From Paenibacillus sp. VTT E-133291 (GTDB lineage Bacteria; Bacillota; Bacilli; Paenibacillales; Paenibacillaceae): a stretch of 64,000 bases of DNA. The translations under genes and the position numbers were made by a program. Every line of letters begins with the position of its first letter. Position 1 is the first letter of the stretch. The notes below the pieces were generated by a model, which did not search any database, was not told the origin of the DNA, and saw only the letters and a program-made list of their open reading frames with translations. Below, piece by piece: positions 1 to 64,000 of the stretch. The stretch spans positions 124,001 through 188,000 of the forward strand of contig NZ_NFVA01000002.1 of the NCBI RefSeq assembly GCF_002264395.1, given 5' to 3'.

Positions 1-251
1 AGCATACCCGTCTTCATGGCATTAACTGGACCGCCTGCGAAAATAGTTTTTAGCTGCTCAGCAACAATGGATGCATCAATTGGATACACATTGTGGTGCC
101 ATCCATTGTCAGGGTCCATGGTAACGATAGTGGTTAAGGCACTGAAGCCGTAGGTTCCATATTCTTCAAAGGTTTTTAAATCCGCTTGGATCCCTGCACC
201 ACCACTGGAGTCGCTGCCTGCAATAGTTAGTGTTTTAATAATTTGAGTCAT
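1..251 (-). CDS. pdxK: Pyridoxal/hydroxymethylpyrimidine kinase, N-terminal part (truncated by window edge)
   Basis: Only the first 83 or so residues lie in the window; the rest is beyond base 1. The visible part begins MTQIIKTLTIAGSDSSGGAG followed by IQADLKTFEEYG, the nucleotide/substrate-binding start of the ThiD/PdxK branch of the ribokinase superfamily. The GWHH and VYPID stretch resembles the Bacillus-type pyridoxal kinase (PdxK) more than true ThiD, but the two cannot be separated safely on this fragment. The enzyme would phosphorylate pyridoxal or hydroxymethylpyrimidine with ATP in the cytoplasm. The ATG at 251 is preceded by AAAGGGGA at good spacing. Confidence 0.8.
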   Translation of the reverse strand, partial: MTQIIKTLTIAGSDSSGGAGIQADLKTFEEYGTYGFSALTTIVTMDPDNGWHHNVYPIDASIVAEQLKTIFAGGPVNAMKTGM

Positions 252-381
252 GGTAACGTCCCCTTTATATAACTGAATTCAAAAACAACGCACTGCAATG
301 ATTATAACAAAAATTAGCACATCCGTCTTTTAAAAAGCAAGAGTAGAGGTTGAAAATACCTTCTTCTAAAAATTCCCACGC

Positions 382-1269
382 TTAGTCCGACTTCTCTCTA
401 TTGGGGTCAGCAATAAAGAGGGGGCCATGATTATCTGTAAAAAACTTCATGAGGGTTTCCACTACTTCCTGCTGCTGGGTTATTTGTGATAGATGTATTT
501 TAATGCTACGGAATAAATAACCCCATTCTCCTTCATCGTAATAGGCAGCTCCCTCGTCCTGATAGCCATTTGAGTCTGCTGACAGCGTATATCTGACGGT
601 TCTTGCTTCAGCTCCTGCAGCACCTAAAATATGCCGTTCGCTGAACTTAAGGGGATTATAAATTGTAAATCCCATCGCGTCAGCCCATTCGGCTTTGTCC
701 GGGAAATAGGCCCCGATTGAAGTGATAGCACAGCCTGTGCAGCTCCAAGCCGTATCTGAATAGTTCATGTTTTGTTCTGGATTGTTTGGATCTTGAAAGG
801 TAACCCCATACGAACCATTAGCACCAACAACAGCGGTGGCTAGCCATCCAGCAGGTGCAAGTATAACATAACCCCCACCGATATCAGGTCTATAGACAAG
901 CGTTGCTTCAACTTGATTTTTCATTTCTTGAGATAAGGCAAAGGTCATTTCAGGAATGGGAGGAACCACTGTATTTACGGTTTCGTCACCGCTATCGATA
1001 TTTAACTGTGCCAGCGTGGTGTGCAGTGGAATGAGAACCGGTCCATTGTTGAGATCGCTGTTAGGAAATTCAAGCACTTCTTGAGTGAACCTGGGTTCTG
1101 ATTCGTTATTTGCTGCAAGATTAGTTGGTGCGTTGGTGGATGTAGGTGGAGGGGTGGACTTTCCCCAGTTGAGGCCTTTATAGCCAATCAGCAGTACTAG
1201 TGCCATTACGACACATACTATTGAAGTTAAGATCGAGCCGTTTCTAACGCTTCTTCGTTTTGATTTCAT
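382..1269 (-). CDS. Membrane-anchored or secreted DUF4850-like protein
   Basis: 295 residues. A basic start (MKSKRRSVRN) is followed by one hydrophobic segment (about residues 14-30), so the protein is probably anchored by its N-terminus or secreted. A Thr/Pro/Asn-rich stretch (about 38-60) leads to a globular part with LAPAGW, GANGSYGVTF, GCAITSIGAYFP and a WADAMGF stretch. From memory these match the uncharacterised DUF4850 family of Bacillales; no catalytic role is known. Two cysteines (CTGC) may form a disulfide outside the cell. It is a monocistronic minus-strand gene, divergent from the glycosyltransferase at 1490. Function is unknown. Confidence 0.6.
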   Translation of the reverse strand: MKSKRRSVRNGSILTSIVCVVMALVLLIGYKGLNWGKSTPPPTSTNAPTNLAANNESEPRFTQEVLEFPNSDLNNGPVLIPLHTTLAQLNIDSGDETVNTVVPPIPEMTFALSQEMKNQVEATLVYRPDIGGGYVILAPAGWLATAVVGANGSYGVTFQDPNNPEQNMNYSDTAWSCTGCAITSIGAYFPDKAEWADAMGFTIYNPLKFSERHILGAAGAEARTVRYTLSADSNGYQDEGAAYYDEGEWGYLFRSIKIHLSQITQQQEVVETLMKFFTDNHGPLFIADPNREKSD

Positions 1270-1489
1270 ATATGCTGTACCTCCTTTGAACTTACTTATA
1301 TCTTATATAGACATCAGAATGGAGTGGGAAGTTTCTTATGAAAATTAGAAAGTATAAGTCTCATAATATATATAACCTTTATATTTCGGAAGTTCTTCAT
1401 TATCGGTCGGGTTAGTGAAGGATTCCATTTCACCAACCCTGCATATCAATATAGAAAGTAATTTTAACAAAGCTTATAGGAGGGCGAGT

Positions 1490-2584
1490 ATGGTCACGAT
1501 TAGTTTATGTATGATTGTACGAAATGAAGAAAAAAGCCTGCATAAATGTTTGTCTAGCATTGCAAGTCTTGTAGATGAAGTGGTTATCGTGGATACCGGC
1601 TCAACGGATAAGACGAAAGAGATTGCAATGTCCTTCGGAGCTGTAATTTATGATTTCGAATGGATTGATAATTTTAGTGCCGCACGAAATTTTGCTTTCA
1701 GTAAAGCAACTCAGGAGTACATTTTATGGCTCGATGCGGATGATTATATAAAGGAAGCGGATCAGATATTGTTTAAAAAGCTAAAAGAGATTCTGCCAAA
1801 ACATATCCACAGCGTAAATATGCAGTATAATCTGGCTTTTGACGAGGCGGGAAATGTCACAGCTAGCTTGCGTCGGAACCGGCTTGTTCGCCGCAGCTGT
1901 AATTTTCAGTGGATTGGCCCAGTACATGAATATCTAGAGGTAAGTGGTCCTTCATTCTGTAGTGATGTCTGTATTACTCATGAGAAAGATAAGGAATATA
2001 CGGACCGTAACTTGCGGATTTATCAAAAAAGAGTGGCTGAAGGTGAACTGTTCTCTCCGAGAGACCAGTATTACTATGCAAATGAATTACGAGACCACGC
2101 CTTGAATGAAGAGGCTTGTAAATATTATGAGATGTTTTTGGCAGGTGGGCAAGGCTGGATAGAAGATAATTTCCAAGCTTGCCTAAGGCTTGCCGAATGC
2201 CGGGAACGGCTGGGGGATAAAGAGGGTTCATTTGAAGCGTTATGCAGAACCTTACAATACGATAAGCCACGTTCAGAGTTCTGCTGCCGAATTGGAGCCT
2301 TTCTTCTGGAAAAAAGTCAATTGCAACCCGCGGCATACTGGTATGAGCTTGCGATACAGCTGCCGCGGGATGTTGATTCGATGGGGATGAAGAATGGGAT
2401 CTTTTATACCTGGCTCCCGCATCTTCAATTGGCTCTCTGTTACGATCGGCTCGGCCAACATGAGTTAGCAAACCAGCATAATGAAACGGCGCTGAGCTTT
2501 TACCCATCCCATCCTAGCATGTTATATAATCGCACGTATTTCAAAAATCTGCTGGGTGACAAATATGTAGCGTCTCAAGCTTAA
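1490..2584 (+). CDS. Family 2 glycosyltransferase with C-terminal TPR-like region
   Basis: 364 residues from the ATG at 1490, chosen because AGGAGGG lies just upstream; an in-frame GTG at 1415 has no such site. The N-terminal 200 residues form a GT-A fold: ISLCMIVRNEE at the start, VDTGSTDKT (about 35-43), and the metal/nucleotide-binding LDADD (81-85). The rest, with repeated Y/A/L helices such as YYYANELRDHALNEEACKYY, looks like TPR repeats. This architecture is common in Firmicutes (SunS-like and surface glycan enzymes). It would transfer a sugar from a nucleotide sugar to an unknown acceptor, possibly a protein or surface glycan. It stands alone and ends at a terminator. Confidence 0.85.
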   Translation: MVTISLCMIVRNEEKSLHKCLSSIASLVDEVVIVDTGSTDKTKEIAMSFGAVIYDFEWIDNFSAARNFAFSKATQEYILWLDADDYIKEADQILFKKLKEILPKHIHSVNMQYNLAFDEAGNVTASLRRNRLVRRSCNFQWIGPVHEYLEVSGPSFCSDVCITHEKDKEYTDRNLRIYQKRVAEGELFSPRDQYYYANELRDHALNEEACKYYEMFLAGGQGWIEDNFQACLRLAECRERLGDKEGSFEALCRTLQYDKPRSEFCCRIGAFLLEKSQLQPAAYWYELAIQLPRDVDSMGMKNGIFYTWLPHLQLALCYDRLGQHELANQHNETALSFYPSHPSMLYNRTYFKNLLGDKYVASQA

Positions 2585-2591
2585 CCAAAGA

Positions 2592-2626
2592 GCCCCCAAA
2601 GTCATGATTATGACATTGGGGGTTTT
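2592..2626 (+). terminator. Intrinsic terminator after the glycosyltransferase
   Basis: CCCCCAAAGTCAT and ATGACATTGGGGG form a 13-bp stem with one mismatch and a 4-base loop, followed by TTTT. It lies between the convergent glycosyltransferase and response regulator genes and could also slow minus-strand transcription. Confidence 0.8.
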
Positions 2627-2672
2627 GCTGTTCAGATGTATGCGTACAACGCCGGTGGCATAATCCCTCTTT

Positions 2673-4283
2673 TTAATATGCTGGATTATATTGTTGTTCT
2701 TTTTTGTAATCGTTGGGAGGGATTCCGACCTCTTGCTTAAACAGCTTAGAGAAGTAGGAGTAGTTGTTATAGCCAACCTTGTTTGCGACAGTATAAACAG
2801 ACATATTTGTGGATTCCAAAAGATGCTTTGCAGCCGCGATTCTGACTTGGATGACGTAGCTGCCTAATGAAACACCAGTTTCTCGTTTGAATATTCTTGC
2901 CAGATAATCAGGATTGAGGTAGACAATTTCGGCCAAATCATTTCGCGATAGATCGTCACCGTAATGCGAATGAATGTATTGTTTGATTTCCTCTGCGACG
3001 GATTTGGTCTGTGCGGCAAACTCACGGTATTTCATGGCTGTAGTCACTAGATATTTAAGATATTCTTCCATATCCTCAATCGAGTTCAGAGAGTGCAAGG
3101 ATAATTTATCGTTAGTTTTGCCGGAGTAAAGTTTGTGTGACCGTATCCCTTTGAGGTTGAGAAATGAATAGACCAGCTGAACAATATCTAAGCGGAACAA
3201 GCTAAGGACAGAGGTCTCCAGTGTTCTATTGTTAAGCATAACCCTTAGAGATTTCGTAACTTCCTCAAGAAAAGTAGTGAATTGATTCTGGTTCAGGAGC
3301 TCTTCCAAATAGGCAAGATCCGGTGGTGTATAGCCTGTTTTATTTTGATAGAGGTAGGCTTCCACTAAAAAAGTCTGATTTCTGCATCTCGTAATTTCCT
3401 CATCCATGCGAAGCGATTGTTTCAGAACATTTCCCACATGAGTCAGTTTATCGGATAAACCAATATTGCAGCAGACGTCGCATTTTAAATATGGAATCGC
3501 CTTTTGAATAAAGGAAGAGCATAATTCTTCAAGCAAGGGCGTGTCTGGTGTCTGGTTCCATTTTAATAAAGCGATCCAATTATAATCTTTATATTCCAGA
3601 ATGCTCTCGATGGTAAAGCAAGGACTCCGTAACAATTCGTATAATACGTTCAGCAGGGCAAAATCAAAAAGATCCTTCTCTTCTTTTCCCATACTACCGT
3701 TGTATGGAAATAGGTTGAAGATTAAAGGCTGCAGAGTGTCGCTCATTTGATAGGAAAGGTTCTGTTCCTCAATGGCAAGGGTGATGTCCGCTAATTTAAT
3801 CGGAAATGATGTGCTTCCACTAACCAGCTTACGCCAAAAATGTTCGAGAATCTTCGCCTGGTTTTTTTGCCAAAAGTAACCGCCTTGAATGGCTTTTTCA
3901 TTTCTTTGCTGCTCTTTTGCCTGTGTGACAGCCTTGTGGATAATCAGCATCAGCTTATCAAATTCGATGGGCTTTAGAAAATATTCAAAGCTTTGCAATT
4001 CAATCGCTTTCTGCGCATAGTTGAAATCGGCATAATTAGTAAGAAGTATAGTCTGAATACTATAATTCCCTTCGCGAATCCATGCCAGTAATTCCAATCC
4101 GCTACCCTGAGGCATTTCAATATCCGAAATCAGAATTTGAATAGAATGCTTTTCTATTATTTCACGTGCCTGAGCGACATTATTTGCTGTATAGACCGTA
4201 TCAATGTGTAACGATTCCCAATCAATTCTCTTTTGCAATGCAGCGATAACATAAAAATCATCATCAACAAGCAGTACATTCAT
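2673..4283 (-). CDS. AraC-type response regulator (YesN-like)
   Basis: 536 residues from the ATG at 4283, which has GGAGAG 7 bases upstream. An earlier ATG at 4301 overlaps the kinase stop as ATGA but has no binding site. The receiver domain occupies about residues 1-120, with acidic residues in LLVDDD, the phospho-acceptor D54 in ISDIEMPQ, and a lysine in FLKPIEF. A long middle region without clear family leads to two AraC/XylS helix-turn-helix motifs at the C-terminus (NPDYLARIFKRETG and YFSKLFKQEVG). Such regulators control nearby sugar importers, here probably the solute-binding protein/permease genes starting at 6268. It is translationally close to the kinase and forms a two-gene operon with it. 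Confidence 0.9.
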   Translation of the reverse strand: MNVLLVDDDFYVIAALQKRIDWESLHIDTVYTANNVAQAREIIEKHSIQILISDIEMPQGSGLELLAWIREGNYSIQTILLTNYADFNYAQKAIELQSFEYFLKPIEFDKLMLIIHKAVTQAKEQQRNEKAIQGGYFWQKNQAKILEHFWRKLVSGSTSFPIKLADITLAIEEQNLSYQMSDTLQPLIFNLFPYNGSMGKEEKDLFDFALLNVLYELLRSPCFTIESILEYKDYNWIALLKWNQTPDTPLLEELCSSFIQKAIPYLKCDVCCNIGLSDKLTHVGNVLKQSLRMDEEITRCRNQTFLVEAYLYQNKTGYTPPDLAYLEELLNQNQFTTFLEEVTKSLRVMLNNRTLETSVLSLFRLDIVQLVYSFLNLKGIRSHKLYSGKTNDKLSLHSLNSIEDMEEYLKYLVTTAMKYREFAAQTKSVAEEIKQYIHSHYGDDLSRNDLAEIVYLNPDYLARIFKRETGVSLGSYVIQVRIAAAKHLLESTNMSVYTVANKVGYNNYSYFSKLFKQEVGIPPNDYKKEQQYNPAY

Positions 4284-4297
4284 AGTTAGCTCTCCAT

Positions 4298-6019
4298 TCA
4301 TTTAGATTTTTTAGGAAGCTCCGGAAGAGATAAGATTACACTAGCGCCGCCGCTCTCCAAATTGGAAAAGGTGATTGTTGCTCTTTTTAAATAGAGATAT
4401 TCCAGTCGTTTAAGCGTATTCATAATGCCGATCTGCATACCGTTGCTTTGATCCAAGGGCTCACCAAGATTAAGCTTCTCTAACACTTGCGGTGGAAAAC
4501 CGGGACCGGTGTCGGTGAGCTGGATAACGAGCATATCTTCCTCTTCAATCCGTAGTCGCTGGACTGTAAGCCTGATCTCTACTACATGTTCTCGTGAAAT
4601 CGCATATTTAATAGAATTTTCAATGAAGGTTTGCAGCACTAATGGCGGAATTTCTACACAGCTTGCCTGATCCTCTTGCTCAATAGTGTAAATAAATGCA
4701 TCCTGATAACGTTGCTTTTGAATCTCCAGATAGGTTCGGACATGCTCGATTTCATCCTCCAGCCGGACAAAATTCTCACCATTTTGAAAAATATAACGGA
4801 AATATTTCGACGTAGACAACGTCATATTCTCAATTTCTTTATACATTTCAATTTGGGCCATGCTATAGATGCTAGTCAGGCAATTCAAGAAAAAGTGGGG
4901 CTTGATCTGTAGCTTCATATAATCCAGTTGTATCCGCTGCTTCTCCAGTTCCTGCTCGTACATAGTGATTTTGAAGGTTTTGATTTGTTCAACTAAATCT
5001 TTGAACTGTGTGTTTGCTTGTTCCAGCTCTATAATCTCACTGCTTTTGAAATCTGCGGGTTGCCCAGCCTCATTAATTGAAGCAAGGTTCTCAGAGAAGC
5101 TTTGAATCGGGCCTAGTACTCTTTTCTTGAAAAACAGCAGAACGATGCATAAAGTGGACGTCACAATGAAGAAGAGTAACATTATAAGCAGCTGAGCAAT
5201 GATGATTTTTTCGAATATGCCATATTTTATGACCATTTTGGTGCTGAAAGTGGTGTCCGAGAAGGCGCTGTTGATGGTTGTACGCGATTGCAAAAGATTA
5301 GAGAAGCCTCCCTTTTCCGTTATCAGCTTTCCGCTGTTCGATATGGGACTTGATAAAGGCTGTTCATTCTCATCTACTAGAGAAACATAACCATTAGCAC
5401 CCAGATTAATTTGGCGTAGAGGGCGGATCAAATTATCGGCGGAGATCAGTCCAATTAAATAACGATTGTAATAGGGAACGATATTAATCACGTAGTAATG
5501 GTTGTTAACAAGGATTGGCGTCCATTTGGAATAAAACTTCTCATACATCTCCTTATCATCAATATAAGAAATAATCTTCGTTTTGAGCTGCCTGTAATCT
5601 GTATAGGTCACACTGATCGGTGCACAATTTAAAAAGTAGTTCTCATTTTTCAAATAGTAAAAAAAGTTGTACTCATGTCCGTAGTTTTTTTGCAGCTCGG
5701 TAAAGCGTTTATGCAGATTATCATTTGCTTTCAAGAACTCGATACTGTTGACCCCGTAAGTATTCATCGCAAGCAAGCTCTCATCGTTCCCAAGCGTCCA
5801 GCCCATATAGTGATTAATGTAGGCAAAATCATGATTGATGCGATTAATGTAGAGTGCCGCAGTATCCTGTAAATTTCGAGTGGACTGCTGCTTAACGATA
5901 GAAATGGAAGTAATGCTGATCGCTAAATCCAGAATGAGGACTGTGAACGAGACCGCCATCATGACTTTTATATAATGACGAATGGGGTAGGTTTTGTGTT
6001 CCGCTGTTTTTTTGTTCAT
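4298..6019 (-). CDS. Sensor histidine kinase (YesM-like)
   Basis: 573 residues from the ATG at 6019; a longer GTG-initiated frame reaching 6094 adds residues unlike the family. Membrane segments at about 18-40 and 270-298 enclose an extracellular sensor region of about 230 residues, probably dCache-like. A HAMP-like linker follows, then the His_kinase (PF06580) box QIKPHFFLN with H375 as the likely phosphorylated residue, and a HATPase_c domain with FIENSIKYA and DTGPGF. It would sense an external sugar or a loaded binding protein and phosphorylate the regulator encoded just downstream. It is divergent from the importer operon across a 248-base intergenic region. Confidence 0.9.
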   Translation of the reverse strand: MNKKTAEHKTYPIRHYIKVMMAVSFTVLILDLAISITSISIVKQQSTRNLQDTAALYINRINHDFAYINHYMGWTLGNDESLLAMNTYGVNSIEFLKANDNLHKRFTELQKNYGHEYNFFYYLKNENYFLNCAPISVTYTDYRQLKTKIISYIDDKEMYEKFYSKWTPILVNNHYYVINIVPYYNRYLIGLISADNLIRPLRQINLGANGYVSLVDENEQPLSSPISNSGKLITEKGGFSNLLQSRTTINSAFSDTTFSTKMVIKYGIFEKIIIAQLLIMLLFFIVTSTLCIVLLFFKKRVLGPIQSFSENLASINEAGQPADFKSSEIIELEQANTQFKDLVEQIKTFKITMYEQELEKQRIQLDYMKLQIKPHFFLNCLTSIYSMAQIEMYKEIENMTLSTSKYFRYIFQNGENFVRLEDEIEHVRTYLEIQKQRYQDAFIYTIEQEDQASCVEIPPLVLQTFIENSIKYAISREHVVEIRLTVQRLRIEEEDMLVIQLTDTGPGFPPQVLEKLNLGEPLDQSNGMQIGIMNTLKRLEYLYLKRATITFSNLESGGASVILSLPELPKKSK

Positions 6020-6147
6020 AAAATCATTATAAGACCTCTGCAGGAAAAATACAGGAGAACTCACTAGCGATTTACCGCAAAGTCCGGAAAGCACATACAG
6101 AAGTCGGGATACTGTTATTAAGTCTCTTCAAGCGAGGATATTTGATT

Positions 6148-6176
6148 TTGTAAGCGAATTCAAAGGTCTGGATAAC
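6148..6176 (+). promoter_or_regulatory. Catabolite-responsive element (cre) overlapping a candidate promoter
   Basis: Positions 6148-6164 read TTGTAAGCGAATTCAAA, which matches every position of the CcpA consensus WTGNAARCGNWWWCAWW. The first six bases also serve as a possible -35 (TTGTAA), with GATAAC 17 bases on (6171-6176) as a weak -10. CcpA bound here would block transcription of the importer operon when glucose is present. The site lies in the divergent region between the kinase and the first binding protein. The cre match is seen directly; the promoter is weaker inference. Confidence 0.75.
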
Positions 6177-6267
6177 CGTCTTAAAGAGTCCGGAATACGA
6201 AAAAATAAGAAGCTATGATTAAGCTATTCCGATGAACTTTGATTAATTGAAATGGGGGATTAAGAGG

Positions 6268-7872
6268 ATGAGCCAAGACAGTAAGCAAAAGACGGCAAAG
6301 AAATGGACTGTGGGTCTGCTGGCGGCTGCTATGGTATTTGGTATTGCTGGCTGCGGCGGAAAAGACGGGAATAATGCTGCAACTAGTGAGACGAGCAGTT
6401 ACAACAAAGAAGGTCTGCCAATTGTTAATGAGCCTGTAACACTTAAGGTGCTGACCGTACGTTGGGGAAGCATGGGAGACACGTTTACGCAGAATCAATG
6501 GCTGAAGGATCTTGAAAAAAATACAAATGTCAAAATCGAATGGCAAGTGATGTCCTCCAATGATTGGGCCGAACAGAAGTCCATTCTGCTGGCTAGCGGT
6601 ACACTTCCAGATATTATCCTCGGAAATCAAACCTTCGGAGATTCCGATATCGTTAATAATCTAAGCTTTTTCCGGCCGTTAGATGATTATATTGAAAAAA
6701 ATATGCCAAATCTTAAAGCGGCCATGGAAGAAACGCCTGAGTTGAAAAAAATCAGCACTTTTCCTGACGGGAAAATCTATTCACTGCCAACAAGACTTCC
6801 ATCGCGTCCTAAAAGCTCTCGTCAGCCTGTGATTAACAAAACTTGGCTCGATAAATTGGGTCTGAAGACTCCTGAAACGATTGATGAGTTATACAACGTA
6901 CTTAAAGCTTTCAAGGAACAAGATCCAAACGGAAATGGCAAAAAAGATGAGATTCCTTTTATTGAAATTGGGAATGACTTGATCAGTCCTTTCGGAATTG
7001 CCGACTTGAATAACAACAATATGATTATCAAGGACGGAAAAGCGATCTATTTCCCTGTTTCGGAGGCGTTCAAAGAAGGACTCAAATGGGAAAATAAATT
7101 GTATGCGGAAGGTTTGTTAGATAAAGAAGTATTCACTCAGGATGATACGATGAGATCGGCGAAGTTCCAAAATCCGGATGCTCCGATTGTGGGCTTTACT
7201 TACCAGTGGACCCCGGACGCTGTGTTTGGTAAATGGAGCGATCAATATGTGACGATTCCACCGATTGCCGGACCGGATGGTAAGCGTTATACCATCGGGA
7301 ATCCTATTGGGATGAATCTTAACCGTAATGAACTGCTGATTACTACGTCTAGTAAGTATCCAGAGGTTGCTGCACGTTGGGCAGATCAGTTCTACACGAA
7401 CGAAGCGAGCATTCAGAATTTTTGGGGTGCGATTGGAACTGTAATTAAAAAGAATGATGACAGCACCTATACATTGATGGATCCACCTGCTGGAACCAGC
7501 GCAGATGCCTGGTACTGGGATCAGTCTCTTCGAGATTTCGGACCCAAATATGTGAGCCCATCCTTTGAACAGAAAATTGTCCTTAATCCTGAAAGTGGAG
7601 ATGGACTGAAGCTTCAGCTGGATAAGCTGGGCAGTGAATATGTAACAGAACCTTTCCCTAACGTTATGTATACCTCCGATGAGTTCGAGGAGCTGCCAAC
7701 CTTGACCACGGATATAGACGGTTATGTGAATACAATGCGCGCTCAATTTATTAGCAAAGGCGGAATTGACGAAGGCTGGGATGATTATGTCAAACAGCTT
7801 AATAAAATGGGGCTTGAAAAATTAGTTAAAATTCGCACAGATGCTTACAGTCGTTATATGAGTGTAAAATAA
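6268..7872 (+). CDS. Sugar ABC importer, lipoprotein solute-binding protein (LplA-type), copy 1
   Basis: 534 residues from the ATG at 6268, with GGGGGA about 8 bases upstream; an in-frame TTG at 6247 is less likely. A type II signal peptide ends in the lipobox GIAGC with C29 as the lipidated cysteine. The mature part is a family 1-type extracellular binding protein of about 500 residues, typical of LplA/YtcQ-like importers for oligosaccharides in Paenibacillus. It would capture the sugar at the cell surface and hand it to the permeases encoded at 7954 and 8895. The protein from 9864 is a close paralog. The ligand cannot be read from sequence. Confidence 0.92.
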   Translation: MSQDSKQKTAKKWTVGLLAAAMVFGIAGCGGKDGNNAATSETSSYNKEGLPIVNEPVTLKVLTVRWGSMGDTFTQNQWLKDLEKNTNVKIEWQVMSSNDWAEQKSILLASGTLPDIILGNQTFGDSDIVNNLSFFRPLDDYIEKNMPNLKAAMEETPELKKISTFPDGKIYSLPTRLPSRPKSSRQPVINKTWLDKLGLKTPETIDELYNVLKAFKEQDPNGNGKKDEIPFIEIGNDLISPFGIADLNNNNMIIKDGKAIYFPVSEAFKEGLKWENKLYAEGLLDKEVFTQDDTMRSAKFQNPDAPIVGFTYQWTPDAVFGKWSDQYVTIPPIAGPDGKRYTIGNPIGMNLNRNELLITTSSKYPEVAARWADQFYTNEASIQNFWGAIGTVIKKNDDSTYTLMDPPAGTSADAWYWDQSLRDFGPKYVSPSFEQKIVLNPESGDGLKLQLDKLGSEYVTEPFPNVMYTSDEFEELPTLTTDIDGYVNTMRAQFISKGGIDEGWDDYVKQLNKMGLEKLVKIRTDAYSRYMSVK

Positions 7873-7889
7873 CCTATTCGTCTTTCGAA

Positions 7890-7936
7890 AAAGGTGCTGC
7901 CCTACATAAATCTGTGGGGTAGCATTCTCTATTTTT
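7890..7936 (+). terminator. Stem-loop between binding protein and permease genes
   Basis: TGCTGCCCTAC (7895-7905) and GTGGGGTAGCA (7914-7924) pair over 11 bp with two G-U pairs, followed by TTCTCTATTTTTAAT. Position and strength fit the partial terminator or 3'-stabilising hairpin common after binding protein genes, which keeps their mRNA in excess over permease mRNA. Confidence 0.65.
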
Positions 7937-7953
7937 AATAAGGAGGGGATGTT

Positions 7954-8877
7954 ATGAAATCTAATCCAATTCATTTGAGTAGGAAACTCGGACAAATCAA
8001 ACAAAACTGGGGTCTGTATACGTTGCTTTTTCCTGCAGTAGTCCTTACGTTATTGTTCGCATATAAACCCATGTATGGGGTGCTCATTGCCTTTAAGGAT
8101 TATAGCCCGGCATTAGGAATTGGCGGAAGTCCATGGGCCGGATTCAAATACTTCGAGAAGTTTTTTAATTCCTATCAATTTTCAGCAACGATTAAAAATA
8201 CACTAATCATCAGTGTGTACAGTCTGATTACGTTTCCGATTCCGATTATACTTGCGCTGATGGTTAACCAGATGAGACCAAACCGTTTCAGACGTTTTTT
8301 TCAGACGGTGTCCTATATGCCTCACTTTATCTCAACCGTAGTTATGGTGGGCCTAATGATGATTCTGTTCTCACCTAGCACCGGACTACTGGGCAATATA
8401 TATAGTCTTTTTGGGAAAGAAGCTCCTGATCTGATGGGCTCTGCCGGATTATTCAGCAGTGTGTACGTCTGGTCGGATGTGTGGCAGCATGTCGGCTGGG
8501 ACAGTATTATCTTTATCGCTGCTCTCTCTGCTGTTGATCCTAGTTTGTACGAGGCTGCAACCGTGGACGGCGCAAGTCGGATGCATAAAATTCGTTACAT
8601 CGATATTCCGATGCTGATGCCAACAGCGATAACATTGCTTATCCTGCGGGTCGGGGGGCTGCTTGGGGTTGGATTTGAAAAGGTGTATCTGATGCAAAAT
8701 GACTTGAACATCACTTCAAGTGAAATTCTGTCTACATATGTCTACAAAATTGGTCTGCTCAGCAGTCAGTATAGCTTTTCGTCGGCGATCAACCTGTTCA
8801 ACACGGTCATTAATTTTATTTTATTGATCATGGTCAATCAGATTTCTAAAAAATTAAGCGAAAATAGCTTGTGGTAG
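7954..8877 (+). CDS. Sugar ABC importer permease (LplB-type)
   Basis: 307 residues with six hydrophobic segments beginning at WGLYTLLFPAVVLTLLF. The binding-protein-dependent permease motif EAATVDGASRMHKIRYIDIPML (EAA loop) sits near residue 200 and contacts the ATPase. It pairs with the second permease at 8895. No ATPase gene is nearby; systems of this type in Bacilli share a housekeeping MsmX-like ATPase encoded elsewhere. A GGAGGGG sequence precedes the ATG. The final codons overlap an out-of-frame upstream extension of the next gene but not its preferred start. Confidence 0.93.
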   Translation: MKSNPIHLSRKLGQIKQNWGLYTLLFPAVVLTLLFAYKPMYGVLIAFKDYSPALGIGGSPWAGFKYFEKFFNSYQFSATIKNTLIISVYSLITFPIPIILALMVNQMRPNRFRRFFQTVSYMPHFISTVVMVGLMMILFSPSTGLLGNIYSLFGKEAPDLMGSAGLFSSVYVWSDVWQHVGWDSIIFIAALSAVDPSLYEAATVDGASRMHKIRYIDIPMLMPTAITLLILRVGGLLGVGFEKVYLMQNDLNITSSEILSTYVYKIGLLSSQYSFSSAINLFNTVINFILLIMVNQISKKLSENSLW

Positions 8878-8894
8878 AAGGGAGGAGCATTGAA

Positions 8895-9818
8895 ATGGGA
8901 GGTTTAGAGACAGCGACAAAAGGAAATGTAGGAAAAATAAAGAAGAATCGCTCATCAGATACTATAATGGAAATTGTGATGTACGTAATATCGGCAATTT
9001 TTCTAATCATCCTGATCTATCCGCTGTATTTTATCGTCATTGCTTCGTTCAGTGATCCTTCCGCGGTGGCAGGAGGTCAAGTTTGGCTATTTCCTAAAGG
9101 GTTTACTTTTGATGGTTATAAAGAGCTGCTTCGTCATGAGAATATTTGGATCGGATATTGGAATACCATCCTGTACACGGTGGTTGGGACTGCAATCGGT
9201 TTAGTAGTTAATATCTCAGCAGCCTATGCGTTGTCAAGAAAGGACCTTGTGGGGCGGAAATATATTTCGCTGTTTTTCATCTTTACAATGTTCTTTAACG
9301 GGGGTTTGATTCCTACTTTTTTAACGGTTCGTGATTTCCATCTCTATGATACTTTCTTGGTGATGGTACTGCCTTTCGCAGTTGGAGTTTTTAATATCAT
9401 AGTGGCACGAACTTTTTTCCAGACTAGTATTCCGGGCGATTTATGGGAAGCAGCGCAGATTGATGGTTGTGGAAATCTCCGTTATTTTGCACAGATCGTT
9501 CTACCGTTGTCGAAGGCTATTATTGCAGTGTTAGGTTTATGGATCGCTGTAGGGTATTGGAATTCATATTTTAATGCCTTGATTTATTTGAAGAATCCTA
9601 ATATGTATCCTTTGCAGCTGATCCTGCGAAATATTCTGATTACCAATCAGATGCAGTCTGGTATGGGGACCGGAGAAGCCGCACAAATCGCGTTACGGCT
9701 CGCTAATATGATGCGGTATTCAGTTATTATCGTGGCAACTGTTCCAATTATGTGTGTATACCCATTTGTGCAAAAATACTTTAATCAAGGGGTAATGATC
9801 GGCGCAGTGAAGGAATAA
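8895..9818 (+). CDS. Sugar ABC importer permease (LplC/YtcP-type)
   Basis: 307 residues from the ATG at 8895, placed by GGGAGGAG upstream; a GTG at 8871 would overlap the previous gene and lacks a site. The hydrophobic N-terminal segment (VISAIFLIILIYPLYFIVIA) and six membrane spans are followed by the EAA loop LWEAAQIDGCGNLRYFAQIVLP near residue 195. It is the second half of the heterodimeric channel of the importer and belongs to the CUT1-like polysaccharide family. It is flanked on both sides by the paired binding protein genes. Confidence 0.93.
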   Translation: MGGLETATKGNVGKIKKNRSSDTIMEIVMYVISAIFLIILIYPLYFIVIASFSDPSAVAGGQVWLFPKGFTFDGYKELLRHENIWIGYWNTILYTVVGTAIGLVVNISAAYALSRKDLVGRKYISLFFIFTMFFNGGLIPTFLTVRDFHLYDTFLVMVLPFAVGVFNIIVARTFFQTSIPGDLWEAAQIDGCGNLRYFAQIVLPLSKAIIAVLGLWIAVGYWNSYFNALIYLKNPNMYPLQLILRNILITNQMQSGMGTGEAAQIALRLANMMRYSVIIVATVPIMCVYPFVQKYFNQGVMIGAVKE

Positions 9819-9863
9819 GCTCTTCTGCTTTTCTACTAACATTTGTGAGGGAGCAAGACCGTA

Positions 9864-11468
9864 ATGAAAAAGCAACCCAAAAACAGTATCAATAGAACAA
9901 TCACCGTCATTCTTTTAGTGACAACATTACTTGCTGGCCTTTCAGCCTGTAAAGGGGATAAAGGGGTAAACTCTGTTGAATCTGATCCGGGTCAATTTCA
10001 TAAAGAAGGTTTGCCAATCGTGGATAAGCCCATGACGCTGAAGGTTCTAACGGTTCGGTGGGGAAGCATGGGAGATAACTTTATCCAGAATCAATGGCTG
10101 AAGGATTTGGAAAAAAATACGAATGTCAAAATCGAATGGCAGGTGATGTCTGCTAATGATTGGAGTGAACGTAAGTCTATTTTGCTGGCAAGCGGGACAC
10201 TTCCAGATATCATTTTAGGGAGTGAGACCTTCGGAGATTCAGATATCGTCAATAATTTAAGCTTATTCAGGCCGCTTGATGACTATATCGAAATGTATAT
10301 GCCTAACCTCAAAGCAGCCATGCAGGAAGAACCTGAATTGAAAAAAATCAGTACTTTTCCGGATGGGAAAATCTACTCTTTGCCTGCAAGATTACCTTTA
10401 CGCCCTAAAAGCTCGCGCCAACCCGTGATTAACAAAACCTGGCTGGATAAATTGGGATTGAAGGTTCCGGGTACGATTGATGATCTATACAACGTGCTAA
10501 AAGCTTTTAAAGAACGTGACCCTAATGGGAATGGAAGACTGGATGAGATACCTGTTATTGAAGTAAGTAATGATCTCATCAGTCCCTTTGGAATTACGGA
10601 TCTGAACAATAACTTTATGGTTGTCCAAGACGGAAATGCTGTATATTACCCTGTTTCAGAGGCATACAAAGAAGGGCTCAAATGGGAGCATAAATTATTT
10701 GTTGACGGGTTGCTTGATAAAGAGTTATTCACCCAAGATGAAACGATGAGATCAGCCAAGTTTCTTAATCCGGATGCTCCTATTGTAGGATTCTCGTATC
10801 AGTGGACGCCAGATGCCGTGTTTGGTAAATGGAGTGATCAATATATCACGATTCCCCCGATTGCAGGACCGGAGGGTAAGCGCTATACCATAGGAAATCC
10901 GCATGGAATGAATCTGGAGCGCAACGAGCTGCTTATTTCTACTTCTTGTAAATATCCAGAGATTGCTGCCCGCTGGGCTGACCAGTTCTATACCAATGAA
11001 GCAAGCATTCAAAATTTCTGGGGAGCGATAGACACCGTTATTGAGAAAAATGTCAATGGTTCCTATACATTAATGGACCCACCGATGGGTACCAGTGCTG
11101 ATGCCTGGTATTGGGATCAATCACTCCGGGATTTCGGGCCGAAATATGTCAGTCCAGTGTTTGAGAAATCCATCTTGCTTAACCCAAAAACCGGAGATGG
11201 ACTGAAGCTGCAGCTCGACAAGCTGGGAAGTGATTATACAACGCCGCCTTTCCCTGATGTAATGTACACCGCTGAAGAGTTTCAGATGCTACCGGCTTTG
11301 ACTACGGACATCGATAGTTACGTCAATACAATGCGTGCTCAGTTTATAATTACAGGTAAAATTGACGAGGGCTGGGCTGATTATGTGAAACAGCTGCGGG
11401 GAATGGGACTGGAGAAGCTGGTTAAAATTCGTACCGATGCTTACAGTCGTTATGTGAATGTAGAATAA
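9864..11468 (+). CDS. Sugar ABC importer, lipoprotein solute-binding protein (LplA-type), copy 2
   Basis: 534 residues with the lipobox GLSAC, lipidated cysteine C29. By eye most positions after about residue 45 are identical to copy 1 (6268-7872); the signal peptide and the first 40 residues differ most. It lies 45 bases behind the LplC-type permease with GAGGGAG as binding site, so it is probably cotranscribed. Substitutions are scattered rather than confined to one stretch, which suggests an old tandem duplication kept under selection. The two proteins may differ in ligand length or affinity while sharing the same permeases. Confidence 0.92.
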   Translation: MKKQPKNSINRTITVILLVTTLLAGLSACKGDKGVNSVESDPGQFHKEGLPIVDKPMTLKVLTVRWGSMGDNFIQNQWLKDLEKNTNVKIEWQVMSANDWSERKSILLASGTLPDIILGSETFGDSDIVNNLSLFRPLDDYIEMYMPNLKAAMQEEPELKKISTFPDGKIYSLPARLPLRPKSSRQPVINKTWLDKLGLKVPGTIDDLYNVLKAFKERDPNGNGRLDEIPVIEVSNDLISPFGITDLNNNFMVVQDGNAVYYPVSEAYKEGLKWEHKLFVDGLLDKELFTQDETMRSAKFLNPDAPIVGFSYQWTPDAVFGKWSDQYITIPPIAGPEGKRYTIGNPHGMNLERNELLISTSCKYPEIAARWADQFYTNEASIQNFWGAIDTVIEKNVNGSYTLMDPPMGTSADAWYWDQSLRDFGPKYVSPVFEKSILLNPKTGDGLKLQLDKLGSDYTTPPFPDVMYTAEEFQMLPALTTDIDSYVNTMRAQFIITGKIDEGWADYVKQLRGMGLEKLVKIRTDAYSRYVNVE

Positions 11469-11498
11469 GAACCTTTCCAAGGTCTATTTCGACTAAAA

Positions 11499-11545
11499 CA
11501 AAACACAGCAAGTCTCCAATCCCTCAGAGACATGCTGTGTTTTTA
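11499..11545 (+). terminator. Bidirectional intrinsic terminator between importer operon and GH30 gene
   Basis: AAAACACAGCA and TGCTGTGTTTTT form the outer stem, with AGTCTC and GAGACA inside and a loop of about 10 bases. T runs on both strands let it end the plus-strand importer operon and the minus-strand GH30 transcript. Confidence 0.85.
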
Positions 11546-11558
11546 GCTTTCGAAATTT

Positions 11559-12902
11559 CTATTTAATGAGCAGGGTTTGAATAGCATGAGCCGGTATCAT
11601 GTTCTCAGCCAAGCTGTTATGGAAGCGCAGGCTGAAAGGAAGCTCTTGTTCCGTGCGGTTCATAACGATAACAGCAATAGTACCATCTGGATTACGGAAA
11701 GCTGTAGTTTCAAGCTTATCTGTATATTTGGAATGTCCAATTCGTTTAGCACCTGGGCGAATATATTTACTGAAATGTCCGATGTAATAGAAGGAGCTCT
11801 CAAATATTATTTCATCGTTTTTCGTATCCCCGATAATTGGAGCATCGCAGAAGTTACCCACATGGTTAGGTCCACCTTGCTCGTCCAACACAATATTCCA
11901 GTCTGTCCAGCATGACATCCAATTGTTCAGATTGCCAATGATATCATGGCCGTAACGTTCGCCTGTGTTCCATGAGCCGAGATGAACGCCACCTTCTTGG
12001 CAGCCTTCGCTGAAGAACAACTTCTTGTCTGGGAAGCGATCATGAACGGCCGATAGGGCTTCGAAGTGATCGCCGGAGTACCAGTGGAAGCAAATTCCCC
12101 AAATGTATTTGGAAGCTTCTTGATCTTCAAAGGCAACCTTGGCACGGTCATACACGCGCTCCTTGTTATGATCCCAGATCATAACCTTTACATGAGCCAA
12201 ACCGGCTTGTTCCAAGGCTGGTCCCAAGTAATCACGAACAAAATCTTTTTCTTCTTCGGCAGTATAAAGGCAAGAATCCCATATTTGTACAGCCTTTGCT
12301 TCGTTCTGAACACTAACGGCCCAAATATCGATGCCTTCCGCAGCGTAAGCCTGAATATATTTTACGAACATGTTGGCCCAAGCCTCACGGTATTCAGGCT
12401 TAAGAGCTCCACCACCGTTCATTTGACCGTTCGTTTTCATAAAAGCTGGTGGACTCCAAGGAGAAGAGAACAAACGGAAATCTTCGCCAACAGCTGCTGC
12501 AGCATTTTTGATTAGGGGGATAATTGACTCTTGATCTCTGGAAATATCGAACGAACGGAGCTCTGCATCGCCTTCTTCTACATACGCGTAGTTGCCCAGT
12601 GAGAAGTCACAGCTTTGGATATGCGAACGGCAAAGGGTAAATCCAATACCATCCTTAGGATCAAAATAAGCGTCGATGATTTCTTTCTGTTTAGCTTCAC
12701 TTAGTTTAGCGATGGTAACAGCAGAAGCCTCGGTAAGTGCACCACCGAAACCTTCCATTTCCTGATACTCCAAATCATCATAAATATTGATGAGCTCTGA
12801 TTCGACGCCTGACGTATCGGGGAGGAAGATCAGAGGGTCTTTTTCTGTTAGTCGGTCGGTAGTTTCTTTTGCTGTTTGAATGACGCGAACAATTTTACTC
12901 AT
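11559..12902 (-). CDS. Glycoside hydrolase family 30 enzyme, intracellular
   Basis: 447 residues from the ATG at 12902, with AGGAGG upstream; an ATG at 12926 has no site. The (beta/alpha)8 barrel shows EGFGGALTEASA near the start, CRSHIQSCDFS, FSSPWSPPAFMKTN, then the acid/base glutamate in VSVQNE (about 201) and the nucleophile glutamate in FFSEG (about 299). A short beta domain ends the protein. There is no signal peptide, so it acts in the cytoplasm on imported oligosaccharides. GH30 members include glucosylceramidases, beta-1,6-glucanases and beta-xylosidases; the exact linkage is open. Its place between the importer and the AraC gene suggests that it cleaves the imported sugar. Confidence 0.9.
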   Translation of the reverse strand: MSKIVRVIQTAKETTDRLTEKDPLIFLPDTSGVESELINIYDDLEYQEMEGFGGALTEASAVTIAKLSEAKQKEIIDAYFDPKDGIGFTLCRSHIQSCDFSLGNYAYVEEGDAELRSFDISRDQESIIPLIKNAAAAVGEDFRLFSSPWSPPAFMKTNGQMNGGGALKPEYREAWANMFVKYIQAYAAEGIDIWAVSVQNEAKAVQIWDSCLYTAEEEKDFVRDYLGPALEQAGLAHVKVMIWDHNKERVYDRAKVAFEDQEASKYIWGICFHWYSGDHFEALSAVHDRFPDKKLFFSEGCQEGGVHLGSWNTGERYGHDIIGNLNNWMSCWTDWNIVLDEQGGPNHVGNFCDAPIIGDTKNDEIIFESSFYYIGHFSKYIRPGAKRIGHSKYTDKLETTAFRNPDGTIAVIVMNRTEQELPFSLRFHNSLAENMIPAHAIQTLLIK

Positions 12903-13037
12903 AGTGGTTGGTAACCTCCTGTACATATAAATTCTGTCTTTATTATAGAAGGAGATTCACTGTTCTTTGAAGAAACAATATGGCTAAGAACCTCAACAAT
13001 CTGGTCATCGACTACTTAGGGAAGAGGAGTGAATGCT

Positions 13038-13832
13038 ATGGAAACTAATAGTGTCCAAATAAGCCTATGCGGCTTTATTCGCCATACTCAGCCTTTTCGG
13101 CAATTATATCGCAGTGGGCTGGATACCTATATCATAAGGCTGCAAGCAGAAGGAGAGTGTGAAGTACTGATCGATGGAGACATGGTAACCGTGGTGCCTG
13201 GTGATCTGTTATTATTTAAGCCTCAAGATATATATGATCTGAGAATCGGCGAAAAGAAGAGTAAGCTGGGACATAGTGTGGACTATTTTGTAATGTGTAC
13301 AGGGGAATGGGTGGATCAGTGGTGGAACCTGCGCGAAAGACCGAAGAAGGTTAGAATTGCGGATGACGGCAAACTGCAAAGTATATGGCAACAGCTTGAT
13401 CTGGAGAATAGAAGATTAGATGGGGGGAGCCCTGAAATACTTGAGGCGCTGTTTAAAGCGCTATGCCTGCTGTTAGATCGGGCTATGGAAGAAGCACCTG
13501 CATCATCATCAGCCTCACTGCTACACGGGCTTAAGATGAAGAGTTATGTAGAGGAGCATGCTACATCAGAGATCAGATTAAAGGATGTAGCTGCCCATGC
13601 AGGAATTAGTGTAACGAGGGCCGTACATGTATTCAAAATTCAATTCGGCTACTCTATTATGCAATATGCTGGGCAAATTCGGCTTGCTATGGCTCTTCGA
13701 TTAATGGACAACACCAATTATACCTTAGAGCGAATAGCAGAGGAGACGGGGTTTGGAAGCTACACCTATTTCCACAGGGTATTTCGGGAACGTTATGGCG
13801 TCTCCCCAGGCAACTATCGTAAGAGAGAGTAG
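13038..13832 (+). CDS. AraC-family transcriptional regulator
   Basis: 264 residues from the ATG at 13038, 9 bases after GAGGAG; a GTG at 13029 abuts the site and is less likely. The N-terminal 110 residues form a cupin-like sugar-sensing domain with EGECEVLIDGD and PGDLLLFKP. The C-terminal part holds two helix-turn-helix motifs: KDVAAHAGISVTRAVHVFK and IAEETGFGSYTYFHRVFRE. It is divergent from the GH30 gene and shares a 135-base intergenic region with it, so it probably controls GH30 expression in response to the sugar. Confidence 0.9.
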   Translation: METNSVQISLCGFIRHTQPFRQLYRSGLDTYIIRLQAEGECEVLIDGDMVTVVPGDLLLFKPQDIYDLRIGEKKSKLGHSVDYFVMCTGEWVDQWWNLRERPKKVRIADDGKLQSIWQQLDLENRRLDGGSPEILEALFKALCLLLDRAMEEAPASSSASLLHGLKMKSYVEEHATSEIRLKDVAAHAGISVTRAVHVFKIQFGYSIMQYAGQIRLAMALRLMDNTNYTLERIAEETGFGSYTYFHRVFRERYGVSPGNYRKRE

Positions 13833-13844
13833 CCTTCACTATTT

Positions 13845-14891
13845 TTAAGATCGTCTAGTTTTTAACAAGAAGTCCCTAACCGCTTGCTCAAATAACCTGA
13901 CACTATTTGCCCATGTCCATTTGTGGGAAGATCTTTCACCTTGTGCGGCCAATTTAGTTCTTAAGTTTGGGTCTCGGATTAGGCGGATGACATCTTCACC
14001 AAGCCGATTCTCGTACCGATAGGAGAGCAGGCAGTTCTTCTCGTGATTTGCGTATTCCATATTTCCACCTGAATAAACACAGACCAGTGCTACGCCACAC
14101 CGCATGGCTTCAAGCCCCGGCAAAGAACCCGTATCAAAAATACTAGAACTAACAAAGATATCTGCACCGTTGTAATGGTAACAGAGCTCTTCATCATTCG
14201 CTGGCGTGAAGAATCGATATTTGCCAGTAGCTTTCATTCTTTGGAGAACTTCTGAAGTATTGAACTCGTCGGGCGGACTGATAAAGTTAATATTTACATG
14301 GGGACATTGATTTTTCACATGATCCAGTTGCTCTATAAGATAGTCTTGCTCACGGTGCCATGAGAAACCACGTTCTGCTTTTCTTAATATTGCTGTTATG
14401 TTTAAAGGCTCCTGAAGACTGTAACGGATATTCATATTCTTGAAGGATGAGCTAATGCCAATGGGCACGATTTTTCCTGTGATCCCATGATTTAAACGAA
14501 TCAGATCCTGCTGCCAATGCGATAAAACAATTAGATGCTCTGTGACATGATAAGAAGGGAAAGACAGCGAGCTATCTGGTAAAAAGGGGGGTTCATAACA
14601 TAATGATAATCTTACATGAATTCCTTTTCCTTGATTGCTAGCTGCTTGAGAGGTAGGGACTGTTGTATGGAAATTAGAAACAATAACATCGCCTGGGGGA
14701 TAGTCCTGTTCTTTAGGCGACATATGTGTGGAGCGGATTAAGGTGGAGCGGACATCATAGGAAACAACACCATCCACAGGCATGAGGATAGTAACCTGAT
14801 GCCCCATAGCTGTCAGCCCATTGGTGAGTTCTACCAGCATGCGTTGAGCTCCACCATGTGATAAGGTCAGAATAGGGAATGTGAATCTCAT
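13845..14891 (-). CDS. Family 4 (GT-B) glycosyltransferase
   Basis: 348 residues from the ATG at 14891, preceded by GGAAGGGACGGG; a start at 14912 is possible. The N-terminal Rossmann half begins MRFTFPILTLSHGGAQRML with the acceptor-side glycine loop, and the C-terminal half carries SSSIFDTGSLPGLEAMRCGVAL, the E-x7-E-like donor-binding region of retaining GT4 enzymes. It would add a sugar from a nucleotide donor to an unknown acceptor in surface glycan assembly. It is convergent with the AraC gene and has no glycan-cluster partners next to it. Confidence 0.82.
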   Translation of the reverse strand: MRFTFPILTLSHGGAQRMLVELTNGLTAMGHQVTILMPVDGVVSYDVRSTLIRSTHMSPKEQDYPPGDVIVSNFHTTVPTSQAASNQGKGIHVRLSLCYEPPFLPDSSLSFPSYHVTEHLIVLSHWQQDLIRLNHGITGKIVPIGISSSFKNMNIRYSLQEPLNITAILRKAERGFSWHREQDYLIEQLDHVKNQCPHVNINFISPPDEFNTSEVLQRMKATGKYRFFTPANDEELCYHYNGADIFVSSSIFDTGSLPGLEAMRCGVALVCVYSGGNMEYANHEKNCLLSYRYENRLGEDVIRLIRDPNLRTKLAAQGERSSHKWTWANSVRLFEQAVRDFLLKTRRS

Positions 14892-15009
14892 CGGTAATCC
14901 CGTCCCTTCCAAGTTAGGGCTTAATCGTCAAACGAAGTTACTCAATCGTTCTGTTTCTTATTTTATTCAACTCGCTTAGAAAGGTACCATTTATCTAGTT
15001 TAAAAATCA

Positions 15010-15855
15010 TTATTTTTCCATAAGAGCGATATTCTTTAGTAAAGCAACGGTCTCATTAATCTCGAGGTTCGTTATATCTTCTAAAGATACGTCGATCATG
15101 GGCTTAAATTGCTGGAGTTTGCTCAGGAAAGCTTCAGTATGGAAATGCCCTCCACCAGCCTTACCGTGGTAAGTTCTCTCTCCATCTTGATAGATGTCTT
15201 TTAAATGCGCCAAAATGATCCGATCCCCGAACAACCTGAAGGCGTCATCAACAATTTGATCCTGCATATCTACAGCGTCACCAATAAAATTGCATGGATC
15301 CAAGACTACACCAATATTGCCTGAGGGAATTTCATCTAAGATGCGGCGCATCTTGTCTGGTGTAGAAAGAGTATGTGTGCAGACACCCTCCAATCCCAGA
15401 AAAACACCCCATTTTTCAGCTTCCTCCGCAAGCTCTTGTACAGTTTCCCTTAAAATATCCCAGCCGATATCTTCGTAATGGAGCGGGTCTTGTGCTTGGA
15501 AAGTAGTCAGAGCGCCCGTCTCCGTAGCCACCATTGGGGCGCCGAATTGGCGGGCATACCGAAGATGTTCTTTGAAGCGATCTATTTCTAATCTCCGGAT
15601 AACAGGATCTGGATGAATGGGATTGATGTAACAGCCTAACGCGCCGATACGTATACCTGCTCTTTCAAATTGTTCACCAATATAGTTTGCGAGGCCTGGA
15701 CTTAATTTACCTGTGGAGGTGTTGATGTCCTGAATAGCTTTGGATAAAGCAAGTTGAACAAAATCGATATCATAATTCTGAAGCGTTGCTGTCAACGATT
15801 TGAGGGGTAAACAACCAAATGTATGCGCTAATGTTCCGTATCTGATGGTAATCAT
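15010..15855 (-). CDS. Sugar phosphate isomerase/epimerase family protein (xylose isomerase-like TIM barrel)
   Basis: 281 residues of the AP_endonuc_2 fold. Candidate metal and catalytic positions are the acids in VATETGAL, LGLEGVCTHT, LDPCNF, the LAHLKDI histidine, GGGHFHTE and VSLEDI. Family members isomerise or epimerise sugars, inositols or their phosphates in the cytoplasm. The ATG is immediately preceded by AAGGAG with no spacer, which is unusual; the real initiation codon may be one of the ATT/ATC codons just inside. The substrate is unknown, but the neighbourhood of carbohydrate genes supports sugar catabolism. Confidence 0.8.
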   Translation of the reverse strand: MITIRYGTLAHTFGCLPLKSLTATLQNYDIDFVQLALSKAIQDINTSTGKLSPGLANYIGEQFERAGIRIGALGCYINPIHPDPVIRRLEIDRFKEHLRYARQFGAPMVATETGALTTFQAQDPLHYEDIGWDILRETVQELAEEAEKWGVFLGLEGVCTHTLSTPDKMRRILDEIPSGNIGVVLDPCNFIGDAVDMQDQIVDDAFRLFGDRIILAHLKDIYQDGERTYHGKAGGGHFHTEAFLSKLQQFKPMIDVSLEDITNLEINETVALLKNIALMEK

Positions 15856-15905
15856 CTCCTTATCTAAGATAGGTATGTGTAATTACAAACATAATAGTAG
15901 CGCTT

Positions 15906-16814
15906 TCATCTGGATGCAAGTGATTTATCCTTATCGTTTGTCAGGAAATTGATGATCTCAGTGTTTATTCTATCCGGTTGCTCGTGATTAATGCCGTGTC
16001 CCGCATGGGGGATGACTTGGTAATAGAACTTTCCAGCTTCTAAAATATTTATGAAATCCTTCGATTGCTTTAGCGCGTGTTCTCCAACTAGAAAATAGAG
16101 CTTGTCTCTAACTGCGACTGCGGCGTTTTGATCATACGGATGAAGCTTATGCACAAACATAGCTTGCTGATTATGAGTGCGCATTAAAAGGATCAGATGA
16201 GCAGCTAATACTGGATGGTTGTCAAATAAAGGGGAGTTAGGGGCGCTTAACTTCTTCAGAACTTTCAGTAAATTGCGATCCGTTGGAATCAGAATCTCCG
16301 GGAACATCATCATTAAGGTTTGGATCATGGCTTTAATCGGTGCATTAACCATTCCACCCTCCAAACAAACGACACGGTTCACTTTGTCCGGTTGCTTGGT
16401 CGCATAATTAAAAGCAATATAGGCGCCATTGGACACACCCGCGAGATTAAAGACTTCAACCCTCAGATGTGTCGCTATTTCGTTAATCCATGCCACTTGC
16501 TCAAAATTCTGTTTGTTAAAATGCTCATTAGGTATGCTTTTACCAGGTCCGCCTAAAGTATCAATAGCAATGCAATAAAAATGCTTCGATAATTCCTCGA
16601 TGTTTAAGATCCACATGACCGCCGAGTTATCGCCAACACCATGGAACAGGAGTAAAGGTGGATTAATCTTTTGACCAGCAAGGATGCAATGTGTCAGTCC
16701 ATATGAGGTAGGAATATCGATTTCCTCAAGTGGAGTGGGCCACTGCTCAACAAGCTGCTGATAGGATTGCCACACTCGTTCTTGCGCCTTGGTATTCTTA
16801 AAGCTATTTACCAT
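15906..16814 (-). CDS. Alpha/beta hydrolase
   Basis: 302 residues from the ATG at 16814, 6 bases after GGAGG. The fold shows the oxyanion-hole stretch LLFHGVGDN, the nucleophile elbow GVSNGAY with its serine, and a C-terminal HAGHGINHE that supplies the catalytic histidine. No signal peptide is present, so it is cytoplasmic. It lies 50 bases upstream of the sugar isomerase-like gene on the same strand and the two may be cotranscribed. The substrate, an ester or lactone, cannot be named. Confidence 0.85.
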   Translation of the reverse strand: MVNSFKNTKAQERVWQSYQQLVEQWPTPLEEIDIPTSYGLTHCILAGQKINPPLLLFHGVGDNSAVMWILNIEELSKHFYCIAIDTLGGPGKSIPNEHFNKQNFEQVAWINEIATHLRVEVFNLAGVSNGAYIAFNYATKQPDKVNRVVCLEGGMVNAPIKAMIQTLMMMFPEILIPTDRNLLKVLKKLSAPNSPLFDNHPVLAAHLILLMRTHNQQAMFVHKLHPYDQNAAVAVRDKLYFLVGEHALKQSKDFINILEAGKFYYQVIPHAGHGINHEQPDRINTEIINFLTNDKDKSLASR

Positions 16815-16986
16815 CACAGACCTCCATATCCAAAATAAAGAATATATATCTTATTCCAATTAGTATACTACGAGAGTTCGCAAGGGGGAGAAAGAAATAG
16901 AAACATTACTGTGAAAAAGAAGGTGGGAGGTGAGTCGGCACACAGAATTTTTGATTTTTGATGCTAACATCCATCCCGAAGCCTGA

Positions 16987-17124
16987 TACGTGCATTTCGT
17001 ACAACTAAATAGCCACTTTACGCGCATAAAAGCGATATAGATGCACTCTGTACAACTATATCTCTGGAAATTAGCGGATATTGCTAGATTGGAGGGGATT
17101 AGTTGCACAAAGTACACTTACCAC
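16987..17124. repeat. Intergenic repeat with three copies of a 20-base GTACAACTA motif
   Basis: The 435-base gap between the hydrolase and the acetyltransferase holds no credible gene. Within it are GTGCATTTCGTACAACTAAA (16991-17010), ATGCACTCTGTACAACTATA (17041-17060) and, inverted, TTAGTTGCACAAAGTACACT (17099-17118). The shared form is RTGCAYTYTGTRCAACTAWA. The order and orientation suggest a folded or mobile intergenic element. From memory similar elements are scattered in Paenibacillus genomes; that part is recollection and not seen here. Confidence 0.6.
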
Positions 17125-17249
17125 TAGGCGCGAACGTTGAAATTAATTTTTAGTTGTAGAATATGCAATTAAATAATGCGGAAGGTTCTCTTTTGCGGTA
17201 AATTTTAGGATATGGAAAGTTATTTATGATGTTCGAGGGGGCGCTAAGG

Positions 17250-17750
17250 ATGCTAATTGAACTAAAGGAAGCGAGTTTATCAGATGATCGTGATATTTTT
17301 GAGATGATTGCGGAGATCGGTCCGGGAGAGAATGGTTTCGTTAACAATGGTTTTGATATGGTTTACAGTGAATTTCCTGATTTCATCAGGGGGCGGATAG
17401 CTCTTTCACGAGGTGATAATCTTCTACCAAACTATGTCCCACAAACCAACTATTGGTTAGTGATTGACTCTTATCCTGTTGGTGTTGGCAAACTAAGACA
17501 TGCCTTAAATGATCAATTAAGAAAGTCAGGTGGACATATCGGGTATAGCATCAGACCGAGTGAACGAGGAAAGGGTTATGGCACAATGATGTTAGCAGAG
17601 CTGCTAAAAAGAGCTGCGGATAGGGGGATTAATGAGGTCATGCTGACTTGTGAGCCGAACAACGTATCTTCGAGAAAGGTTATTGAAGCGAATAAAGGAA
17701 TATTAACCGGCATTGAGGATGGAAAATGTAACTACTGGGTTAGTCTATAA
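17250..17750 (+). CDS. GNAT-family N-acetyltransferase
   Basis: 166 residues from the ATG at 17250, preceded by GAGGGGG; an earlier ATG at 17226 is less likely. The acetyl-CoA-binding motif is RPSERGKGYGTMMLAELL (about 103-120), with the later strand VMLTCEPNNVSSRKVIEANKG typical of the subfamily that modifies small molecules or protein N-termini. The substrate is unknown. It is monocistronic and ends at a terminator. Confidence 0.88.
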   Translation: MLIELKEASLSDDRDIFEMIAEIGPGENGFVNNGFDMVYSEFPDFIRGRIALSRGDNLLPNYVPQTNYWLVIDSYPVGVGKLRHALNDQLRKSGGHIGYSIRPSERGKGYGTMMLAELLKRAADRGINEVMLTCEPNNVSSRKVIEANKGILTGIEDGKCNYWVSL

Positions 17751-17788
17751 GCTGGCGTGATGAATAGCGGGATAAGGAGTTGCTGATG

Positions 17789-17814
17789 GAGTTGCTAATG
17801 GGCAGCTCTTTTTT
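17789..17814 (+). terminator. Intrinsic terminator after the GNAT gene
   Basis: GAGTTGC (17789-17795) pairs with GCAGCTC (17802-17808), one pair being G-U, followed directly by TTTTTT. Confidence 0.7.
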
Positions 17815-17886
17815 GTCTTTTACAAAAAAACTTGCAGTGCACGCCATGGAGATTCGTCTAAAATGTGAAATAAATTTTAAATTTTG

Positions 17887-17980
17887 TTGAAAACGCTCTA
17901 TTCAAACACAAACAAATAGATTAAAATCAAAACAAAGAAAAATAAACAAAAAAATAAACATTCAAAAACGGAGGTATTCG
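17887..17980 (+). promoter_or_regulatory. A-rich control region of the rhamnose operon with a half cre site
   Basis: Positions 17887-17903 start with TTGAAAACGC, a perfect left half of a cre box, but the right half departs at three positions. Downstream come several AAACAAA-type direct repeats in an almost pyrimidine-free stretch up to the GGAGG site before 17984. Such A-rich repeats fit DeoR-family operators, here for the regulator encoded at 20094. No binding motif for this regulator is known to me, so the role is inferred from position. Confidence 0.4.
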
Positions 17981-17983
17981 CAA

Positions 17984-20053
17984 ATGGTACAAAACTTATG
18001 GGATTCATCTCGGGAAACGGAAATAAACGGGGGATTGGATGCATTAGTGTTCCGCTCCAATCTGCTGGGCGAAGACCGCAGGGTCTGCAATTTTGGAGGA
18101 GGGAATACCTCTAGCAAAACGATAGAAATAGATTTCCGTGGTCGTGAGGTTGAGGTCATGTGGGTAAAAGGTAGCGGATCTGACCTAGCTACAATGAAAG
18201 CAGGGAATTTTACAGGATTGCGGCTTCAGGATATTGCTCCTTTGTTCGAGCGGGAGGAAATGCCTGATGAGGAAATGGTGGCCTACCTCGCGAACTGTAT
18301 GATTGATCCTAAGCATCCACGTGCTTCTATTGAGACGCTGCTTCATGCTTTTTTACCATTCAAACATGTAGATCATACGCATCCAGATGCGATTATCAGC
18401 TTATGCTGTGCTCATAACGGTAAGGATATTGCGCGGGAAATTTATGGAGACCGTTTCGTATGGGTGCCTTACATCCGTCCAGGTTTCACTTTATCCAAAA
18501 TGATTGCTGAGGGCGTACTTGCTAATCCACAAGCAGAATTGGTGTTGATGGAGAAGCATGGTCTGGTAACTTGGGGAGATACGCCGGAAGCTTGTTACGC
18601 TAAGACGATCTCTATCATAAATGAAGCTGAGCGTTACATCGAAGATAGAATTGAAGATGAGAACCTGTTCGGGGGCCGCAAAGCGGAAGCGCTTCCGGAA
18701 AAAGAGCGGCGGGCTGTCGCGGCGGCTGTAATGCCGTTGATCAGAGGCGCAGTTAGTGATGAACGTAAAATGATACTGACCTTCGATGATGCAGAGGATG
18801 TCCTGCGTTTTGTAGGTGGAGTTAACTCGGAGAAATTATCCAGTGTAGGTGCAGCCTGTCCGGATCATTTGGTACATACCAAAATGCTGCCACTATTTGT
18901 GAATTGGGAACCAAATGCCAGTGATATTGATGGTTTGAAGACGAAGCTGAACGAAGCGATTATCACATACAAAGAGCAGTATAAAGCGTACTTCGATCGC
19001 AATAAGCATGAGGGAGATGTAATGTTCGAAGCCGCACCGCGTGTGATTCTGATTCCCGGAGTGGGAATGATTAATACGGGCAAAAGCTGGAGCAACTCCA
19101 AAATTAGCGGTGCCTTGTATCACCGGGCGATTGCTGTTATGCGCGGAGCTACCGCACTGGGAGATTTCGTCTCTCTAAGTGAGAACGAATCATACAATGT
19201 GGAATATTGGCCTTTGGAATTATATAAATTATCGCTGGCACCAGCAGAAGCAGAATTCTCGCGTAAGGTTGCGTTTATTACTGGTGGAGCTGGAGGAATC
19301 GGGAGCGAAACTGCTCGTCGTCTAGTGTCCGAAGGGGCGCATGTTGTGCTGGCAGATCTCAATCTGGAGGGTGCTCAGAAAATTGCCGAGGAGATTAACG
19401 ATAAATACGGTGAGAATCGTGCGTTCGCTGTTAAAATGGATGTAACGCAGGAGGAGCAAGTTACCGCAGCTTATGCGGAAACAGCACTTATTTATGGCGG
19501 AGTAGATATTATTGTTAACAATGCTGGGCTTGCGACTTCCAGTCCTTTTGATGAGACTTCATTAAAAGAGTGGAACTTGAACATTTCCGTGCTAGGAACT
19601 GGTTATTTCCTCGTTGCACGCGAAGCCTTCAAGGTGATGAAGGAGCAAAAAATCGGCGGTAGCATGGTATTTATTGGTTCTAAGAACTCCATATTTGCTG
19701 GAAAGAGCGTATCGGCTTACAGTTCTGCCAAAGCACTAGAAGCACATTTGGCTCGCTGTATTGCAGCTGAAGGTGGAGAGTTCGGTATTCGCGCCAATAC
19801 CATTTTGCCGGATGCCATTCTACAAGGCTCAGCGATTTGGAATTCGAACTGGCGGAATGAACGGGCGGCTGCTTACGGGATTGAACCGGATCAACTAGAG
19901 GAACATTATCGTAAACGTACAACACTGCTTGTAAATATTTATCCTCGTGATATTGCTGAAGGCGTTGCCTTTTTCGCTTCATCCAAGTCAGAGAAGACGA
20001 CGGGCTGCATGCTGACGATTGATGGTGGAGTGCCGGCAGCTTTTACTAGATAA
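17984..20053 (+). CDS. rhaEW: Bifunctional rhamnulose-1-phosphate aldolase / L-lactaldehyde dehydrogenase
   Basis: 689 residues in two parts. Residues about 25-420 form a class II aldolase (RhaE/adducin-like) domain with zinc-ligand histidines in HVDHTHPDAI. From about 426 a short-chain dehydrogenase begins with the NAD loop ITGGAGGIGSE, NNAG, and the active-site YSSAK near 578. The aldolase splits L-rhamnulose 1-phosphate into dihydroxyacetone phosphate and L-lactaldehyde; the second domain oxidises lactaldehyde to L-lactate. It corresponds to B. subtilis YuxG. It is the first gene of the rha-lut cluster, with GGAGG before the ATG. Confidence 0.95.
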   Translation: MVQNLWDSSRETEINGGLDALVFRSNLLGEDRRVCNFGGGNTSSKTIEIDFRGREVEVMWVKGSGSDLATMKAGNFTGLRLQDIAPLFEREEMPDEEMVAYLANCMIDPKHPRASIETLLHAFLPFKHVDHTHPDAIISLCCAHNGKDIAREIYGDRFVWVPYIRPGFTLSKMIAEGVLANPQAELVLMEKHGLVTWGDTPEACYAKTISIINEAERYIEDRIEDENLFGGRKAEALPEKERRAVAAAVMPLIRGAVSDERKMILTFDDAEDVLRFVGGVNSEKLSSVGAACPDHLVHTKMLPLFVNWEPNASDIDGLKTKLNEAIITYKEQYKAYFDRNKHEGDVMFEAAPRVILIPGVGMINTGKSWSNSKISGALYHRAIAVMRGATALGDFVSLSENESYNVEYWPLELYKLSLAPAEAEFSRKVAFITGGAGGIGSETARRLVSEGAHVVLADLNLEGAQKIAEEINDKYGENRAFAVKMDVTQEEQVTAAYAETALIYGGVDIIVNNAGLATSSPFDETSLKEWNLNISVLGTGYFLVAREAFKVMKEQKIGGSMVFIGSKNSIFAGKSVSAYSSAKALEAHLARCIAAEGGEFGIRANTILPDAILQGSAIWNSNWRNERAAAYGIEPDQLEEHYRKRTTLLVNIYPRDIAEGVAFFASSKSEKTTGCMLTIDGGVPAAFTR

Positions 20054-20093
20054 GTGGAAGATGGAATATAGATAGATATAACGGAGGGAAGCC

Positions 20094-20852
20094 ATGCTGA
20101 TTGCAGACAGATATGAAAGAATCGTAGAACTAGTGAATGAACGTGGCAGCATTCGTGTCTCGGAACTGAGTACATTATGCCAAGTGACGGAGGAGACCAT
20201 CCGCCGTGATCTTGATCGCTTGGAAAAGGCGGGGAGGCTGCTACGCTCGCACGGCGGTGCAGTCAGTCTGCGTGATCGTCAGCCAGAGACGCCCTATGCT
20301 GAACGTGAAATTATGAACGCAGCGGAGAAGCAGCAGATTGCTCGTGAAGCAGTGCTGATGATAAAGCCGGGAGATCGAATTTTGCTGGATGCTAGCACAA
20401 CTGCATGGTATATGGCCTCACATTTGCCGGATATGCCACTAACTGTACTGACTAATTCTATTAAGGTAGCTGCGGAGTTAAGTGGGAAGGAACGAATAGA
20501 TGTGATCTCAACTGGCGGTCAGCTGAGCCGCAGATCGATGTCCTTTGTTGGTCATTTAGCCGAGCGTTCGCTTGAGTTGTATCACGTGGATAAAATGTTT
20601 TTTTCCTGCAAAGGATTTCATCTCGAACGCGGCGCCAGTGAATCGAATGAGCTGCAAGCGATGGTAAAGCGAAAGATGATTTCTATTGCGGAGCAGGTGA
20701 TCCTACTTTGTGACTCCAGCAAATTCGGAATTCAAGCGTTCACACATGTTGCCACGACTAGTGAACTGGATGTTGTAATAACGGATTACAGCCCTGCCAC
20801 AGAACAGCTAAAGCAGCTACAGGAGCTGAACATCGCAATAACAACCGTGTAG
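20094..20852 (+). CDS. rhaR: DeoR-family regulator of rhamnose catabolism
   Basis: 252 residues. The N-terminal winged helix-turn-helix (about 5-57) reads RYERIVELVNERGSIRVSEL and EETIRRDLDRLEKAGRL, the DeoR signature. The C-terminal DeoRC domain, related to sugar isomerases, has the phosphosugar loop LLDASTTAW and ISTGGQLSRRS. It would respond to a phosphorylated intermediate such as rhamnulose 1-phosphate and act on the operon promoter upstream of 17984. It resembles B. subtilis YulB. It sits 40 bases behind rhaEW. Confidence 0.88.
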   Translation: MLIADRYERIVELVNERGSIRVSELSTLCQVTEETIRRDLDRLEKAGRLLRSHGGAVSLRDRQPETPYAEREIMNAAEKQQIAREAVLMIKPGDRILLDASTTAWYMASHLPDMPLTVLTNSIKVAAELSGKERIDVISTGGQLSRRSMSFVGHLAERSLELYHVDKMFFSCKGFHLERGASESNELQAMVKRKMISIAEQVILLCDSSKFGIQAFTHVATTSELDVVITDYSPATEQLKQLQELNIAITTV

Positions 20853-20878
20853 ATAATAGTGTTGCAGGAGGTGAAGAC

Positions 20879-21607
20879 ATGAAGGTATCGATGTTTATTA
20901 CTTGCATCAGTGATGCTGTGTACCCAAAGGTCGGAGAAGCAATGGCACGTCTGCTAGCCAGATATGGCGTGCAGCTGGATTTTCCCGAAGTGCAGACCTG
21001 CTGCGGACAGCCTGCGTACAATAGTGGCTATTGGAATGAGGCACGTCAAGCTGCGCTTACGATTTTGCAGGCTTTCGAAGACAGTGACTTTGTCATTGCT
21101 CCTTCCGGGTCTTGCACCGGGATGCTTCATCATTACCCGAAACTGTTTCAGGATGATCCGGTTAATTTGGTCAAGGCGCAGAATTTGCAGCGTAAATCCT
21201 ATGAGTTCAGCCAGTTTATGGTACAGGTGCTTGACGTCACGGATCTAGGGGCAGTATTTCCGCATAAAGTTACCTATCATCCTTCCTGTCATGGCACTCG
21301 GATTCTGGGGATTCGTGATGAGCCTATGTTACTTATGCAGAATGTGAAGGCGATGGAGCTAGTACCACTACCTTTTGCTGAGGACTGTTGTGGGTTTGGC
21401 GGAACCTTTGCCGTGAAGATGTCTGATATCTCCGGGGCGATGGTTACCGAGAAGTCAGATCATGTGCTGGAGTCGGAAGCCGAAGTCTTAACAGGTCTGG
21501 ATATGGGCTGTCTCATGAACATTGCTGGGAATTTGCGTTATCGCCACAAACCGGTCCGAGTCATGCATTTAGCAGAGCTACTGTATGAGGGGGTGAGTGG
21601 ACAATGA
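20879..21607 (+). CDS. lutA: L-lactate oxidation Fe-S subunit LutA
   Basis: 242 residues with two CCG (DUF224) domains: FPEVQTCCGQPAYNSGYW in the first and EDCCGFGGTFAVK in the second, plus HPSCHGTR between them. The cysteines bind iron-sulfur clusters. LutA works with LutB and LutC to oxidise L-lactate to pyruvate. GCAGGAGGTG lies upstream and the stop overlaps the lutB start by 4 bases (ATGA), so translation is coupled. Within this cluster the lactate would come from rhamnose-derived lactaldehyde. Confidence 0.93.
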   Translation: MKVSMFITCISDAVYPKVGEAMARLLARYGVQLDFPEVQTCCGQPAYNSGYWNEARQAALTILQAFEDSDFVIAPSGSCTGMLHHYPKLFQDDPVNLVKAQNLQRKSYEFSQFMVQVLDVTDLGAVFPHKVTYHPSCHGTRILGIRDEPMLLMQNVKAMELVPLPFAEDCCGFGGTFAVKMSDISGAMVTEKSDHVLESEAEVLTGLDMGCLMNIAGNLRYRHKPVRVMHLAELLYEGVSGQ

Positions 21608-23157
21608 GTCAGAATGCCGCTCAGACTAAATCGGAATCGAATAAGGTGAAGCCAGCTACGGTAAAACAGCGTGCAGATTTGGCGCTGAATAATGATTTTT
21701 TACGCAAGGCGGTTCGCTTTACTACGGAAAGACTGCGTGACGGGAAACAGAAAGCGGCGAACGATCATGGGCACTGGGAAGAATGGCGCGAACGTGGGCG
21801 ACAAATTCGCCTGCATACAATCGCTCATCTGGATTATTACTTAAATCTATTTGCGGACAATGCAAGAGCGAATGGCACGCATATTCATTTTGCGGCAACG
21901 GGTGAAGAGGCAGTGAAGATTGCTTTAGAGATTGCGCAGCGGAAACAAGCGGCTTCCGTGGTCAAATCAAAATCGATGGTGACTGAGGAGCTGCATTTGA
22001 ATACGGCGCTTGAATCCATTGACGTGGAGACGATTGAGACAGATCTTGGCGAATATATTATCCAGCTTGCCGGAGAAACCCCGTCTCATATCATTATCCC
22101 AGCCATCCATAAAAACCGCTATCAGATTGCTGAACTGTTGTCCAAGGAGGCAGGGGAGGAGCTTTTGCCTGAGACTACAATCCTTGCAGGATTTGTACGG
22201 CGCAAGCTACGGGAGAAGTTCCTCGAAGCGGATATTGGGATGACGGGATGCAATTTTGCGATTGCAGAGACAGGTTCCATGGTGCTATTCGAGAATGAGG
22301 GCAATGCTCGTATGGTCACCACCTTGCCGAAGACGCAAATCACTTTGATGGGGATGGAGCGGATTATTCCTTCCTGGAGCGACCTTGAGGTGATGGCTAC
22401 GTTATTGCCTCGTTCAGCAACTGGCCAGAAGCTAACAGTGTATATGTCCGGTATTTCGGGACCCCGTAGGAAGGATGACGGGGACGGGCCGGAAGAGCAG
22501 CATATTATTATCCTTGATAATGGTCGATCTGAGCAGCTAGGCGATCCAGAATTTCAGGAGCTACTGAACTGCATCCGCTGTGGAGCCTGTCTGAATGCCT
22601 GCCCTGTCTACCGTCATATTGGCGGTCATGCCTATGGTGGGACTTATAGTGGACCGATCGGAGCGGTGTTGACCCCAGCGCTGAACAAAAATGTAGATCA
22701 ATGGGATGATATCGCGGGTGCATCAAGTCTGTGCGGTGCGTGTTATGAAGCTTGTCCAGTCAAAATCCCTCTGCATGATATGCTTATCTATTTACGTCGG
22801 CGTAAGGTAGAGCGAGGTTACGGAGACAAAGCGGAAGGTCTTGGCATGAAAGGCTTTGGTGCGATTATGGCGAAGTCACAGCGATTCAGTAATGTGATGA
22901 AAGTAGGCAGAATCGGACAAAAGCTGCTTGTGAGAGACGGCGGAATTCCGTCTAAGTTTGGGCCGCTGAAAGGCTGGAATAACTATCGGATCGCTCCGAA
23001 GCTGGCGGATGAATCCTTCCGCGAGAGCTGGAAAGGGCTGCAGGAGGAGTTAGACAATAATATTCGCGAGATGGACCCGTCGATACAGAAACGGATGGAA
23101 GATTTATTAGCGAAGCGAAAGCGTGAAGAGCTGAAAGGAGAGCCCGGATATGACTGA
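21604..23157 (+). CDS. lutB: L-lactate oxidation Fe-S subunit LutB
   Basis: 517 residues. The N-terminal LUD domain (about 60-290) is followed by a ferredoxin-like region with CIRCGACLNACPVY (about 323-336) and CGACYEACPV (about 376-386), ligands for two 4Fe-4S clusters, and a C-terminal LutB extension. It is the electron-carrying subunit of the lactate utilisation complex. It overlaps lutA by 4 bases and lutC by 8 bases, so the three are made together. Confidence 0.94.
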   Translation: MSQNAAQTKSESNKVKPATVKQRADLALNNDFLRKAVRFTTERLRDGKQKAANDHGHWEEWRERGRQIRLHTIAHLDYYLNLFADNARANGTHIHFAATGEEAVKIALEIAQRKQAASVVKSKSMVTEELHLNTALESIDVETIETDLGEYIIQLAGETPSHIIIPAIHKNRYQIAELLSKEAGEELLPETTILAGFVRRKLREKFLEADIGMTGCNFAIAETGSMVLFENEGNARMVTTLPKTQITLMGMERIIPSWSDLEVMATLLPRSATGQKLTVYMSGISGPRRKDDGDGPEEQHIIILDNGRSEQLGDPEFQELLNCIRCGACLNACPVYRHIGGHAYGGTYSGPIGAVLTPALNKNVDQWDDIAGASSLCGACYEACPVKIPLHDMLIYLRRRKVERGYGDKAEGLGMKGFGAIMAKSQRFSNVMKVGRIGQKLLVRDGGIPSKFGPLKGWNNYRIAPKLADESFRESWKGLQEELDNNIREMDPSIQKRMEDLLAKRKREELKGEPGYD

Positions 23158-23878
23158 AGAAACGCACATAGAATGGCTGGAGCGTATGGACCATGATTCT
23201 CGTGAGAAACAGCAGGTATTCATGAACGATATCGCTCGTCGCTTGAAGCATCCAAGAACGACTACGGCTCCTGCACATCCTTTTCGCGGCGCTCCAGATT
23301 ATTGGCAAGAATTCCAGTGGAGTCCAGAAGAACGCATCGATCAATTTACTGCGAATTTTCAAAGTGCAGGTGGACATGTGTTTCGCGTGGCAACGATGGA
23401 TGAAGCTAAAGCTTTTATCGTCAATAAAGCGAGTGAGATGCTCGCCCGTTATATTCTTCGGCAAAATGCAGCTGAGCTTGCGGCACTTCGATTAGAAGAG
23501 GAGCTTGAAAATACGCGGGTATCTGTCTGGAATACGGATATGCAAGAAGCATGGAAAGCTAGGGCGGCGGAAGCTGATATTGGGATTGTGCTCGCGGATT
23601 ATGCAGTTGCTTATACAGGCTCAATTACAGTGTTATCTTCTGCGGATAAAGGGCGCTCTGTCAGCCTTTTGCCCACCGCATTAATTGCCATCATTCCGCT
23701 CGAACGGCTGAAGACTCGTCTGGGTGAGGTGCTTATTGATTTTGATGAAGCGGGACAATCGGGTCTCCCCGCAGGTATTCACTTTATCTCTGGACCCAGC
23801 CGTTCAGCGGATATTGAGAATGATCTGACGATAGGTGTGCATGGCCCGGGAATCGTATTCGCCTTGCTGGTAGGTTGA
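23150..23878 (+). CDS. lutC: L-lactate oxidation subunit LutC
   Basis: 242 residues forming a single LUD domain. Typical stretches are EADIGIVLADYAVAYTGSI near residue 142 and ISGPSRSADIENDLTIGVHGP near the C-terminus. It is the small partner of LutA/LutB. The start overlaps the end of lutB. The first 60 residues are more variable and charged, as in other LutC proteins. The following rhaB starts 27 bases on. Confidence 0.93.
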   Translation: MTEETHIEWLERMDHDSREKQQVFMNDIARRLKHPRTTTAPAHPFRGAPDYWQEFQWSPEERIDQFTANFQSAGGHVFRVATMDEAKAFIVNKASEMLARYILRQNAAELAALRLEEELENTRVSVWNTDMQEAWKARAAEADIGIVLADYAVAYTGSITVLSSADKGRSVSLLPTALIAIIPLERLKTRLGEVLIDFDEAGQSGLPAGIHFISGPSRSADIENDLTIGVHGPGIVFALLVG

Positions 23879-23905
23879 TGAGGAGATAAGGAGTGTTGTT
23901 TAAGA

Positions 23906-25393
23906 ATGAATGCTGGGGCGCATAAACAGGGTCAGAATCATATTGCTATTGATATTGGAGCCTCTAGTGGGAGAGTCGTTTGCGGAACCTTGCAAGAACC
24001 GGAAGGAAACTTATCATTAACAGAAATCCACCGTTTTAGTAATGGGTTCTCTGAGAAGAATGGTAATCTTTATTGGGACGTCGATTATTTATTTGCTGAA
24101 ATAGTAAAAGGCTTGCAGAAGGCGAAGTCAAAAGGAATTGAGCAGTGTACCGTCGGAATTGACACTTGGGCCGTGGATTACGTACTTCTGGATCAGAAGG
24201 GTACACGAATTCATGAAGTTTTTTCTTATCGTGATTCCAGAACAGATAGAGCGGTACAAAGCCTACATCGTAATATATCAACTGTAAGCGTTTACGGCAA
24301 GACGGGGATACAAGTTCTCCCGATTAATACGTTGTACCAGCTGTTTGTGCATGATCAGGCAGATCTTGAAGCAGCACATTCAATCCTGCTGGTCCCTGAT
24401 TATCTCTATTATCGGCTTACGGGACGCAGAATTAGTGAAGTCACGAATGCTTCAACCACGGGACTGCTGAATCTGCAAACTCGGGATTATGATACTGATT
24501 TACTGGCACTGCTTGGTCTTTCAAAAGAGCAATTTCCCCCCTTAACGGAACCTGGGGAACAAATTGGCGGATTGACTGATGACCTGGCGGCACGCGGTGA
24601 TCTTCCAGATTGTAAGTTCATAGCAGTTGCCACTCATGATACAGCATCAGCTGTACTAGGCGTTCCTGCAAGTAGCGACAAATGGGGATTTCTCAGTAGT
24701 GGTACTTGGTCACTCATCGGGGTGGAACGAGCTTCAGCTATCACAAGTCCAGAAGCGATGGAGCGCAATTATACAAATGAATGGGGAGCCTTCGGATCGT
24801 TCCGTTTTCTTAAGAACATTATGGGGATGTGGCTGATCCAAAAGGTTCGTGAGGAATATGGTGGTCAATACAGCTTCGGCGAACTGGTGGAGCTGGCAGA
24901 GCAAGAGATTCCTTTTAGATCCATCATCTACTGCAATGATGAACGATTCATGAATCCATCCAACATGATCAGCGAGATACAGGGCAATTGTGCGGAAGTC
25001 GGACAGTTGGTACCAAAGACACCAGGGGAGATTGCCAGATGTGTGTTTGACAGTCTTGCTCTTTCTTACTATTTCTATGTTCAGGATCTTCAGCTATTAA
25101 CCGGCGAGAAGTGGGAGCGTCTGCACATTGTAGGCGGAGGGGCGAATAATGGTTTGCTATGCCAAGTTGCGGCGGATTTGCTAGCGATGGAGATTTACGC
25201 TGGTCCAACGGAATCCACCGCATTAGGTAATGTAGTTATGCAAATGATCAGCGTGGGTACGGTCGCAAACATTAAAGAAGCAAGAGAAATTATATATCGT
25301 TCATTTGATGTAACAATCTACATTCCACATGAGATGGAGGCTTCCCTAAAAACCGCGGCATTGGCTGAGTTTGCTCGGCTGCAGGTCGTTTAA
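23906..25393 (+). CDS. rhaB: Rhamnulokinase
   Basis: 495 residues of the FGGY sugar kinase family. The phosphate-binding DIGASSGRVV lies at the N-terminus, the sugar-site VGIDTWAVDYVLLD near residue 85, THDTASAVLG near 245, FLSSGTWSLIG near 268, and the C-terminal adenosine motif HIVGGGANNGLLCQ near 410. The DTWAVD and SGTWSL forms fit rhamnulokinases (B. subtilis YulC). It phosphorylates L-rhamnulose with ATP before the aldolase step. AAGGAG lies 12 bases upstream of the ATG. Confidence 0.94.
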   Translation: MNAGAHKQGQNHIAIDIGASSGRVVCGTLQEPEGNLSLTEIHRFSNGFSEKNGNLYWDVDYLFAEIVKGLQKAKSKGIEQCTVGIDTWAVDYVLLDQKGTRIHEVFSYRDSRTDRAVQSLHRNISTVSVYGKTGIQVLPINTLYQLFVHDQADLEAAHSILLVPDYLYYRLTGRRISEVTNASTTGLLNLQTRDYDTDLLALLGLSKEQFPPLTEPGEQIGGLTDDLAARGDLPDCKFIAVATHDTASAVLGVPASSDKWGFLSSGTWSLIGVERASAITSPEAMERNYTNEWGAFGSFRFLKNIMGMWLIQKVREEYGGQYSFGELVELAEQEIPFRSIIYCNDERFMNPSNMISEIQGNCAEVGQLVPKTPGEIARCVFDSLALSYYFYVQDLQLLTGEKWERLHIVGGGANNGLLCQVAADLLAMEIYAGPTESTALGNVVMQMISVGTVANIKEAREIIYRSFDVTIYIPHEMEASLKTAALAEFARLQVV

Positions 25394-25427
25394 GAGTAAC
25401 TTTGATTTGGTGAAATAGCTGCGGGTG

Positions 25428-25557
25428 AGCGGAGAAGGGCGAAAATACCCCACATTGGGAGTGAAAAGCGGAAAGTGAGTGAAAAAGGGGTATAAATCCC
25501 TCTCATCGGGCGCAAAAAGCGGAAAACGTGCCAAAGTGGAGCAAAAATCCCCCTAAA
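25428..25557. repeat. Degenerate tandem repeat with AGCGGA units between rhaB and rhaA
   Basis: Three imperfect units begin at 25428 (AGCGGAGAAGGGCGAAAA), 25467 (AGCGGAAAGTGAGTGAAAA) and 25518 (AGCGGAAAACGTGCCAAAG), spaced 39 and 51 bases apart. Each continues into a C-rich ATCCC-like or TACCCC stretch. No terminator is evident here, so the rha operon may read through. It looks like a member of a Paenibacillus intergenic repeat family; that attribution is from memory. Confidence 0.6.
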
Positions 25558-25591
25558 TGAAATCACAAAGACAATAACAGGAGGCTCAAGC

Positions 25592-26866
25592 ATGGAGCAG
25601 AATACAGAAAGCTTAAGGAGCATTCAGACGAGCTATAATGAGGCGAAAAAGCTCTACGAACTGCACGGCATTGACGTAGATAAAGTATTAGAGCAGCTTG
25701 CAGCAATCAAAATTTCATTGCACTGCTGGCAAGGAGACGATGTAAAGGGCTTCCTGAATAAGGAAGAGGAACTAAGTGGCGGGATCGCGGTCACGGGCAG
25801 TTACCCGGGGCGAGCTAGAAATCCGGAGGAACTGCGCCGTGATTTGGAGCAAGCACTAGCACTTATCCCAGGACGTCATAAAGTTAATTTACATGCTATT
25901 TATGCCGATACGGAAGAAACAGTAGATCTTGATGCGTTAGAGCCTAAGCATTTTGAAAGATGGGTGAAATGGGCTAAGGAGCAGGGACTAGGATTAGATT
26001 TCAATCCCACTTGCTTCTCTCATGAAAAAGCTAATGATGGCTTCACACTAAGTCACTCGGATCCTGAAATCCGCAACTTCTGGATTGCTCATTGCAAGGC
26101 TTCACGCCGAATCTCCGAATCTTTCGGTCAGGCACTGGGTCAGCCTTGTGTAACCAACTTCTGGGTTCCAGATGGATATAAAGATACACCGATCGACCGT
26201 CTGTCACCGAGAGTGCGACTTCAGCAATCACTGGACGAGATCTTCAGCGAGGAGATCGATCAGCAATATAACATTGATGCTGTAGAAAGTAAGCTGTTCG
26301 GAATTGGCTCGGAAAGTTATGTGGTAGGTTCGCATGAATTTTATATGGGTTATGCACTAAGCCGGGGCAAAGCGGTATGCTTCGATGCTGGGCATTTCCA
26401 CCCAACCGAGACTATCTCGAATAAATTATCCTCTTGGCTGATGTTTGGTGATCAATTGTTGCTGCATGTTAGCCGTCCAGTACGCTGGGACAGTGATCAT
26501 GTGGTAACTATGGATGATGAACTGCTGGAGATTGCTCGTGAACTAGTTAGAGGTCAATTCCTAGAAAGAACTCATATTGGACTTGATTTCTTTGACGGAA
26601 GTATTAATCACATTGCCGCTTGGGTGATCGGAACACGTAACACAATCAAAGCCCTGCTACGTGCGATGCTGGAACCGATAGAGCTATTGAAGCAAATTGA
26701 ACTGGATGGAGATTATACTACTAGACTTGCACTGGTAGAGGAATTGAAATCTTATCCATTCGGAGCTATTTGGGATTATTATTGTGCGACGAATGGTGTG
26801 CCTGTCCGAGAAAGCTGGCTGAGCGATGTGAAGCAATACGAAGTAGATGTTTTATCAAAGCGATAA
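25592..26866 (+). CDS. rhaA: L-rhamnose isomerase
   Basis: 424 residues, near the usual length of RhaA. Visible motifs are [14 protein letters not shown] near residue 45, [10 protein letters not shown], the metal-binding region [31 protein letters not shown] near 265, and [14 protein letters not shown]. The enzyme converts L-rhamnose to L-rhamnulose with a divalent metal. It is the last gene of the cluster, with CAGGAGGCTCAAGC before the ATG, and ends at a terminator. The pathway order is rhaA, rhaB, rhaEW, lutABC. Confidence 0.96.
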
Positions 26867-26879
26867 AGTACTTGTAATG

Positions 26880-26906
26880 GCGGTTACCACACGGTAGCCG
26901 CTTTTT
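26880..26906 (+). terminator. Intrinsic terminator of the rhamnose operon
   Basis: GCGGTTACC (26880-26888) and GGTAGCCGC (26893-26901) pair with one mismatch around ACAC, followed by TTTTT. Confidence 0.85.
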
Positions 26907-26985
26907 ATGTTCATGATTCGTACTTATTTGAAAAGATCTTTGATCTCTGGTATGTTTTATCAAAAAAAGAGAGAGAGGCTTTATT

Positions 26986-27624
26986 ATGGAGAAATATGGA
27001 CCCGATCCGAATGCGCTCTATCCGAATGAACAGATCAAAAGCATCTGTTATATCAAAAATGTGATTACAAGAAACAATATTACGGTTGGCGATTATACGT
27101 ATTATGATGATATAGACGGTGCGGAAAAGTTTGAGGAGCATGTGACTCATCACTATGATTTTATTGGGGATAAGCTTATTATTGGGAAATTCTGCGCGAT
27201 TGCTACAGGTATTGAATTTATCATGAATGGTGCGAACCATCGAATGAATTCCGTTACGACCTACCCTTTTAATATCATGTCTAATGGCTGGGAGCATGCG
27301 GTTCCAGAACTATCAGATCTACCCATAAAGGGAGATACGGTGATCGGCAACGATGTGTGGATTGGACAGAATGTTACGGTTATGCCGGGTATACATATTG
27401 GAAATGGAGCCGTCATCGCGGCCAATTCAACAGTTGTGAAAGATATCCCGGCTTATAGTGTCGCTGGAGGAAATCCATGTAAAGTAATTAGACAACGTTT
27501 TGATGACGAACTGATCGAATATTTAGAAGCGCTTAAGTGGTGGGATTGGGATGCCGAGCGAATCTTTAAGAATCTTGAAGCGTTATGCAGCAGTGATTTG
27601 AATAAAATCAAAGAAATTAAATGA
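26986..27624 (+). CDS. Vat-type xenobiotic O-acetyltransferase (hexapeptide family)
   Basis: 212 residues. The order of motifs follows streptogramin A acetyltransferases: GPDPNALYP at the start, GDYTYYDD, IGDKLIIGKFCAIATG, FIMNGANHRMN with H85 as the likely catalytic base, then left-handed beta-helix hexapeptides (GNDVWIGQNVTVMPG, GAVIAANSTVVKDIPAYSVAGGNP). The C-terminal WWDWDAERI helix is also typical. Members acetylate virginiamycin M-like drugs or other hydroxyl compounds with acetyl-CoA. No mobile element is next to it, so it looks intrinsic to the chromosome; actual drug resistance is not proven. Confidence 0.85.
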   Translation: MEKYGPDPNALYPNEQIKSICYIKNVITRNNITVGDYTYYDDIDGAEKFEEHVTHHYDFIGDKLIIGKFCAIATGIEFIMNGANHRMNSVTTYPFNIMSNGWEHAVPELSDLPIKGDTVIGNDVWIGQNVTVMPGIHIGNGAVIAANSTVVKDIPAYSVAGGNPCKVIRQRFDDELIEYLEALKWWDWDAERIFKNLEALCSSDLNKIKEIK

Positions 27625-27735
27625 TATTGTGTAAGTTTCATAGAACGAGCTATAGTTTATCTTAAAGATATAAATAATAGCTGAGGGCATACTGACTGTA
27701 TGAACTTCATATGAACCTTGCGGAGGGAAATTCTA

Positions 27736-28107
27736 ATGAAGAAAGATGATGATAAGATCACCACGGAACTCACAGCAGAGAAGTTTCCATACAGTAAAGA
27801 GAACGAGGAGATGGTGACGCGGAATTTTTGGACAAAAACTAAAAAGTTCGCAGGCAAGATCCCATTTACTAAAGATGCTATTGCGATGTATTATTGCGCA
27901 GTCGACGCAAAGACCCCTTTATGGGCAAAAGGAATTGCCTTCGGAGCGTTGGCTTATTTCATCTCCCCGATTGATGCGATACCGGATGCGATTCTCGGAC
28001 TTGGATTTACGGATGATGCTGCAATTATTGCAGCAGGAATCAAAGCGATCTCAGGTCAGGTTAAGGATGAACATAAGGAAAAGGCTGAAGCATTTTTTGA
28101 AAAATAG
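27736..28107 (+). CDS. YkvA-like DUF1232 membrane protein
   Basis: 123 residues from the ATG at 27736, with CGGAGGG upstream. The N-terminal third is charged; the core LWAKGIAFGALAYFISPIDAIPDAILGLGFTDDAAII is the DUF1232 signature with the conserved PIDAIPD. One or two hydrophobic segments suggest membrane association. Function of the family is unknown. Confidence 0.85.
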   Translation: MKKDDDKITTELTAEKFPYSKENEEMVTRNFWTKTKKFAGKIPFTKDAIAMYYCAVDAKTPLWAKGIAFGALAYFISPIDAIPDAILGLGFTDDAAIIAAGIKAISGQVKDEHKEKAEAFFEK

Positions 28108-28123
28108 AAGGTGCAGCTTTGAG

Positions 28124-28516
28124 CTACACCGTAATATCCATACCTTCTGGACAGCTTTCTGCGGAAAGCTGTTTTGTTTTGTAAACCTCTCCCCAGTCTT
28201 TCATGAGTTTAATAATAGGGGTCAGCGTCTTGCCAAATTCAGTTAACGAGTATTCGACTTTCGGGGGAACCTGATGGTAGACCTCACGGTGAACAACTCC
28301 ATCTTCTTCCAGCTCTCTAAGCTGCAAGGTTAACATGCGTTGAGTGATTCCTGGGCATATCCGTCGAAATTCGTTAAAGCGTTTCGTTCCATCCATCAAG
28401 TGATAGATGAGGATCCCCTTCCATTTTCCTCCTATAACATCGAGCGTAAATTCCACAGGGCAAGCTTCCTTATTGCTTTCTGGGTGATCTCCGAATCCAC
28501 CTTTTCGATCACGCAT
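28124..28516 (-). CDS. HxlR-family transcriptional regulator
   Basis: 130 residues with one winged helix-turn-helix: CPVEFTLDVIGGKWKGILIYHLMDG, FNEFRRICPGITQRMLTLQLRELEEDG and KVEYSLTEFG are all HxlR signatures. C19 is placed like the redox cysteine of YodB/HypR-type members that sense quinones or disulfide stress. It is divergent from the nitroreductase at 28668 and probably represses it and itself through the palindrome at 28534. RBS and start are ordinary. Confidence 0.9.
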   Translation of the reverse strand: MRDRKGGFGDHPESNKEACPVEFTLDVIGGKWKGILIYHLMDGTKRFNEFRRICPGITQRMLTLQLRELEEDGVVHREVYHQVPPKVEYSLTEFGKTLTPIIKLMKDWGEVYKTKQLSAESCPEGMDITV

Positions 28517-28533
28517 AGCCGTTCAACTCCCAC

Positions 28534-28551
28534 AGTATCATTTTGTATACT
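28534..28551. promoter_or_regulatory. Candidate operator for the HxlR regulator
   Basis: AGTATCATTTTGTATACT has inverted AGTAT/ATACT arms around an AT-rich centre and lies 18 bases upstream of the hxlR-type start in the divergent region. YodB/HxlR-type operators have the same layout (TACT, spacer, AGTA). The assignment is inferred from shape and position. Confidence 0.5.
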
Positions 28552-28667
28552 ACATAACATTAATGTGCGTACTTTTAAAGAAGTGATATATATTCTAATA
28601 TTATGCATGAGAACGGCAAACAGTCAAATGGGTCGTTGGTTCTAAGCAAACAAAAGGAGTGTTAAAT

Positions 28668-29342
28668 ATGGGTACTTTATCATTAAACAAAAATGAAATC
28701 CTGTCTGCCTACCAATTCAGACATGCAACTAAAGAATTTGATAGTCATAAGAAAATTAGTGAGTCAGACTTTCAGTTTATTCTGGAAACAGGACGTCTGT
28801 CACCAAGTTCATTCGGATTTGAGCCTTGGCGTTTTGTCGTAGTACAAAGTCCGGAAATACGCGAGAAATTACGAACTCATGCCTGGGGAGCACAAAAGCA
28901 ATTGCCAACTGCAAGTCACTTTGTATTGATTCTCTCCCGTCTTCCTAAAGATATGTCTGCTGATTCCGACTATATTAGAGGGATGATGGAGCATGTCCAG
29001 GCGCTGCCTCCAGAAGTGATGGAAGGGAAAGGTAATATGTACGATAAGTTCCTGAAGGTTGATTTCGGATTGATGGAGAATGAGCGGGCAATGTTCGAAT
29101 GGAGCTGCCGGCAGACTTATATAGCCCTTGGTAATATGATGACATCAGCCGCTTTAATCGGAATCGATTCTTGCCCAATGGAAGGTTTCGATAAGGCGAA
29201 GCTAGAGCAGATTCTTACCGAAGAGGGGATTATGGAGGCCGAACATTTTGGAATCTCCTGCATGGTAGCCTTTGGATATCGTTTGAATGAACCGCGTGGA
29301 AAAACACGACAAAGCGCAGAGCAAGTCATTCAGTGGGTTTAA
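28668..29342 (+). CDS. NAD(P)H-dependent nitroreductase family oxidoreductase
   Basis: 224 residues from the ATG at 28668, 8 bases after AGGAG. The FMN-binding pattern is clear: AYQFRHATKEFD at the N-terminus, LSPSSFGFEPWRFVVVQ near residue 45, AYIALGNM-like TYIALGNMMTSAALIGIDSCPMEGFD near 150, and a C-terminal basic RGKTRQS. It would reduce nitro compounds or quinones with NAD(P)H. The divergent HxlR regulator suggests induction by electrophiles. It ends at a strong terminator. Confidence 0.9.
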   Translation: MGTLSLNKNEILSAYQFRHATKEFDSHKKISESDFQFILETGRLSPSSFGFEPWRFVVVQSPEIREKLRTHAWGAQKQLPTASHFVLILSRLPKDMSADSDYIRGMMEHVQALPPEVMEGKGNMYDKFLKVDFGLMENERAMFEWSCRQTYIALGNMMTSAALIGIDSCPMEGFDKAKLEQILTEEGIMEAEHFGISCMVAFGYRLNEPRGKTRQSAEQVIQWV

Positions 29343-29378
29343 ATAAGCTGGGATTTCAATTTAGAGCAGCATAACGAA

Positions 29379-29432
29379 AATAACTAACCTGTAAAGTCTC
29401 CGGCGTTCCGGAGATCATACAGGTTATTTTTG
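29379..29432 (+). terminator. Intrinsic terminator after the nitroreductase
   Basis: AACCTGTA and TACAGGTT form an outer stem, TCTCCGG and CCGGAGA an inner one, followed by ATTTTTGTTT. The stem is long and stable. Confidence 0.85.
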
Positions 29433-29551
29433 TTTAATTCTTACAAGATTCGAAAAGTAATTGAAATTTTCATGAAAACTCTGATACTCTTATTGAGGTG
29501 ACCCATTTTAAGCTTTATCGAGTTAATTTAATAATGAAGGGATCCTGCATC

Positions 29552-29962
29552 ATGAAAATCATTCGCATAATTATCCAAGTGTTCCTGCTTTATTTGTTCT
29601 ACTTGGCTGGAGACTTCCTGCAAAAGCAGCTGCATCTTCCTGTTTCTGGGAGTATCGTCGGATTACTTCTGCTCTTTGTTTTATTGCTATTCAAGGTTGT
29701 ACCAGTGAAGTGGATTGAAGAGGGTGCAACAACAATATTAGCTTATCTTCCGTTATTTTTTATTCCAGCGACGGCTGGGATCGTGAAGCATATGGATATT
29801 TTTAGTGGGAGAGGTTTGCTGTTAATCTTGATTCTTATCGTTAGCAGCGTGCTCACTATTGCAGTCGCAGCACATACCAGTCAATGGCTTTCAACCTTGA
29901 AAGACAAGAGTAAGGCGGGCTGGAACAGCAAGAGCTTAAGCGAAAAGGGGAAGGAAATATAA
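29552..29962 (+). CDS. lrgA: LrgA/CidA-type holin-like membrane protein
   Basis: 136 residues from the ATG at 29552, with AAGGGA upstream; in-frame codons from 29498 are possible but lack a site. Four hydrophobic segments and the LPVSGSIVGLLLLF and YLPLFFIPATAGIVKH stretches mark the CidA/LrgA family. It is followed with an overlap by the LrgB partner. In staphylococci the pair modulates murein hydrolase activity and cell lysis, and in Bacillus related proteins move pyruvate. Which role applies here is open. Confidence 0.88.
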   Translation: MKIIRIIIQVFLLYLFYLAGDFLQKQLHLPVSGSIVGLLLLFVLLLFKVVPVKWIEEGATTILAYLPLFFIPATAGIVKHMDIFSGRGLLLILILIVSSVLTIAVAAHTSQWLSTLKDKSKAGWNSKSLSEKGKEI

Positions 29963-30648
29963 TGTTTTTTATCGCGACAGGAATTGTCCTGCTTAATGTT
30001 GCAATTTATTTATTGATGTCCGTGGTATATAGACGTTTTCGGTTTCCTGTTCTTATTCCCGCGCTAACAGCCACAGCCCTTGTTGTAGCACTACTTCTAT
30101 ACTTTCATATTCCGTATGATACATATATGATAGGCGGTCAGTGGATTAATCAGCTACTGGGACCTGCTGTAGTGGCGCTAGCCTATCCATTATATAAACA
30201 ACGTAATGTGTTAGTTGAGAATTTTCCGGCGATCCTAGGGGGCGCTATTGTAGGTTTGTTAATAGGGATGTTTAGTGGTTTGCTTTTGGCGGCAGGGCTA
30301 GGATTCTCTAAAATATATGTTTTGTCCATATTGCCAAAGTCGATCACCACACCTGTAGCGATACAGATCTCGAATGGTTTAGGCGGGGACTCCTCGCTAA
30401 CCTCCGTATTTGTAATGATTGCCGGATTTACAGGTGCGATTGGCGGTCCTCTCATTATTAAGCTGTTTAAGATTCGAAGCGAAGTTGGGATTGGGATCGG
30501 GTTAGGAACGGGTTCTCATGCACTTGGAACTGCAAAGGCACTGGAATATGGAGAACAGTCAGTTTCAATGAGCTCCGTAGCGATGACCGTCTGTGCTATT
30601 GTCGGTTCATGTATCGGTCCGGTGGTAGCTTGGATCATGTACCCTTAA
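29962..30648 (+). CDS. lrgB: LrgB/CidB-type membrane protein
   Basis: 228 residues with about six or seven membrane segments. The conserved stretch LPKSITTPVAIQISNGLGG near residue 127 and GTGSHALGTAKALE near 190 are LrgB signatures. The ATG overlaps the lrgA stop by one base (TAATG), so the two are translated as a unit. It forms the membrane partner of LrgA; in B. subtilis the PftAB homologs take up pyruvate, which would fit with nearby lactate and rhamnose metabolism only as speculation. Confidence 0.9.
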   Translation: MFFIATGIVLLNVAIYLLMSVVYRRFRFPVLIPALTATALVVALLLYFHIPYDTYMIGGQWINQLLGPAVVALAYPLYKQRNVLVENFPAILGGAIVGLLIGMFSGLLLAAGLGFSKIYVLSILPKSITTPVAIQISNGLGGDSSLTSVFVMIAGFTGAIGGPLIIKLFKIRSEVGIGIGLGTGSHALGTAKALEYGEQSVSMSSVAMTVCAIVGSCIGPVVAWIMYP

Positions 30649-30739
30649 ATTCAATCATCATAACTATGTTTGCAAAACACTCCATCGGGTAACTATAACT
30701 AAGGAACAAATAAAGCAAAGCACCTGAGGAGGATTTCAC

Positions 30740-30919
30740 ATGTCAGATTATTCTCAAGATGAAGCGGAAATCCGCAACAAGGAAAATAAAGACGGCGATT
30801 CATTAGCTGAAATTAAGAAGATGGAGAATGGCGTGGACATCGAGCCAGAAGCAGACGATTGGGTAGCCAAGCCTGCAGAGTCCTCTCATCCTGATCCGCT
30901 TCCTAACGATTTAGACTAA
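30740..30919 (+). CDS. Small acidic protein of unknown function
   Basis: 59 residues, starting MSDYSQDEAEIRNKENK and ending LPNDLD. The composition is highly acidic and hydrophilic with no cysteine, no membrane segment and no motif I recognise. The case for a real gene is the textbook TGAGGAGGATTTCAC before the ATG and a terminator 13 bases after the stop. It may be a stress or spore-associated small protein. It stands alone between lrgB and the next small gene. Confidence 0.7.
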   Translation: MSDYSQDEAEIRNKENKDGDSLAEIKKMENGVDIEPEADDWVAKPAESSHPDPLPNDLD

Positions 30920-30931
30920 ATGATTCGGAAG

Positions 30932-30964
30932 ACAGGCTGTCCTTCATCGGACAGTCTGTTTTTT
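30932..30964 (+). terminator. Intrinsic terminator after the small acidic gene
   Basis: CTGTCC and GGACAG pair around TTCATC with an extended CAG/CTG base, followed by TTTTTT. Confidence 0.8.
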
Positions 30965-31096
30965 CTTGAGATCGTTTTAGTAATTATTGTATAATGGAAT
31001 CAAGTACAACCTCATCAGAGTATTTTATCCAAGTTCGTCGTTGCTTTTCGCTAATTCCACAGATCTCAGCCATTCTTGTTGCAGGGAGGAAATGAA

Positions 31097-31285
31097 ATGC
31101 GTAGTCGGAACGAGAACAGCCGATATCGGCAAAAACGTGGCGAGGCTCTAGCAGGTAACTCTGAGAAAAAATATGGTTCAAACTTTGGCGTAAGAAGTGA
31201 GCTTACAATGGATACGTTAAAGAAACAATACGACGATCAGTCGCTGATCCCGGCTCAGAATCCTGAAGAACAACTTAAACCATAA
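31097..31285 (+). CDS. Small basic hydrophilic protein of unknown function
   Basis: 62 residues from the ATG at 31097, preceded by GGGAGGAAATGAA. The first half is rich in Arg, Ser and Asn (MRSRNENSRYRQKRGEALAG), the second half ends in NPEEQLKP. No known domain is recognised. The isolated, well-initiated gene with its own terminator is like the short spore or stress proteins of Bacillales, but this is inference only. Confidence 0.65.
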   Translation: MRSRNENSRYRQKRGEALAGNSEKKYGSNFGVRSELTMDTLKKQYDDQSLIPAQNPEEQLKP

Positions 31286-31334
31286 GCGTGGAAGGCTAGA
31301 GAATCCACTTTACTCCTTATATTTTGTAATGAAG

Positions 31335-31361
31335 GCATAACCTATGGGTTATGTCTTTTTT
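31335..31361 (+). terminator. Intrinsic terminator after the small basic gene
   Basis: GCATAACC and GGTTATGT pair around TATG and are followed by CTTTTTTG. Confidence 0.75.
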
Positions 31362-31448
31362 GTTGCGCATATCTCCTGAAGGATTAAGGCATAATAGGGC
31401 CGGATGGATATTTAAGAAAATAATGACAACTAGGAGCGGTGTATAAGC

Positions 31449-32015
31449 ATGATGACTTCTATATTTTCTTCAAGCGGAGAACCTGCGATGGCAGTGGCGG
31501 GCCAATATTTCTTTTATTTTATGATCTACTCTTTTTTAGGCTGGGTATTGGAGGGTACATATAACTTATATAGTAATGGAAGCTTTCGCAAAGAAGGCTT
31601 TCTAAAAGGTCCTTTTAAACCAATGTATGGATTTGCACCACTGCTTCTACTGTTTGCCAGAGACTTAACCCTGCCTTTCCCAATTTTCCTCCTGCTTGCG
31701 TTAGTCGTTCCTTCAGCTGTTGAATATGTAAGTGGTTGGTTGCTGAAGACTGTCTTTCAAAAGCAATGGTGGGATTACTCAGGGATGTCTTATCAACTGC
31801 AAGGGCATATTTGCCTTCGATTCTCCCTATATTGGTGGGCGCTATCGGTAGCTTGTGTATTTGGGATTCAGCCGTTCATGGAGCTTTTATATTCACAAGT
31901 CCATAACGTTTGGGGAATTATTTATCCTTTCGTGGGACTCTATCTTATGGCTGATTTATTGTGGACTTGCTGGAGTCGGTATAGAAGTGAGAAGACCCCC
32001 CAATATCAAGATTAA
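31449..32015 (+). CDS. CmpB-type membrane protein (putative ABC-transporter type IV)
   Basis: 188 residues with five or so membrane segments. The stretch FFYFMIYSFLGWVLE near the N-terminus, GFLKGPFKPMYGFAPL, EYVSGWLLKTVFQKQWWDYS and GHICLRFSLYWW are hallmarks of the family named ABC_trans_CmpB (PF06541, formerly DUF1113). Despite the name no transport role is established. Two ATG codons stand in tandem at the start, with AGGAG 12 bases upstream. It is monocistronic. Confidence 0.85.
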   Translation: MMTSIFSSSGEPAMAVAGQYFFYFMIYSFLGWVLEGTYNLYSNGSFRKEGFLKGPFKPMYGFAPLLLLFARDLTLPFPIFLLLALVVPSAVEYVSGWLLKTVFQKQWWDYSGMSYQLQGHICLRFSLYWWALSVACVFGIQPFMELLYSQVHNVWGIIYPFVGLYLMADLLWTCWSRYRSEKTPQYQD

Positions 32016-32307
32016 TGATGTCTATATGAACAACATAAGCATTCTTTTGTATATGAAGCACAAACATATCAGTTTTGTATAATGGTGATGTGCCGTGTCT
32101 GGATGCTCATTTCTTGAAGTGGTATGAGGAAGGACGTCTTGTCCAAAAATGGCTTTAAAGTGTTCGGCGAAGATCAACTAGATGATGTGGAAGTAATAAT
32201 TGGAACTCATGTTACATAGTGTGTATAAGGGGAACGAAGCAGTGTCCTTGGGAGAGGAAATGCCGTCCGAAGAGCCATCCTTCATTTGGGATTGGAGGCG
32301 GACGCAG
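32016..32307. other. Stretch without a convincing gene
   Basis: Two short overlapping frames are present, one of 31 codons from the ATG at 32124 and one from TTG/ATG codons at 32200/32209 running in frame into the peptide gene at 32308. Neither has a good ribosome binding site. The 31-codon frame (MRKDVLSKNGFKVFGEDQL...) has ordinary-looking residues and may be a remnant of a lost gene. A TATAAT at 32078-32083 could serve as a -10 for the following transcript. Confidence 0.35.
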
Positions 32308-32388
32308 ATGAGTATTGACCAGCTCATTTCATTGCTTGTTCTTGTCATCATGATCGTACAGCTTGCCGGCTACAAAGGGAAACATTAA
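32308..32388 (+). CDS. Tiny hydrophobic peptide, candidate membrane or toxin-like peptide
   Basis: 26 residues, starting MSIDQLISLLVLVIMIVQLAG and ending in the basic tail YKGKH. A single membrane span with a short charged end is the layout of holin-like type I toxins and of small membrane regulators. GGAGG lies 9 bases before the ATG, and a strong terminator follows 27 bases after the stop. No antisense RNA promoter was recognised. Function is unknown; a longer frame could start at 32209 but lacks a binding site. Confidence 0.5.
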   Translation: MSIDQLISLLVLVIMIVQLAGYKGKH

Positions 32389-32414
32389 GCTCAAAGTCTC
32401 ACCTCATTGTAACT

Positions 32415-32460
32415 GCTTCCGGACCTCAGAAAGTATTGAGCCGTTCGGAAGCTTTTTTTT
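32415..32460 (+). terminator. Strong intrinsic terminator after the small peptide gene
   Basis: GCTTCCG (32415-32421) and CGGAAGC (32446-32452) form the outer stem, CTCA and TGAG extend it inside, and TTTTTTTT follows. Confidence 0.85.
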
Positions 32461-32589
32461 GTTCTGCGCTAAGCATATTGCCGAATCTAAAGGATTCCAT
32501 CACAGAGATGTCTAATATATACATAATGTGGATTTTTGGGAAGCCGGAGGAAAATGGATGATGTTCTATAAAACAGTGTGAGAGGGTGG

Positions 32590-33072
32590 ATGAATAACGT
32601 GCCGATGTCTGAGTATTATCAGGAGATCCGAGGAAAAGTGGGTTCAGAGTTATTAATGATGCCTTCCGTAGCTGCAGTAATAAGAAATAAAGAAGATGAA
32701 ATTCTGTTTATTCGAAAACCTGAAGAGTCCTTGTGGGGATTGCCAGCAGGCGCCATCGAGCCAGGCGAACGACCGGGAAGAACTTTGCGCAGAGAAGTAT
32801 ATGAAGAGACTGGATTAATGGTGCATCCTACTACCATTCTTGGGGTTTTTGGCGGAGGGAAATATAGATACGAATATAACAATGGAGATCAGGTGGAATA
32901 TACAGTCATCGTATTTGAGTGTTCTATCATCCGTGGAACGCTGAGAGCAATGGATGGAGAAGTCGAAGAATTTAAATTCTTTAAAGAGAGTGAGCTGCCC
33001 GAGATGGCCATTCCCTATCCAGTGGAGATTTTCAAGAAAGACCGCGAAGTGACAAAGACGATATTTGAATGA
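32590..33072 (+). CDS. Nudix hydrolase
   Basis: About 160 residues. The Nudix box is complete: GAIEPGERPGRTLRREVYEE followed by TGL matches G-x5-E-x7-REV-x-EE-x-G-L, binding Mg2+ for hydrolysis of a nucleoside diphosphate linked to another moiety. The start is uncertain among ATG 32590, GTG 32599 and ATG 32605; AGAGGGTGG lies just before 32590. The substrate is unknown. It is the first of a likely operon that continues through the phosphatase and three membrane proteins to 35336. Confidence 0.88.
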   Translation: MNNVPMSEYYQEIRGKVGSELLMMPSVAAVIRNKEDEILFIRKPEESLWGLPAGAIEPGERPGRTLRREVYEETGLMVHPTTILGVFGGGKYRYEYNNGDQVEYTVIVFECSIIRGTLRAMDGEVEEFKFFKESELPEMAIPYPVEIFKKDREVTKTIFE

Positions 33073-33090
33073 GCTGGAGAGGAGTAATTC

Positions 33091-33678
33091 ATGAAGACTT
33101 TTATTTATATGATTAGACACGCCGTATCACCTTTTGTGCTTGGGGATGAGAGAGAACGAGGATTATCTGATAAAGGTCATGAGGACGCATTTAGAATTAA
33201 AGAACTGTTGGCGGAGGAAGAGATCACACATTTTGTCTCCAGTCCTTATAGACGAGCGATAGATACCATTAAATATTTGGCTGAAGCTTCGGAGCAAGAA
33301 ATTGAGTTGTATGAGGAATTTAGAGAAAGAGCCATAGCAAGCATGGAGATCGAGATCAGTGAACAAGAATTTCTTCAGGCGATCCGGACATCATTCACAG
33401 ACTTAGAATATAAAATGCCGAATGGAGAGAGTACTCAGGAAGCGCAAGAGCGTGCGATCCCCATCATGAAGCAATTGATCCAGCAAAATAAAGGCGGCAA
33501 AATTGCACTAGGTACCCACGGGAATATCATGACCATTATCCTGAATTACTTCAATAAAGATTATGGTTATGAGTTCTTTGAGCAGACTTCGAAACCGGAT
33601 ATTTATAGGCTGGAATTTGATGAATTAGAGCTTACTAGTGTGGAACGAATGTGGAACCCCGAAGTACTGAGTAAATGA
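33091..33678 (+). CDS. Histidine phosphatase family protein
   Basis: 195 residues of the phosphoglycerate mutase-like fold. The catalytic histidine is H10 in MIRHA (RHA in place of the usual RHG), with SSPYRRAIDTIKYL near residue 50, a glutamate in the ELYEEFRER stretch, and the second histidine in GTHGNI near 147. It removes phosphate from small molecules or proteins through a phosphohistidine intermediate. It is 18 bases after the Nudix gene and its stop overlaps the next start as ATGA. Confidence 0.88.
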   Translation: MKTFIYMIRHAVSPFVLGDERERGLSDKGHEDAFRIKELLAEEEITHFVSSPYRRAIDTIKYLAEASEQEIELYEEFRERAIASMEIEISEQEFLQAIRTSFTDLEYKMPNGESTQEAQERAIPIMKQLIQQNKGGKIALGTHGNIMTIILNYFNKDYGYEFFEQTSKPDIYRLEFDELELTSVERMWNPEVLSK

Positions 33679-34100
33679 AATATTTTATTAAGCTTAATTC
33701 GTTAAGCGTACTTTATGCCTTTATGTTGTTTGTCGTAATAGAGCTACTAGTGAATATTTATCGTATTAGTAGAATTTCTGGCTTGGAGCTGGATAAAGTA
33801 AATAACTTAGAGCTTATCTTCATATTTGTGTTATTTATATTTTGTTCTATTGGGTTTGTTTGGCTGACAAAAAAATATTTGAAAGGTAAAAAATCCAAGT
33901 ATTTCACTACGATCCTGTGGTATCCATATTTGATTCTGTTCATTAATTTATTCGCAGCATGGTTCCCGATTACAGAAGCTGCGGATAAACCAGTACCAGT
34001 AACAGGGTTAATCATAATAGGGGCCATGATTATTTATCCGTTTTATATCGTGATGATAAATATTATAGCAAGCATAAACTTCAAGTCAGACGCAGGATAG
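33675..34100 (+). CDS. Four-span membrane protein of unknown function
   Basis: 141 residues with four hydrophobic segments (starting near 12, 45, 75 and 108) joined by short loops; a basic KKYLKGKKSKY loop sits between spans two and three. No family was recognised. The ATGA overlap with the phosphatase gene shows it is translated from the same mRNA. Whether it works with the phosphatase is unknown. Confidence 0.75.
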   Translation: MKYFIKLNSLSVLYAFMLFVVIELLVNIYRISRISGLELDKVNNLELIFIFVLFIFCSIGFVWLTKKYLKGKKSKYFTTILWYPYLILFINLFAAWFPITEAADKPVPVTGLIIIGAMIIYPFYIVMINIIASINFKSDAG

Positions 34101-34109
34101 AGGATGGAA

Positions 34110-34520
34110 ATGAGAGTCAAGGCTTTAAAAGAAAGTGTTATTTATGGATGCATCTGCCTAATTGTTATTGTACTGGGGTTATGCTCTAGAGCATTCTCGG
34201 AACAGCTACCCTTGTTTGTAACGAGACATTTTGGAGACGCGCTGTGGGGCAGTATGGTTTACTTTATGTTTCGCGTTCTGCTAGTGAACCGGAAGCTGTG
34301 GATCGCTTTTATGTGGAGCCTGATGTTTAGCTTCGGCATAGAATTTAGCCAACTGTATCAAGCAGAGTGGATCAGCAACATCCGTGCTACCGTACCCGGT
34401 GGGTTGATTCTCGGAAAGGGATTCCTATGGATTGACCTTGTACGATATACCGTTGGAATTACGCTTTCTTACGGACTGGATCAATACTTTCGCTCAAAAC
34501 TGCACCGAATAGATAAATAG
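34110..34520 (+). CDS. DUF2809 membrane protein
   Basis: 136 residues from the ATG at 34110, 6 bases after AGAGG; an ATG at 34104 touches the site and is less likely. Four membrane spans with LGLCSRAFSEQLPLFVTRHFGDALWG and MFSFGIEFSQLYQAEWI, the pattern of the DUF2809 family. The family has no known function but is often encoded near cell-envelope genes. It follows the previous gene by 9 bases and precedes amj. Confidence 0.85.
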   Translation: MRVKALKESVIYGCICLIVIVLGLCSRAFSEQLPLFVTRHFGDALWGSMVYFMFRVLLVNRKLWIAFMWSLMFSFGIEFSQLYQAEWISNIRATVPGGLILGKGFLWIDLVRYTVGITLSYGLDQYFRSKLHRIDK

Positions 34521-34544
34521 TTCTCAATGGAGATGAACCTACAA

Positions 34545-35336
34545 ATGGTAAATAGCTTGATTGTAGTATGCTTGCTTACAATGATTATTCATACAGCAGA
34601 AACGTTATCTTATTCGGTAAGATACGCCGGGGTGAAGCTGAACAAGATAGCTATTGCTTTGTCTTTGACAGGCATTATTGTTCTCGTGTCAAGAACTGCA
34701 AACATGATTCAAGCTCCACTGACGGCTAAATTCGTAGATTATGCCAAAATACATTCTGATTTCCCACTACTTAATTACCTGAGAATTATATTATTAGCTT
34801 CTTCATTAGGGACATTAATAGCCATTGCTATTTTTCCAACCTTCGTAGGCTTGTTTGGGAGAATCATCTCAAAGCTTGAAATTGAAGGTTCTATTCCCAA
34901 GCTGCTTACGAGCGTAACGATCGGGCAGTTAAAAAATACTAGAAAATACATAAGAAAACCAAAAGTGAATCTATATAACTTCAGATACTTGGGGATTCCT
35001 AAACGTTTTATTGTTATGAATGTTTTTGTTACAGCCTTTTACACCGTAGGGGTCATTTCATCTTTGTATGCTGCTCATCTAATGCCTCAATATAGCACGA
35101 CTGCTTCTCAAGCCTCTGGATTGATTAATGGAATGGCGACTATACTGCTGACCATATTTATCGACCCACAGCTTGGTCTTATTACCCATAAAGCCACTGA
35201 AAATGTAGAATACCGTGATCAGCTAGGAAAAATATATGTGGTATTGATGGGTTCACGATTTCTAGGTACTATATTTGCTCAGCTCCTGATTGTGCCCGCA
35301 GCCCAACTAATCAGTATATTAGTGAAGCTGATATGA
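34545..35336 (+). CDS. amj: Lipid II flippase Amj
   Basis: 263 residues from the ATG at 34545; upstream in-frame ATGs at 34527 and 34533 have no site before them, while GGAG lies inside this extension. Six or more membrane spans; IHTAETLSYSVRYAGVKLNKIAIALSL, SRTANMIQAPLTAKFVD and FIDPQLGLITHKA match the Amj (YdaH) family. Amj moves lipid II across the membrane and can replace MurJ; in B. subtilis it is under SigM control. Here it ends a five-gene row with a Nudix hydrolase and phosphatase. A stretch without a clear terminator follows. Confidence 0.88.
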   Translation: MVNSLIVVCLLTMIIHTAETLSYSVRYAGVKLNKIAIALSLTGIIVLVSRTANMIQAPLTAKFVDYAKIHSDFPLLNYLRIILLASSLGTLIAIAIFPTFVGLFGRIISKLEIEGSIPKLLTSVTIGQLKNTRKYIRKPKVNLYNFRYLGIPKRFIVMNVFVTAFYTVGVISSLYAAHLMPQYSTTASQASGLINGMATILLTIFIDPQLGLITHKATENVEYRDQLGKIYVVLMGSRFLGTIFAQLLIVPAAQLISILVKLI

Positions 35337-35354
35337 GCCGGTGGGAGCGAATCA

Positions 35355-36131
35355 TTATGGAAGCTTAGACTCTGCAGATCGTAGAGCTAGGGAGATCTTC
35401 TGCTCCCAGCTGTAAATATTTTGATGCATGTCATGAATTCGTTTCATTTGCTCAAAGGATGCTTTCATTTTTATTGCTGCCGTAATCGCATCCCCTTGTT
35501 TTACAGCCGATTTATATTGTTTATCTGCTTCTGAACGAACTTTCTGTGCTATAGCGATATTCTTGTTCTCGGCGGTGATTTGCTTCTTCAAAGCTGTGAT
35601 CGGGGCCAGAGCATCTTTGACAGGCTTGATCTTGGCAGCGGTTTGCTTGCGGGCAGTTGCCAATGCGTCTGTCTTCGCCTTCATTTCAGTGCGAGCGAGT
35701 GTTACCGCAGCTTTGAGCTTATTGCGTCTTAGATCCAGGAGAGTGGCTGTCTTAAAATCCTTAGCTTTCTTGGCTGCGGTAGACTGCTTACTGAGAGTGC
35801 TGTATTGTTCCAGCAGGGGAGCATGTTTCTTCTGAGCTGACGTAGCTTCAGATGATAAACGACTCAGCAGAACCTTATCTGTTGACTCTATGACAGAATG
35901 AATAGATTTCAGTGTTTCATTATTCTGCTTACGTAACATTTGAATTTTTGAGCTATAGGACTTGAGGGCTACTTGAAGTGAGGTATAATTAGCATGGAGA
36001 CCGTTAATGTCATCTAAGGCTGACTCCCAATCTGTACCTGCTGAAGCTAATGTTAGGTTGATGTTGAGGAGGGCTACTACTAGAATGAATTGGACAAACC
36101 GCTTTAAATAACTAAAATTGTGAATAAACAT
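35355..36131 (-). CDS. Secreted coiled-coil protein of unknown function
   Basis: 258 residues. A signal peptide (FVQFILVVALLNINLTLASAG, cut near residue 32) precedes a body almost wholly helical and rich in Lys, Ala, Gln and Ser, with heptad-like runs such as ATLLDLRRNKLKAAVTLARTEMKAKTDALATARKQ. No catalytic motif or cysteine was seen. It resembles helical surface or wall-associated proteins. AAGGAG lies 9 bases before the ATG. It is alone on the minus strand and is preceded by a promoter and an attenuator-like hairpin at 36159-36269. Confidence 0.75.
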   Translation of the reverse strand: MFIHNFSYLKRFVQFILVVALLNINLTLASAGTDWESALDDINGLHANYTSLQVALKSYSSKIQMLRKQNNETLKSIHSVIESTDKVLLSRLSSEATSAQKKHAPLLEQYSTLSKQSTAAKKAKDFKTATLLDLRRNKLKAAVTLARTEMKAKTDALATARKQTAAKIKPVKDALAPITALKKQITAENKNIAIAQKVRSEADKQYKSAVKQGDAITAAIKMKASFEQMKRIHDMHQNIYSWEQKISLALRSAESKLP

Positions 36132-36158
36132 TCATTTCAGCTCCTTAATTAGTCTATG

Positions 36159-36212
36159 CGCGCAAAAAAGCACCTCCAAGATAGGCATGAATGCCTATCT
36201 TGCGAGGTGCTT
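36159..36212 (-). terminator. Attenuator-like terminator in the leader of the coiled-coil gene
   Basis: On the minus strand AAGCACCTC pairs with GAGGTGCTT and CAAGATAGGCAT with ATGCCTATCTTG, 21 base pairs with one bulged G and a 2-base loop, followed by TTTTTT. It lies between the promoter at 36241-36269 and the start at 36131. The upstream GCGAG (36215-36219 region) can pair instead with the CTCGC that overlaps the left arm, a possible antiterminator. Confidence 0.7.
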
Positions 36213-36240
36213 CTCTCGCAGAAATATAAATGATACACTT

Positions 36241-36269
36241 ACTATAACTTGAAATTAATGGATAGTCAA
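36241..36269 (-). promoter_or_regulatory. Sigma-A-type promoter of the coiled-coil gene
   Basis: Read on the minus strand, TTGACT (36269-36264) and TATAGT (36246-36241) are separated by exactly 17 bases. Transcription would begin near 36234 and run through the attenuator-like hairpin. Confidence 0.7.
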
Positions 36270-36326
36270 TCTGAAAAAGAACATTTGTTTGCTTTTTGGA
36301 ATAATGAAACATAAGGAGAGTCAAAG

Positions 36327-37184
36327 ATGAATTCACATCTAGATCGAATGCATGATCGAGTGGCCTTAATAACCGGAACCTCTAGTGGATTTGGACTGCT
36401 CACAGCCTTGAAACTGGCTGGACAGGGATTCAAAGTTGTAGCAACCATGCGCGATTTGAGTCGTAAAGGCGCGCTTGAGCAGCAGGCAGAGCAAGCAGGA
36501 CTCTTAAAGCAGCTTCATTTTATGACTATGGATGTTACCGATAGTGAGTCTATACAGGCGACTATATCCTCAGTACACGAAACATTCGGAAGAATTGATG
36601 TTTTGGTAAATAATGCAGGCTTTGCTATAGGTGGCTTCATAGAAGAGCTACGTATGGAGGAATGGCGCCAGCAAATGGAGACGAATTTTTTCGGATTAGT
36701 CGCGGTGACAAAGGCTGTGCTGCCAGTTATGCGAGAACAGAAAAGTGGTACGATTATTAACGTGGGGAGTATAAGCGGGTTGTCCGGGTTTCCGGGGTAT
36801 GCTCCATATGCAGCTTCCAAATTTGCAGTAGAAGGATTCAGTGAAAGTCTGCGTCATGAAATGTCTCCTTATGGAATACGTGTAGTATTAATTGAACCTG
36901 GCTCATTCCGTACTCCGATTTGGGGAAAAGGAATGGAACAAATTCGTCCAGCCGAGGATTCTCCTTATAGAGATCGTCTGGATGCTGTGCTACGATATTC
37001 CAAGCATACCGCTGAAACTGCACCTGATCCAAAGCAAGTGGCAGATCTCATCGGTCGAATTACTGAAATGAAGTCACCAAGGCTTCGGTATCCTATCGGC
37101 AAAGGCACCCGGATCTTGATCTTAGGCAAAACGCTGCTCCCGTGGAAATGGCTGGAGAGAATGATTGCGAAAGAATTGAGGTGA
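36327..37184 (+). CDS. Short-chain dehydrogenase/reductase
   Basis: 285 residues. The NAD(P) motif is ALITGTSSGFGLLTALKLA (about 13-31), NNAGFAIGG near 93, the active-site serine in INVGSISGLSG and the YAASKFAVEG motif near 160. The SDR-type order is typical of oxidoreductases acting on carbonyl compounds; GTSSGFG hints at a retinol dehydrogenase-like subgroup but the substrate is unknown. AAGGAG precedes the ATG. A membrane protein gene follows 4 bases on. Confidence 0.92.
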   Translation: MNSHLDRMHDRVALITGTSSGFGLLTALKLAGQGFKVVATMRDLSRKGALEQQAEQAGLLKQLHFMTMDVTDSESIQATISSVHETFGRIDVLVNNAGFAIGGFIEELRMEEWRQQMETNFFGLVAVTKAVLPVMREQKSGTIINVGSISGLSGFPGYAPYAASKFAVEGFSESLRHEMSPYGIRVVLIEPGSFRTPIWGKGMEQIRPAEDSPYRDRLDAVLRYSKHTAETAPDPKQVADLIGRITEMKSPRLRYPIGKGTRILILGKTLLPWKWLERMIAKELR

Positions 37185-37188
37185 TGGA

Positions 37189-37533
37189 ATGGAGCAATCC
37201 ATAAACTTAACAATCATTAAACTTATTGGATATGTATCCAGTTTGATGACCGTTTTTTTATGGTTTATATTTATATTCATTAATCCGTATGCTGAGGTTA
37301 CGAATCAATCCAGTATTATAATAAGTATGGTAATGCTGGTGTTGCCTGCCGGATTACTTGCGATAGGTATCTCTTTAGATAGAAGTCCTCTCATGCTTCT
37401 CGCCTTTATTTGGAGTTTTCCATACAGTATATATATGTTTTTAACGCCGGGAATCTTCAGGTTGTTCGGGATTACAAGCTTAATGTATTTATTGTGTTTT
37501 GCGTTATTTAGAATCATCAAGATCAGATTTTGA
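37189..37533 (+). CDS. Four-span membrane protein of unknown function
   Basis: 114 residues with hydrophobic segments near 10-30, 42-60, 66-84 and 90-110. No family was recognised. GAGGTG lies just before the ATG, 4 bases after the stop of the SDR gene, so both are likely on one mRNA. Confidence 0.7.
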   Translation: MEQSINLTIIKLIGYVSSLMTVFLWFIFIFINPYAEVTNQSSIIISMVMLVLPAGLLAIGISLDRSPLMLLAFIWSFPYSIYMFLTPGIFRLFGITSLMYLLCFALFRIIKIRF

Positions 37534-37552
37534 ATAGAATTGAGGTGTGTCG

Positions 37553-37948
37553 ATGCTAGATTCGTCGGGACTACATATTTGCTTCGATCCAGCAGGCCGT
37601 GAAATTGAAATCCTTGATGTTACTCCAGTGGGTAAAGATAAATACCGCATCGAAGAGACTCCAATTTTTAATCCAAGTGTTACAATGGGTGATATTATAC
37701 GGGTGAAAGAAGAACTAGGGATCTATTACTATCAGGAAACGGTACAGAAATCTCATTTCAAAAGGTACGCTTGGCTCCTCAGTAAAGAGGCTGTTGATTC
37801 AACAGCCATTTCTGCTTTTAAACAACGGATCACAGAGAATGATGGGAAATGTGAACAGATCTTTGGCGGTTTGTTGGTCATTCATATTCCTAAGAATACA
37901 TTGATCGATGTGGATGGGGAAATGAATCGCATTATTGAGCGGTTTTAG
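37553..37948 (+). CDS. Hypothetical cytoplasmic protein
   Basis: 131 residues from the ATG at 37553 with GAGGTG before it. The sequence is soluble, with LHICFDPAGREIEILDVTPVGKDKYRIEETP at the start and GGLLVIHIPKNTLIDVDGEMNRI at the end, an alternating beta pattern. No known family is recognised. It lies 20 bases after the membrane protein and probably closes the SDR operon. Confidence 0.7.
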   Translation: MLDSSGLHICFDPAGREIEILDVTPVGKDKYRIEETPIFNPSVTMGDIIRVKEELGIYYYQETVQKSHFKRYAWLLSKEAVDSTAISAFKQRITENDGKCEQIFGGLLVIHIPKNTLIDVDGEMNRIIERF

Positions 37949-37986
37949 AAGTGTGGGTACGTAAATATTAATGAAGTATGAGTAAG

Positions 37987-38036
37987 AAAAAAATGCTGCG
38001 GCATGAAATGCAAGGAAGCTTGCACATGATGCAGCA
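37987..38036 (-). terminator. Terminator of the minus-strand alpha/beta hydrolase
   Basis: TGCTGC/GCAGCA arms with inner GCAAG/CTTGC form a long imperfect hairpin. On the minus strand it is followed by TTTTTTT, placing it after the hydrolase gene that ends at 38090. Confidence 0.7.
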
Positions 38037-38089
38037 GCACGGAGAATAGGTGAAACGCGGTTTAGACAATCTGAGCGATACAATCTATA

Positions 38090-39067
38090 TTATTTTATTT
38101 CTTTCATAAATGTCTTGAAATTTTCTGCGATTTCTTTTGATTTGGTATGGTGCAGATAATGACCTGCATCAAGTTTTACCAATTTTCCTTGCTTGGAATT
38201 TTTGACCTGCTCTTCATGCAATGATATCCAATCTTTTAAGAGAGTATCATCCCCTTGTACAAAGAGCAAAAGAGGAAGATCTTTTGGAAAAGTTGAATTT
38301 AGAGCCCCTTTATAATTAGTAGCCATATGTCCCATTTCATTTAAGTGAGTGTAATTATAAGTGTTTCTAAGCGTAAACAATCTCAATTGTTCTTTAGTTT
38401 CTTCATCAAACGGCAATCCAGCATAGGGATTTCCACTAGATTTCAATACCAATCTGCCCAAGCCCGATGATCTAAGTAGTTTTAATTTTCCTGTTGGTAT
38501 TTTAACATCTATTCTGTCTTCCGTTGCAATACTGTTATCAATCCCGACAAATGCACTCACTTCGTTTGGATATTTGTTCACATAATTCAAACTGTACATA
38601 CCGGAAATAGAGTGTGCCATTAGAATATAACGGTCAATATTAAGTTGTTTTACAGCTTCATGAATTTCACTTACAATATTTTCCGTGGTTCGTTCTTTTT
38701 CAGTTCTATCACTTAATCCATAACCGAAAGGCTCAATCGCGACAACTTTGTAAAATGGGGATAGTTCATCTATTAACAGCTTAAAATCAAGTCCCGGTGC
38801 CACCGTTCCATAACCAGGTAAGAGCACGACTGTCTCTTCGCCATTTCCTTGAATCAAAACATTCATTTTTTTACCATCGACGCTTACAGACTGACCATAG
38901 GGTTTTATTTTAGCTTGGTCCGATTTATTTAAGAAAATATTAGCTACAAAAACAGTCACTAGAAAAAGTACTATTGCAGTAGCTAAAGCCCCTAAGGATA
39001 TAAGTATAATTTTAAGCGGTTTATTCATCTTTTTTTTAATAACCTCTTCTTCTGGTTTCACTTGCAT
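38090..39067 (-). CDS. Membrane-anchored alpha/beta hydrolase
   Basis: 325 residues. A basic N-terminus (KKKMNKPLK) and one span (ISLGALATAIVLFLVTVFVANIF) anchor a hydrolase domain outside the membrane. Seen motifs are VVLLPGYGTVAPG, the nucleophile elbow MAHSISGMYS with its serine, and LDAGHYLHHTKS with the catalytic histidine. It likely hydrolyses esters or amides at the cell surface. AGGAG precedes the ATG. It is convergent with the gene ending at 37948 and monocistronic. Confidence 0.85.
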   Translation of the reverse strand: MQVKPEEEVIKKKMNKPLKIILISLGALATAIVLFLVTVFVANIFLNKSDQAKIKPYGQSVSVDGKKMNVLIQGNGEETVVLLPGYGTVAPGLDFKLLIDELSPFYKVVAIEPFGYGLSDRTEKERTTENIVSEIHEAVKQLNIDRYILMAHSISGMYSLNYVNKYPNEVSAFVGIDNSIATEDRIDVKIPTGKLKLLRSSGLGRLVLKSSGNPYAGLPFDEETKEQLRLFTLRNTYNYTHLNEMGHMATNYKGALNSTFPKDLPLLLFVQGDDTLLKDWISLHEEQVKNSKQGKLVKLDAGHYLHHTKSKEIAENFKTFMKEIK

Positions 39068-39236
39068 CTTCTCCTGTTCTAATCGGTTTATTCTAGCTAT
39101 CTTAATGAGTTGCTAAAGGAAGCTTACCCCATGAAGGTGAACCCTACATGACGACAATATGAACTGAATATGAACGAGCGTAAAAAGCTTCTGCACCGAT
39201 CAAAGTGTCTATAAAATGAATATGAGGTGAGCAATT

Positions 39237-39734
39237 ATGTTGAAATTTATCAAACAATATTTGCCAAGTGTTGCTATTGCAGTGGTCCTATCTTTGTTTG
39301 TAAGAACTTATGTTGCTGAAGCCATGAGGGTTCCTACTGGCTCTATGATTCCTACAATTGAAATTAATGACCGTCTAATCGTGGAAAAAATGTTATGGAT
39401 GACGACACTCGATCATGGAGATATCGTCGTGTTTACGCCCCCGGTAGCGGGTGATGAGCATAAAAGATATGTAAAGCGGTTGATAGGGTTGCCAGGTGAT
39501 ACCATTGAAATTAAAGATGGAGCGCTTTACAGAAATGGAACGGAGATCAATGAACCCTATCTTAATGAGCGGATGGACTATACTTTTGGGCCCGTTACAG
39601 TTCCGGCGGATCATTACTTTTTTCTCGGAGATAACCGGAATATAAGCAATGATGCTCATCTCTGGGCTACTCCTTTTGTAGCGAAGGATCAGTTGATCGG
39701 AAAAGTGATAGCGGACTTTAGTATTCCTTTTTAG
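39237..39734 (+). CDS. sipS: Signal peptidase I
   Basis: 165 residues with one N-terminal span (VAIAVVLSLFVRTYVAEAM). The catalytic serine is S36 in PTGSMIPT, the catalytic lysine K80 in RYVKRLIGLPGD, and the box GDNRNISNDAHLW closes the fold. It cuts signal peptides from secreted proteins at the outer face of the membrane. Several SipS/T/U/V paralogs usually coexist in Bacillales, so the exact symbol is loose. GAGGTGAG precedes the ATG; it is monocistronic. Confidence 0.93.
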   Translation: MLKFIKQYLPSVAIAVVLSLFVRTYVAEAMRVPTGSMIPTIEINDRLIVEKMLWMTTLDHGDIVVFTPPVAGDEHKRYVKRLIGLPGDTIEIKDGALYRNGTEINEPYLNERMDYTFGPVTVPADHYFFLGDNRNISNDAHLWATPFVAKDQLIGKVIADFSIPF

Positions 39735-39860
39735 GTGATGTAGCGGGGGTCTTTTGAACTAATTGTGAGTGTTAATGAGACTTTAACCATATTGTGACTT
39801 TGGAATAATTTAGCTATCCTTAAGGTAAAATATACCTATTGATAGGAAGGGTGCAGAATT

Positions 39861-40898
39861 TTGAAAGCTCATGTCACGGATCTCAAACATGGCGATTGTC
39901 TTATGTTGGACACTTTTAATAGTGTTGGTTTACACGTGCTCCCAAAAGGGACAATTGTTTACCAAGAAGAAATCACCCTCCTGATGAGACATCGTATCGA
40001 TTATGTTGATATTGAACCTCGCAGCATTGCGATGGATAATGAGGGAACGAATCTGGAACAAAGCCTAAATGGAAACTTTGATCTAGCGATCCAAAACTAT
40101 GAATCTATTTTTCTAGAGGCACTCAGCAAGGGCAGTTTCACGCAGTCAGATGTAGATCTTACGTTGCAGCCCTTGCTGGAAAAAATGGATGAACATAAGG
40201 ATGTAGTTTCCTTATTGCTGCTCCTTGAACGGGAAGACGTTGGTACATACAATCATTCATTACAGGTCGGACTGCTATCCTTTTACATAGCGACTTGGTT
40301 AGGTTATACCAAAGAAGAACGCTACGAGATTAGCCGGGCAGGGTATTTACACGACATAGGAAAAAGTCAGATCGACCCCTCTATCTTAAATAAGACGGGG
40401 ATCTTAACCCCCGAAGAAACTGAAGAACTAAAGCGTCACACTTCGTATGGATACGATATTATTCTTAAATCTATGAATGACGAGAAGACCGCTCTGGTGG
40501 CGCTTCAGCATCATGAATTCGAGGATGGGACCGGTTATCCTAATATGCTTCGTAAGGCGGACCTGCACCCGTATACACTGATTGTGGCTGTTGCTAATGC
40601 CTATGTTGGGATGACCTCTGCAAGAGTGAATCAACCCAAACAAGGGCTGATAACTGTTCTGCGCAAGGTGCATGAGCTGGGCTTTGGAAAGCTGAATGGA
40701 AATGCGGTACAAGCTTTGATTGGACATTTACTGCCGAACTTTGTAGGTAAAAGTGTTCAGCTTAGCAACGGAGAGCAAGGTACGATTATTATGAACAATC
40801 CTTTGGATATTTTTAAACCGTTAGTGAAAGTAGATGAATCTACGTTTAGGGATTTATCCAAGGAGCGAAATTTGACCGTTGAGGAAGTATTTATTTAA
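39861..40898 (+). CDS. HD-GYP domain protein, probable c-di-GMP phosphodiesterase
   Basis: 345 residues beginning with a TTG codon, 9 bases after GGAAGGG. The HD pair is H164-D165 in LHDIGKSQ, HHE lies at 217-219 and the GYP triad in DGTGYP near 225. The domain binds metals and hydrolyses cyclic di-GMP. About 100 residues precede it and 80 follow (LSNGEQGTIIMNNPLDIFKP), the latter like the C-terminal strand of related Bacillales proteins. No transmembrane segment is seen. The gene is alone and ends at a terminator. Confidence 0.92.
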   Translation: MKAHVTDLKHGDCLMLDTFNSVGLHVLPKGTIVYQEEITLLMRHRIDYVDIEPRSIAMDNEGTNLEQSLNGNFDLAIQNYESIFLEALSKGSFTQSDVDLTLQPLLEKMDEHKDVVSLLLLLEREDVGTYNHSLQVGLLSFYIATWLGYTKEERYEISRAGYLHDIGKSQIDPSILNKTGILTPEETEELKRHTSYGYDIILKSMNDEKTALVALQHHEFEDGTGYPNMLRKADLHPYTLIVAVANAYVGMTSARVNQPKQGLITVLRKVHELGFGKLNGNAVQALIGHLLPNFVGKSVQLSNGEQGTIIMNNPLDIFKPLVKVDESTFRDLSKERNLTVEEVFI

Positions 40899-40926
40899 TA
40901 AATATTTTCGTTACGAAAATAAAGGG

Positions 40927-40970
40927 AAGGCTATCCACTCGATCACTAAGATCGTGGGGTAGCCTTTTTT
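40927..40970 (+). terminator. Intrinsic terminator after the HD-GYP gene
   Basis: AAGGCTA and TAGCCTT form the base, with CGATC/GATCG inside and ACTAA as loop, followed by TTTT. It may also serve the minus-strand mazG-type gene. Confidence 0.8.
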
Positions 40971-41003
40971 AAATGCCGATTGTAGCCCTTTTCCTACTTC
41001 TCC

Positions 41004-41321
41004 TTAGGAATTAAAGCGTTTAACTAATTTTTCCTTATGTGCAGTAAATGCCTCTTCTAAAGTGATACCATACAAATCGGCTAACAAGGCTATATTTCCT
41101 AGCACATCACCAATTTCCTCAATCAAGTCGTGTTTCAGTTGCTCTGGTGGAGGGGTAGATTCATCTGGGCGATCTCTTCCGATTTCATAGGAGCGTACTG
41201 CCCGTGCAACCTCACCGGTCTCTTCCATAAGAAATCCAACCCGTATAAAAGGACCATAATCGGTCCAGCCTCTTTGTCCATAATAACTTTTAATCCATTT
41301 CTGCACTTCATTGATCTCCAT
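41004..41321 (-). CDS. MazG-type nucleotide pyrophosphohydrolase
   Basis: 105 residues from the ATG at 41321, with AAGGAG upstream. The all-alpha MazG fold shows the metal-binding EETGEVARA and EEIGDVLGNIALLADLYG, two Exx(D/E) helices. Such enzymes split nucleoside triphosphates to the monophosphate and pyrophosphate and clean up damaged nucleotides. The proximity to the LOG gene, divergent across 97 bases, fits nucleotide housekeeping. Confidence 0.88.
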   Translation of the reverse strand: MEINEVQKWIKSYYGQRGWTDYGPFIRVGFLMEETGEVARAVRSYEIGRDRPDESTPPPEQLKHDLIEEIGDVLGNIALLADLYGITLEEAFTAHKEKLVKRFNS

Positions 41322-41418
41322 ATTATGTAGCACTCCTTAATCTTTTATATGATTTATTCTCCAACATATAGTATATTAGATGTCGGATATTATCAATATA
41401 TAGTTTGGAGATGAGGAT

Positions 41419-41997
41419 TTGAAATCAATTTGTGTTTTTGCAGGGTCGAATTTAGGGGTGCATGAGGAATATAAAGCTAAAGCTGTTGAACTTGGTAACC
41501 ATATGGCTATGAACGATTATCGCTTAATTTACGGGGGGTCAAGAATTGGATTAATGGGTGAAGTCGCTAATGCTGTCTTGAACGGTGGAGGTGAGGTGAT
41601 CGGAGTTATGCCTAGGGGATTGTTTAATGGAGAGATGGTACATAGAGAATTAACACAGCTGATAGAAGTGGACGATATGCATGGACGAAAAGCAAAAATG
41701 GGGGAGCTGGCAGATGGCTTTATTGCTTTACCCGGCGGTTTTGGGACGTATGAAGAGCTGTTTGAGGTTTTGTGCTGGTCACAAATCGGTATACATAAGA
41801 AACCGGTAGGGGTTTTAAATATCAGGAATTATTTTGATCCTCTGATGAATCTGATTCAACACAGCATTAACGAGGGATTTTCTAACGCTTCACATCTTAG
41901 CTTGTTAAATATAGACCAAGAACCCTCGGAACTATTAAAAAAACTAGAAAGCTATGTCCCTCAAACGTTGGAACAAAAGTGGAAACAGCTTAACTAG
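41419..41997 (+). CDS. LOG-family nucleoside 5'-monophosphate phosphoribohydrolase
   Basis: 192 residues starting with TTG, preceded by [19 protein letters not shown] (39-47) and the diagnostic PGGFGTYEE (105-113) are both present, together with [12 protein letters not shown] proteins cleave adenine or cytokinin nucleotides into the free base and ribose 5-phosphate; B. subtilis YvdD is a homolog. A bacterial LOG may act in nucleotide salvage or make cytokinin-like signals; the latter is of interest in a plant-associated genus but unproven. Confidence 0.9.
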
Positions 41998-42182
41998 AGA
42001 ACAGTTACTGTAACAGATGAATGGGCTGCCGAGAGGGAGCTCTTTTTCTGCTAATCATTTGTTGTGGTAGAATATGGGTAGGTGAATACCCCATTTGAAA
42101 TATGGGATTTGCTGAATTTGAATTTCACTAGTGGATTGGCTATGATAAATATAGAGAAAAGCTACAAGAGGAGAAATGGATA

Positions 42183-42932
42183 ATGACCCCCGAGAATCAA
42201 ATCGAACAATTTAAGAAGCTTAAGCACGAGATCACCCGATTTATGTTGATTTATAAATTTGCACTTGATGAGATGGAGACGAAGATTGAGATCCTCAAAC
42301 AGGAGTTTCAGTCTCTTCACGATTACAGTCCTATTGAACATACTAAATCGAGAATCAAGTCTCCCGAGAGTATTATGAACAAAATGCTCCGTAAAAATGG
42401 AGATTTATCTCTAGATTCTGTGAGAAATTGTATTAAAGACATTGCAGGTCTACGAATTACCTGCTCTTTTATCTCAGATATTTATCATGTAAGTGAAATG
42501 CTTCAGAAGCAGGACGACTTAACGGTTCTTGAAGTGAAGGATTATATTAAGAACCCCAAGCCTAACGGATATCAAAGTTTACATTTGCTGATTCAGGTAC
42601 CTGTGTTTATGTCAGATCGTCAGGAGTTAGTGTGCGTTGAGGTACAAATTCGTACCATTGCCATGGATTTCTGGGCAAGTCTCGAACATAAAATTTTCTA
42701 TAAATATAATAAGTCAGTACCAGAGAGTATGACGCGTGAATTGAAAAATGCAGCGGATGCCGCTCATGCACTTGATCTGCAAATGGAGCGACTGCATCGG
42801 GACATTAAAGAAATCAAAGACGACGATGAAGATGATGATCTTAGTTCCTTTGAGGAGCTTCGCCGTATAGTGATTCACAATCAGCAATTCACACTTCCGG
42901 CTAACTTTATTAAGCTGCTTGGAGACAAATAA
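42183..42932 (+). CDS. Small alarmone synthetase (GTP pyrophosphokinase)
   Basis: 249 residues of a lone RelA/SpoT-type synthetase domain with neither hydrolase nor regulatory domain. IKSPESIMNKMLRK, the acidic DIAGLRITCSF near residue 97, NPKPNGYQSLHLLIQVP near 121 and EVQIRTIAMDFWASLEHK near 156 are the family motifs. NGYQSLH suggests the RelP/YwaC side rather than RelQ. It makes (p)ppGpp from ATP and GDP or GTP. A strongly acidic loop EIKDDDEDDDLSS precedes the C-terminal helix. Expression under cell-wall stress is known for YwaC; here it is not tested. Confidence 0.92.
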   Translation: MTPENQIEQFKKLKHEITRFMLIYKFALDEMETKIEILKQEFQSLHDYSPIEHTKSRIKSPESIMNKMLRKNGDLSLDSVRNCIKDIAGLRITCSFISDIYHVSEMLQKQDDLTVLEVKDYIKNPKPNGYQSLHLLIQVPVFMSDRQELVCVEVQIRTIAMDFWASLEHKIFYKYNKSVPESMTRELKNAADAAHALDLQMERLHRDIKEIKDDDEDDDLSSFEELRRIVIHNQQFTLPANFIKLLGDK

Positions 42933-42944
42933 GCTGATCACATC

Positions 42945-42983
42945 ACCTAGAGTTACCGTTTCTGGTTAACTCTAGGTTTTTTT
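42945..42983 (+). terminator. Intrinsic terminator after the alarmone synthetase
   Basis: ACCTAGAGTTA and TAACTCTAGGT form an 11-bp perfect stem, with CC/GG inside and a small loop, followed by TTTTTT. Confidence 0.9.
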
Positions 42984-43087
42984 ATTGTAGTTATCATTGC
43001 CACGTACAACTAGAATAGAGTATTCTCAACTTGAAAGAGAGACTTGTAATCATTGGCTTCATCAAATTGATATGAAGGAGAATGAAG

Positions 43088-44713
43088 ATGAGTGAGCGTA
43101 GACTCCGAACCATCACTGTAAATCAAATCGGATATCCGGTGGGTGGAGAAAAGATTGCAGTGTTTACTGGTGCAGAACATGACTTTCAGGTTGTTGATGT
43201 TGATCATGGAAATGTTGTATTTGAAGGGCAGACAGGTGCTCCCAGATTTGATGAGGCAAGCGGAGTAACTGTACATACAGGTGATTTTTCTGAGGTTCAT
43301 GCAGTGGGCAGATACCGGATTGTGCAAGGTGAGGGGATAGCTTCGGCATCATTTATTATTTCAGATAAACCTTATCACGAGCTTCAACAGGGCTTGCTGA
43401 AGGCCTTTTATTATTATCGTTGCGGGGTTGAGTTAACTGAAGAGTATGCTGGCGAATGGAAGCATAAGGCATGTCATACAGCAGAGGGTATTGTGTATGG
43501 TGAAACGGAGCGTAGGCTAGATTGTTCTGGGGGCTGGCATGATGCAGGTGATTATGGCAAATACAGCGGACCTGGAGCCAAGGCCATCGCTGATCTATTC
43601 CTAGCGTATGAGTTATATCCTTCTGCTTTTGTAAGCGCTATCCCGATTCCTGAAAGTAGGGGGATAACTCCAGATGTACTGCTGGAATGCAAAGTGGAGC
43701 TGGATTGGTTGTTCAAAATGCAAGACTATAGAACAGGTGGAGTGTATCATAAACTGACTACACTGAGCTTTCCCGGCTTGGATGTAATGCCAGAGGCTGA
43801 TACAGCAGATCTATATTTCTCACCGGTGTCATCCACCGCCACTGGCGATTTTGCTGGAGTCATGGCCATGGCAGCACGGATATATGAGCCCTTTGACTCA
43901 GCCTATGCGAAGAAATGTCTGGATGCCGCAACATTAGCTTGGGAATGGCTTGTTCAACATCCAGATGCACCAGGGTTTATAAATCCGCCAGAAATCAGCA
44001 CCGGGGAATATGGAGATGGGAACGACAAGGATGAGCGGTATTGGGCAGCTGCGGAGCTCTATCGTACGACGGGGAAAGAAGAATACCATCATGCTGTTAT
44101 GCAGCTGGTGGAATTATCTTTTCCAAAATACAGTCTAGGCTGGGCGGATATGGGGGGCTATGGCACACTTGCCTATCTGTTAAATGGTGAAGATCTGTCA
44201 GACCGTGCTTTATATGCTTCCTTAAGAGAAGGACTTCTAGCAGAAGCGGATCGGTTAGTGGAACAGAGTCGTGGGGATGGTTATAGGATCTCCTTAAAAG
44301 AGGACGACTATATTTGGGGAAGCAACATGCTCGTAATGAACAATGCTATGCTGCTAGTTGTGGCTGAATATTTTAGTGACGATATGAGCTTTGCGGACTG
44401 TGCGCTAGATCATTTGCACTATCTGATGGGGCGTAACGTACTGGATATCAGTTATGTTACCGGATTTGGCGATCATCCAGTGATGCATCCGCATCATCGT
44501 CCATCTGTTGGTGACCATGTTACTGATCCTGTGCCGGGCCTTGTATCTGGGGGGCCAGATCGTGGGCTTCATGATGAATATGTTGTAGAGCATTTACAAG
44601 GGAAACCTGCTGCTCAGTGCTTTGCAGATCATGAGCTTAGTTATTCTACGAATGAGGTAACGATCTATTGGAATTCCCCAGCAGTGTTCGTTACGGCTCG
44701 ATTTAATCAATAA
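43088..44713 (+). CDS. Glycoside hydrolase family 9 enzyme, cytoplasmic
   Basis: 541 residues from the ATG at 43088, 7 bases after AAGGAG. An N-terminal Ig-like (CelD_N) domain (about 5-95) begins with VNQIGYPVGGEKIAV. The (alpha/alpha)6 barrel follows with the nucleophile/base aspartates in GGWHDAGDYGKY near 150, MGRNVLDISYVTGFGDHP with HPHHRPS near 445, and the proton-donor glutamate in STNEVTIYW near 521. No signal peptide or cellulose-binding module exists, so it works inside the cell on imported oligosaccharides, unlike secreted GH9 cellulases. Related cytoplasmic forms are glucosaminidases or beta-glucosidases. Confidence 0.9.
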   Translation: MSERRLRTITVNQIGYPVGGEKIAVFTGAEHDFQVVDVDHGNVVFEGQTGAPRFDEASGVTVHTGDFSEVHAVGRYRIVQGEGIASASFIISDKPYHELQQGLLKAFYYYRCGVELTEEYAGEWKHKACHTAEGIVYGETERRLDCSGGWHDAGDYGKYSGPGAKAIADLFLAYELYPSAFVSAIPIPESRGITPDVLLECKVELDWLFKMQDYRTGGVYHKLTTLSFPGLDVMPEADTADLYFSPVSSTATGDFAGVMAMAARIYEPFDSAYAKKCLDAATLAWEWLVQHPDAPGFINPPEISTGEYGDGNDKDERYWAAAELYRTTGKEEYHHAVMQLVELSFPKYSLGWADMGGYGTLAYLLNGEDLSDRALYASLREGLLAEADRLVEQSRGDGYRISLKEDDYIWGSNMLVMNNAMLLVVAEYFSDDMSFADCALDHLHYLMGRNVLDISYVTGFGDHPVMHPHHRPSVGDHVTDPVPGLVSGGPDRGLHDEYVVEHLQGKPAAQCFADHELSYSTNEVTIYWNSPAVFVTARFNQ

Positions 44714-44729
44714 ATTAATTAATATTAGG

Positions 44730-44769
44730 GAAAGGCGTGTCTCATGGGGGAGATGCCTTTCTCTTTTTT
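44730..44769 (+). terminator. Intrinsic terminator after the GH9 gene
   Basis: GAAAGGC and GCCTTTC pair with inner TCTC/GGAGA, followed by TCTTTTTTT. It lies upstream of the next start at 44837. Confidence 0.85.
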
Positions 44770-44836
44770 TATGCAGCTAAAATGCTATAATACGAAATGG
44801 TATGATATTTTTTCGTTTGGCAATAGGAGGTATGGC

Positions 44837-45592
44837 ATGGCATTGAACAGTATTTTTGAAATTCAAAAACTTGCAAAATTGAACTGGAAAAGCAGTGAAC
44901 AAGCTTCGAAATATCTATTCTCGGACATCTCTGCTGAAATATCTGAATCGGACCGAATTGCTCTGATTGGTGCCTCGGGTCAAGGTAAAAGCACACTACT
45001 TAGAATAATGGCTCTGCTGGATGCTCCAGATGAAGGGGATATGCTTGTCAAGGGCTCTTCATTCAAAAATATGGATTCAAGGCTGTGGAGAATGAAAATC
45101 GGGTTTGTGGCACAACAAGCGGTTATGTTGCCTGGCAATGTGGAGGATAACCTTAGAACCGTCAGCAAGCTGCATGACAGACCCTATGACCTTAAATTAG
45201 TACAGCGGCTATTGGAACAACTAGGGCTGGAGCAATTGGATTTAAGTAAAAAAGCAGCAGATTGCTCAGGTGGTGAAAAGCAGCGGATTTCTTTGATTCG
45301 GTCATTGCTGTTGCGGCCTAATGTTCTACTGCTCGATGAAATTACTGCATCACTTGACATTGACAGTACTCAAAGGGTCGAGGACTTACTAGAACAGTGG
45401 CATAAAGAAGAAGGGACTTCAATGATTTGGGTGACCCATGACCTTAAGCAGGCTAGCCGAATAAGTACTACCACATGGTTTATGGGGAAAGGTAAGCTTG
45501 AACAACACTTGAGTGAATCTTTTTTTGCTGAATCTGCGGAAGACTTGGCAAAAAGGTTTATTCGGCCGTTAGAAGGAGCGTCATTCATATGA
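44837..45592 (+). CDS. ABC transporter ATP-binding protein (FetA/YbbL-type)
   Basis: 251 residues from the ATG at 44837, 6 bases after AGGAGG; the frame extends back to 44744 but runs through the terminator there. Walker A is GASGQGKST (near 45), signature CSGGEKQR (near 140), Walker B VLLLDEITASLD and the H-loop VTHDLKQ. Paired with the membrane gene at 45589, it resembles the FetAB exporter that lowers cellular iron, and the UPF0014 family in general. The pair overlaps by 4 bases. Confidence 0.88.
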   Translation: MALNSIFEIQKLAKLNWKSSEQASKYLFSDISAEISESDRIALIGASGQGKSTLLRIMALLDAPDEGDMLVKGSSFKNMDSRLWRMKIGFVAQQAVMLPGNVEDNLRTVSKLHDRPYDLKLVQRLLEQLGLEQLDLSKKAADCSGGEKQRISLIRSLLLRPNVLLLDEITASLDIDSTQRVEDLLEQWHKEEGTSMIWVTHDLKQASRISTTTWFMGKGKLEQHLSESFFAESAEDLAKRFIRPLEGASFI

Positions 45593-46335
45593 GTTATACT
45601 GCACTGAGTTTTACGCTTCTGTTTGTGCTAGGGACCATGTTGGTATCGGTATGGCAAAAGCTCGGACTAGAAAAAGATATTATTGTAGGCACGATAAGGT
45701 CGGCGATTCAATTACTTGCGGTCGGATATGTACTGCAATTTATTTTTAAAACCGATCAGATGATCTATGTTGTTTTGATTATAATCTTCATGATAAGTGT
45801 AGCCGCATGGAATGCAGCGAAAAGAGGCAAAGGGCTGCATGGATTAGTTTGGAGAATTGGACTTGCGATCGCTACTATGGAGCTCCTAATGATGGGGATT
45901 CTACTCGGCTTACATATTATTGAAGCAACTCCGCAATATATCATTCCCATTAGTGGCATGACCATTGGTAGCGCTATGGTTGTCTCCGGTTTGTTCATTA
46001 ACCATATCAAGCACGAAATACAGCAGAGCAAAGGGGAAATCGAGACCCTGCTGTCACTCGGTGCAACGGTTCCACAAGCGATCCATGAAGTTAGAAAAAG
46101 ATCTGTGAAATTCAGCATGATCCCTACCATCGACGGAATGAAGACTGTAGGACTTGTTCAGCTTCCAGGCATGATGACGGGTATGATTATAGCAGGCGCT
46201 GATCCAGTAATCGCTGTTCGCTATCAAATTCTGATTGTGTTCTCATTCACCGCCTCTGCGGCCATAACAAGTATACTGCTAAGTGTACTGAGCTACCGAC
46301 TCTTTTTCACGCCTGATCAACGGCTTAGACAATAG
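45589..46335 (+). CDS. ABC transporter permease (FetB/YbbM, UPF0014 family)
   Basis: 248 residues with six or seven membrane spans. SVWQKLGLEKDIIVGTIRSAIQLLAVGYVLQ, the GMTIGSAMV loop, SLGATVPQAIHEV and TVGLVQLPGMMTGMIIAGADP are the conserved stretches of UPF0014. The start overlaps the ATPase gene by 4 bases (ATGA). In E. coli FetAB exports iron and protects against peroxide; the metal carried here is inferred. The gene ends near the convergent excalibur gene. Confidence 0.9.
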   Translation: MSYTALSFTLLFVLGTMLVSVWQKLGLEKDIIVGTIRSAIQLLAVGYVLQFIFKTDQMIYVVLIIIFMISVAAWNAAKRGKGLHGLVWRIGLAIATMELLMMGILLGLHIIEATPQYIIPISGMTIGSAMVVSGLFINHIKHEIQQSKGEIETLLSLGATVPQAIHEVRKRSVKFSMIPTIDGMKTVGLVQLPGMMTGMIIAGADPVIAVRYQILIVFSFTASAAITSILLSVLSYRLFFTPDQRLRQ

Positions 46336-46360
46336 ATGGAGCAGGAGTCAGGGGTAAATC

Positions 46361-46630
46361 TTATTTCTCACAAGCGATTCCGTCTTTGTCACGGTCGCTT
46401 TTTTTGTTGGCTTCATAGAGCGCCTTAGATACAAAAGGTTTATATTTCGTTTTTCCACCTTTGTTCTTGGTTGAGCTGGAAATGGCGACGCCACCTTTGT
46501 AAACTTTATTTAGCTCTGTACAGTTTTTATAGGTTTTCACCTTGGATTCAGCACTTGCTGTACTTACGGTACCGATGGCTAGAGCGAGCAGCAGACCTGC
46601 CGATAGACAGAGCCTTAAGTGTTTTTTCAT
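46361..46630 (-). CDS. Secreted excalibur-domain protein
   Basis: 89 residues. A signal peptide (LRLCLSAGLLLALAIGTVSTASA) is cut near residue 27. The rest, with YKNCTELNKVYKGGVAIS and the final DRDKDGIACEK, is an excalibur domain; the D-x-D-x-D-G-x-x-C-E loop is EF-hand-like and binds calcium, and the two cysteines form a disulfide. It is probably loosely attached to the cell wall. GGAGATG precedes the start. Confidence 0.92.
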   Translation of the reverse strand: MKKHLRLCLSAGLLLALAIGTVSTASAESKVKTYKNCTELNKVYKGGVAISSSTKNKGGKTKYKPFVSKALYEANKKSDRDKDGIACEK

Positions 46631-46810
46631 GGGGACATCTCCTCTAAAGTTTAGTTATTAAAATAACCTCTCTTTTTATATTACCAGTTTATTGCACAGG
46701 GGGGTATATTATGAAAAATCTAGACAGGTAGTCCTAACATACATAATTATCAGCGACGACGGGGAATAATTAGAATTCAATTTACATGAGGTGAAAAAGC
46801 TTTCTATGAG

Positions 46811-47308
46811 GTGATTCTAATTAGCACAAAGAAATTGGCAGCCACCCTAATCGCAGGGCTGTTGCTTCTGCCGGGAATCGCGATAGGTGCGCCTGATAAC
46901 AACGGAACGGTGATCCAGTCTAATGGAAAGCTGCTCTCAGCCATGCCTTTGCCAGCCCCGGAGTCTAAACGAATTATATTGCCTTCTGCATTTCAAGCTG
47001 CTGAGCTCTACGGGTTCGGTTTGCAGCACCGGAATGCGTCAATTCAATATTCGATCTTTTCCAAGGAGCTCAAAAAGGTTATGTATCCGCAGTTTGTTGA
47101 ACTGAATTGGGTAACGGGCGTATCCAGTCCGTGGATTACAAAGTACGAGGTTACTAAAGAAACAGTAATTAACCCAAATTCAGAGGTCATAGAAATGCGT
47201 ATAGATACCGCAACCTCAAATGGTCCAGAACCATCCATGCTACTGACGATCTCACTTGTTAAAGATCATAATAGCTGGGTGATTACCGGAGTGAAGCCGA
47301 ATCCTTAA
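46811..47308 (+). CDS. Small secreted protein of unknown function
   Basis: 165 residues if read from the GTG at 46811. A signal peptide (LAATLIAGLLLLPGIAIGA) is cut near residue 27. The mature part, with FQAAELYGFGLQHRNASIQYSIFS and TISLVKDHNSWVITGVKPNP, looks like an NTF2/SnoaL-type fold but this is guesswork. The start is unclear: GAGGTG covers the GTG itself, and an ATT codon at 46820 lies 6 bases after the site. A second GAGGTG occurs 18 bases upstream. It ends at a strong terminator. Confidence 0.7.
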   Translation: MILISTKKLAATLIAGLLLLPGIAIGAPDNNGTVIQSNGKLLSAMPLPAPESKRIILPSAFQAAELYGFGLQHRNASIQYSIFSKELKKVMYPQFVELNWVTGVSSPWITKYEVTKETVINPNSEVIEMRIDTATSNGPEPSMLLTISLVKDHNSWVITGVKPNP

Positions 47309-47329
47309 ATGTCATGCGGAGAATTGTAA

Positions 47330-47376
47330 AAAGAGCAAGCGTAGTAGGGAAGATTCCCTTACGCTTGCTCTTTTTT
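47330..47376 (+). terminator. Intrinsic terminator after the small secreted protein
   Basis: AAGAGCAAGCGTA and TACGCTTGCTCTT form a 13-bp perfect stem with GGGAA/TTCCC inside, followed by TTTT. Confidence 0.9.
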
Positions 47377-47588
47377 ATAAGATTTGTAGCACTAGCGATC
47401 AACTGCACGCATGTCTCATCATAAGAAATCAGCGTACGCTGACGGCCAACTCAAAAAGTATCTCTTCACTCGAACATTGCGGACCGTATAGCTCTTATTC
47501 CCCTTCAATTCCGCATTATTGGAGCAGTTTTGGGTGAATAGCTGCATCTGAGTCCGATAGCTTCGCTAATTTGCTCACCATAATGTCT
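47377..47588. other. Noncoding gap, possible genus-specific repeat
   Basis: No gene is supported in this 212-base gap between a terminator and the convergent hydrolase. The central part resembles, from memory, a recurrent Paenibacillus intergenic sequence, but no second copy is present in this window. Confidence 0.3.
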
Positions 47589-48446
47589 CTAGTCTCTACC
47601 TGCCTTAACCATCAATTCCGCCATCATTTTTGGCTCGGTTCGGACAGTGGTCATATGATCACCTTTGCCTTCGATGAAGCGGAAAACGCCCAAATGACTG
47701 GACTGAGTCGGGTGAAACCCATATGGGCCTTGTGGGATAGCCGTGTCTTCCGTCAGATAAAGATAACTTTTAGGGATTTGGAGACTGTAGAATTTCTTGA
47801 GATCCAGCTTTTCAAATAGTGGAGTAGCTGGTTCAGGCGGAGCTTGTTTATAAAAGGCTTGTGCCTCTGCAAGACTGGCAGTGTTGACGAAGGTATCCCG
47901 GAAAAGCGGGAAAGGGAGCGTGATGGTATTATTACCGGAAGCGTCTCTTAGCTGTTCAAAGGATTTAAGTGACTCAGCAGGAAATTGATCTGCCACACTT
48001 TGCCCGTCAAGCGGCGCGAAGGCATCAAAGAACACGATCCGTTTGATCCGATCAGGTACTTGCTGGGAAACTGTTTGAATGACTGATCCACCAAAGCTAT
48101 GTCCAAGCAGAATAAAATCCTTCAAGTCTTTTTGTTTGATATAGTCGACAACGGACTTTGTGATTTGCTCATGTGTTACATTATTATTCTTATCCGCGCC
48201 ATGTCCCGCATATTCCGGTGTGTAGACGGTATGCCCTAACTTACGAAGCTCGGCGGCTGTTTCATCCCAAAAACCTGCTGTAGCCCAAGACCCATGAATC
48301 AGAACAAAGGTTAATGGAGTCTGTTTGGTAGAGGATTTGTGGTTAGCGGCCGCAACCGTGGAGTGCTGATTCAAAGGCTGCAACCCCATAATAGTGAAGA
48401 TAGAGATACATAACGCTAATACTATTTTAGTGTGAATCGATTTCAT
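47589..48446 (-). CDS. Secreted alpha/beta hydrolase (esterase-like)
   Basis: 285 residues. A signal peptide (IVLALCISIFTIMGLQP) is followed by a short Ser/Lys/Thr linker. The catalytic domain shows VLIHGSWATAGFWDE, the nucleophile elbow LLGHSFGGSV with its serine, DAFAP, and a C-terminal GKGDHMTTVRTEP that carries the catalytic histidine. The order is that of the MES/HNL-like plant esterase type within the superfamily. The substrate is unknown. GAGGCAAAG precedes the ATG. Confidence 0.88.
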   Translation of the reverse strand: MKSIHTKIVLALCISIFTIMGLQPLNQHSTVAAANHKSSTKQTPLTFVLIHGSWATAGFWDETAAELRKLGHTVYTPEYAGHGADKNNNVTHEQITKSVVDYIKQKDLKDFILLGHSFGGSVIQTVSQQVPDRIKRIVFFDAFAPLDGQSVADQFPAESLKSFEQLRDASGNNTITLPFPLFRDTFVNTASLAEAQAFYKQAPPEPATPLFEKLDLKKFYSLQIPKSYLYLTEDTAIPQGPYGFHPTQSSHLGVFRFIEGKGDHMTTVRTEPKMMAELMVKAGRD

Positions 48447-48618
48447 ACTTTGCCTCCTGTATAGTGTGAGAATTTAACATTATAGAGGATGCCCCGTTTA
48501 ACAGGGAAAGATGAATTTTTATTGGAGTCACTGAATCTCCGGCACCTAGGCATAGGCTAACGCATATGTTGTTCTAGGAAATCAAAAATTTACGGGAACA
48601 GAAGGGTAGGAATAAACA

Positions 48619-49473
48619 GTGACTTCATACATGGATTATACGTCCCCTGATACACAATTTACTTTCGATGTGAACACTAATACTCTCTTTAAAAAGGATG
48701 CCAACAATTTCATTAACATGCTGTCGATTAAACAACTAAACACATTGGAGAATATTTCACTCCTTGATATTTTCCTCAGTAAATCGAATGTGGTAGAGCC
48801 TCATTATCATCAAAATGCGGCAGAGCTTGTCTATTGTATCTGTGGGTCAGCAGTAGTGTCTATACTCAATCCGTTTACAAATGAACTTCTTCATTTCCCA
48901 ATATGTCCAGGTCAAGTGGCGAACGTGCCGCAAGGCTGGTGGCATTATGAGGTGGCAACCGTCGATAATACACATTTGCTTGCGATTTTTGATGCGCCTA
49001 TTCCAGAGGTCATCTTAGGCTCGGATATCCTGAGCAAAACACCTGCGAATGTATTAGCTCATACTTACTGTTTGAATGAAGCCTTAGTAAAGGAAGCCTT
49101 AGCGCCTATTAAACCTGGAACCTTTATCGGCCCACCTGCCGACTGCTGTGAGGAAGATAAAGTAAAGGGAGTAAGTAATATGGCTCCAAATATGGCTCCG
49201 AATATGAAACCAAATATGGCACCAAGTATGAATATGCATGCAAATATGAAACCTAACATGCAACCGAACATGCATCCAAACATGCAACCATACGCTCAAA
49301 TGCAAGCTCAACCGATCCCTATAGCTTCACAAATGCCCCAAGCTACACAAGCGTTCACGTATCAGCCTTATCCAATGCAAGGATACTACACTCAAGGCTA
49401 TGAACAGCACTATCGCCAACAGCCTTATGTACAACAACAGCCGAATTATCAATATTCAAATAATCAAGAGTAA
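48619..49473 (+). CDS. Cupin protein with Met/Asn/Pro-rich repeat tail
   Basis: 284 residues beginning with GTG at 48619; TAGGAA lies just upstream. The cupin core has EPHYHQNAAELVYCI (H62, H64, E69) and PQGWWHYE with H109, a metal site. Residues 187-222 are about nine tandem NM-x-P units, some as HANM or NMHP. The last 60 residues are Gln/Tyr/Pro-rich (YPMQGYYTQGYEQHY). This tail resembles Bacillales spore coat proteins, and oxalate-decarboxylase-type cupins occur in coats. Metal binding through Met is conceivable. It has no signal peptide. Confidence 0.8.
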   Translation: MTSYMDYTSPDTQFTFDVNTNTLFKKDANNFINMLSIKQLNTLENISLLDIFLSKSNVVEPHYHQNAAELVYCICGSAVVSILNPFTNELLHFPICPGQVANVPQGWWHYEVATVDNTHLLAIFDAPIPEVILGSDILSKTPANVLAHTYCLNEALVKEALAPIKPGTFIGPPADCCEEDKVKGVSNMAPNMAPNMKPNMAPSMNMHANMKPNMQPNMHPNMQPYAQMQAQPIPIASQMPQATQAFTYQPYPMQGYYTQGYEQHYRQQPYVQQQPNYQYSNNQE

Positions 49474-49480
49474 CTACAAA

Positions 49481-49512
49481 AACCTCCCGAGATTAAATCT
49501 CCCGGGAGGTTT
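49481..49512. terminator. Bidirectional terminator between cupin and oxidoreductase genes
   Basis: AACCTCCCG and CGGGAGGTT form the outer stem and GATT/AATC the inner part, serving both convergent genes. Confidence 0.75.
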
Positions 49513-49524
49513 ACTTGTTAGGGT

Positions 49525-50520
49525 TTAAGATAAACGGACAAGCACTCTGCCGCGTGTGTTTCCTTGCAGAATATCTTCCAATGCTTGTGGCAGTTCATTT
49601 AAGGTTACTTCACGATCTACAAGGTTCTCAAGCTGTGCAGGCTTTAAATCAGTCGCCATCCGGGCCCACACCTTTTCGCGTAGCTCAGCAGGACACTCTA
49701 CGGAATCAATACCGAGCAGGTTAACCCCCCGAAGAATAAAGGGAAGGACAGTAGTTGGAACAGAAGTGCCACCGGTCAGGCCGCTTGCAGCAACAGAACC
49801 TCTGTAGGAGATTTTACTCAAAATCGACGCAAGTGAGTTTCCGCCAACGGAATCTACGGCACCTTGCCATAGTTGTTTCTCTAATGGTTTGCTAGATCCG
49901 CCTGTAACATCTTCGCGTGAAATGACTTCTCCCGCGCCAAGAGTTTTCAAATATTCGTTAGCTTCTTTATTACCAGTGCTGGCCACTACGCTATAGCCTT
50001 TTGTGCTAAGCATAGCGATAGCCGATCCACCCACACCACCTGTCGCTCCCGTTACCAGTACTTTGCCTTTGTCTGGTGCTAAGTCATTGTCTTCCAGAGC
50101 TTGAATGGACAAGGCTGCAGTTAGTCCAGCTGTACCATAAATCATAGCTTCTCTTAGTGTAAGTCCTACCGGAATTGGGGTGATCCAAGCAGCAGGAATT
50201 CGTGTATATTCGCTAAATCCTCCAAAATGAGATACACCCATACCATACCCTGTAGCGATAACTTGCTGTCCTTCATGAAACCGCTCGTCTGTGGAAGAGA
50301 CCACAATACCGGATAAGTCGATGCCTGGAATAAAAGGGTAGGATCTTACAATTTTCCCGTTAGGGATACTGGCTAATCCGTCTTTATAGTTCACACTGGA
50401 GTATGCAACCTTTATTAAGACTTCTCCAGCGGGTAAATCGTCTAAGGTAACTGGATTAACAGCGACGGAGAACGATGAATCTGTTTTGTCGACAACCAAG
50501 GCTTGAAATGATTCTGTCAT
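49525..50520 (-). CDS. Zinc-independent alcohol dehydrogenase-like oxidoreductase (YhdH/YhfP type)
   Basis: 331 residues from the ATG at 50520, with AAGGAG upstream. The MDR fold shows SSVNYKDGLAS, FIPGIDLSGIV, the nucleotide loop VTGATGGVGGSAIAML near 150, and GVNLLGIDSVECP. These belong to the YhdH/AcuI acrylyl-CoA reductase family, which reduces acrylyl-CoA or related quinone-like substrates with NADPH. The physiological substrate here is not known. It is monocistronic. Confidence 0.9.
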   Translation of the reverse strand: MTESFQALVVDKTDSSFSVAVNPVTLDDLPAGEVLIKVAYSSVNYKDGLASIPNGKIVRSYPFIPGIDLSGIVVSSTDERFHEGQQVIATGYGMGVSHFGGFSEYTRIPAAWITPIPVGLTLREAMIYGTAGLTAALSIQALEDNDLAPDKGKVLVTGATGGVGGSAIAMLSTKGYSVVASTGNKEANEYLKTLGAGEVISREDVTGGSSKPLEKQLWQGAVDSVGGNSLASILSKISYRGSVAASGLTGGTSVPTTVLPFILRGVNLLGIDSVECPAELREKVWARMATDLKPAQLENLVDREVTLNELPQALEDILQGNTRGRVLVRLS

Positions 50521-50744
50521 AAGTGTAAGCTCCTTCAACTACGTTATAGGTGAGGCATTTATATAATATTTATTCTGCCCAATTAACTTGTCATTGTCTA
50601 TGATATAACGCAAGTGAGACTCCGTGAAGGACTTTTTAAATGTGTATTGCAACATTATAATCAAACTCTCCATGTTATTTGTGCAGTGGACATGTTAAGT
50701 TCAGACTGCTGATACATAACTTGTTTTTGAGGGAGAATTGTTGA

Positions 50745-51245
50745 ATGTCTATTATAAAATTAATTCGTGAACATGAGATCGAGCCGTACTTGGATCTCTT
50801 AGCAGAGGTTGAACATATCCATCTGGATAGAAACAATCGTAACCATGAGCAGTGGTTGAGACGTCGCATACAATCACATTTTCAGCGAGGGGCGTTGTTT
50901 TATGCCTATCATGAGAATGAACAATGCGATGCTTTTGGTATTGTTGCCGTTCTGCATGAGGAGGCACCGATTGGTATTCCCGCGCTTGGCGCAAGAGCTG
51001 AAGTTTTAGACATTGGAGTAAGTAAAGAACATCGTAGAAAAGGAATAGGAGGTATTTTACTTCAGCATGTAGAAAAGGTTGTTAAGAGTAGAGGAGCTTA
51101 CTGTTTACTTATGCTGACCTATGCAGAAGATTTTGATGTGATTGCTTTTTACGGTAAAAATGGCTTTGTGCCCGTTGCTACGATCCCTGATGTATTTGGT
51201 CCTGGTGCCGAAGGAAATACTATATTAAGAAAAATACTAAGGTGA
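50745..51245 (+). CDS. GNAT-family N-acetyltransferase
   Basis: 166 residues. The acetyl-CoA motif is VSKEHRRKGIGGILLQHVEKV (about 90-110), followed by AYCLLMLTYAEDFDVIAFYGKNGFVPV, the usual C-terminal strand and helix. GAGGGAG lies 9 bases before the ATG. The substrate cannot be told. It is monocistronic. Confidence 0.88.
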   Translation: MSIIKLIREHEIEPYLDLLAEVEHIHLDRNNRNHEQWLRRRIQSHFQRGALFYAYHENEQCDAFGIVAVLHEEAPIGIPALGARAEVLDIGVSKEHRRKGIGGILLQHVEKVVKSRGAYCLLMLTYAEDFDVIAFYGKNGFVPVATIPDVFGPGAEGNTILRKILR

Positions 51246-51329
51246 TCTATTCAATAGGAAGAAAGTTTGTTTAAATGGTATAGTATAGTGTATTTGAAAT
51301 CTTAGGGTTGAAGAAAGAGAGGCTAATTC

Positions 51330-52748
51330 ATGGCTATTGCAACAACGATGATTGTCAGGCTCGAAATTCGGAAATCGGTTGCTTCTTTTGGTGATGTTGC
51401 TTCAGGAATTGCCACTGCAGGCGGAGATATCGTCGCTATTGACGTGATTCGTGCAGGTAAGGATGTAACAACTCGAGATATAACAATAAACGTGCAAGAT
51501 GCCTCGAATGGAGAAATGATGTCTATACTATCGAAGATGCCAGGAGTCAAAGTAATTAATGTATCAGATCGAACTTTTCTTGCTCATCTTGGCGGAAAAA
51601 TTGAAATCACACCAAAAATGCCTATCAAAAATCGGGAGGATTTATCGCTGGTGTATACTCCGGGAGTTGCCCGAGTGTGTACGGCGATTGCCGAAGATCC
51701 AAACAAAGCCTATTCGTTGACGATGAAGCGGAATACTGTAGCCGTTGTTACAGACGGAACGGCTGTACTTGGACTAGGAGATATCGGACCGGAGGCGGCT
51801 ATGCCTGTTATGGAAGGTAAGGCTATGCTGTTTAAGCAATTGGCGAACATCGATGCTTTTCCACTCTGCTTAAATACTAAAGATTCAGATGAAATCATTA
51901 ATATCGTTAAAGCAGTATCTCCTGGATTTGGGGGTATCAACTTAGAAGATATCAGTTCTCCGCGTTGTTTCGAGATTGAACGTCGGCTTGCCGAAGAGCT
52001 GGATATTCCGGTATTTCATGATGATCAGCACGGTACATCTGTTGTAGTTTTGGCAGGTCTTTTGAATGCGCTTAAAGTAGTAAATAAATCTATCGAAGAT
52101 GTTAGAATTGTCGTTGTGGGTATAGGTGCGGCTGGTGTGTCCATCTGTAATATGCTTCTGGCGGCAGGTGCTCGCAAAATCTACGCGGTAGATCGTGAAG
52201 GTGTTCTTAGAAAAGATCTTCAGTATGATAATCAGGAATGGCGGAAGCTTGCTGATGCAACTAATCCGGAAGGTATTGAAGGTGGACTGACGGAGGTTAT
52301 GCAGGGAGCAGATGTCTTTATTGGGGTGTCGCGTGGCGGGATTCTATCGGTCGATCATCTCAAGAGTATGGCCAGCGATAACATTGTGTTTGCAATGGCT
52401 AATCCGACACCGGAGATTGAACCAGAATTGGCCGAGCCTTTTGTTCGCGTATTAGCGACAGGTAGAAGTGACTATCCGAATCAGATCAACAATGTGCTGT
52501 GTTTTCCGGGGATCTTCCGTGGCGCCCTGGATTGCAGAGCAAAAACAGTGAACCTTGAAATGAAGCTAGCCGCGGCAAAAGCGATTGCTTCAGTCGTTCA
52601 TCCGGATGAGGTTAATGAGCAATACGTAATTCCAAGTATTTTTAACGAAAAAGTGGTAGAGTTAGTGCGTCTGGCAGTGATCCATGCAGCTATTGCAACG
52701 GATGTAGCCCGCCGGATCCCTAAGGATATTGATAAGGATATGGAATAA
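51330..52748 (+). CDS. Malic enzyme with N-terminal ACT domain
   Basis: 472 residues. An ACT-like domain occupies about 1-85 (RLEIRKSVASFGDVASGIATAGG), probably an allosteric site. The catalytic part shows the tyrosine in LVYTPGVARVC, the lysine in VMEGKAMLFKQL, GINLEDISSPRCF, VFHDDQHGTSVV for metal binding, and the NAD(P) loop VVGIGAAGVSI. It oxidatively decarboxylates malate to pyruvate. The ACT extension is found in a subset of Bacillales homologs. AAGAGAGG precedes the ATG; a terminator follows. Confidence 0.93.
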   Translation: MAIATTMIVRLEIRKSVASFGDVASGIATAGGDIVAIDVIRAGKDVTTRDITINVQDASNGEMMSILSKMPGVKVINVSDRTFLAHLGGKIEITPKMPIKNREDLSLVYTPGVARVCTAIAEDPNKAYSLTMKRNTVAVVTDGTAVLGLGDIGPEAAMPVMEGKAMLFKQLANIDAFPLCLNTKDSDEIINIVKAVSPGFGGINLEDISSPRCFEIERRLAEELDIPVFHDDQHGTSVVVLAGLLNALKVVNKSIEDVRIVVVGIGAAGVSICNMLLAAGARKIYAVDREGVLRKDLQYDNQEWRKLADATNPEGIEGGLTEVMQGADVFIGVSRGGILSVDHLKSMASDNIVFAMANPTPEIEPELAEPFVRVLATGRSDYPNQINNVLCFPGIFRGALDCRAKTVNLEMKLAAAKAIASVVHPDEVNEQYVIPSIFNEKVVELVRLAVIHAAIATDVARRIPKDIDKDME

Positions 52749-52761
52749 AAGCGATACTATA

Positions 52762-52801
52762 AATGGACTGCTTTGCTTAGTGAGAGAGCAGTCTATTTTT
52801 T
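52762..52801 (+). terminator. Intrinsic terminator after the malic enzyme
   Basis: GGACTGCT and AGCAGTC pair over 7 bp around a loop of about 16 bases and are followed by TATTTTTT. Confidence 0.75.
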
Positions 52802-52913
52802 ATAGATTGACACATATCTGAGAGGCTGTGGCGTATCATAATTAGGGCTAAAAGTATTTATTCCCATTTTAGTAAAGTGGCTGATATAATTACAATAATG
52901 TATGAGATGTAGA

Positions 52914-52938
52914 AAGGGCATCCAATTGGGTGCCCTTA
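52914..52938. other. Isolated stem-loop upstream of the sensor kinase gene
   Basis: AAGGGCATCC and GGGTGCCCTT pair over 10 bp with one G-U pair and an AATT loop, followed by AAATTTTG. The U tract is weak, so it may be an incomplete terminator, an attenuator for the kinase gene at 53003 or an mRNA-stabilising hairpin. Confidence 0.5.
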
Positions 52939-53002
52939 AATTTTGCCTCTAGAGAGGGTAGTATTTAAAAAAGGGTTAAATTAATATAGAAGTGGTGAAT
53001 TC

Positions 53003-54232
53003 ATGAAAGAGTTTTACAGTCAGGTGAATCGAAAAATCTATTACATTGTAATGTTATTAAACATTACCCTTATGATATCTGGATTAATACTGTCTACAAC
53101 AGAGTTGAATGGAATTAATTTTGGATACATTGTACATTTTTTGTGCGTGATGATTCTATCCATTAGTTTATGGATCTATCCTAAGTATGAGACATATACT
53201 TTTAGAAAGATCATCATTCTTTTTGGATTTGCTTACTTCTATACGCTTTTCTTTTTATATCCACAAACTTGGACCACCTATATTTTGATTTGCCTTATTC
53301 CTGCACTTTCTATTCTATTTTTCGATTTAAAATTGTTCTACTTTTCCTTTATTATAAATGGAATATTGATGGTAATTACTTTTAGTTATGTCATTTTTAT
53401 TGATAAAGGTGAATTATATACTTATTTACATCATGACATTATTGGCAACATTATAAATATAATAGCTGTTCAAGCATTATTATTTTTCATTTTCCATTTA
53501 TCATTTAAACGGATGAAAAAGCAGCAACTGTATTATGAACAATTACAGCAATCCGAGCGGTTAAAGATGGTAGGACAATTAACAGCTGCTGTTGCACATG
53601 AAATTCGAAATCCAATAACCGTGGTTAGAGGTTTTTTGCAATTGTTCAAAGAGGACGATTCATTTGATGGTTCTAAAAAAAGTAAGTTCAACTTAATGAT
53701 TGATGAATTAAACACAGTAGAACAGATTATCTCTCAATTTCTAACCCTATCCAAACCAAATGGAGATCAAAGACTAGAGAAAGTAGATGTGAAGGATGTC
53801 CTTCAAAGTGTTACGGGTCTGCTTCATTCCTATGCCATGTTATCTGATAACCAAATCGATATAAAGGTAGAGGAAGGCTGTTATATTTCCATTAATAAAA
53901 TTGAGTTTAAGCAGTTACTCATTAATATTATAAAAAATGCGCTGGAAGCCTCGGATGTAGGGAAATCAGTCTCCGTCATAGCAAATAGAAATAATAATTT
54001 TATCGAGATCATGATCACCGATGAAGGAAGTGGGATGTCCGAGGCTGAGGTTAAGTCGCTGGGCACACCTTTTTATTCCTTAAAAAGTAATGGAACCGGT
54101 TTAGGGTTAATGATTTGCTTTAATATTGTAGAAAAATATGGCGGGGAAATTTATTATAATAGCTCTAAAGGTAAGGGGACAACCGTTACGATTCGCTTTT
54201 TATCAGAACCGGGAGGGATCTTTAATGATTAG
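53003..54232 (+). CDS. Orphan sensor histidine kinase with multi-span N-terminus
   Basis: 409 residues. Five or six membrane spans (residues 14-168) without a large loop precede a KinB-like kinase core. The H-box is AVAHEIRNPITVV with the histidine near 199, the N-box LINIIKNALEAS near 308, G1 DEGSGMS and G2 GTGLGLMICF near 370. No response regulator is adjacent. This layout fits the sporulation kinases KinB/KinD, which feed Spo0F; that role is inferred. It overlaps the downstream lipoprotein by 8 bases, a KinB-KapB-like arrangement in shape only. Confidence 0.85.
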   Translation: MKEFYSQVNRKIYYIVMLLNITLMISGLILSTTELNGINFGYIVHFLCVMILSISLWIYPKYETYTFRKIIILFGFAYFYTLFFLYPQTWTTYILICLIPALSILFFDLKLFYFSFIINGILMVITFSYVIFIDKGELYTYLHHDIIGNIINIIAVQALLFFIFHLSFKRMKKQQLYYEQLQQSERLKMVGQLTAAVAHEIRNPITVVRGFLQLFKEDDSFDGSKKSKFNLMIDELNTVEQIISQFLTLSKPNGDQRLEKVDVKDVLQSVTGLLHSYAMLSDNQIDIKVEEGCYISINKIEFKQLLINIIKNALEASDVGKSVSVIANRNNNFIEIMITDEGSGMSEAEVKSLGTPFYSLKSNGTGLGLMICFNIVEKYGGEIYYNSSKGKGTTVTIRFLSEPGGIFND

Positions 54233-54671
54233 GAAGCTATCCGCACTGATGCTGTCTGGAATAATCATAGTTCTTCTTGCTGCCTGCAATACAACTACCT
54301 ATAAGCATAATTATACCTTCTCAGGTGAAGGAGACGTTTGGTCGGCAGAATATGTTCAAAAGGCGACTGAGAAGTTCATCGATAAAAAGGGCGTAAGGTC
54401 AGAGTATGAAACCTGGTTTGATTCAACCTTCGAGCTTAAGTATAAAGGTGAACTTACCGATCTTGATAAGATCAGTTCTTTTAAATATAGCTTCAAGGGA
54501 ACATCAGGTGGAGGAAGTAAAACCTTAGAAGATGTTAAGGGAGTAAGAAAAAGTGAGTTGAAGTCCGAAAGAGCTGGAAGCGGGGCGTTTGAACGCGAGG
54601 ACTCGATTATTAGGGTTGTTGTAGAGTGGGATGGGCAGAAGGATGAATTTGAACTGAAGGTTCGTAAATAG
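54225..54671 (+). CDS. Lipoprotein of unknown function paired with the sensor kinase
   Basis: 148 residues from the ATG at 54225, preceded by GGGAGGG inside the end of the kinase gene; an in-frame start at 54138 is not needed. The lipobox VLLAAC gives a lipidated cysteine near 21. The mature part is rich in Lys, Glu and Ser, with NYTFSGEGDVWSAEYVQKATEK. The overlap with the kinase gene suggests joint expression and perhaps a role in the signal the kinase senses. No family is recognised. Confidence 0.8.
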   Translation: MIRKLSALMLSGIIIVLLAACNTTTYKHNYTFSGEGDVWSAEYVQKATEKFIDKKGVRSEYETWFDSTFELKYKGELTDLDKISSFKYSFKGTSGGGSKTLEDVKGVRKSELKSERAGSGAFEREDSIIRVVVEWDGQKDEFELKVRK

Positions 54672-54722
54672 TGGTGCATATATGAAAAATTTCTTGAATT
54701 AAAGAAAGCAGGTTGAACATTC

Positions 54723-55166
54723 ATGGTCGTTATTAAAGAAATAGAAGTGGAGTCTCTTCATGAACTTGGTGATTTATATCAGGAGCTGATGGATCAACCA
54801 TCGGATCATAACAAATTCGAAGAAGTATTTAAAGTGATTAAGGCAGATCATCGATACATATTGTTGGGCGCTTTTGTGGATGGGGAGTTGATGGGGTCTG
54901 TGATGGGGATTCTCTGTCATGACCTAATAGGGGATTGTAAACCGTTTATGGTGATTGAAAATGTGGTCGTTTCCTCGCGGGCTCGTCGTCAAGGTGTTGG
55001 TAAAAAATTGATGATCGCCATTGAAGAAATGGCCCGTGGGAAAGATTGTTTCTATATCATTTTAGTTTCTGGAGAGAAGCGTAAGGAAGCGCATATTTTT
55101 TATGAGTCGTTAGGATATAGAGATGAGAAGGTGGAAGGTTACCGGAAACATCTAAGCTCTCATTAA
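54723..55166 (+). CDS. GNAT-family N-acetyltransferase
   Basis: 147 residues. The acetyl-CoA loop is VSSRARRQGVGKKLMIAIEE (about 82-101) and the C-terminal EAHIFYESLGYRDEKV is the typical strand. Substrate unknown. It lies 14 bases ahead of the DinB gene, so both may be cotranscribed. Confidence 0.88.
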   Translation: MVVIKEIEVESLHELGDLYQELMDQPSDHNKFEEVFKVIKADHRYILLGAFVDGELMGSVMGILCHDLIGDCKPFMVIENVVVSSRARRQGVGKKLMIAIEEMARGKDCFYIILVSGEKRKEAHIFYESLGYRDEKVEGYRKHLSSH

Positions 55167-55180
55167 AAGGAGGTCTTGAT

Positions 55181-55651
55181 TTGCAAACATTCTTTAAATA
55201 TAACTGGATGGTTCGTGAACAATGGTACGAGTGGTGTGAGAGTATTTCTGAGGAAGAGCTACTTGGGGCACGTACGGGTGGCGTAGGCAGCATATTGAAG
55301 ACTCTCTTTCACATTATTGATGTAGAGTGGAGCTGGATTCAAGTATTGCAAGGTAAACCGGATTTTCAGGAGGAATTCGAGCATTACAAGTCTTTGCAGC
55401 AGGTAAGAGAACTGGATGCGAAATTCCGGGCCGATGTAGAACCCTTTGTACTTTCTTGGCATGCGGGCTTGGAGCAAAAAATTTTTGAGGATCACTTGGC
55501 GGATGGCCGGGTCGTGACTGATACTTGGGGTGAAGTGATGCGTCATGTGATCGCTCATGAGATTCATCATGTCGGACAGTTGTCCGTCTGGGCAAGAGAA
55601 ATCGGGAGGGAGCCAATTTCTGCTAATTTGATTGGAAAAGGGCTCCGATGA
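55181..55651 (+). CDS. DinB-family protein
   Basis: 156 residues beginning with TTG, 6 bases after AAAAGGAGGT. A four-helix bundle with metal-binding histidines: FHIIDVEWSWIQ near 50 and HVIAHEIHHVGQL near 130. DinB/YfiT-like proteins include bacillithiol-dependent transferases, which use thiol cofactors in Bacillales. The actual reaction here is unknown. It is convergent with the SgrR-type gene at 55680. Confidence 0.88.
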   Translation: MQTFFKYNWMVREQWYEWCESISEEELLGARTGGVGSILKTLFHIIDVEWSWIQVLQGKPDFQEEFEHYKSLQQVRELDAKFRADVEPFVLSWHAGLEQKIFEDHLADGRVVTDTWGEVMRHVIAHEIHHVGQLSVWAREIGREPISANLIGKGLR

Positions 55652-55679
55652 TTCGGGAATTAAAGGAATATGGCGTATA

Positions 55680-57374
55680 TCATGTAGTGCTGCAGCTGGA
55701 GAGCAGCGGCGGGAACCATACATGTCGAAGATCAACCCAGCCCTGACTATTAAAGCTTACGCCTCGGACAGAGGGGAGATAAGCAGTTTGGGTGGGTTTT
55801 TCATACAAGATGTGTAGATGATGCTCCTCAAGAAGACGGTTCTCGATAATCCTAAAGCTCTCAGATCTAGCTTCAGGATTGGGTTCTCTTGCAATGGTAT
55901 AGAGCCAGCCTTCAATATCTGCACGGGTATGTGGTTCTATATGTTGAGAGAGCGTGAGGTATAAATCAAATAAACGAAGCTGTTCATCCTCATCACGAAA
56001 TAAAGAGAAAACAATCAGGTCAGATTCCAGCCGAACCGGGCCTTTAAACTCTTCTGGAGACACGGAAACAACCGTACAGGGATAACCTTGATGCTCTAGT
56101 TTAGTAGCAATACAATCAGCATCGTTAGCATATTGCGGAATGGTAGTTATTTGCAAAGTGACCTCATGGTCTTCCATCGACTTATGCGATACAGACACTG
56201 AATCATCTTTTAAACAGGATACGATCTTTGCCCGAAGAAGGGGGTCGCTAAGCGGTCCTTTTTTTTGCGTGTTGCAGGTAACAAATTTACGAATGTAGGA
56301 CTCTGAATGAATCCGGCTCCAAGAAGAAGAATTGGTGGATGAAGGATTCTGAATCACATGAAAAGCTGAGCTAGTATCGGAGGAACCAGACTCAGTATCC
56401 CACGGAACATACATTATTTCGACTCGATCTAAATGAGCTCGTCCTTGAAAGTAATAAGGAAAAACCTCCAGTACACAAGTGTCCTCATTCATGTCCACAA
56501 CCTTAAATGGTCCTGTCCCCACCGGTCTACGGCCAAAACTAGGTTCGTCCATGCCTTCTAAATCACGCGGAACAATTGCCGCTCTACTCGTACACAAGAA
56601 AGGGAGAAATAGCTCATTGGGCTGTTTAAGCGTGATTTGAACGGTGGATGGATTTAGCGCGGTAACTTGCTGGATTTCTTTGAAAATATAACTATAGAGT
56701 GTCCGCTTTGAGGTTTGCATCAGCCGTCCCAAGGAATAGACTACATCTTTTGCAGTCAGTACTTTTCCATGATGGAATAACACTTCTTTGCGTAGAAAAA
56801 AAGTCCAAATCGTACGGCTCTCATCCACTTCCCAGGCATGAGCAAGACTTGGTACAATCTTATCCCGCTCTCCGCTGCGTCTCACTAATCCGTCGAAGAC
56901 ATGACTGGAAACAAAGGACTCTGCCAATAGATTCATATGAAGCGGGTCGAAGGTATGTAGCTGCTGGGTGATGGGAAGCCGCAAGGTATCAATCTGTTTG
57001 TCACTACGGATTTCGGAATGATGACCAAAATAGGTCAGCAGCCAACCTTGTAAGGTATCCTGCAGCGAGGAAGAGCTGGCATGGGTTTTGATGCCTTCAA
57101 TGGCTTTGTGAACATCTTTACGGCTGATGGCCTGCATCATAGATTGAAGTGCAATTTCTTCAGAAGGGACAAGGAACTGTAACAAAGAACGACTTCCGCG
57201 CCCACGCTTTGGTATCCATTGCACCCATTCGAGCTGTATCATTTTATTTACAATGTGCATGGCATTACGATGTGTACATCCGAAGGTCAATGCTAGTTCA
57301 TCCATCGTAACTGAGATTTCTGTCGCTCCCCCAAACTGAGAGTGTAGTTTTAAATATTGGCTATGCAGCTTCAT
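55680..57374 (-). CDS. SgrR-type regulator with solute-binding domain
   Basis: 564 residues. The N-terminal 110 residues carry a winged helix-turn-helix of the SgrR_N type (VTMDELALTFGCTHRNAMHIVNKM, WIPKRGRGSRS). From about 130 a family 5 solute-binding domain follows (DTLRLPITQQLHTFDPLHMN, ESFVSSHVFDGLVRR, FLRKEVLFHHGKVLTAKDVVYSLGRLM, RRPVGTGPFKVV). It lacks a signal peptide, so the binding domain works as a cytoplasmic ligand sensor, as in SgrR. The target is unknown; the DUF4173 gene is divergent across 111 bases and may be controlled by it. Confidence 0.9.
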   Translation of the reverse strand: MKLHSQYLKLHSQFGGATEISVTMDELALTFGCTHRNAMHIVNKMIQLEWVQWIPKRGRGSRSLLQFLVPSEEIALQSMMQAISRKDVHKAIEGIKTHASSSSLQDTLQGWLLTYFGHHSEIRSDKQIDTLRLPITQQLHTFDPLHMNLLAESFVSSHVFDGLVRRSGERDKIVPSLAHAWEVDESRTIWTFFLRKEVLFHHGKVLTAKDVVYSLGRLMQTSKRTLYSYIFKEIQQVTALNPSTVQITLKQPNELFLPFLCTSRAAIVPRDLEGMDEPSFGRRPVGTGPFKVVDMNEDTCVLEVFPYYFQGRAHLDRVEIMYVPWDTESGSSDTSSAFHVIQNPSSTNSSSWSRIHSESYIRKFVTCNTQKKGPLSDPLLRAKIVSCLKDDSVSVSHKSMEDHEVTLQITTIPQYANDADCIATKLEHQGYPCTVVSVSPEEFKGPVRLESDLIVFSLFRDEDEQLRLFDLYLTLSQHIEPHTRADIEGWLYTIAREPNPEARSESFRIIENRLLEEHHLHILYEKPTQTAYLPSVRGVSFNSQGWVDLRHVWFPPLLSSCSTT

Positions 57375-57485
57375 GGTTTAGATCCCTTCGTAAAATAGGA
57401 AATTATTAAAAAATTCTTTCTCTTTTTTTTCTTATTTTATCATTTAAAATAAGGATAAGAAAGTAAAAATATGGGGGTGTTTACC

Positions 57486-58997
57486 ATGACCGATGAAACG
57501 GAGCTTAAGCCTAAGCCTAATCTTAATCGATCACTTGCCGCTTTAATTGTTGCCTTCTTTCTGGCGATTGTTCATCAGTTGTTGTTCTATGGAAATTTGC
57601 CGGGTGTTTCTTATCCTATCTTTGTGTGTCTATTTTATGCGTATATGCTTTATTACGCTAAGGCTAAGCTGCGTAAACTCACTAAAATAAGTTACTTCTG
57701 GTTCGGAGCGATTTTCCTACTCTCGTTGACCTATGTGTTATTTCATAATCTATTCTACTTTGGGCTCAACCTTTTAGTAATTCCAGTGCTCATTTTATTA
57801 CATATGACTTATTTACTAAGTGATAAACGCCCCTCTTGGAGTCAGTTCAAAATACTTTGGGATACGCTCGAGCATTTGCTTCCACAGAATTTTCGTCACT
57901 GGGGTACGGTGTTCAAGGACATTAAAAGTAACAGTGATAGTAAGGTGAAGGATGAACGCAAGCAAGTGCTGGGGAAAGTGTTCACAGGACTTGCGATCTC
58001 TTTACCGATATTGCTTGTTGTGATTACCCTGCTGGCCTCGGCCGATGGTGTGTTTCATCATGTGCTCATTTGGCTGCCAAATATGCTGGATCGAATTTCA
58101 TTTGGTGAAATTATTGTGCGGACGCTGTGGATACTGCTGTTGGGTATGGGTTTTTTCGGTTTAGTGTGGGGTTTTGTGGACTCGAAGATCTATGACTGGA
58201 ATGTGCAGCCAAAGGAGTATGGTCCTGCGCTGGCACCTGTCGCCTTTAAGATTGATCCAGTAATTATGACGACAATTCTTATAGCTATTAACACGGTATA
58301 TGTACTGTTCGTAATCGTCCAATTTTCTTACTTGTTTGGAGCTTGGGAAGGGATGGTGCCAGAGGGGAGTTCCTATGCTGATTACGCTCGCAGTGGATTT
58401 TTCGAACTAATGATGGTGACCACGATTAATTTTGTGATTTTATTACTGGCTGTGGGATCGGAAGAAAAGCGGGGCGGGCTGCTCCAAAAAGTCATTAATA
58501 TTCTGCTGTATATCTTGGTCGGCTGTTCCACAGTCATGTTGTATTCCGCTTTTAGTAGATTAACGCTGTATGAAGAGGCGTATGGTTATACTACGATTCG
58601 ATTCCTGGTTCATGCATTTATGATTTTTATGGGATTGCTGTTGATTCTTGCCGCTGTGCGGATAGCCGTTCCACGTTTGCCGCTGGCTAAATGTTATATT
58701 GTGCTAGGTCTGGCCTCTTATGTGGTAATGAACTATATCGGGATGGATGTCATTATTGCTAATAAGAATATGGAGCGTTATGAGGTAAGTGGTAAGCTGG
58801 ACGCAGATTATTTGGTCGGTCTATCACCGGAGGTCATCCCTTCTCTGATTAAGTTCAGCCGGAAGGAAGACGGGATGCTGGATCAATTTTTGAAAAACGA
58901 ATGGTGGAACGGAGCACAACGAGAGCGCAATTGGCAGTCTTTTAATTTTCCAGAATATCGGGCACAGCGCGAGCTGGAGAAATATTTTGCACAGTAA
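57486..58997 (+). CDS. DUF4173 multi-span membrane protein
   Basis: 503 residues from the ATG at 57486, 6 bases after GGGGGTG. Ten or so membrane spans. FGEIIVRTLWILLLGMGFFGLVWGFVD and the later YSAFSRLTLYEEAYGYTTIRFLVHAFMIFMG are the DUF4173 stretches. The last 70 residues are soluble and end FNFPEYRAQRELEKY. Function unknown. It is followed after 24 bases by a single-span protein and may form an operon with it. Confidence 0.85.
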   Translation: MTDETELKPKPNLNRSLAALIVAFFLAIVHQLLFYGNLPGVSYPIFVCLFYAYMLYYAKAKLRKLTKISYFWFGAIFLLSLTYVLFHNLFYFGLNLLVIPVLILLHMTYLLSDKRPSWSQFKILWDTLEHLLPQNFRHWGTVFKDIKSNSDSKVKDERKQVLGKVFTGLAISLPILLVVITLLASADGVFHHVLIWLPNMLDRISFGEIIVRTLWILLLGMGFFGLVWGFVDSKIYDWNVQPKEYGPALAPVAFKIDPVIMTTILIAINTVYVLFVIVQFSYLFGAWEGMVPEGSSYADYARSGFFELMMVTTINFVILLLAVGSEEKRGGLLQKVINILLYILVGCSTVMLYSAFSRLTLYEEAYGYTTIRFLVHAFMIFMGLLLILAAVRIAVPRLPLAKCYIVLGLASYVVMNYIGMDVIIANKNMERYEVSGKLDADYLVGLSPEVIPSLIKFSRKEDGMLDQFLKNEWWNGAQRERNWQSFNFPEYRAQRELEKYFAQ

Positions 58998-59021
58998 AGG
59001 TTAGAAAAAGGTGTGAGGACA

Positions 59022-59546
59022 ATGAGGAAGAAGCCATTTAGTAAAGGTTGGTCATTTATTATCATTTTTATTGTGGTAGGTTTAAGTTATGGGATTTATC
59101 ATATCTATTTATATAATGCACCAAGGCAAAGTCATTACTCTCGTGTATCCAGCAGTAATCTAGAACAGGAGCGACTGGGAGATATTCAGCTGCTTCAGAG
59201 CCTCGAATCACTCAATCAGGTGCCTAAACCACGTGATGACATTGAACGGTATCAATATTATAATTTGGATAACGAGACAACAGTAGCTACTGCGCGTGGT
59301 GATCACCAAATCATTCTAATCAGCGTCTATTCCGATCAGAAGATGAGCACTAGCAGAGGGATTCATGTGGGATCTTCTGCTGATGCTGTGATTGAAGCTT
59401 ACGGCTCTTCTTATTATAAAAGAGGGGAACAAGGGGCTGATATTATCGGGTATGTGGATAAAATCAATTATCGGAGTTTAGAATTTTGGTTACAAGATCA
59501 CAAAGTGAATATGATCCGATATAGTGTGGACTCTGTTGTGATGTGA
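59022..59546 (+). CDS. Single-span extracytoplasmic protein of unknown function
   Basis: 174 residues from the ATG at 59022. A basic start (MRKKPFSKG) and one span (SFIIIFIVVGLSYGIYHIYL) place the rest outside the membrane. The C-terminal half has HVGSSADAVIEAYGSSYYKR and IDKINYRSLEFWLQDHKV-like residues, a pattern seen in small surface proteins that handle calcium or pili assembly, but no family is assigned. It follows DUF4173 closely and ends at a terminator. Confidence 0.7.
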   Translation: MRKKPFSKGWSFIIIFIVVGLSYGIYHIYLYNAPRQSHYSRVSSSNLEQERLGDIQLLQSLESLNQVPKPRDDIERYQYYNLDNETTVATARGDHQIILISVYSDQKMSTSRGIHVGSSADAVIEAYGSSYYKRGEQGADIIGYVDKINYRSLEFWLQDHKVNMIRYSVDSVVM

Positions 59547-59566
59547 GGTGTTTTAGGATATATCTT

Positions 59567-59591
59567 TAAAAAGGACATATGTCCTTTTTTT
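59567..59591 (+). terminator. Intrinsic terminator, perfect palindrome
   Basis: AAAAAGGACATATGTCCTTTTT is a perfect inverted repeat with TT following, ending the DUF4173 operon. Confidence 0.85.
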
Positions 59592-59649
59592 GTGGGGTAT
59601 TCTAAATTACACTTATTTGAGTTTGAGCAAACACTTGAGGGGGCACAAC

Positions 59650-60348
59650 ATGCAGACGATAAATGACCGTGAGGCAGTCCGTGCCTTGGCAGTGAAGAAC
59701 GGTCTGGATGGAATATTTAGTCCGCTAGTAACTTACAAAATGGAATTGAGACGTTATACGGATGAAGAAAAGCTATGTTTGGTTGGAGATCAATTGGATG
59801 GAATGTTCATATTAGTCGAGGGCAAGCTCAAAATTCAGACGCTGCTGCCAAACGGCAAGTCTATGCTGGTGCGGTTTACAAATCCTATATCAGTCATAGG
59901 GGATGTGGAGCTGCTTCATCGCTTTCCTGTTAAGAATCAAGTGGAGTCTGTGGGTGAGAGCTTGATTCTTTTTGCGGGGAGAAGATTACTGCTGAGAGAG
60001 CTTGAGGAAAATACAGCGTTGCTCCGTTTTCTAGTAGGAGAACTTAGTCATAAATTGCATACGCTCGGCCAAGCCTCCGCACTTAACCTGTTGTATCCGG
60101 TGGAGAATCGCTTTGCCAGTTATTTGATGTCTTTATTCGCTGATAAAAACGGAGACCGACGAGTGGAGGAGATTAGAACCTCCAGCCTTATAGAAACAGC
60201 AGAACTGCTTGGTACAAGCTATCGGCATTTGAATCGAATCGTACGTCGTTTTATTGATGAAGGAATTATTACAAGAAATCGAGGACGCTTAAGTGTGCTT
60301 GATGAATCCAAGCTCGCTGAGCTGGCAAATGGAAATTTATACGAATAA
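59650..60348 (+). CDS. Crp/Fnr-family regulator (YeiL-like)
   Basis: 232 residues from the ATG at 59650, preceded by GAGGGGG; the frame extends back to 59590 through the terminator tail. The cNMP-binding-type beta-barrel (about 30-130) shows LVGDQLDGMFILVEGKLKIQTLLPNGKSMLVRF and VIGDVELL. The C-terminal HTH has ETAELLGTSYRHLNRIVRRFIDEGII. No N-terminal Fe-S cysteines are seen, so oxygen sensing as in Fnr is unlikely. It resembles YeiL. Target genes are unknown. Confidence 0.88.
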   Translation: MQTINDREAVRALAVKNGLDGIFSPLVTYKMELRRYTDEEKLCLVGDQLDGMFILVEGKLKIQTLLPNGKSMLVRFTNPISVIGDVELLHRFPVKNQVESVGESLILFAGRRLLLRELEENTALLRFLVGELSHKLHTLGQASALNLLYPVENRFASYLMSLFADKNGDRRVEEIRTSSLIETAELLGTSYRHLNRIVRRFIDEGIITRNRGRLSVLDESKLAELANGNLYE

Positions 60349-60372
60349 AAAAAGATCTCTGAAGACCATTAG

Positions 60373-60405
60373 TTCCTGCCTGGGCCGGAAGTAGGGGTCT
60401 TTTTG
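60373..60405 (+). terminator. Intrinsic terminator after the Crp/Fnr gene
   Basis: AAGACC and GGGTCTT arms with TTCC/GGAA inside, followed by TTTG and a T-rich run. Confidence 0.65.
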
Positions 60406-60509
60406 TTTTTTTTAAGCAAATATTCAGTTCAAATTCAGAGTGCCTTAAGAAAATGATAGTAGGATAAAAGTACCAAGTAGATATACATACATAGAGATGA
60501 GGAAATACG

Positions 60510-62204
60510 ATGACGAAAAGTATTCGTGGAAAAATAGTCCTAGGCTTTGCTGCGGTAATTGTAGTCTTTTTAGTCGCTATAGCCGGAAACACTTTGTTTC
60601 AAGGTAAGGTTACCTTACTGACAGATCAGGTCAATCATAACTGGGACAAGCTGTCATTAGTTCAAGACTTAACGGATAAGATTCGTACAGCAGACGAACT
60701 GGGTGCCCGTTATGTGATGAGCAACACAGAGGAGGAACGAAAGTCCTATTTGTCTCAGTATGAAGAAATGCTTCCATTGATTGAGAATGCGATTACAGCG
60801 CTGGAGAGTGCGAAATTAAGCGAAGCTGAACTAACAGGTGTAACAGAACTAAAGACTAAATGGAATGATTATTTACTAGTATTGAAGGAAGCGTTTGCCT
60901 TAGCCAAGGAGGGTAATTTCCCTGAAGCGCAGAAGAAGTTCACGAATCTATCTCTAGATGCTATGGTCGAATCTCAGATTGTGTTTCAGAATATGCTCAT
61001 GGAGGAAATTCAGAATGGGCAGAGTCAAGCAGATTCGCATCGCAACAACGCCTTGATTACTAGCCTGGGTGTGACCGGTTTGTCAGTCATTCTCGCCGTC
61101 ATCCTTGCCCTCTTAATCTCTGGGAGAATTATTAAACCGCTTCGTGATGTGAACACACAGCTGAAGGAGATTGCCGATGGGGATGCCGATCTTACTCGTA
61201 AGCTGAGCGTCCGTTCTAAGGATGAGATTGGTGAGCTGGCTTCTAATTTTAATAAAATGACAGATAATCTGAGCACGATGATTGAACAGGTCAAGCTATC
61301 AGCCAATCGTTTAGCAGATTCCTCTTCTAAGCTTACTTCAGATAGTGGAGTGACGGCAGGTGCTACAGAACGAATATCGGATATTATGGGTGAAGTGGCC
61401 TCGGGAACCGCTAAACAGATGAATGATTTACAGACTAATACGATTACAATCTCGGAAATATCGCTAGGAATCGGACAAATTGCTGCCAGCGTGCAGGATA
61501 TATCCGAAGCCTCCCATCGTTCCGCAGCGTTTGCCATCGCTGGAGATGAATCCATTCAGGCTGCAGGACAGCAGATGGAATCGATTAATTGTTCCATTCA
61601 GTCCTTATCCCAGCAAGTCCAAGGCTTTGTGAATCGATCTCAGCAGATCAGCACTATTGTAGGCGTCATAAAAGGAATCGCATCGCAGACGAATATGCTG
61701 GCCTTAAACGCGACCATTGAGGCGGCGCGCGCTGGTGAGCAGGGTAGAGGTTTCGCTGTAGTTGCTGACCAGGTTCGAAAGCTTGCGGAGCAATCCGCAG
61801 AATCCGCCAATCAAATTGCAGAAATGGCGAGTGGGATTCAAAGTGAAGCAGATGATGCCATGAAAGTCATGAGGAGCAGTATGAGTGAAGTAAAGGGAGG
61901 TACGGAAATTATTGAGGAAGCGGGTCGTTCCTTTAGTGAGATTCGCGTATCTATAGATTCACTAGCTGAACAGGTTCAGGACGTATCTGGTGCGGTGGAG
62001 GAGATTACGGCGGCATCGGATGAGATCGTGGAATCGATTCGCAGCGTCACGCAGATCTCAGAAACAACTGCAGCGAGTACACAGCATGTATCAGCAGCCT
62101 CGCAAGAGCAAATGGCTTCGGTCGAACAAATTGCTTCTTCAGCAAATAATTTAAGTACGATGGCGCGTGGACTGCAGGGTTTGGTAGCTAGATTTAATGT
62201 ATAA
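60510..62204 (+). CDS. Methyl-accepting chemotaxis protein
   Basis: 564 residues. Spans at about 8-28 and 186-208 enclose a four-helix sensor of about 155 residues. A HAMP domain (about 209-262, [25 protein letters not shown]) leads to the signalling coiled coil, whose hairpin tip is [40 protein letters not shown] near 390-430. It binds an unknown ligand and controls CheA. It is monocistronic with a typical terminator. Confidence 0.94.
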
Positions 62205-62207
62205 CAC

Positions 62208-62265
62208 GAAGCTTCAGAGAGCTAAGGGATTTCATCCCCGCTGTTTTCTCTGAGGCTTTTGTTTT
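62208..62265 (+). terminator. Intrinsic terminator after the chemotaxis receptor
   Basis: AGCTTCAGAGA and TCTCTGAGGCT pair over 10 bp around a long loop that holds GGGAT/ATCCC, followed by TTTTGTTTTG. Confidence 0.75.
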
Positions 62266-62570
62266 GTTGAACGTAATATCCCACATAGAAAGCATAGAAA
62301 TCGCCATCGACGGATATCTACCTATAACTTATATTATTACCATTATTAGTTATTTATGGTCAATCACTTGATACATCTCAGAGACTTGTTAAAGTGAGAG
62401 TCAAGGATACAGGAGGATGACTGGCAGCTAATAATAGAGAGTGATTGTTAAGTTTCGTCGGAACACTATCAGATCAGTTTTAGGAGGCGAATGTCTATAA
62501 CAATACTATTTTGAAAGCGTATTCTTAATAGCTGCATAGCTTCACAAAATCTTTGGGAGGTGGTTCTCTA
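62266..62570 (+). promoter_or_regulatory. Leader of the large secreted protein gene
   Basis: The 305-base gap holds no gene of size. TTGATA (62368-62373) and TAAAGT (62390-62395), 16 bases apart, are a fair promoter. Two minute frames with strong binding sites follow: ACAGGAGG then ATG with 4 codons near 62427, and TTTAGGAGG then ATG with 7 codons near 62490. TGAAAGCGTATTC near 62512 is a partial cre box. Confidence 0.4.
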
Positions 62571-64000
62571 ATGATAGCAGCTTCTAAAAAAATTATGGGT
62601 AAGTCAGCAGTGATGTATTTTTTAATTGTCATTTTATTTGTAGGTCAATTAGCGTTATATCCCTCGGTGAGTTTAGCGGCGGGGAATTTAGCCCAAGGGA
62701 AGACGATTACTTCAAGCTCATTTGGTGATGTATACGTAGCAGCTAATGCTAATGATGGAAACCAAGGAACGTATTGGGAAAGTGCAAGCAACGCATTCCC
62801 GCAATGGATTAAAGTGGACTTAGGTGACGTAAACAGCGTCAATCAGGTCGTTCTAAAACTACCGACGAACTGGGAAGCAAGAACCCAAACCTTGTCGGTG
62901 CAAGGGAGCTCAGATGACTCAACGTACACTACCTTAGCTGCCTCAGCCAATTATACATTTAATCCTGCAAGCGGATCTAATACTGTAACCATTAACTTTA
63001 CGGCTGCAAGCGCCAGATATGTTAAATTGGAGTTCACCGCAAATACAGGATGGTCAGCAGCCCAGTTATCGGAATTTGAGATTTATGGCAGCACTACAAC
63101 ACTTCCAACGACAGGATATGAAGCAGAAAACGCCTCTTTATCCGGGGGAGCAAAAGTTAATACAGACCATACTGGTTATACCGGAACCGGTTTTGTAGAT
63201 GGTTATCTAGTGCAAGGAGCGACGACTGCATTTAGTGTCAATGTAGCCTCTGCTGGAAACTATGATGCTGCATTGAAATATGCAAATGCTTCAGGCAGCA
63301 CAAAAACAATTAGCATTTATGTAAATGGGACGAAAATAAAGCAAATTTCGCTTATTAATCTAGCCAACTGGAACACATGGTCCACAAAGATTGAAACGCT
63401 GGCCTTGAATGCTGGCGCTAACACAATTACTTATAAATATGATGCTGGTGATACTGGAAATGTGAATCTGGACAACCTGATCCTTACTCCATCTTCAGCA
63501 CCGACAGCAGCCCCAACAACAGCACCAACACCAACACCAACCACAGCACCGACAGCAACACCAACACCGACACCGACACCGACAGCAACGCCAACGCCGA
63601 CAGCAACACCGACGGCAACACCAACAGCAACCCCAACGCCTGGGACGGGTTCTAATCTGGCGTTGAACAAAGGAATAACAGCGTCCTCCTCGGTCTTTAC
63701 CTTTGTGCAGACCAATGCGAATGACGGTGATGTAACCACTTATTGGGAAGGGGCAGGGGGAAGTTATCCGAATACCTTAACGGTTAATTTGGGCAGCAAT
63801 GCCGATATTACATCGGTTGTACTCAAGCTGAATCCTGCATCAGCCTGGTCGACACGTACCCAGACCATTCAAGTGCTTGGGCATAATCAGAATACAACGG
63901 CTTTTACTAGCCTTGTACCTGCGACCGTGTATACCTTTAACCCAGCAACCGGCAATACAGTGACGATTCCGGTAACGGCTACGGTTAGTGAATTGCAGCT
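62571..64000 (+). CDS. Large secreted discoidin/CBM protein, probable alpha-1,3-glucanase (5' part)
   Basis: The first 476 residues are in the window and the frame runs off the end. A signal peptide ends at YPSVSLAAG near residue 36. A discoidin-like (F5/8 type C, CBM32) domain follows (NLAQGKTITSSS, YWESASNAFPQWIKVDLG), then a CBM6/35-like domain (YEAENASLSGGAKV, TGFVDGY) at about 180-305, a Thr/Pro/Ala-rich linker of about 50 residues, and a second discoidin-like domain (NLALNKGITASS). This order is that of Bacillus/Paenibacillus alpha-1,3-glucanases such as Agl-KA (GH87). The catalytic domain is not in view. GGGAGG precedes the ATG. Confidence 0.75.
   Translation, partial: MIAASKKIMGKSAVMYFLIVILFVGQLALYPSVSLAAGNLAQGKTITSSSFGDVYVAANANDGNQGTYWESASNAFPQWIKVDLGDVNSVNQVVLKLPTNWEARTQTLSVQGSSDDSTYTTLAASANYTFNPASGSNTVTINFTAASARYVKLEFTANTGWSAAQLSEFEIYGSTTTLPTTGYEAENASLSGGAKVNTDHTGYTGTGFVDGYLVQGATTAFSVNVASAGNYDAALKYANASGSTKTISIYVNGTKIKQISLINLANWNTWSTKIETLALNAGANTITYKYDAGDTGNVNLDNLILTPSSAPTAAPTTAPTPTPTTAPTATPTPTPTPTATPTPTATPTATPTATPTPGTGSNLALNKGITASSSVFTFVQTNANDGDVTTYWEGAGGSYPNTLTVNLGSNADITSVVLKLNPASAWSTRTQTIQVLGHNQNTTAFTSLVPATVYTFNPATGNTVTIPVTATVSELQ

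Follow-up and report, generated by a model that had tools for sequence, protein, structure and literature searches.

We propose that the leader of a coiled-coil protein gene in the window (the whole stretch of Paenibacillus DNA that was analysed, 64,000 nt) is one copy of a family of transcription attenuators, and that a putative antiterminator acting on this family releases a competence-like set of DNA-uptake and recombination genes. We put the probability of this reading at roughly 0.6. As expected of an attenuator, the leader has two mutually exclusive folds, one of them a terminator with a T tract, ahead of a gene. The parts of the locus are as follows.

36279..36290, minus strand: LexA/SOS-type palindrome AAACAAATGTTC, 7/8 letters, upstream of the -35 box
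36241..36269, minus strand: promoter TTGACT-17-TATAGT, 10/12 consensus letters, alike at the same place in orthologous leaders (-35 TTGACT 36269-36264; 17-nt spacer; -10 TATAGT 36246-36241)
36201..36220, minus strand: small antiterminator-type hairpin, loop AAGCA at 36212-36208
36164..36212, minus strand: intrinsic terminator, stem 36212-36168 and T tract 36169-36164
36141..36146, minus strand: Shine-Dalgarno-like AAGGAG, by sequence
35355..36131, minus strand: coiled-coil protein gene (family A); the 258-aa product begins like a signal peptide, secretion judged by eye

The first-pass annotation had described a promoter followed by a hairpin and two exclusive folds, and this anatomy was found as described, with the promoter at 36269-36241 and the terminator at 36212-36164. 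The 5' segment TGCGAG (36220-36215) pairs with CTCGCA (36206-36201) inside the terminator 5' arm at approximately -9 kcal/mol, and the CTCGC of this small hairpin is part of the arm of a terminator hairpin (36212-36168) with a computed fold of -32.8 kcal/mol. As the small hairpin and the terminator share 36212-36201, only one of them can form. Approximately 32 nt separate the terminator T tract from the ATG at 36131. The fold of the 105-nt leader lies 6.5 sd under 200 shuffles, none of which was as low; folded freely, the window copy favours a loop of 8 nt, which we count against the attenuator reading. The leader hairpin was not among the calls of a terminator scan of the window, and a promoter scan of the window was at chance level (12 found vs 12.3 expected). 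Since neither part is established by consensus scans alone, the case rests on conservation in 57/57 orthologous loci.

The earlier statement that no riboswitch family is recognisable agrees with our search of the window, in which no Rfam family reached its gathering score. Among 19 related loci searched to E 5, none reached the gathering level and three sub-threshold matches were found; one of these, mir-745 (E 4.9), lies over an element and was taken as chance. Away from the element, one related locus (L042:3453-3621, minus strand) has a match to the Vibrio AS7 RNA family at 60.5 bits vs a gathering score of 90. Two other candidates were rejected: a leader peptide, for which no convincing short frame was seen by eye between promoter and hairpin, and a CsrA site, the motif of which includes GGA, as no GGA is invariant in family A leaders.

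The protein encoded behind the leader has no Pfam or NCBIfam family. Its AlphaFold model consists of four long helices (mean pLDDT 91.5), with no PDB sequence match and no Foldseek match at E 0.001 in a PDB fold search; a plasmid search with the protein gave no match. It has matches at E <= 0.001 in 90/100 genomes of the genus, below 1e-45 in 73 of them, and the weaker matches are a second, paralogous coiled-coil family that we named B. The named relatives of the gene belong to Paenibacillus and one Saccharibacillus. Convergent with the gene lies an Amj (alternate to MurJ) family gene (34527-35336, plus strand, PF10997).

Whether homologous genes lack the promoter and hairpin was a question raised at the outset. 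We collected 58 orthologous loci and, after setting aside a distant Alicyclobacillus match (L060), found the hairpin kept in 57/57, 51 by a first pattern and 57 by a looser one built from the motif letters with 20-42 free bases; the promoter region, too, is visibly conserved. GAAGCACC is invariant in 57/57 family A leaders, at 15-34 nt from the -10 box. In the covariance analysis that the first-pass annotation had suggested, 6/16 predicted pairs of the family A terminator have two-sided changes. The small stem is conserved within family A and showed no two-sided compensatory change, nor did it beat column shuffles. Support for the small stem therefore comes from the comparison between gene classes.

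For that comparison, we used 28 elements, made up of 21 single cases and one representative of each gene class, a set that is not fully independent. Their common design is a small stem of approximately 4-6 bp with a pentaloop AAG[C/A]A, usually GG/CC closed, the 3' strand of which is the 5' arm of the terminator. The small stems of the 28 elements sum to -170.3 kcal/mol, compared with -101.5 (sd 10.4) when their 5' strands were permuted, and 0/3000 permutations were as low. Counting outward from the loop, 28, 27, 24, 21, 14, 13 and 10 of the 28 elements are paired at successive positions, vs 28, 27, 13.5, 16.3, 11.3, 9.7 and 11.3 with permuted 5' strands. Because some single cases may be related, we dropped L130, L138, L246 and L309, and the result for 24 elements was the same (0/2000 as low in each of five draws).

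These stems bear on the reading that the hairpin is an ordinary insulating terminator and that the likeness between loci is a preferred terminator sequence. The same letters do end ordinary genes such as ftsZ and rplT (read by eye), but nine such terminators lack the upstream stem: nine ordinary 3' terminators, labelled by context and not blind, average -0.6 kcal/mol, vs class means of -4.9 to -7.3 kcal/mol. Moreover, the window copy sits behind its gene's own promoter, and permuted letters are rare (5/100 genus genomes). We regard an insulating terminator as most improbable.

The fourth letter of the loop is C or A in the elements compared, and G/T versions occur in 10/149 genomes (11 matches, all G). 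The change from C to A at this letter is accompanied by a matching change in the terminator arm, and GAGCA loops were seen in L199 and L298. In five comEC leaders (L277, L278, L281, L284 and L289), a CGTG/CACG or CATG/CATG stem carries AAGCA and the terminator, read by eye, does not use the loop. That AAGCA is kept where the terminator does not use it is the best sign of loop recognition. This observation bears on a purely intrinsic kinetic attenuator, in which the small hairpin would set a fixed or growth-rate-dependent readthrough with no dedicated factor. Such a device could work from the RNA as it stands, as both folds are encoded in it and the small stem forms first; it would need pairing rather than one loop sequence, yet the loop is nearly fixed across unrelated genes and is kept even where the terminator does not need it. 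We consider an attenuator of this kind quite unlikely.

The preferred reading, attenuation with a dedicated antiterminator, would work as follows. RNA polymerase would first make the small AAG[C/A]A hairpin, and later sequence would let the 3' strand of this hairpin switch into a much stronger intrinsic terminator, so that transcription would by default end after approximately 70 nt. Of the two folds, the terminator came out as the more stable one in each of the 193 non-control elements compared, which we count against the attenuator reading; since the small hairpin comes first and the terminator is stronger, termination is likely the default, and something must hold the hairpin for readthrough to occur. 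A trans-acting factor, most likely an RNA-binding protein, would keep the AAG[C/A]A hairpin in place and so prevent the terminator from closing, allowing readthrough. The alternation of C and A at one position of the loop favours a protein over an RNA in this role. What the computation itself establishes is the anatomy, its conservation, the associated genes and the loop preference; default termination, antitermination, the factor and a competence signal are predictions built on these.

The element is widespread among relatives of the window's genome. A covariance model built on family A leaders also matched leaders of further genes, among them the B paralogue; its counts (98/100 and 290/295) include antisense matches on the same palindromes and ordinary terminators, and were not used as evidence. 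The pattern GAAGCACC-N22-48-GGTGCTTTTT was present in 98/100 genus genomes, and its permuted form GAACGACC-N22-48-GGTCGTTTTT in 5/100. With GG in front, the AAGCA pattern was found in 123/149 genomes of the window's order. A sample drawn across the class had it in 27/27 members of the order and in 5/272 others. The AAGAA form (GGAAGAACC-N20-48-GGTTCTTTTT) was found in 76/149 genomes of the order. Three exact copies are present in the window's own genome, before the window gene, the B paralogue (C108) and a Tad pilus operon (C233) with T2SSE, two T2SSF and Peptidase_A24; the same genome has a comEC copy with an AAGAA loop and a copy before the HRDC-domain gene with a GAGCA loop.

Outside the order, the AAGCA pattern was seen in three genomes of one family (f21; G136 and related; G499, G604), where two copies (L160, L162) lie approximately 20 nt before related genes of 357-371 aa with no Pfam match. 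Some contigs carry multiple copies before unrelated genes (seven on G190:C35; also G024:C13 and C15, G246:C55 and G344:C2); as some of these copies are identical between species, this looks like mobile elements using the element. Of 16 viral contigs with the pattern, the small stem is stable in 10 (<=-4 kcal/mol; L201, L203, L205-L211, L213), and viral copies often lie between phage structural genes and a regulator-like gene. Other matches look accidental (L147, L156, L157, L159, L316, L321, L323) or fall inside coding sequence (L319, L320).

Across these genomes, the element precedes comEC, recA, comM or its operon, Tad/Flp pilus operons, an HRDC-domain gene, and coiled-coil families A and B. 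Among the first 60 listed pattern matches in other families of the order, the downstream gene was HRDC in 22, B in 21 (one by tblastn only), CpaE-like in 7 (assigned by BLAST to one protein that itself has weak family matches), ComEC in 3, RcpC/CpaB in 1 and ComM in 1. These six recurrent groups account for 55/60, and the other five had no assigned downstream group (L225, L239, L246, L255, L258). ComEC was assigned by PF03772/PF13567 and TIGR00361, RecA by TIGR02012, and ComM by TIGR00368 with PF01078/PF13541.

Starting from proteins instead, a scan for stem, loop and terminator was passed by 29/30 HRDC and 26/30 comEC loci, each set being the 30 best matches with no random draw, and by 13/30 family A leaders. 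Read by eye, the single HRDC failure has a GAGCA loop, and those of comEC are marked by a CATG-AAGCA-CATG hairpin, a short run of T, a loop GAGCA, or a distance of 427 nt rather than 33 between element and comEC. A second scan, anchored at the first possible start codon, was passed by 17/57 family A, 22/30 HRDC, 16/30 comEC and 6/8 recA leaders, and by 2/255 other genes, both of which (L309, L310) sit in loci fetched for the element. One comEC locus (L329, in G068) has approximately 390 nt extra between element and comEC relative to the window's genome.

For the AAGAA form, 20 loci were fetched to represent its sequence classes. RecA was downstream in 9/20, close by in 81-92 percent of cases; in L307, the recA start is approximately 790 nt past the element. 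The gene upstream of the recA element was CinA in one tested AAGAA locus. In G136, the AAGAA copy follows an RNase HII gene and precedes an operon-like run that includes a ComM gene. Several of the 20 loci look like ordinary terminators or fall in coding sequence, and within the window's genus a recA leader with the AAGAA pattern was found in only 1/17 genomes (G013).

The HRDC-domain protein (approximately 337 aa; L144:930-1940 and orthologues) was found in 143/149 genomes of the order, three with only weak matches, and the orthologues in G359, G366, G370 and G373 have in-frame stop codons. Its structural model predicts an N-terminal beta sheet, to which no type was assigned, and a PDB fold search with the model returned HRDC domains at a best E of 0.01, together with PARP entries of low score. 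We rejected this protein as a universal regulator of the family, as G136 and G146 have elements and no match to it.

The positions of the element also bear on whether the window copy encodes a stand-alone trans-acting small RNA of approximately 70 nt with its own promoter and terminator, the gene behind being a neighbour or read by leakage; a stand-alone small RNA, there of about 80 bases, was the alternative already named in the first-pass annotation. Promoter and terminator are close together, a terminated leader would exist in either case, and several of the viral copies with a stable stem (10/16 contigs) have no close same-strand gene behind them. Nevertheless, the element stands repeatedly just ahead of the same gene groups, its comEC copies lie between comEB and comEC with no obvious promoter of their own (by eye), and the alternation of C and A within the loop speaks against a fixed partner for pairing. 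In the window's genome, the gene upstream of comEC is dCMP deaminase-type, comEB-like. Recurrence before unrelated genes and between comEB and comEC, two genes of one operon, fits attenuation better, and we consider a small RNA very unlikely.

As the same hairpin precedes comEC, recA, comM, Tad, HRDC, A and B genes, a factor that holds it would switch on the whole set together, and the shared pentaloop suggests one common putative regulator. The identity of the targets suggests a role in DNA uptake and recombination, although carriers with no known link to DNA uptake, namely a 3D/G5-domain protein (L112), surface proteins and transposase-like genes, count against a competence set. According to PMC4322843, transformation of Micrococcus luteus requires Tad/Flp genes.

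Family A alone among the classes commonly has a LexA-type box. At least 7/8 letters of GAACNNNNGTTC, which we take to be the consensus of this box as seen in relatives, were present in 50/57 family A leaders vs 1.1 expected from shuffles, including 33/40 loci without and 17/17 with a divergent SDR gene. Elsewhere the box was found in 3/36 B, 2/15 Tad, 0/29 HRDC, 0/9 recA, 4/22 comEC, 1/2 comM and 2/24 other leaders. With this conserved box nearby, the family A promoter is a candidate for LexA/SOS control. It is conceivable that the attenuator family is real and that its regulon serves DNA damage or life on a surface, not DNA uptake: recA, the HRDC-domain protein and the family A box would fit damage, and pili, coiled-coil and surface proteins would fit life on surfaces. 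We think this unlikely, as comEC and comM together are hard to explain by either alone, and classes other than A have little or no LexA-type box (at most 4/22).

A broader form of the competence reading, which we hold tentatively and at a little under even odds, is an order-wide antitermination regulon in which a putative AAG[C/A]A-binding protein would switch on natural competence after initiation, with mobile elements and phages tapping in. The competence set would here comprise the ComEC channel, a Tad-type DNA-uptake pilus, ComM, RecA, the HRDC-domain protein and the two coiled-coil proteins. If true, the Paenibacillus group would control DNA uptake and recombination at a shared point, through antitermination and not through a DNA-binding activator, and the two orphan coiled-coil families and the HRDC-domain protein would gain a first functional context. 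A hairpin of approximately 20 nt with defined loop mutants would be a concrete bait for the regulator, and the uncoupling of comEC from comEB, its housekeeping neighbour, would offer a simple case open to testing.

Among openly licensed papers, we found no description of the element by title or start of abstract. A P. riograndensis transcriptome study (PMC5670726) checked 5' UTRs of more than 100 nt against Rfam. Several known antitermination systems resemble the element in part, and we compared them in turn.

The lambda boxB/N system uses a GNRNA-type pentaloop hairpin for processive antitermination, with no overlap between hairpin and terminator. The likeness lies in a pentaloop hairpin serving antitermination with a variable fourth loop base; here, however, the loop mostly starts with A and the hairpin overlaps the terminator. 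BglG/SacY (LicT) sites, which were compared here through Rfam only, have sugar-operon targets and a longer recognition element. They share an antiterminator element that overlaps a mutually exclusive terminator (family named in PMC3369931). ANTAR targets (EutV, NasR, AmiR), as PMC3369931 describes them, have two hairpins with hexaloops bearing A1 and G4. As in those targets, a small hairpin recognised by its loop would overlap the 5' part of a terminator, its stabilisation would lead to antitermination, and target sets can be regulons (PMC3369931); unlike them, the element has one hairpin with a pentaloop AAG[C/A]A. An ANTAR target RNA was rejected because the hairpin is single and has a pentaloop, and because most family A leaders leave no space for another one ahead of it. 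In LoaP antitermination of the dfn and mln operons, a UNCG-type hairpin distinct from the terminator acts on long biosynthetic operons, according to PMC12691694. We rejected a LoaP hairpin, which requires the UNCG type where the loop here is AAG[C/A]A, but the element shares with that system a small leader RNA hairpin combined with a leader terminator in Bacillota (PMC12691694).
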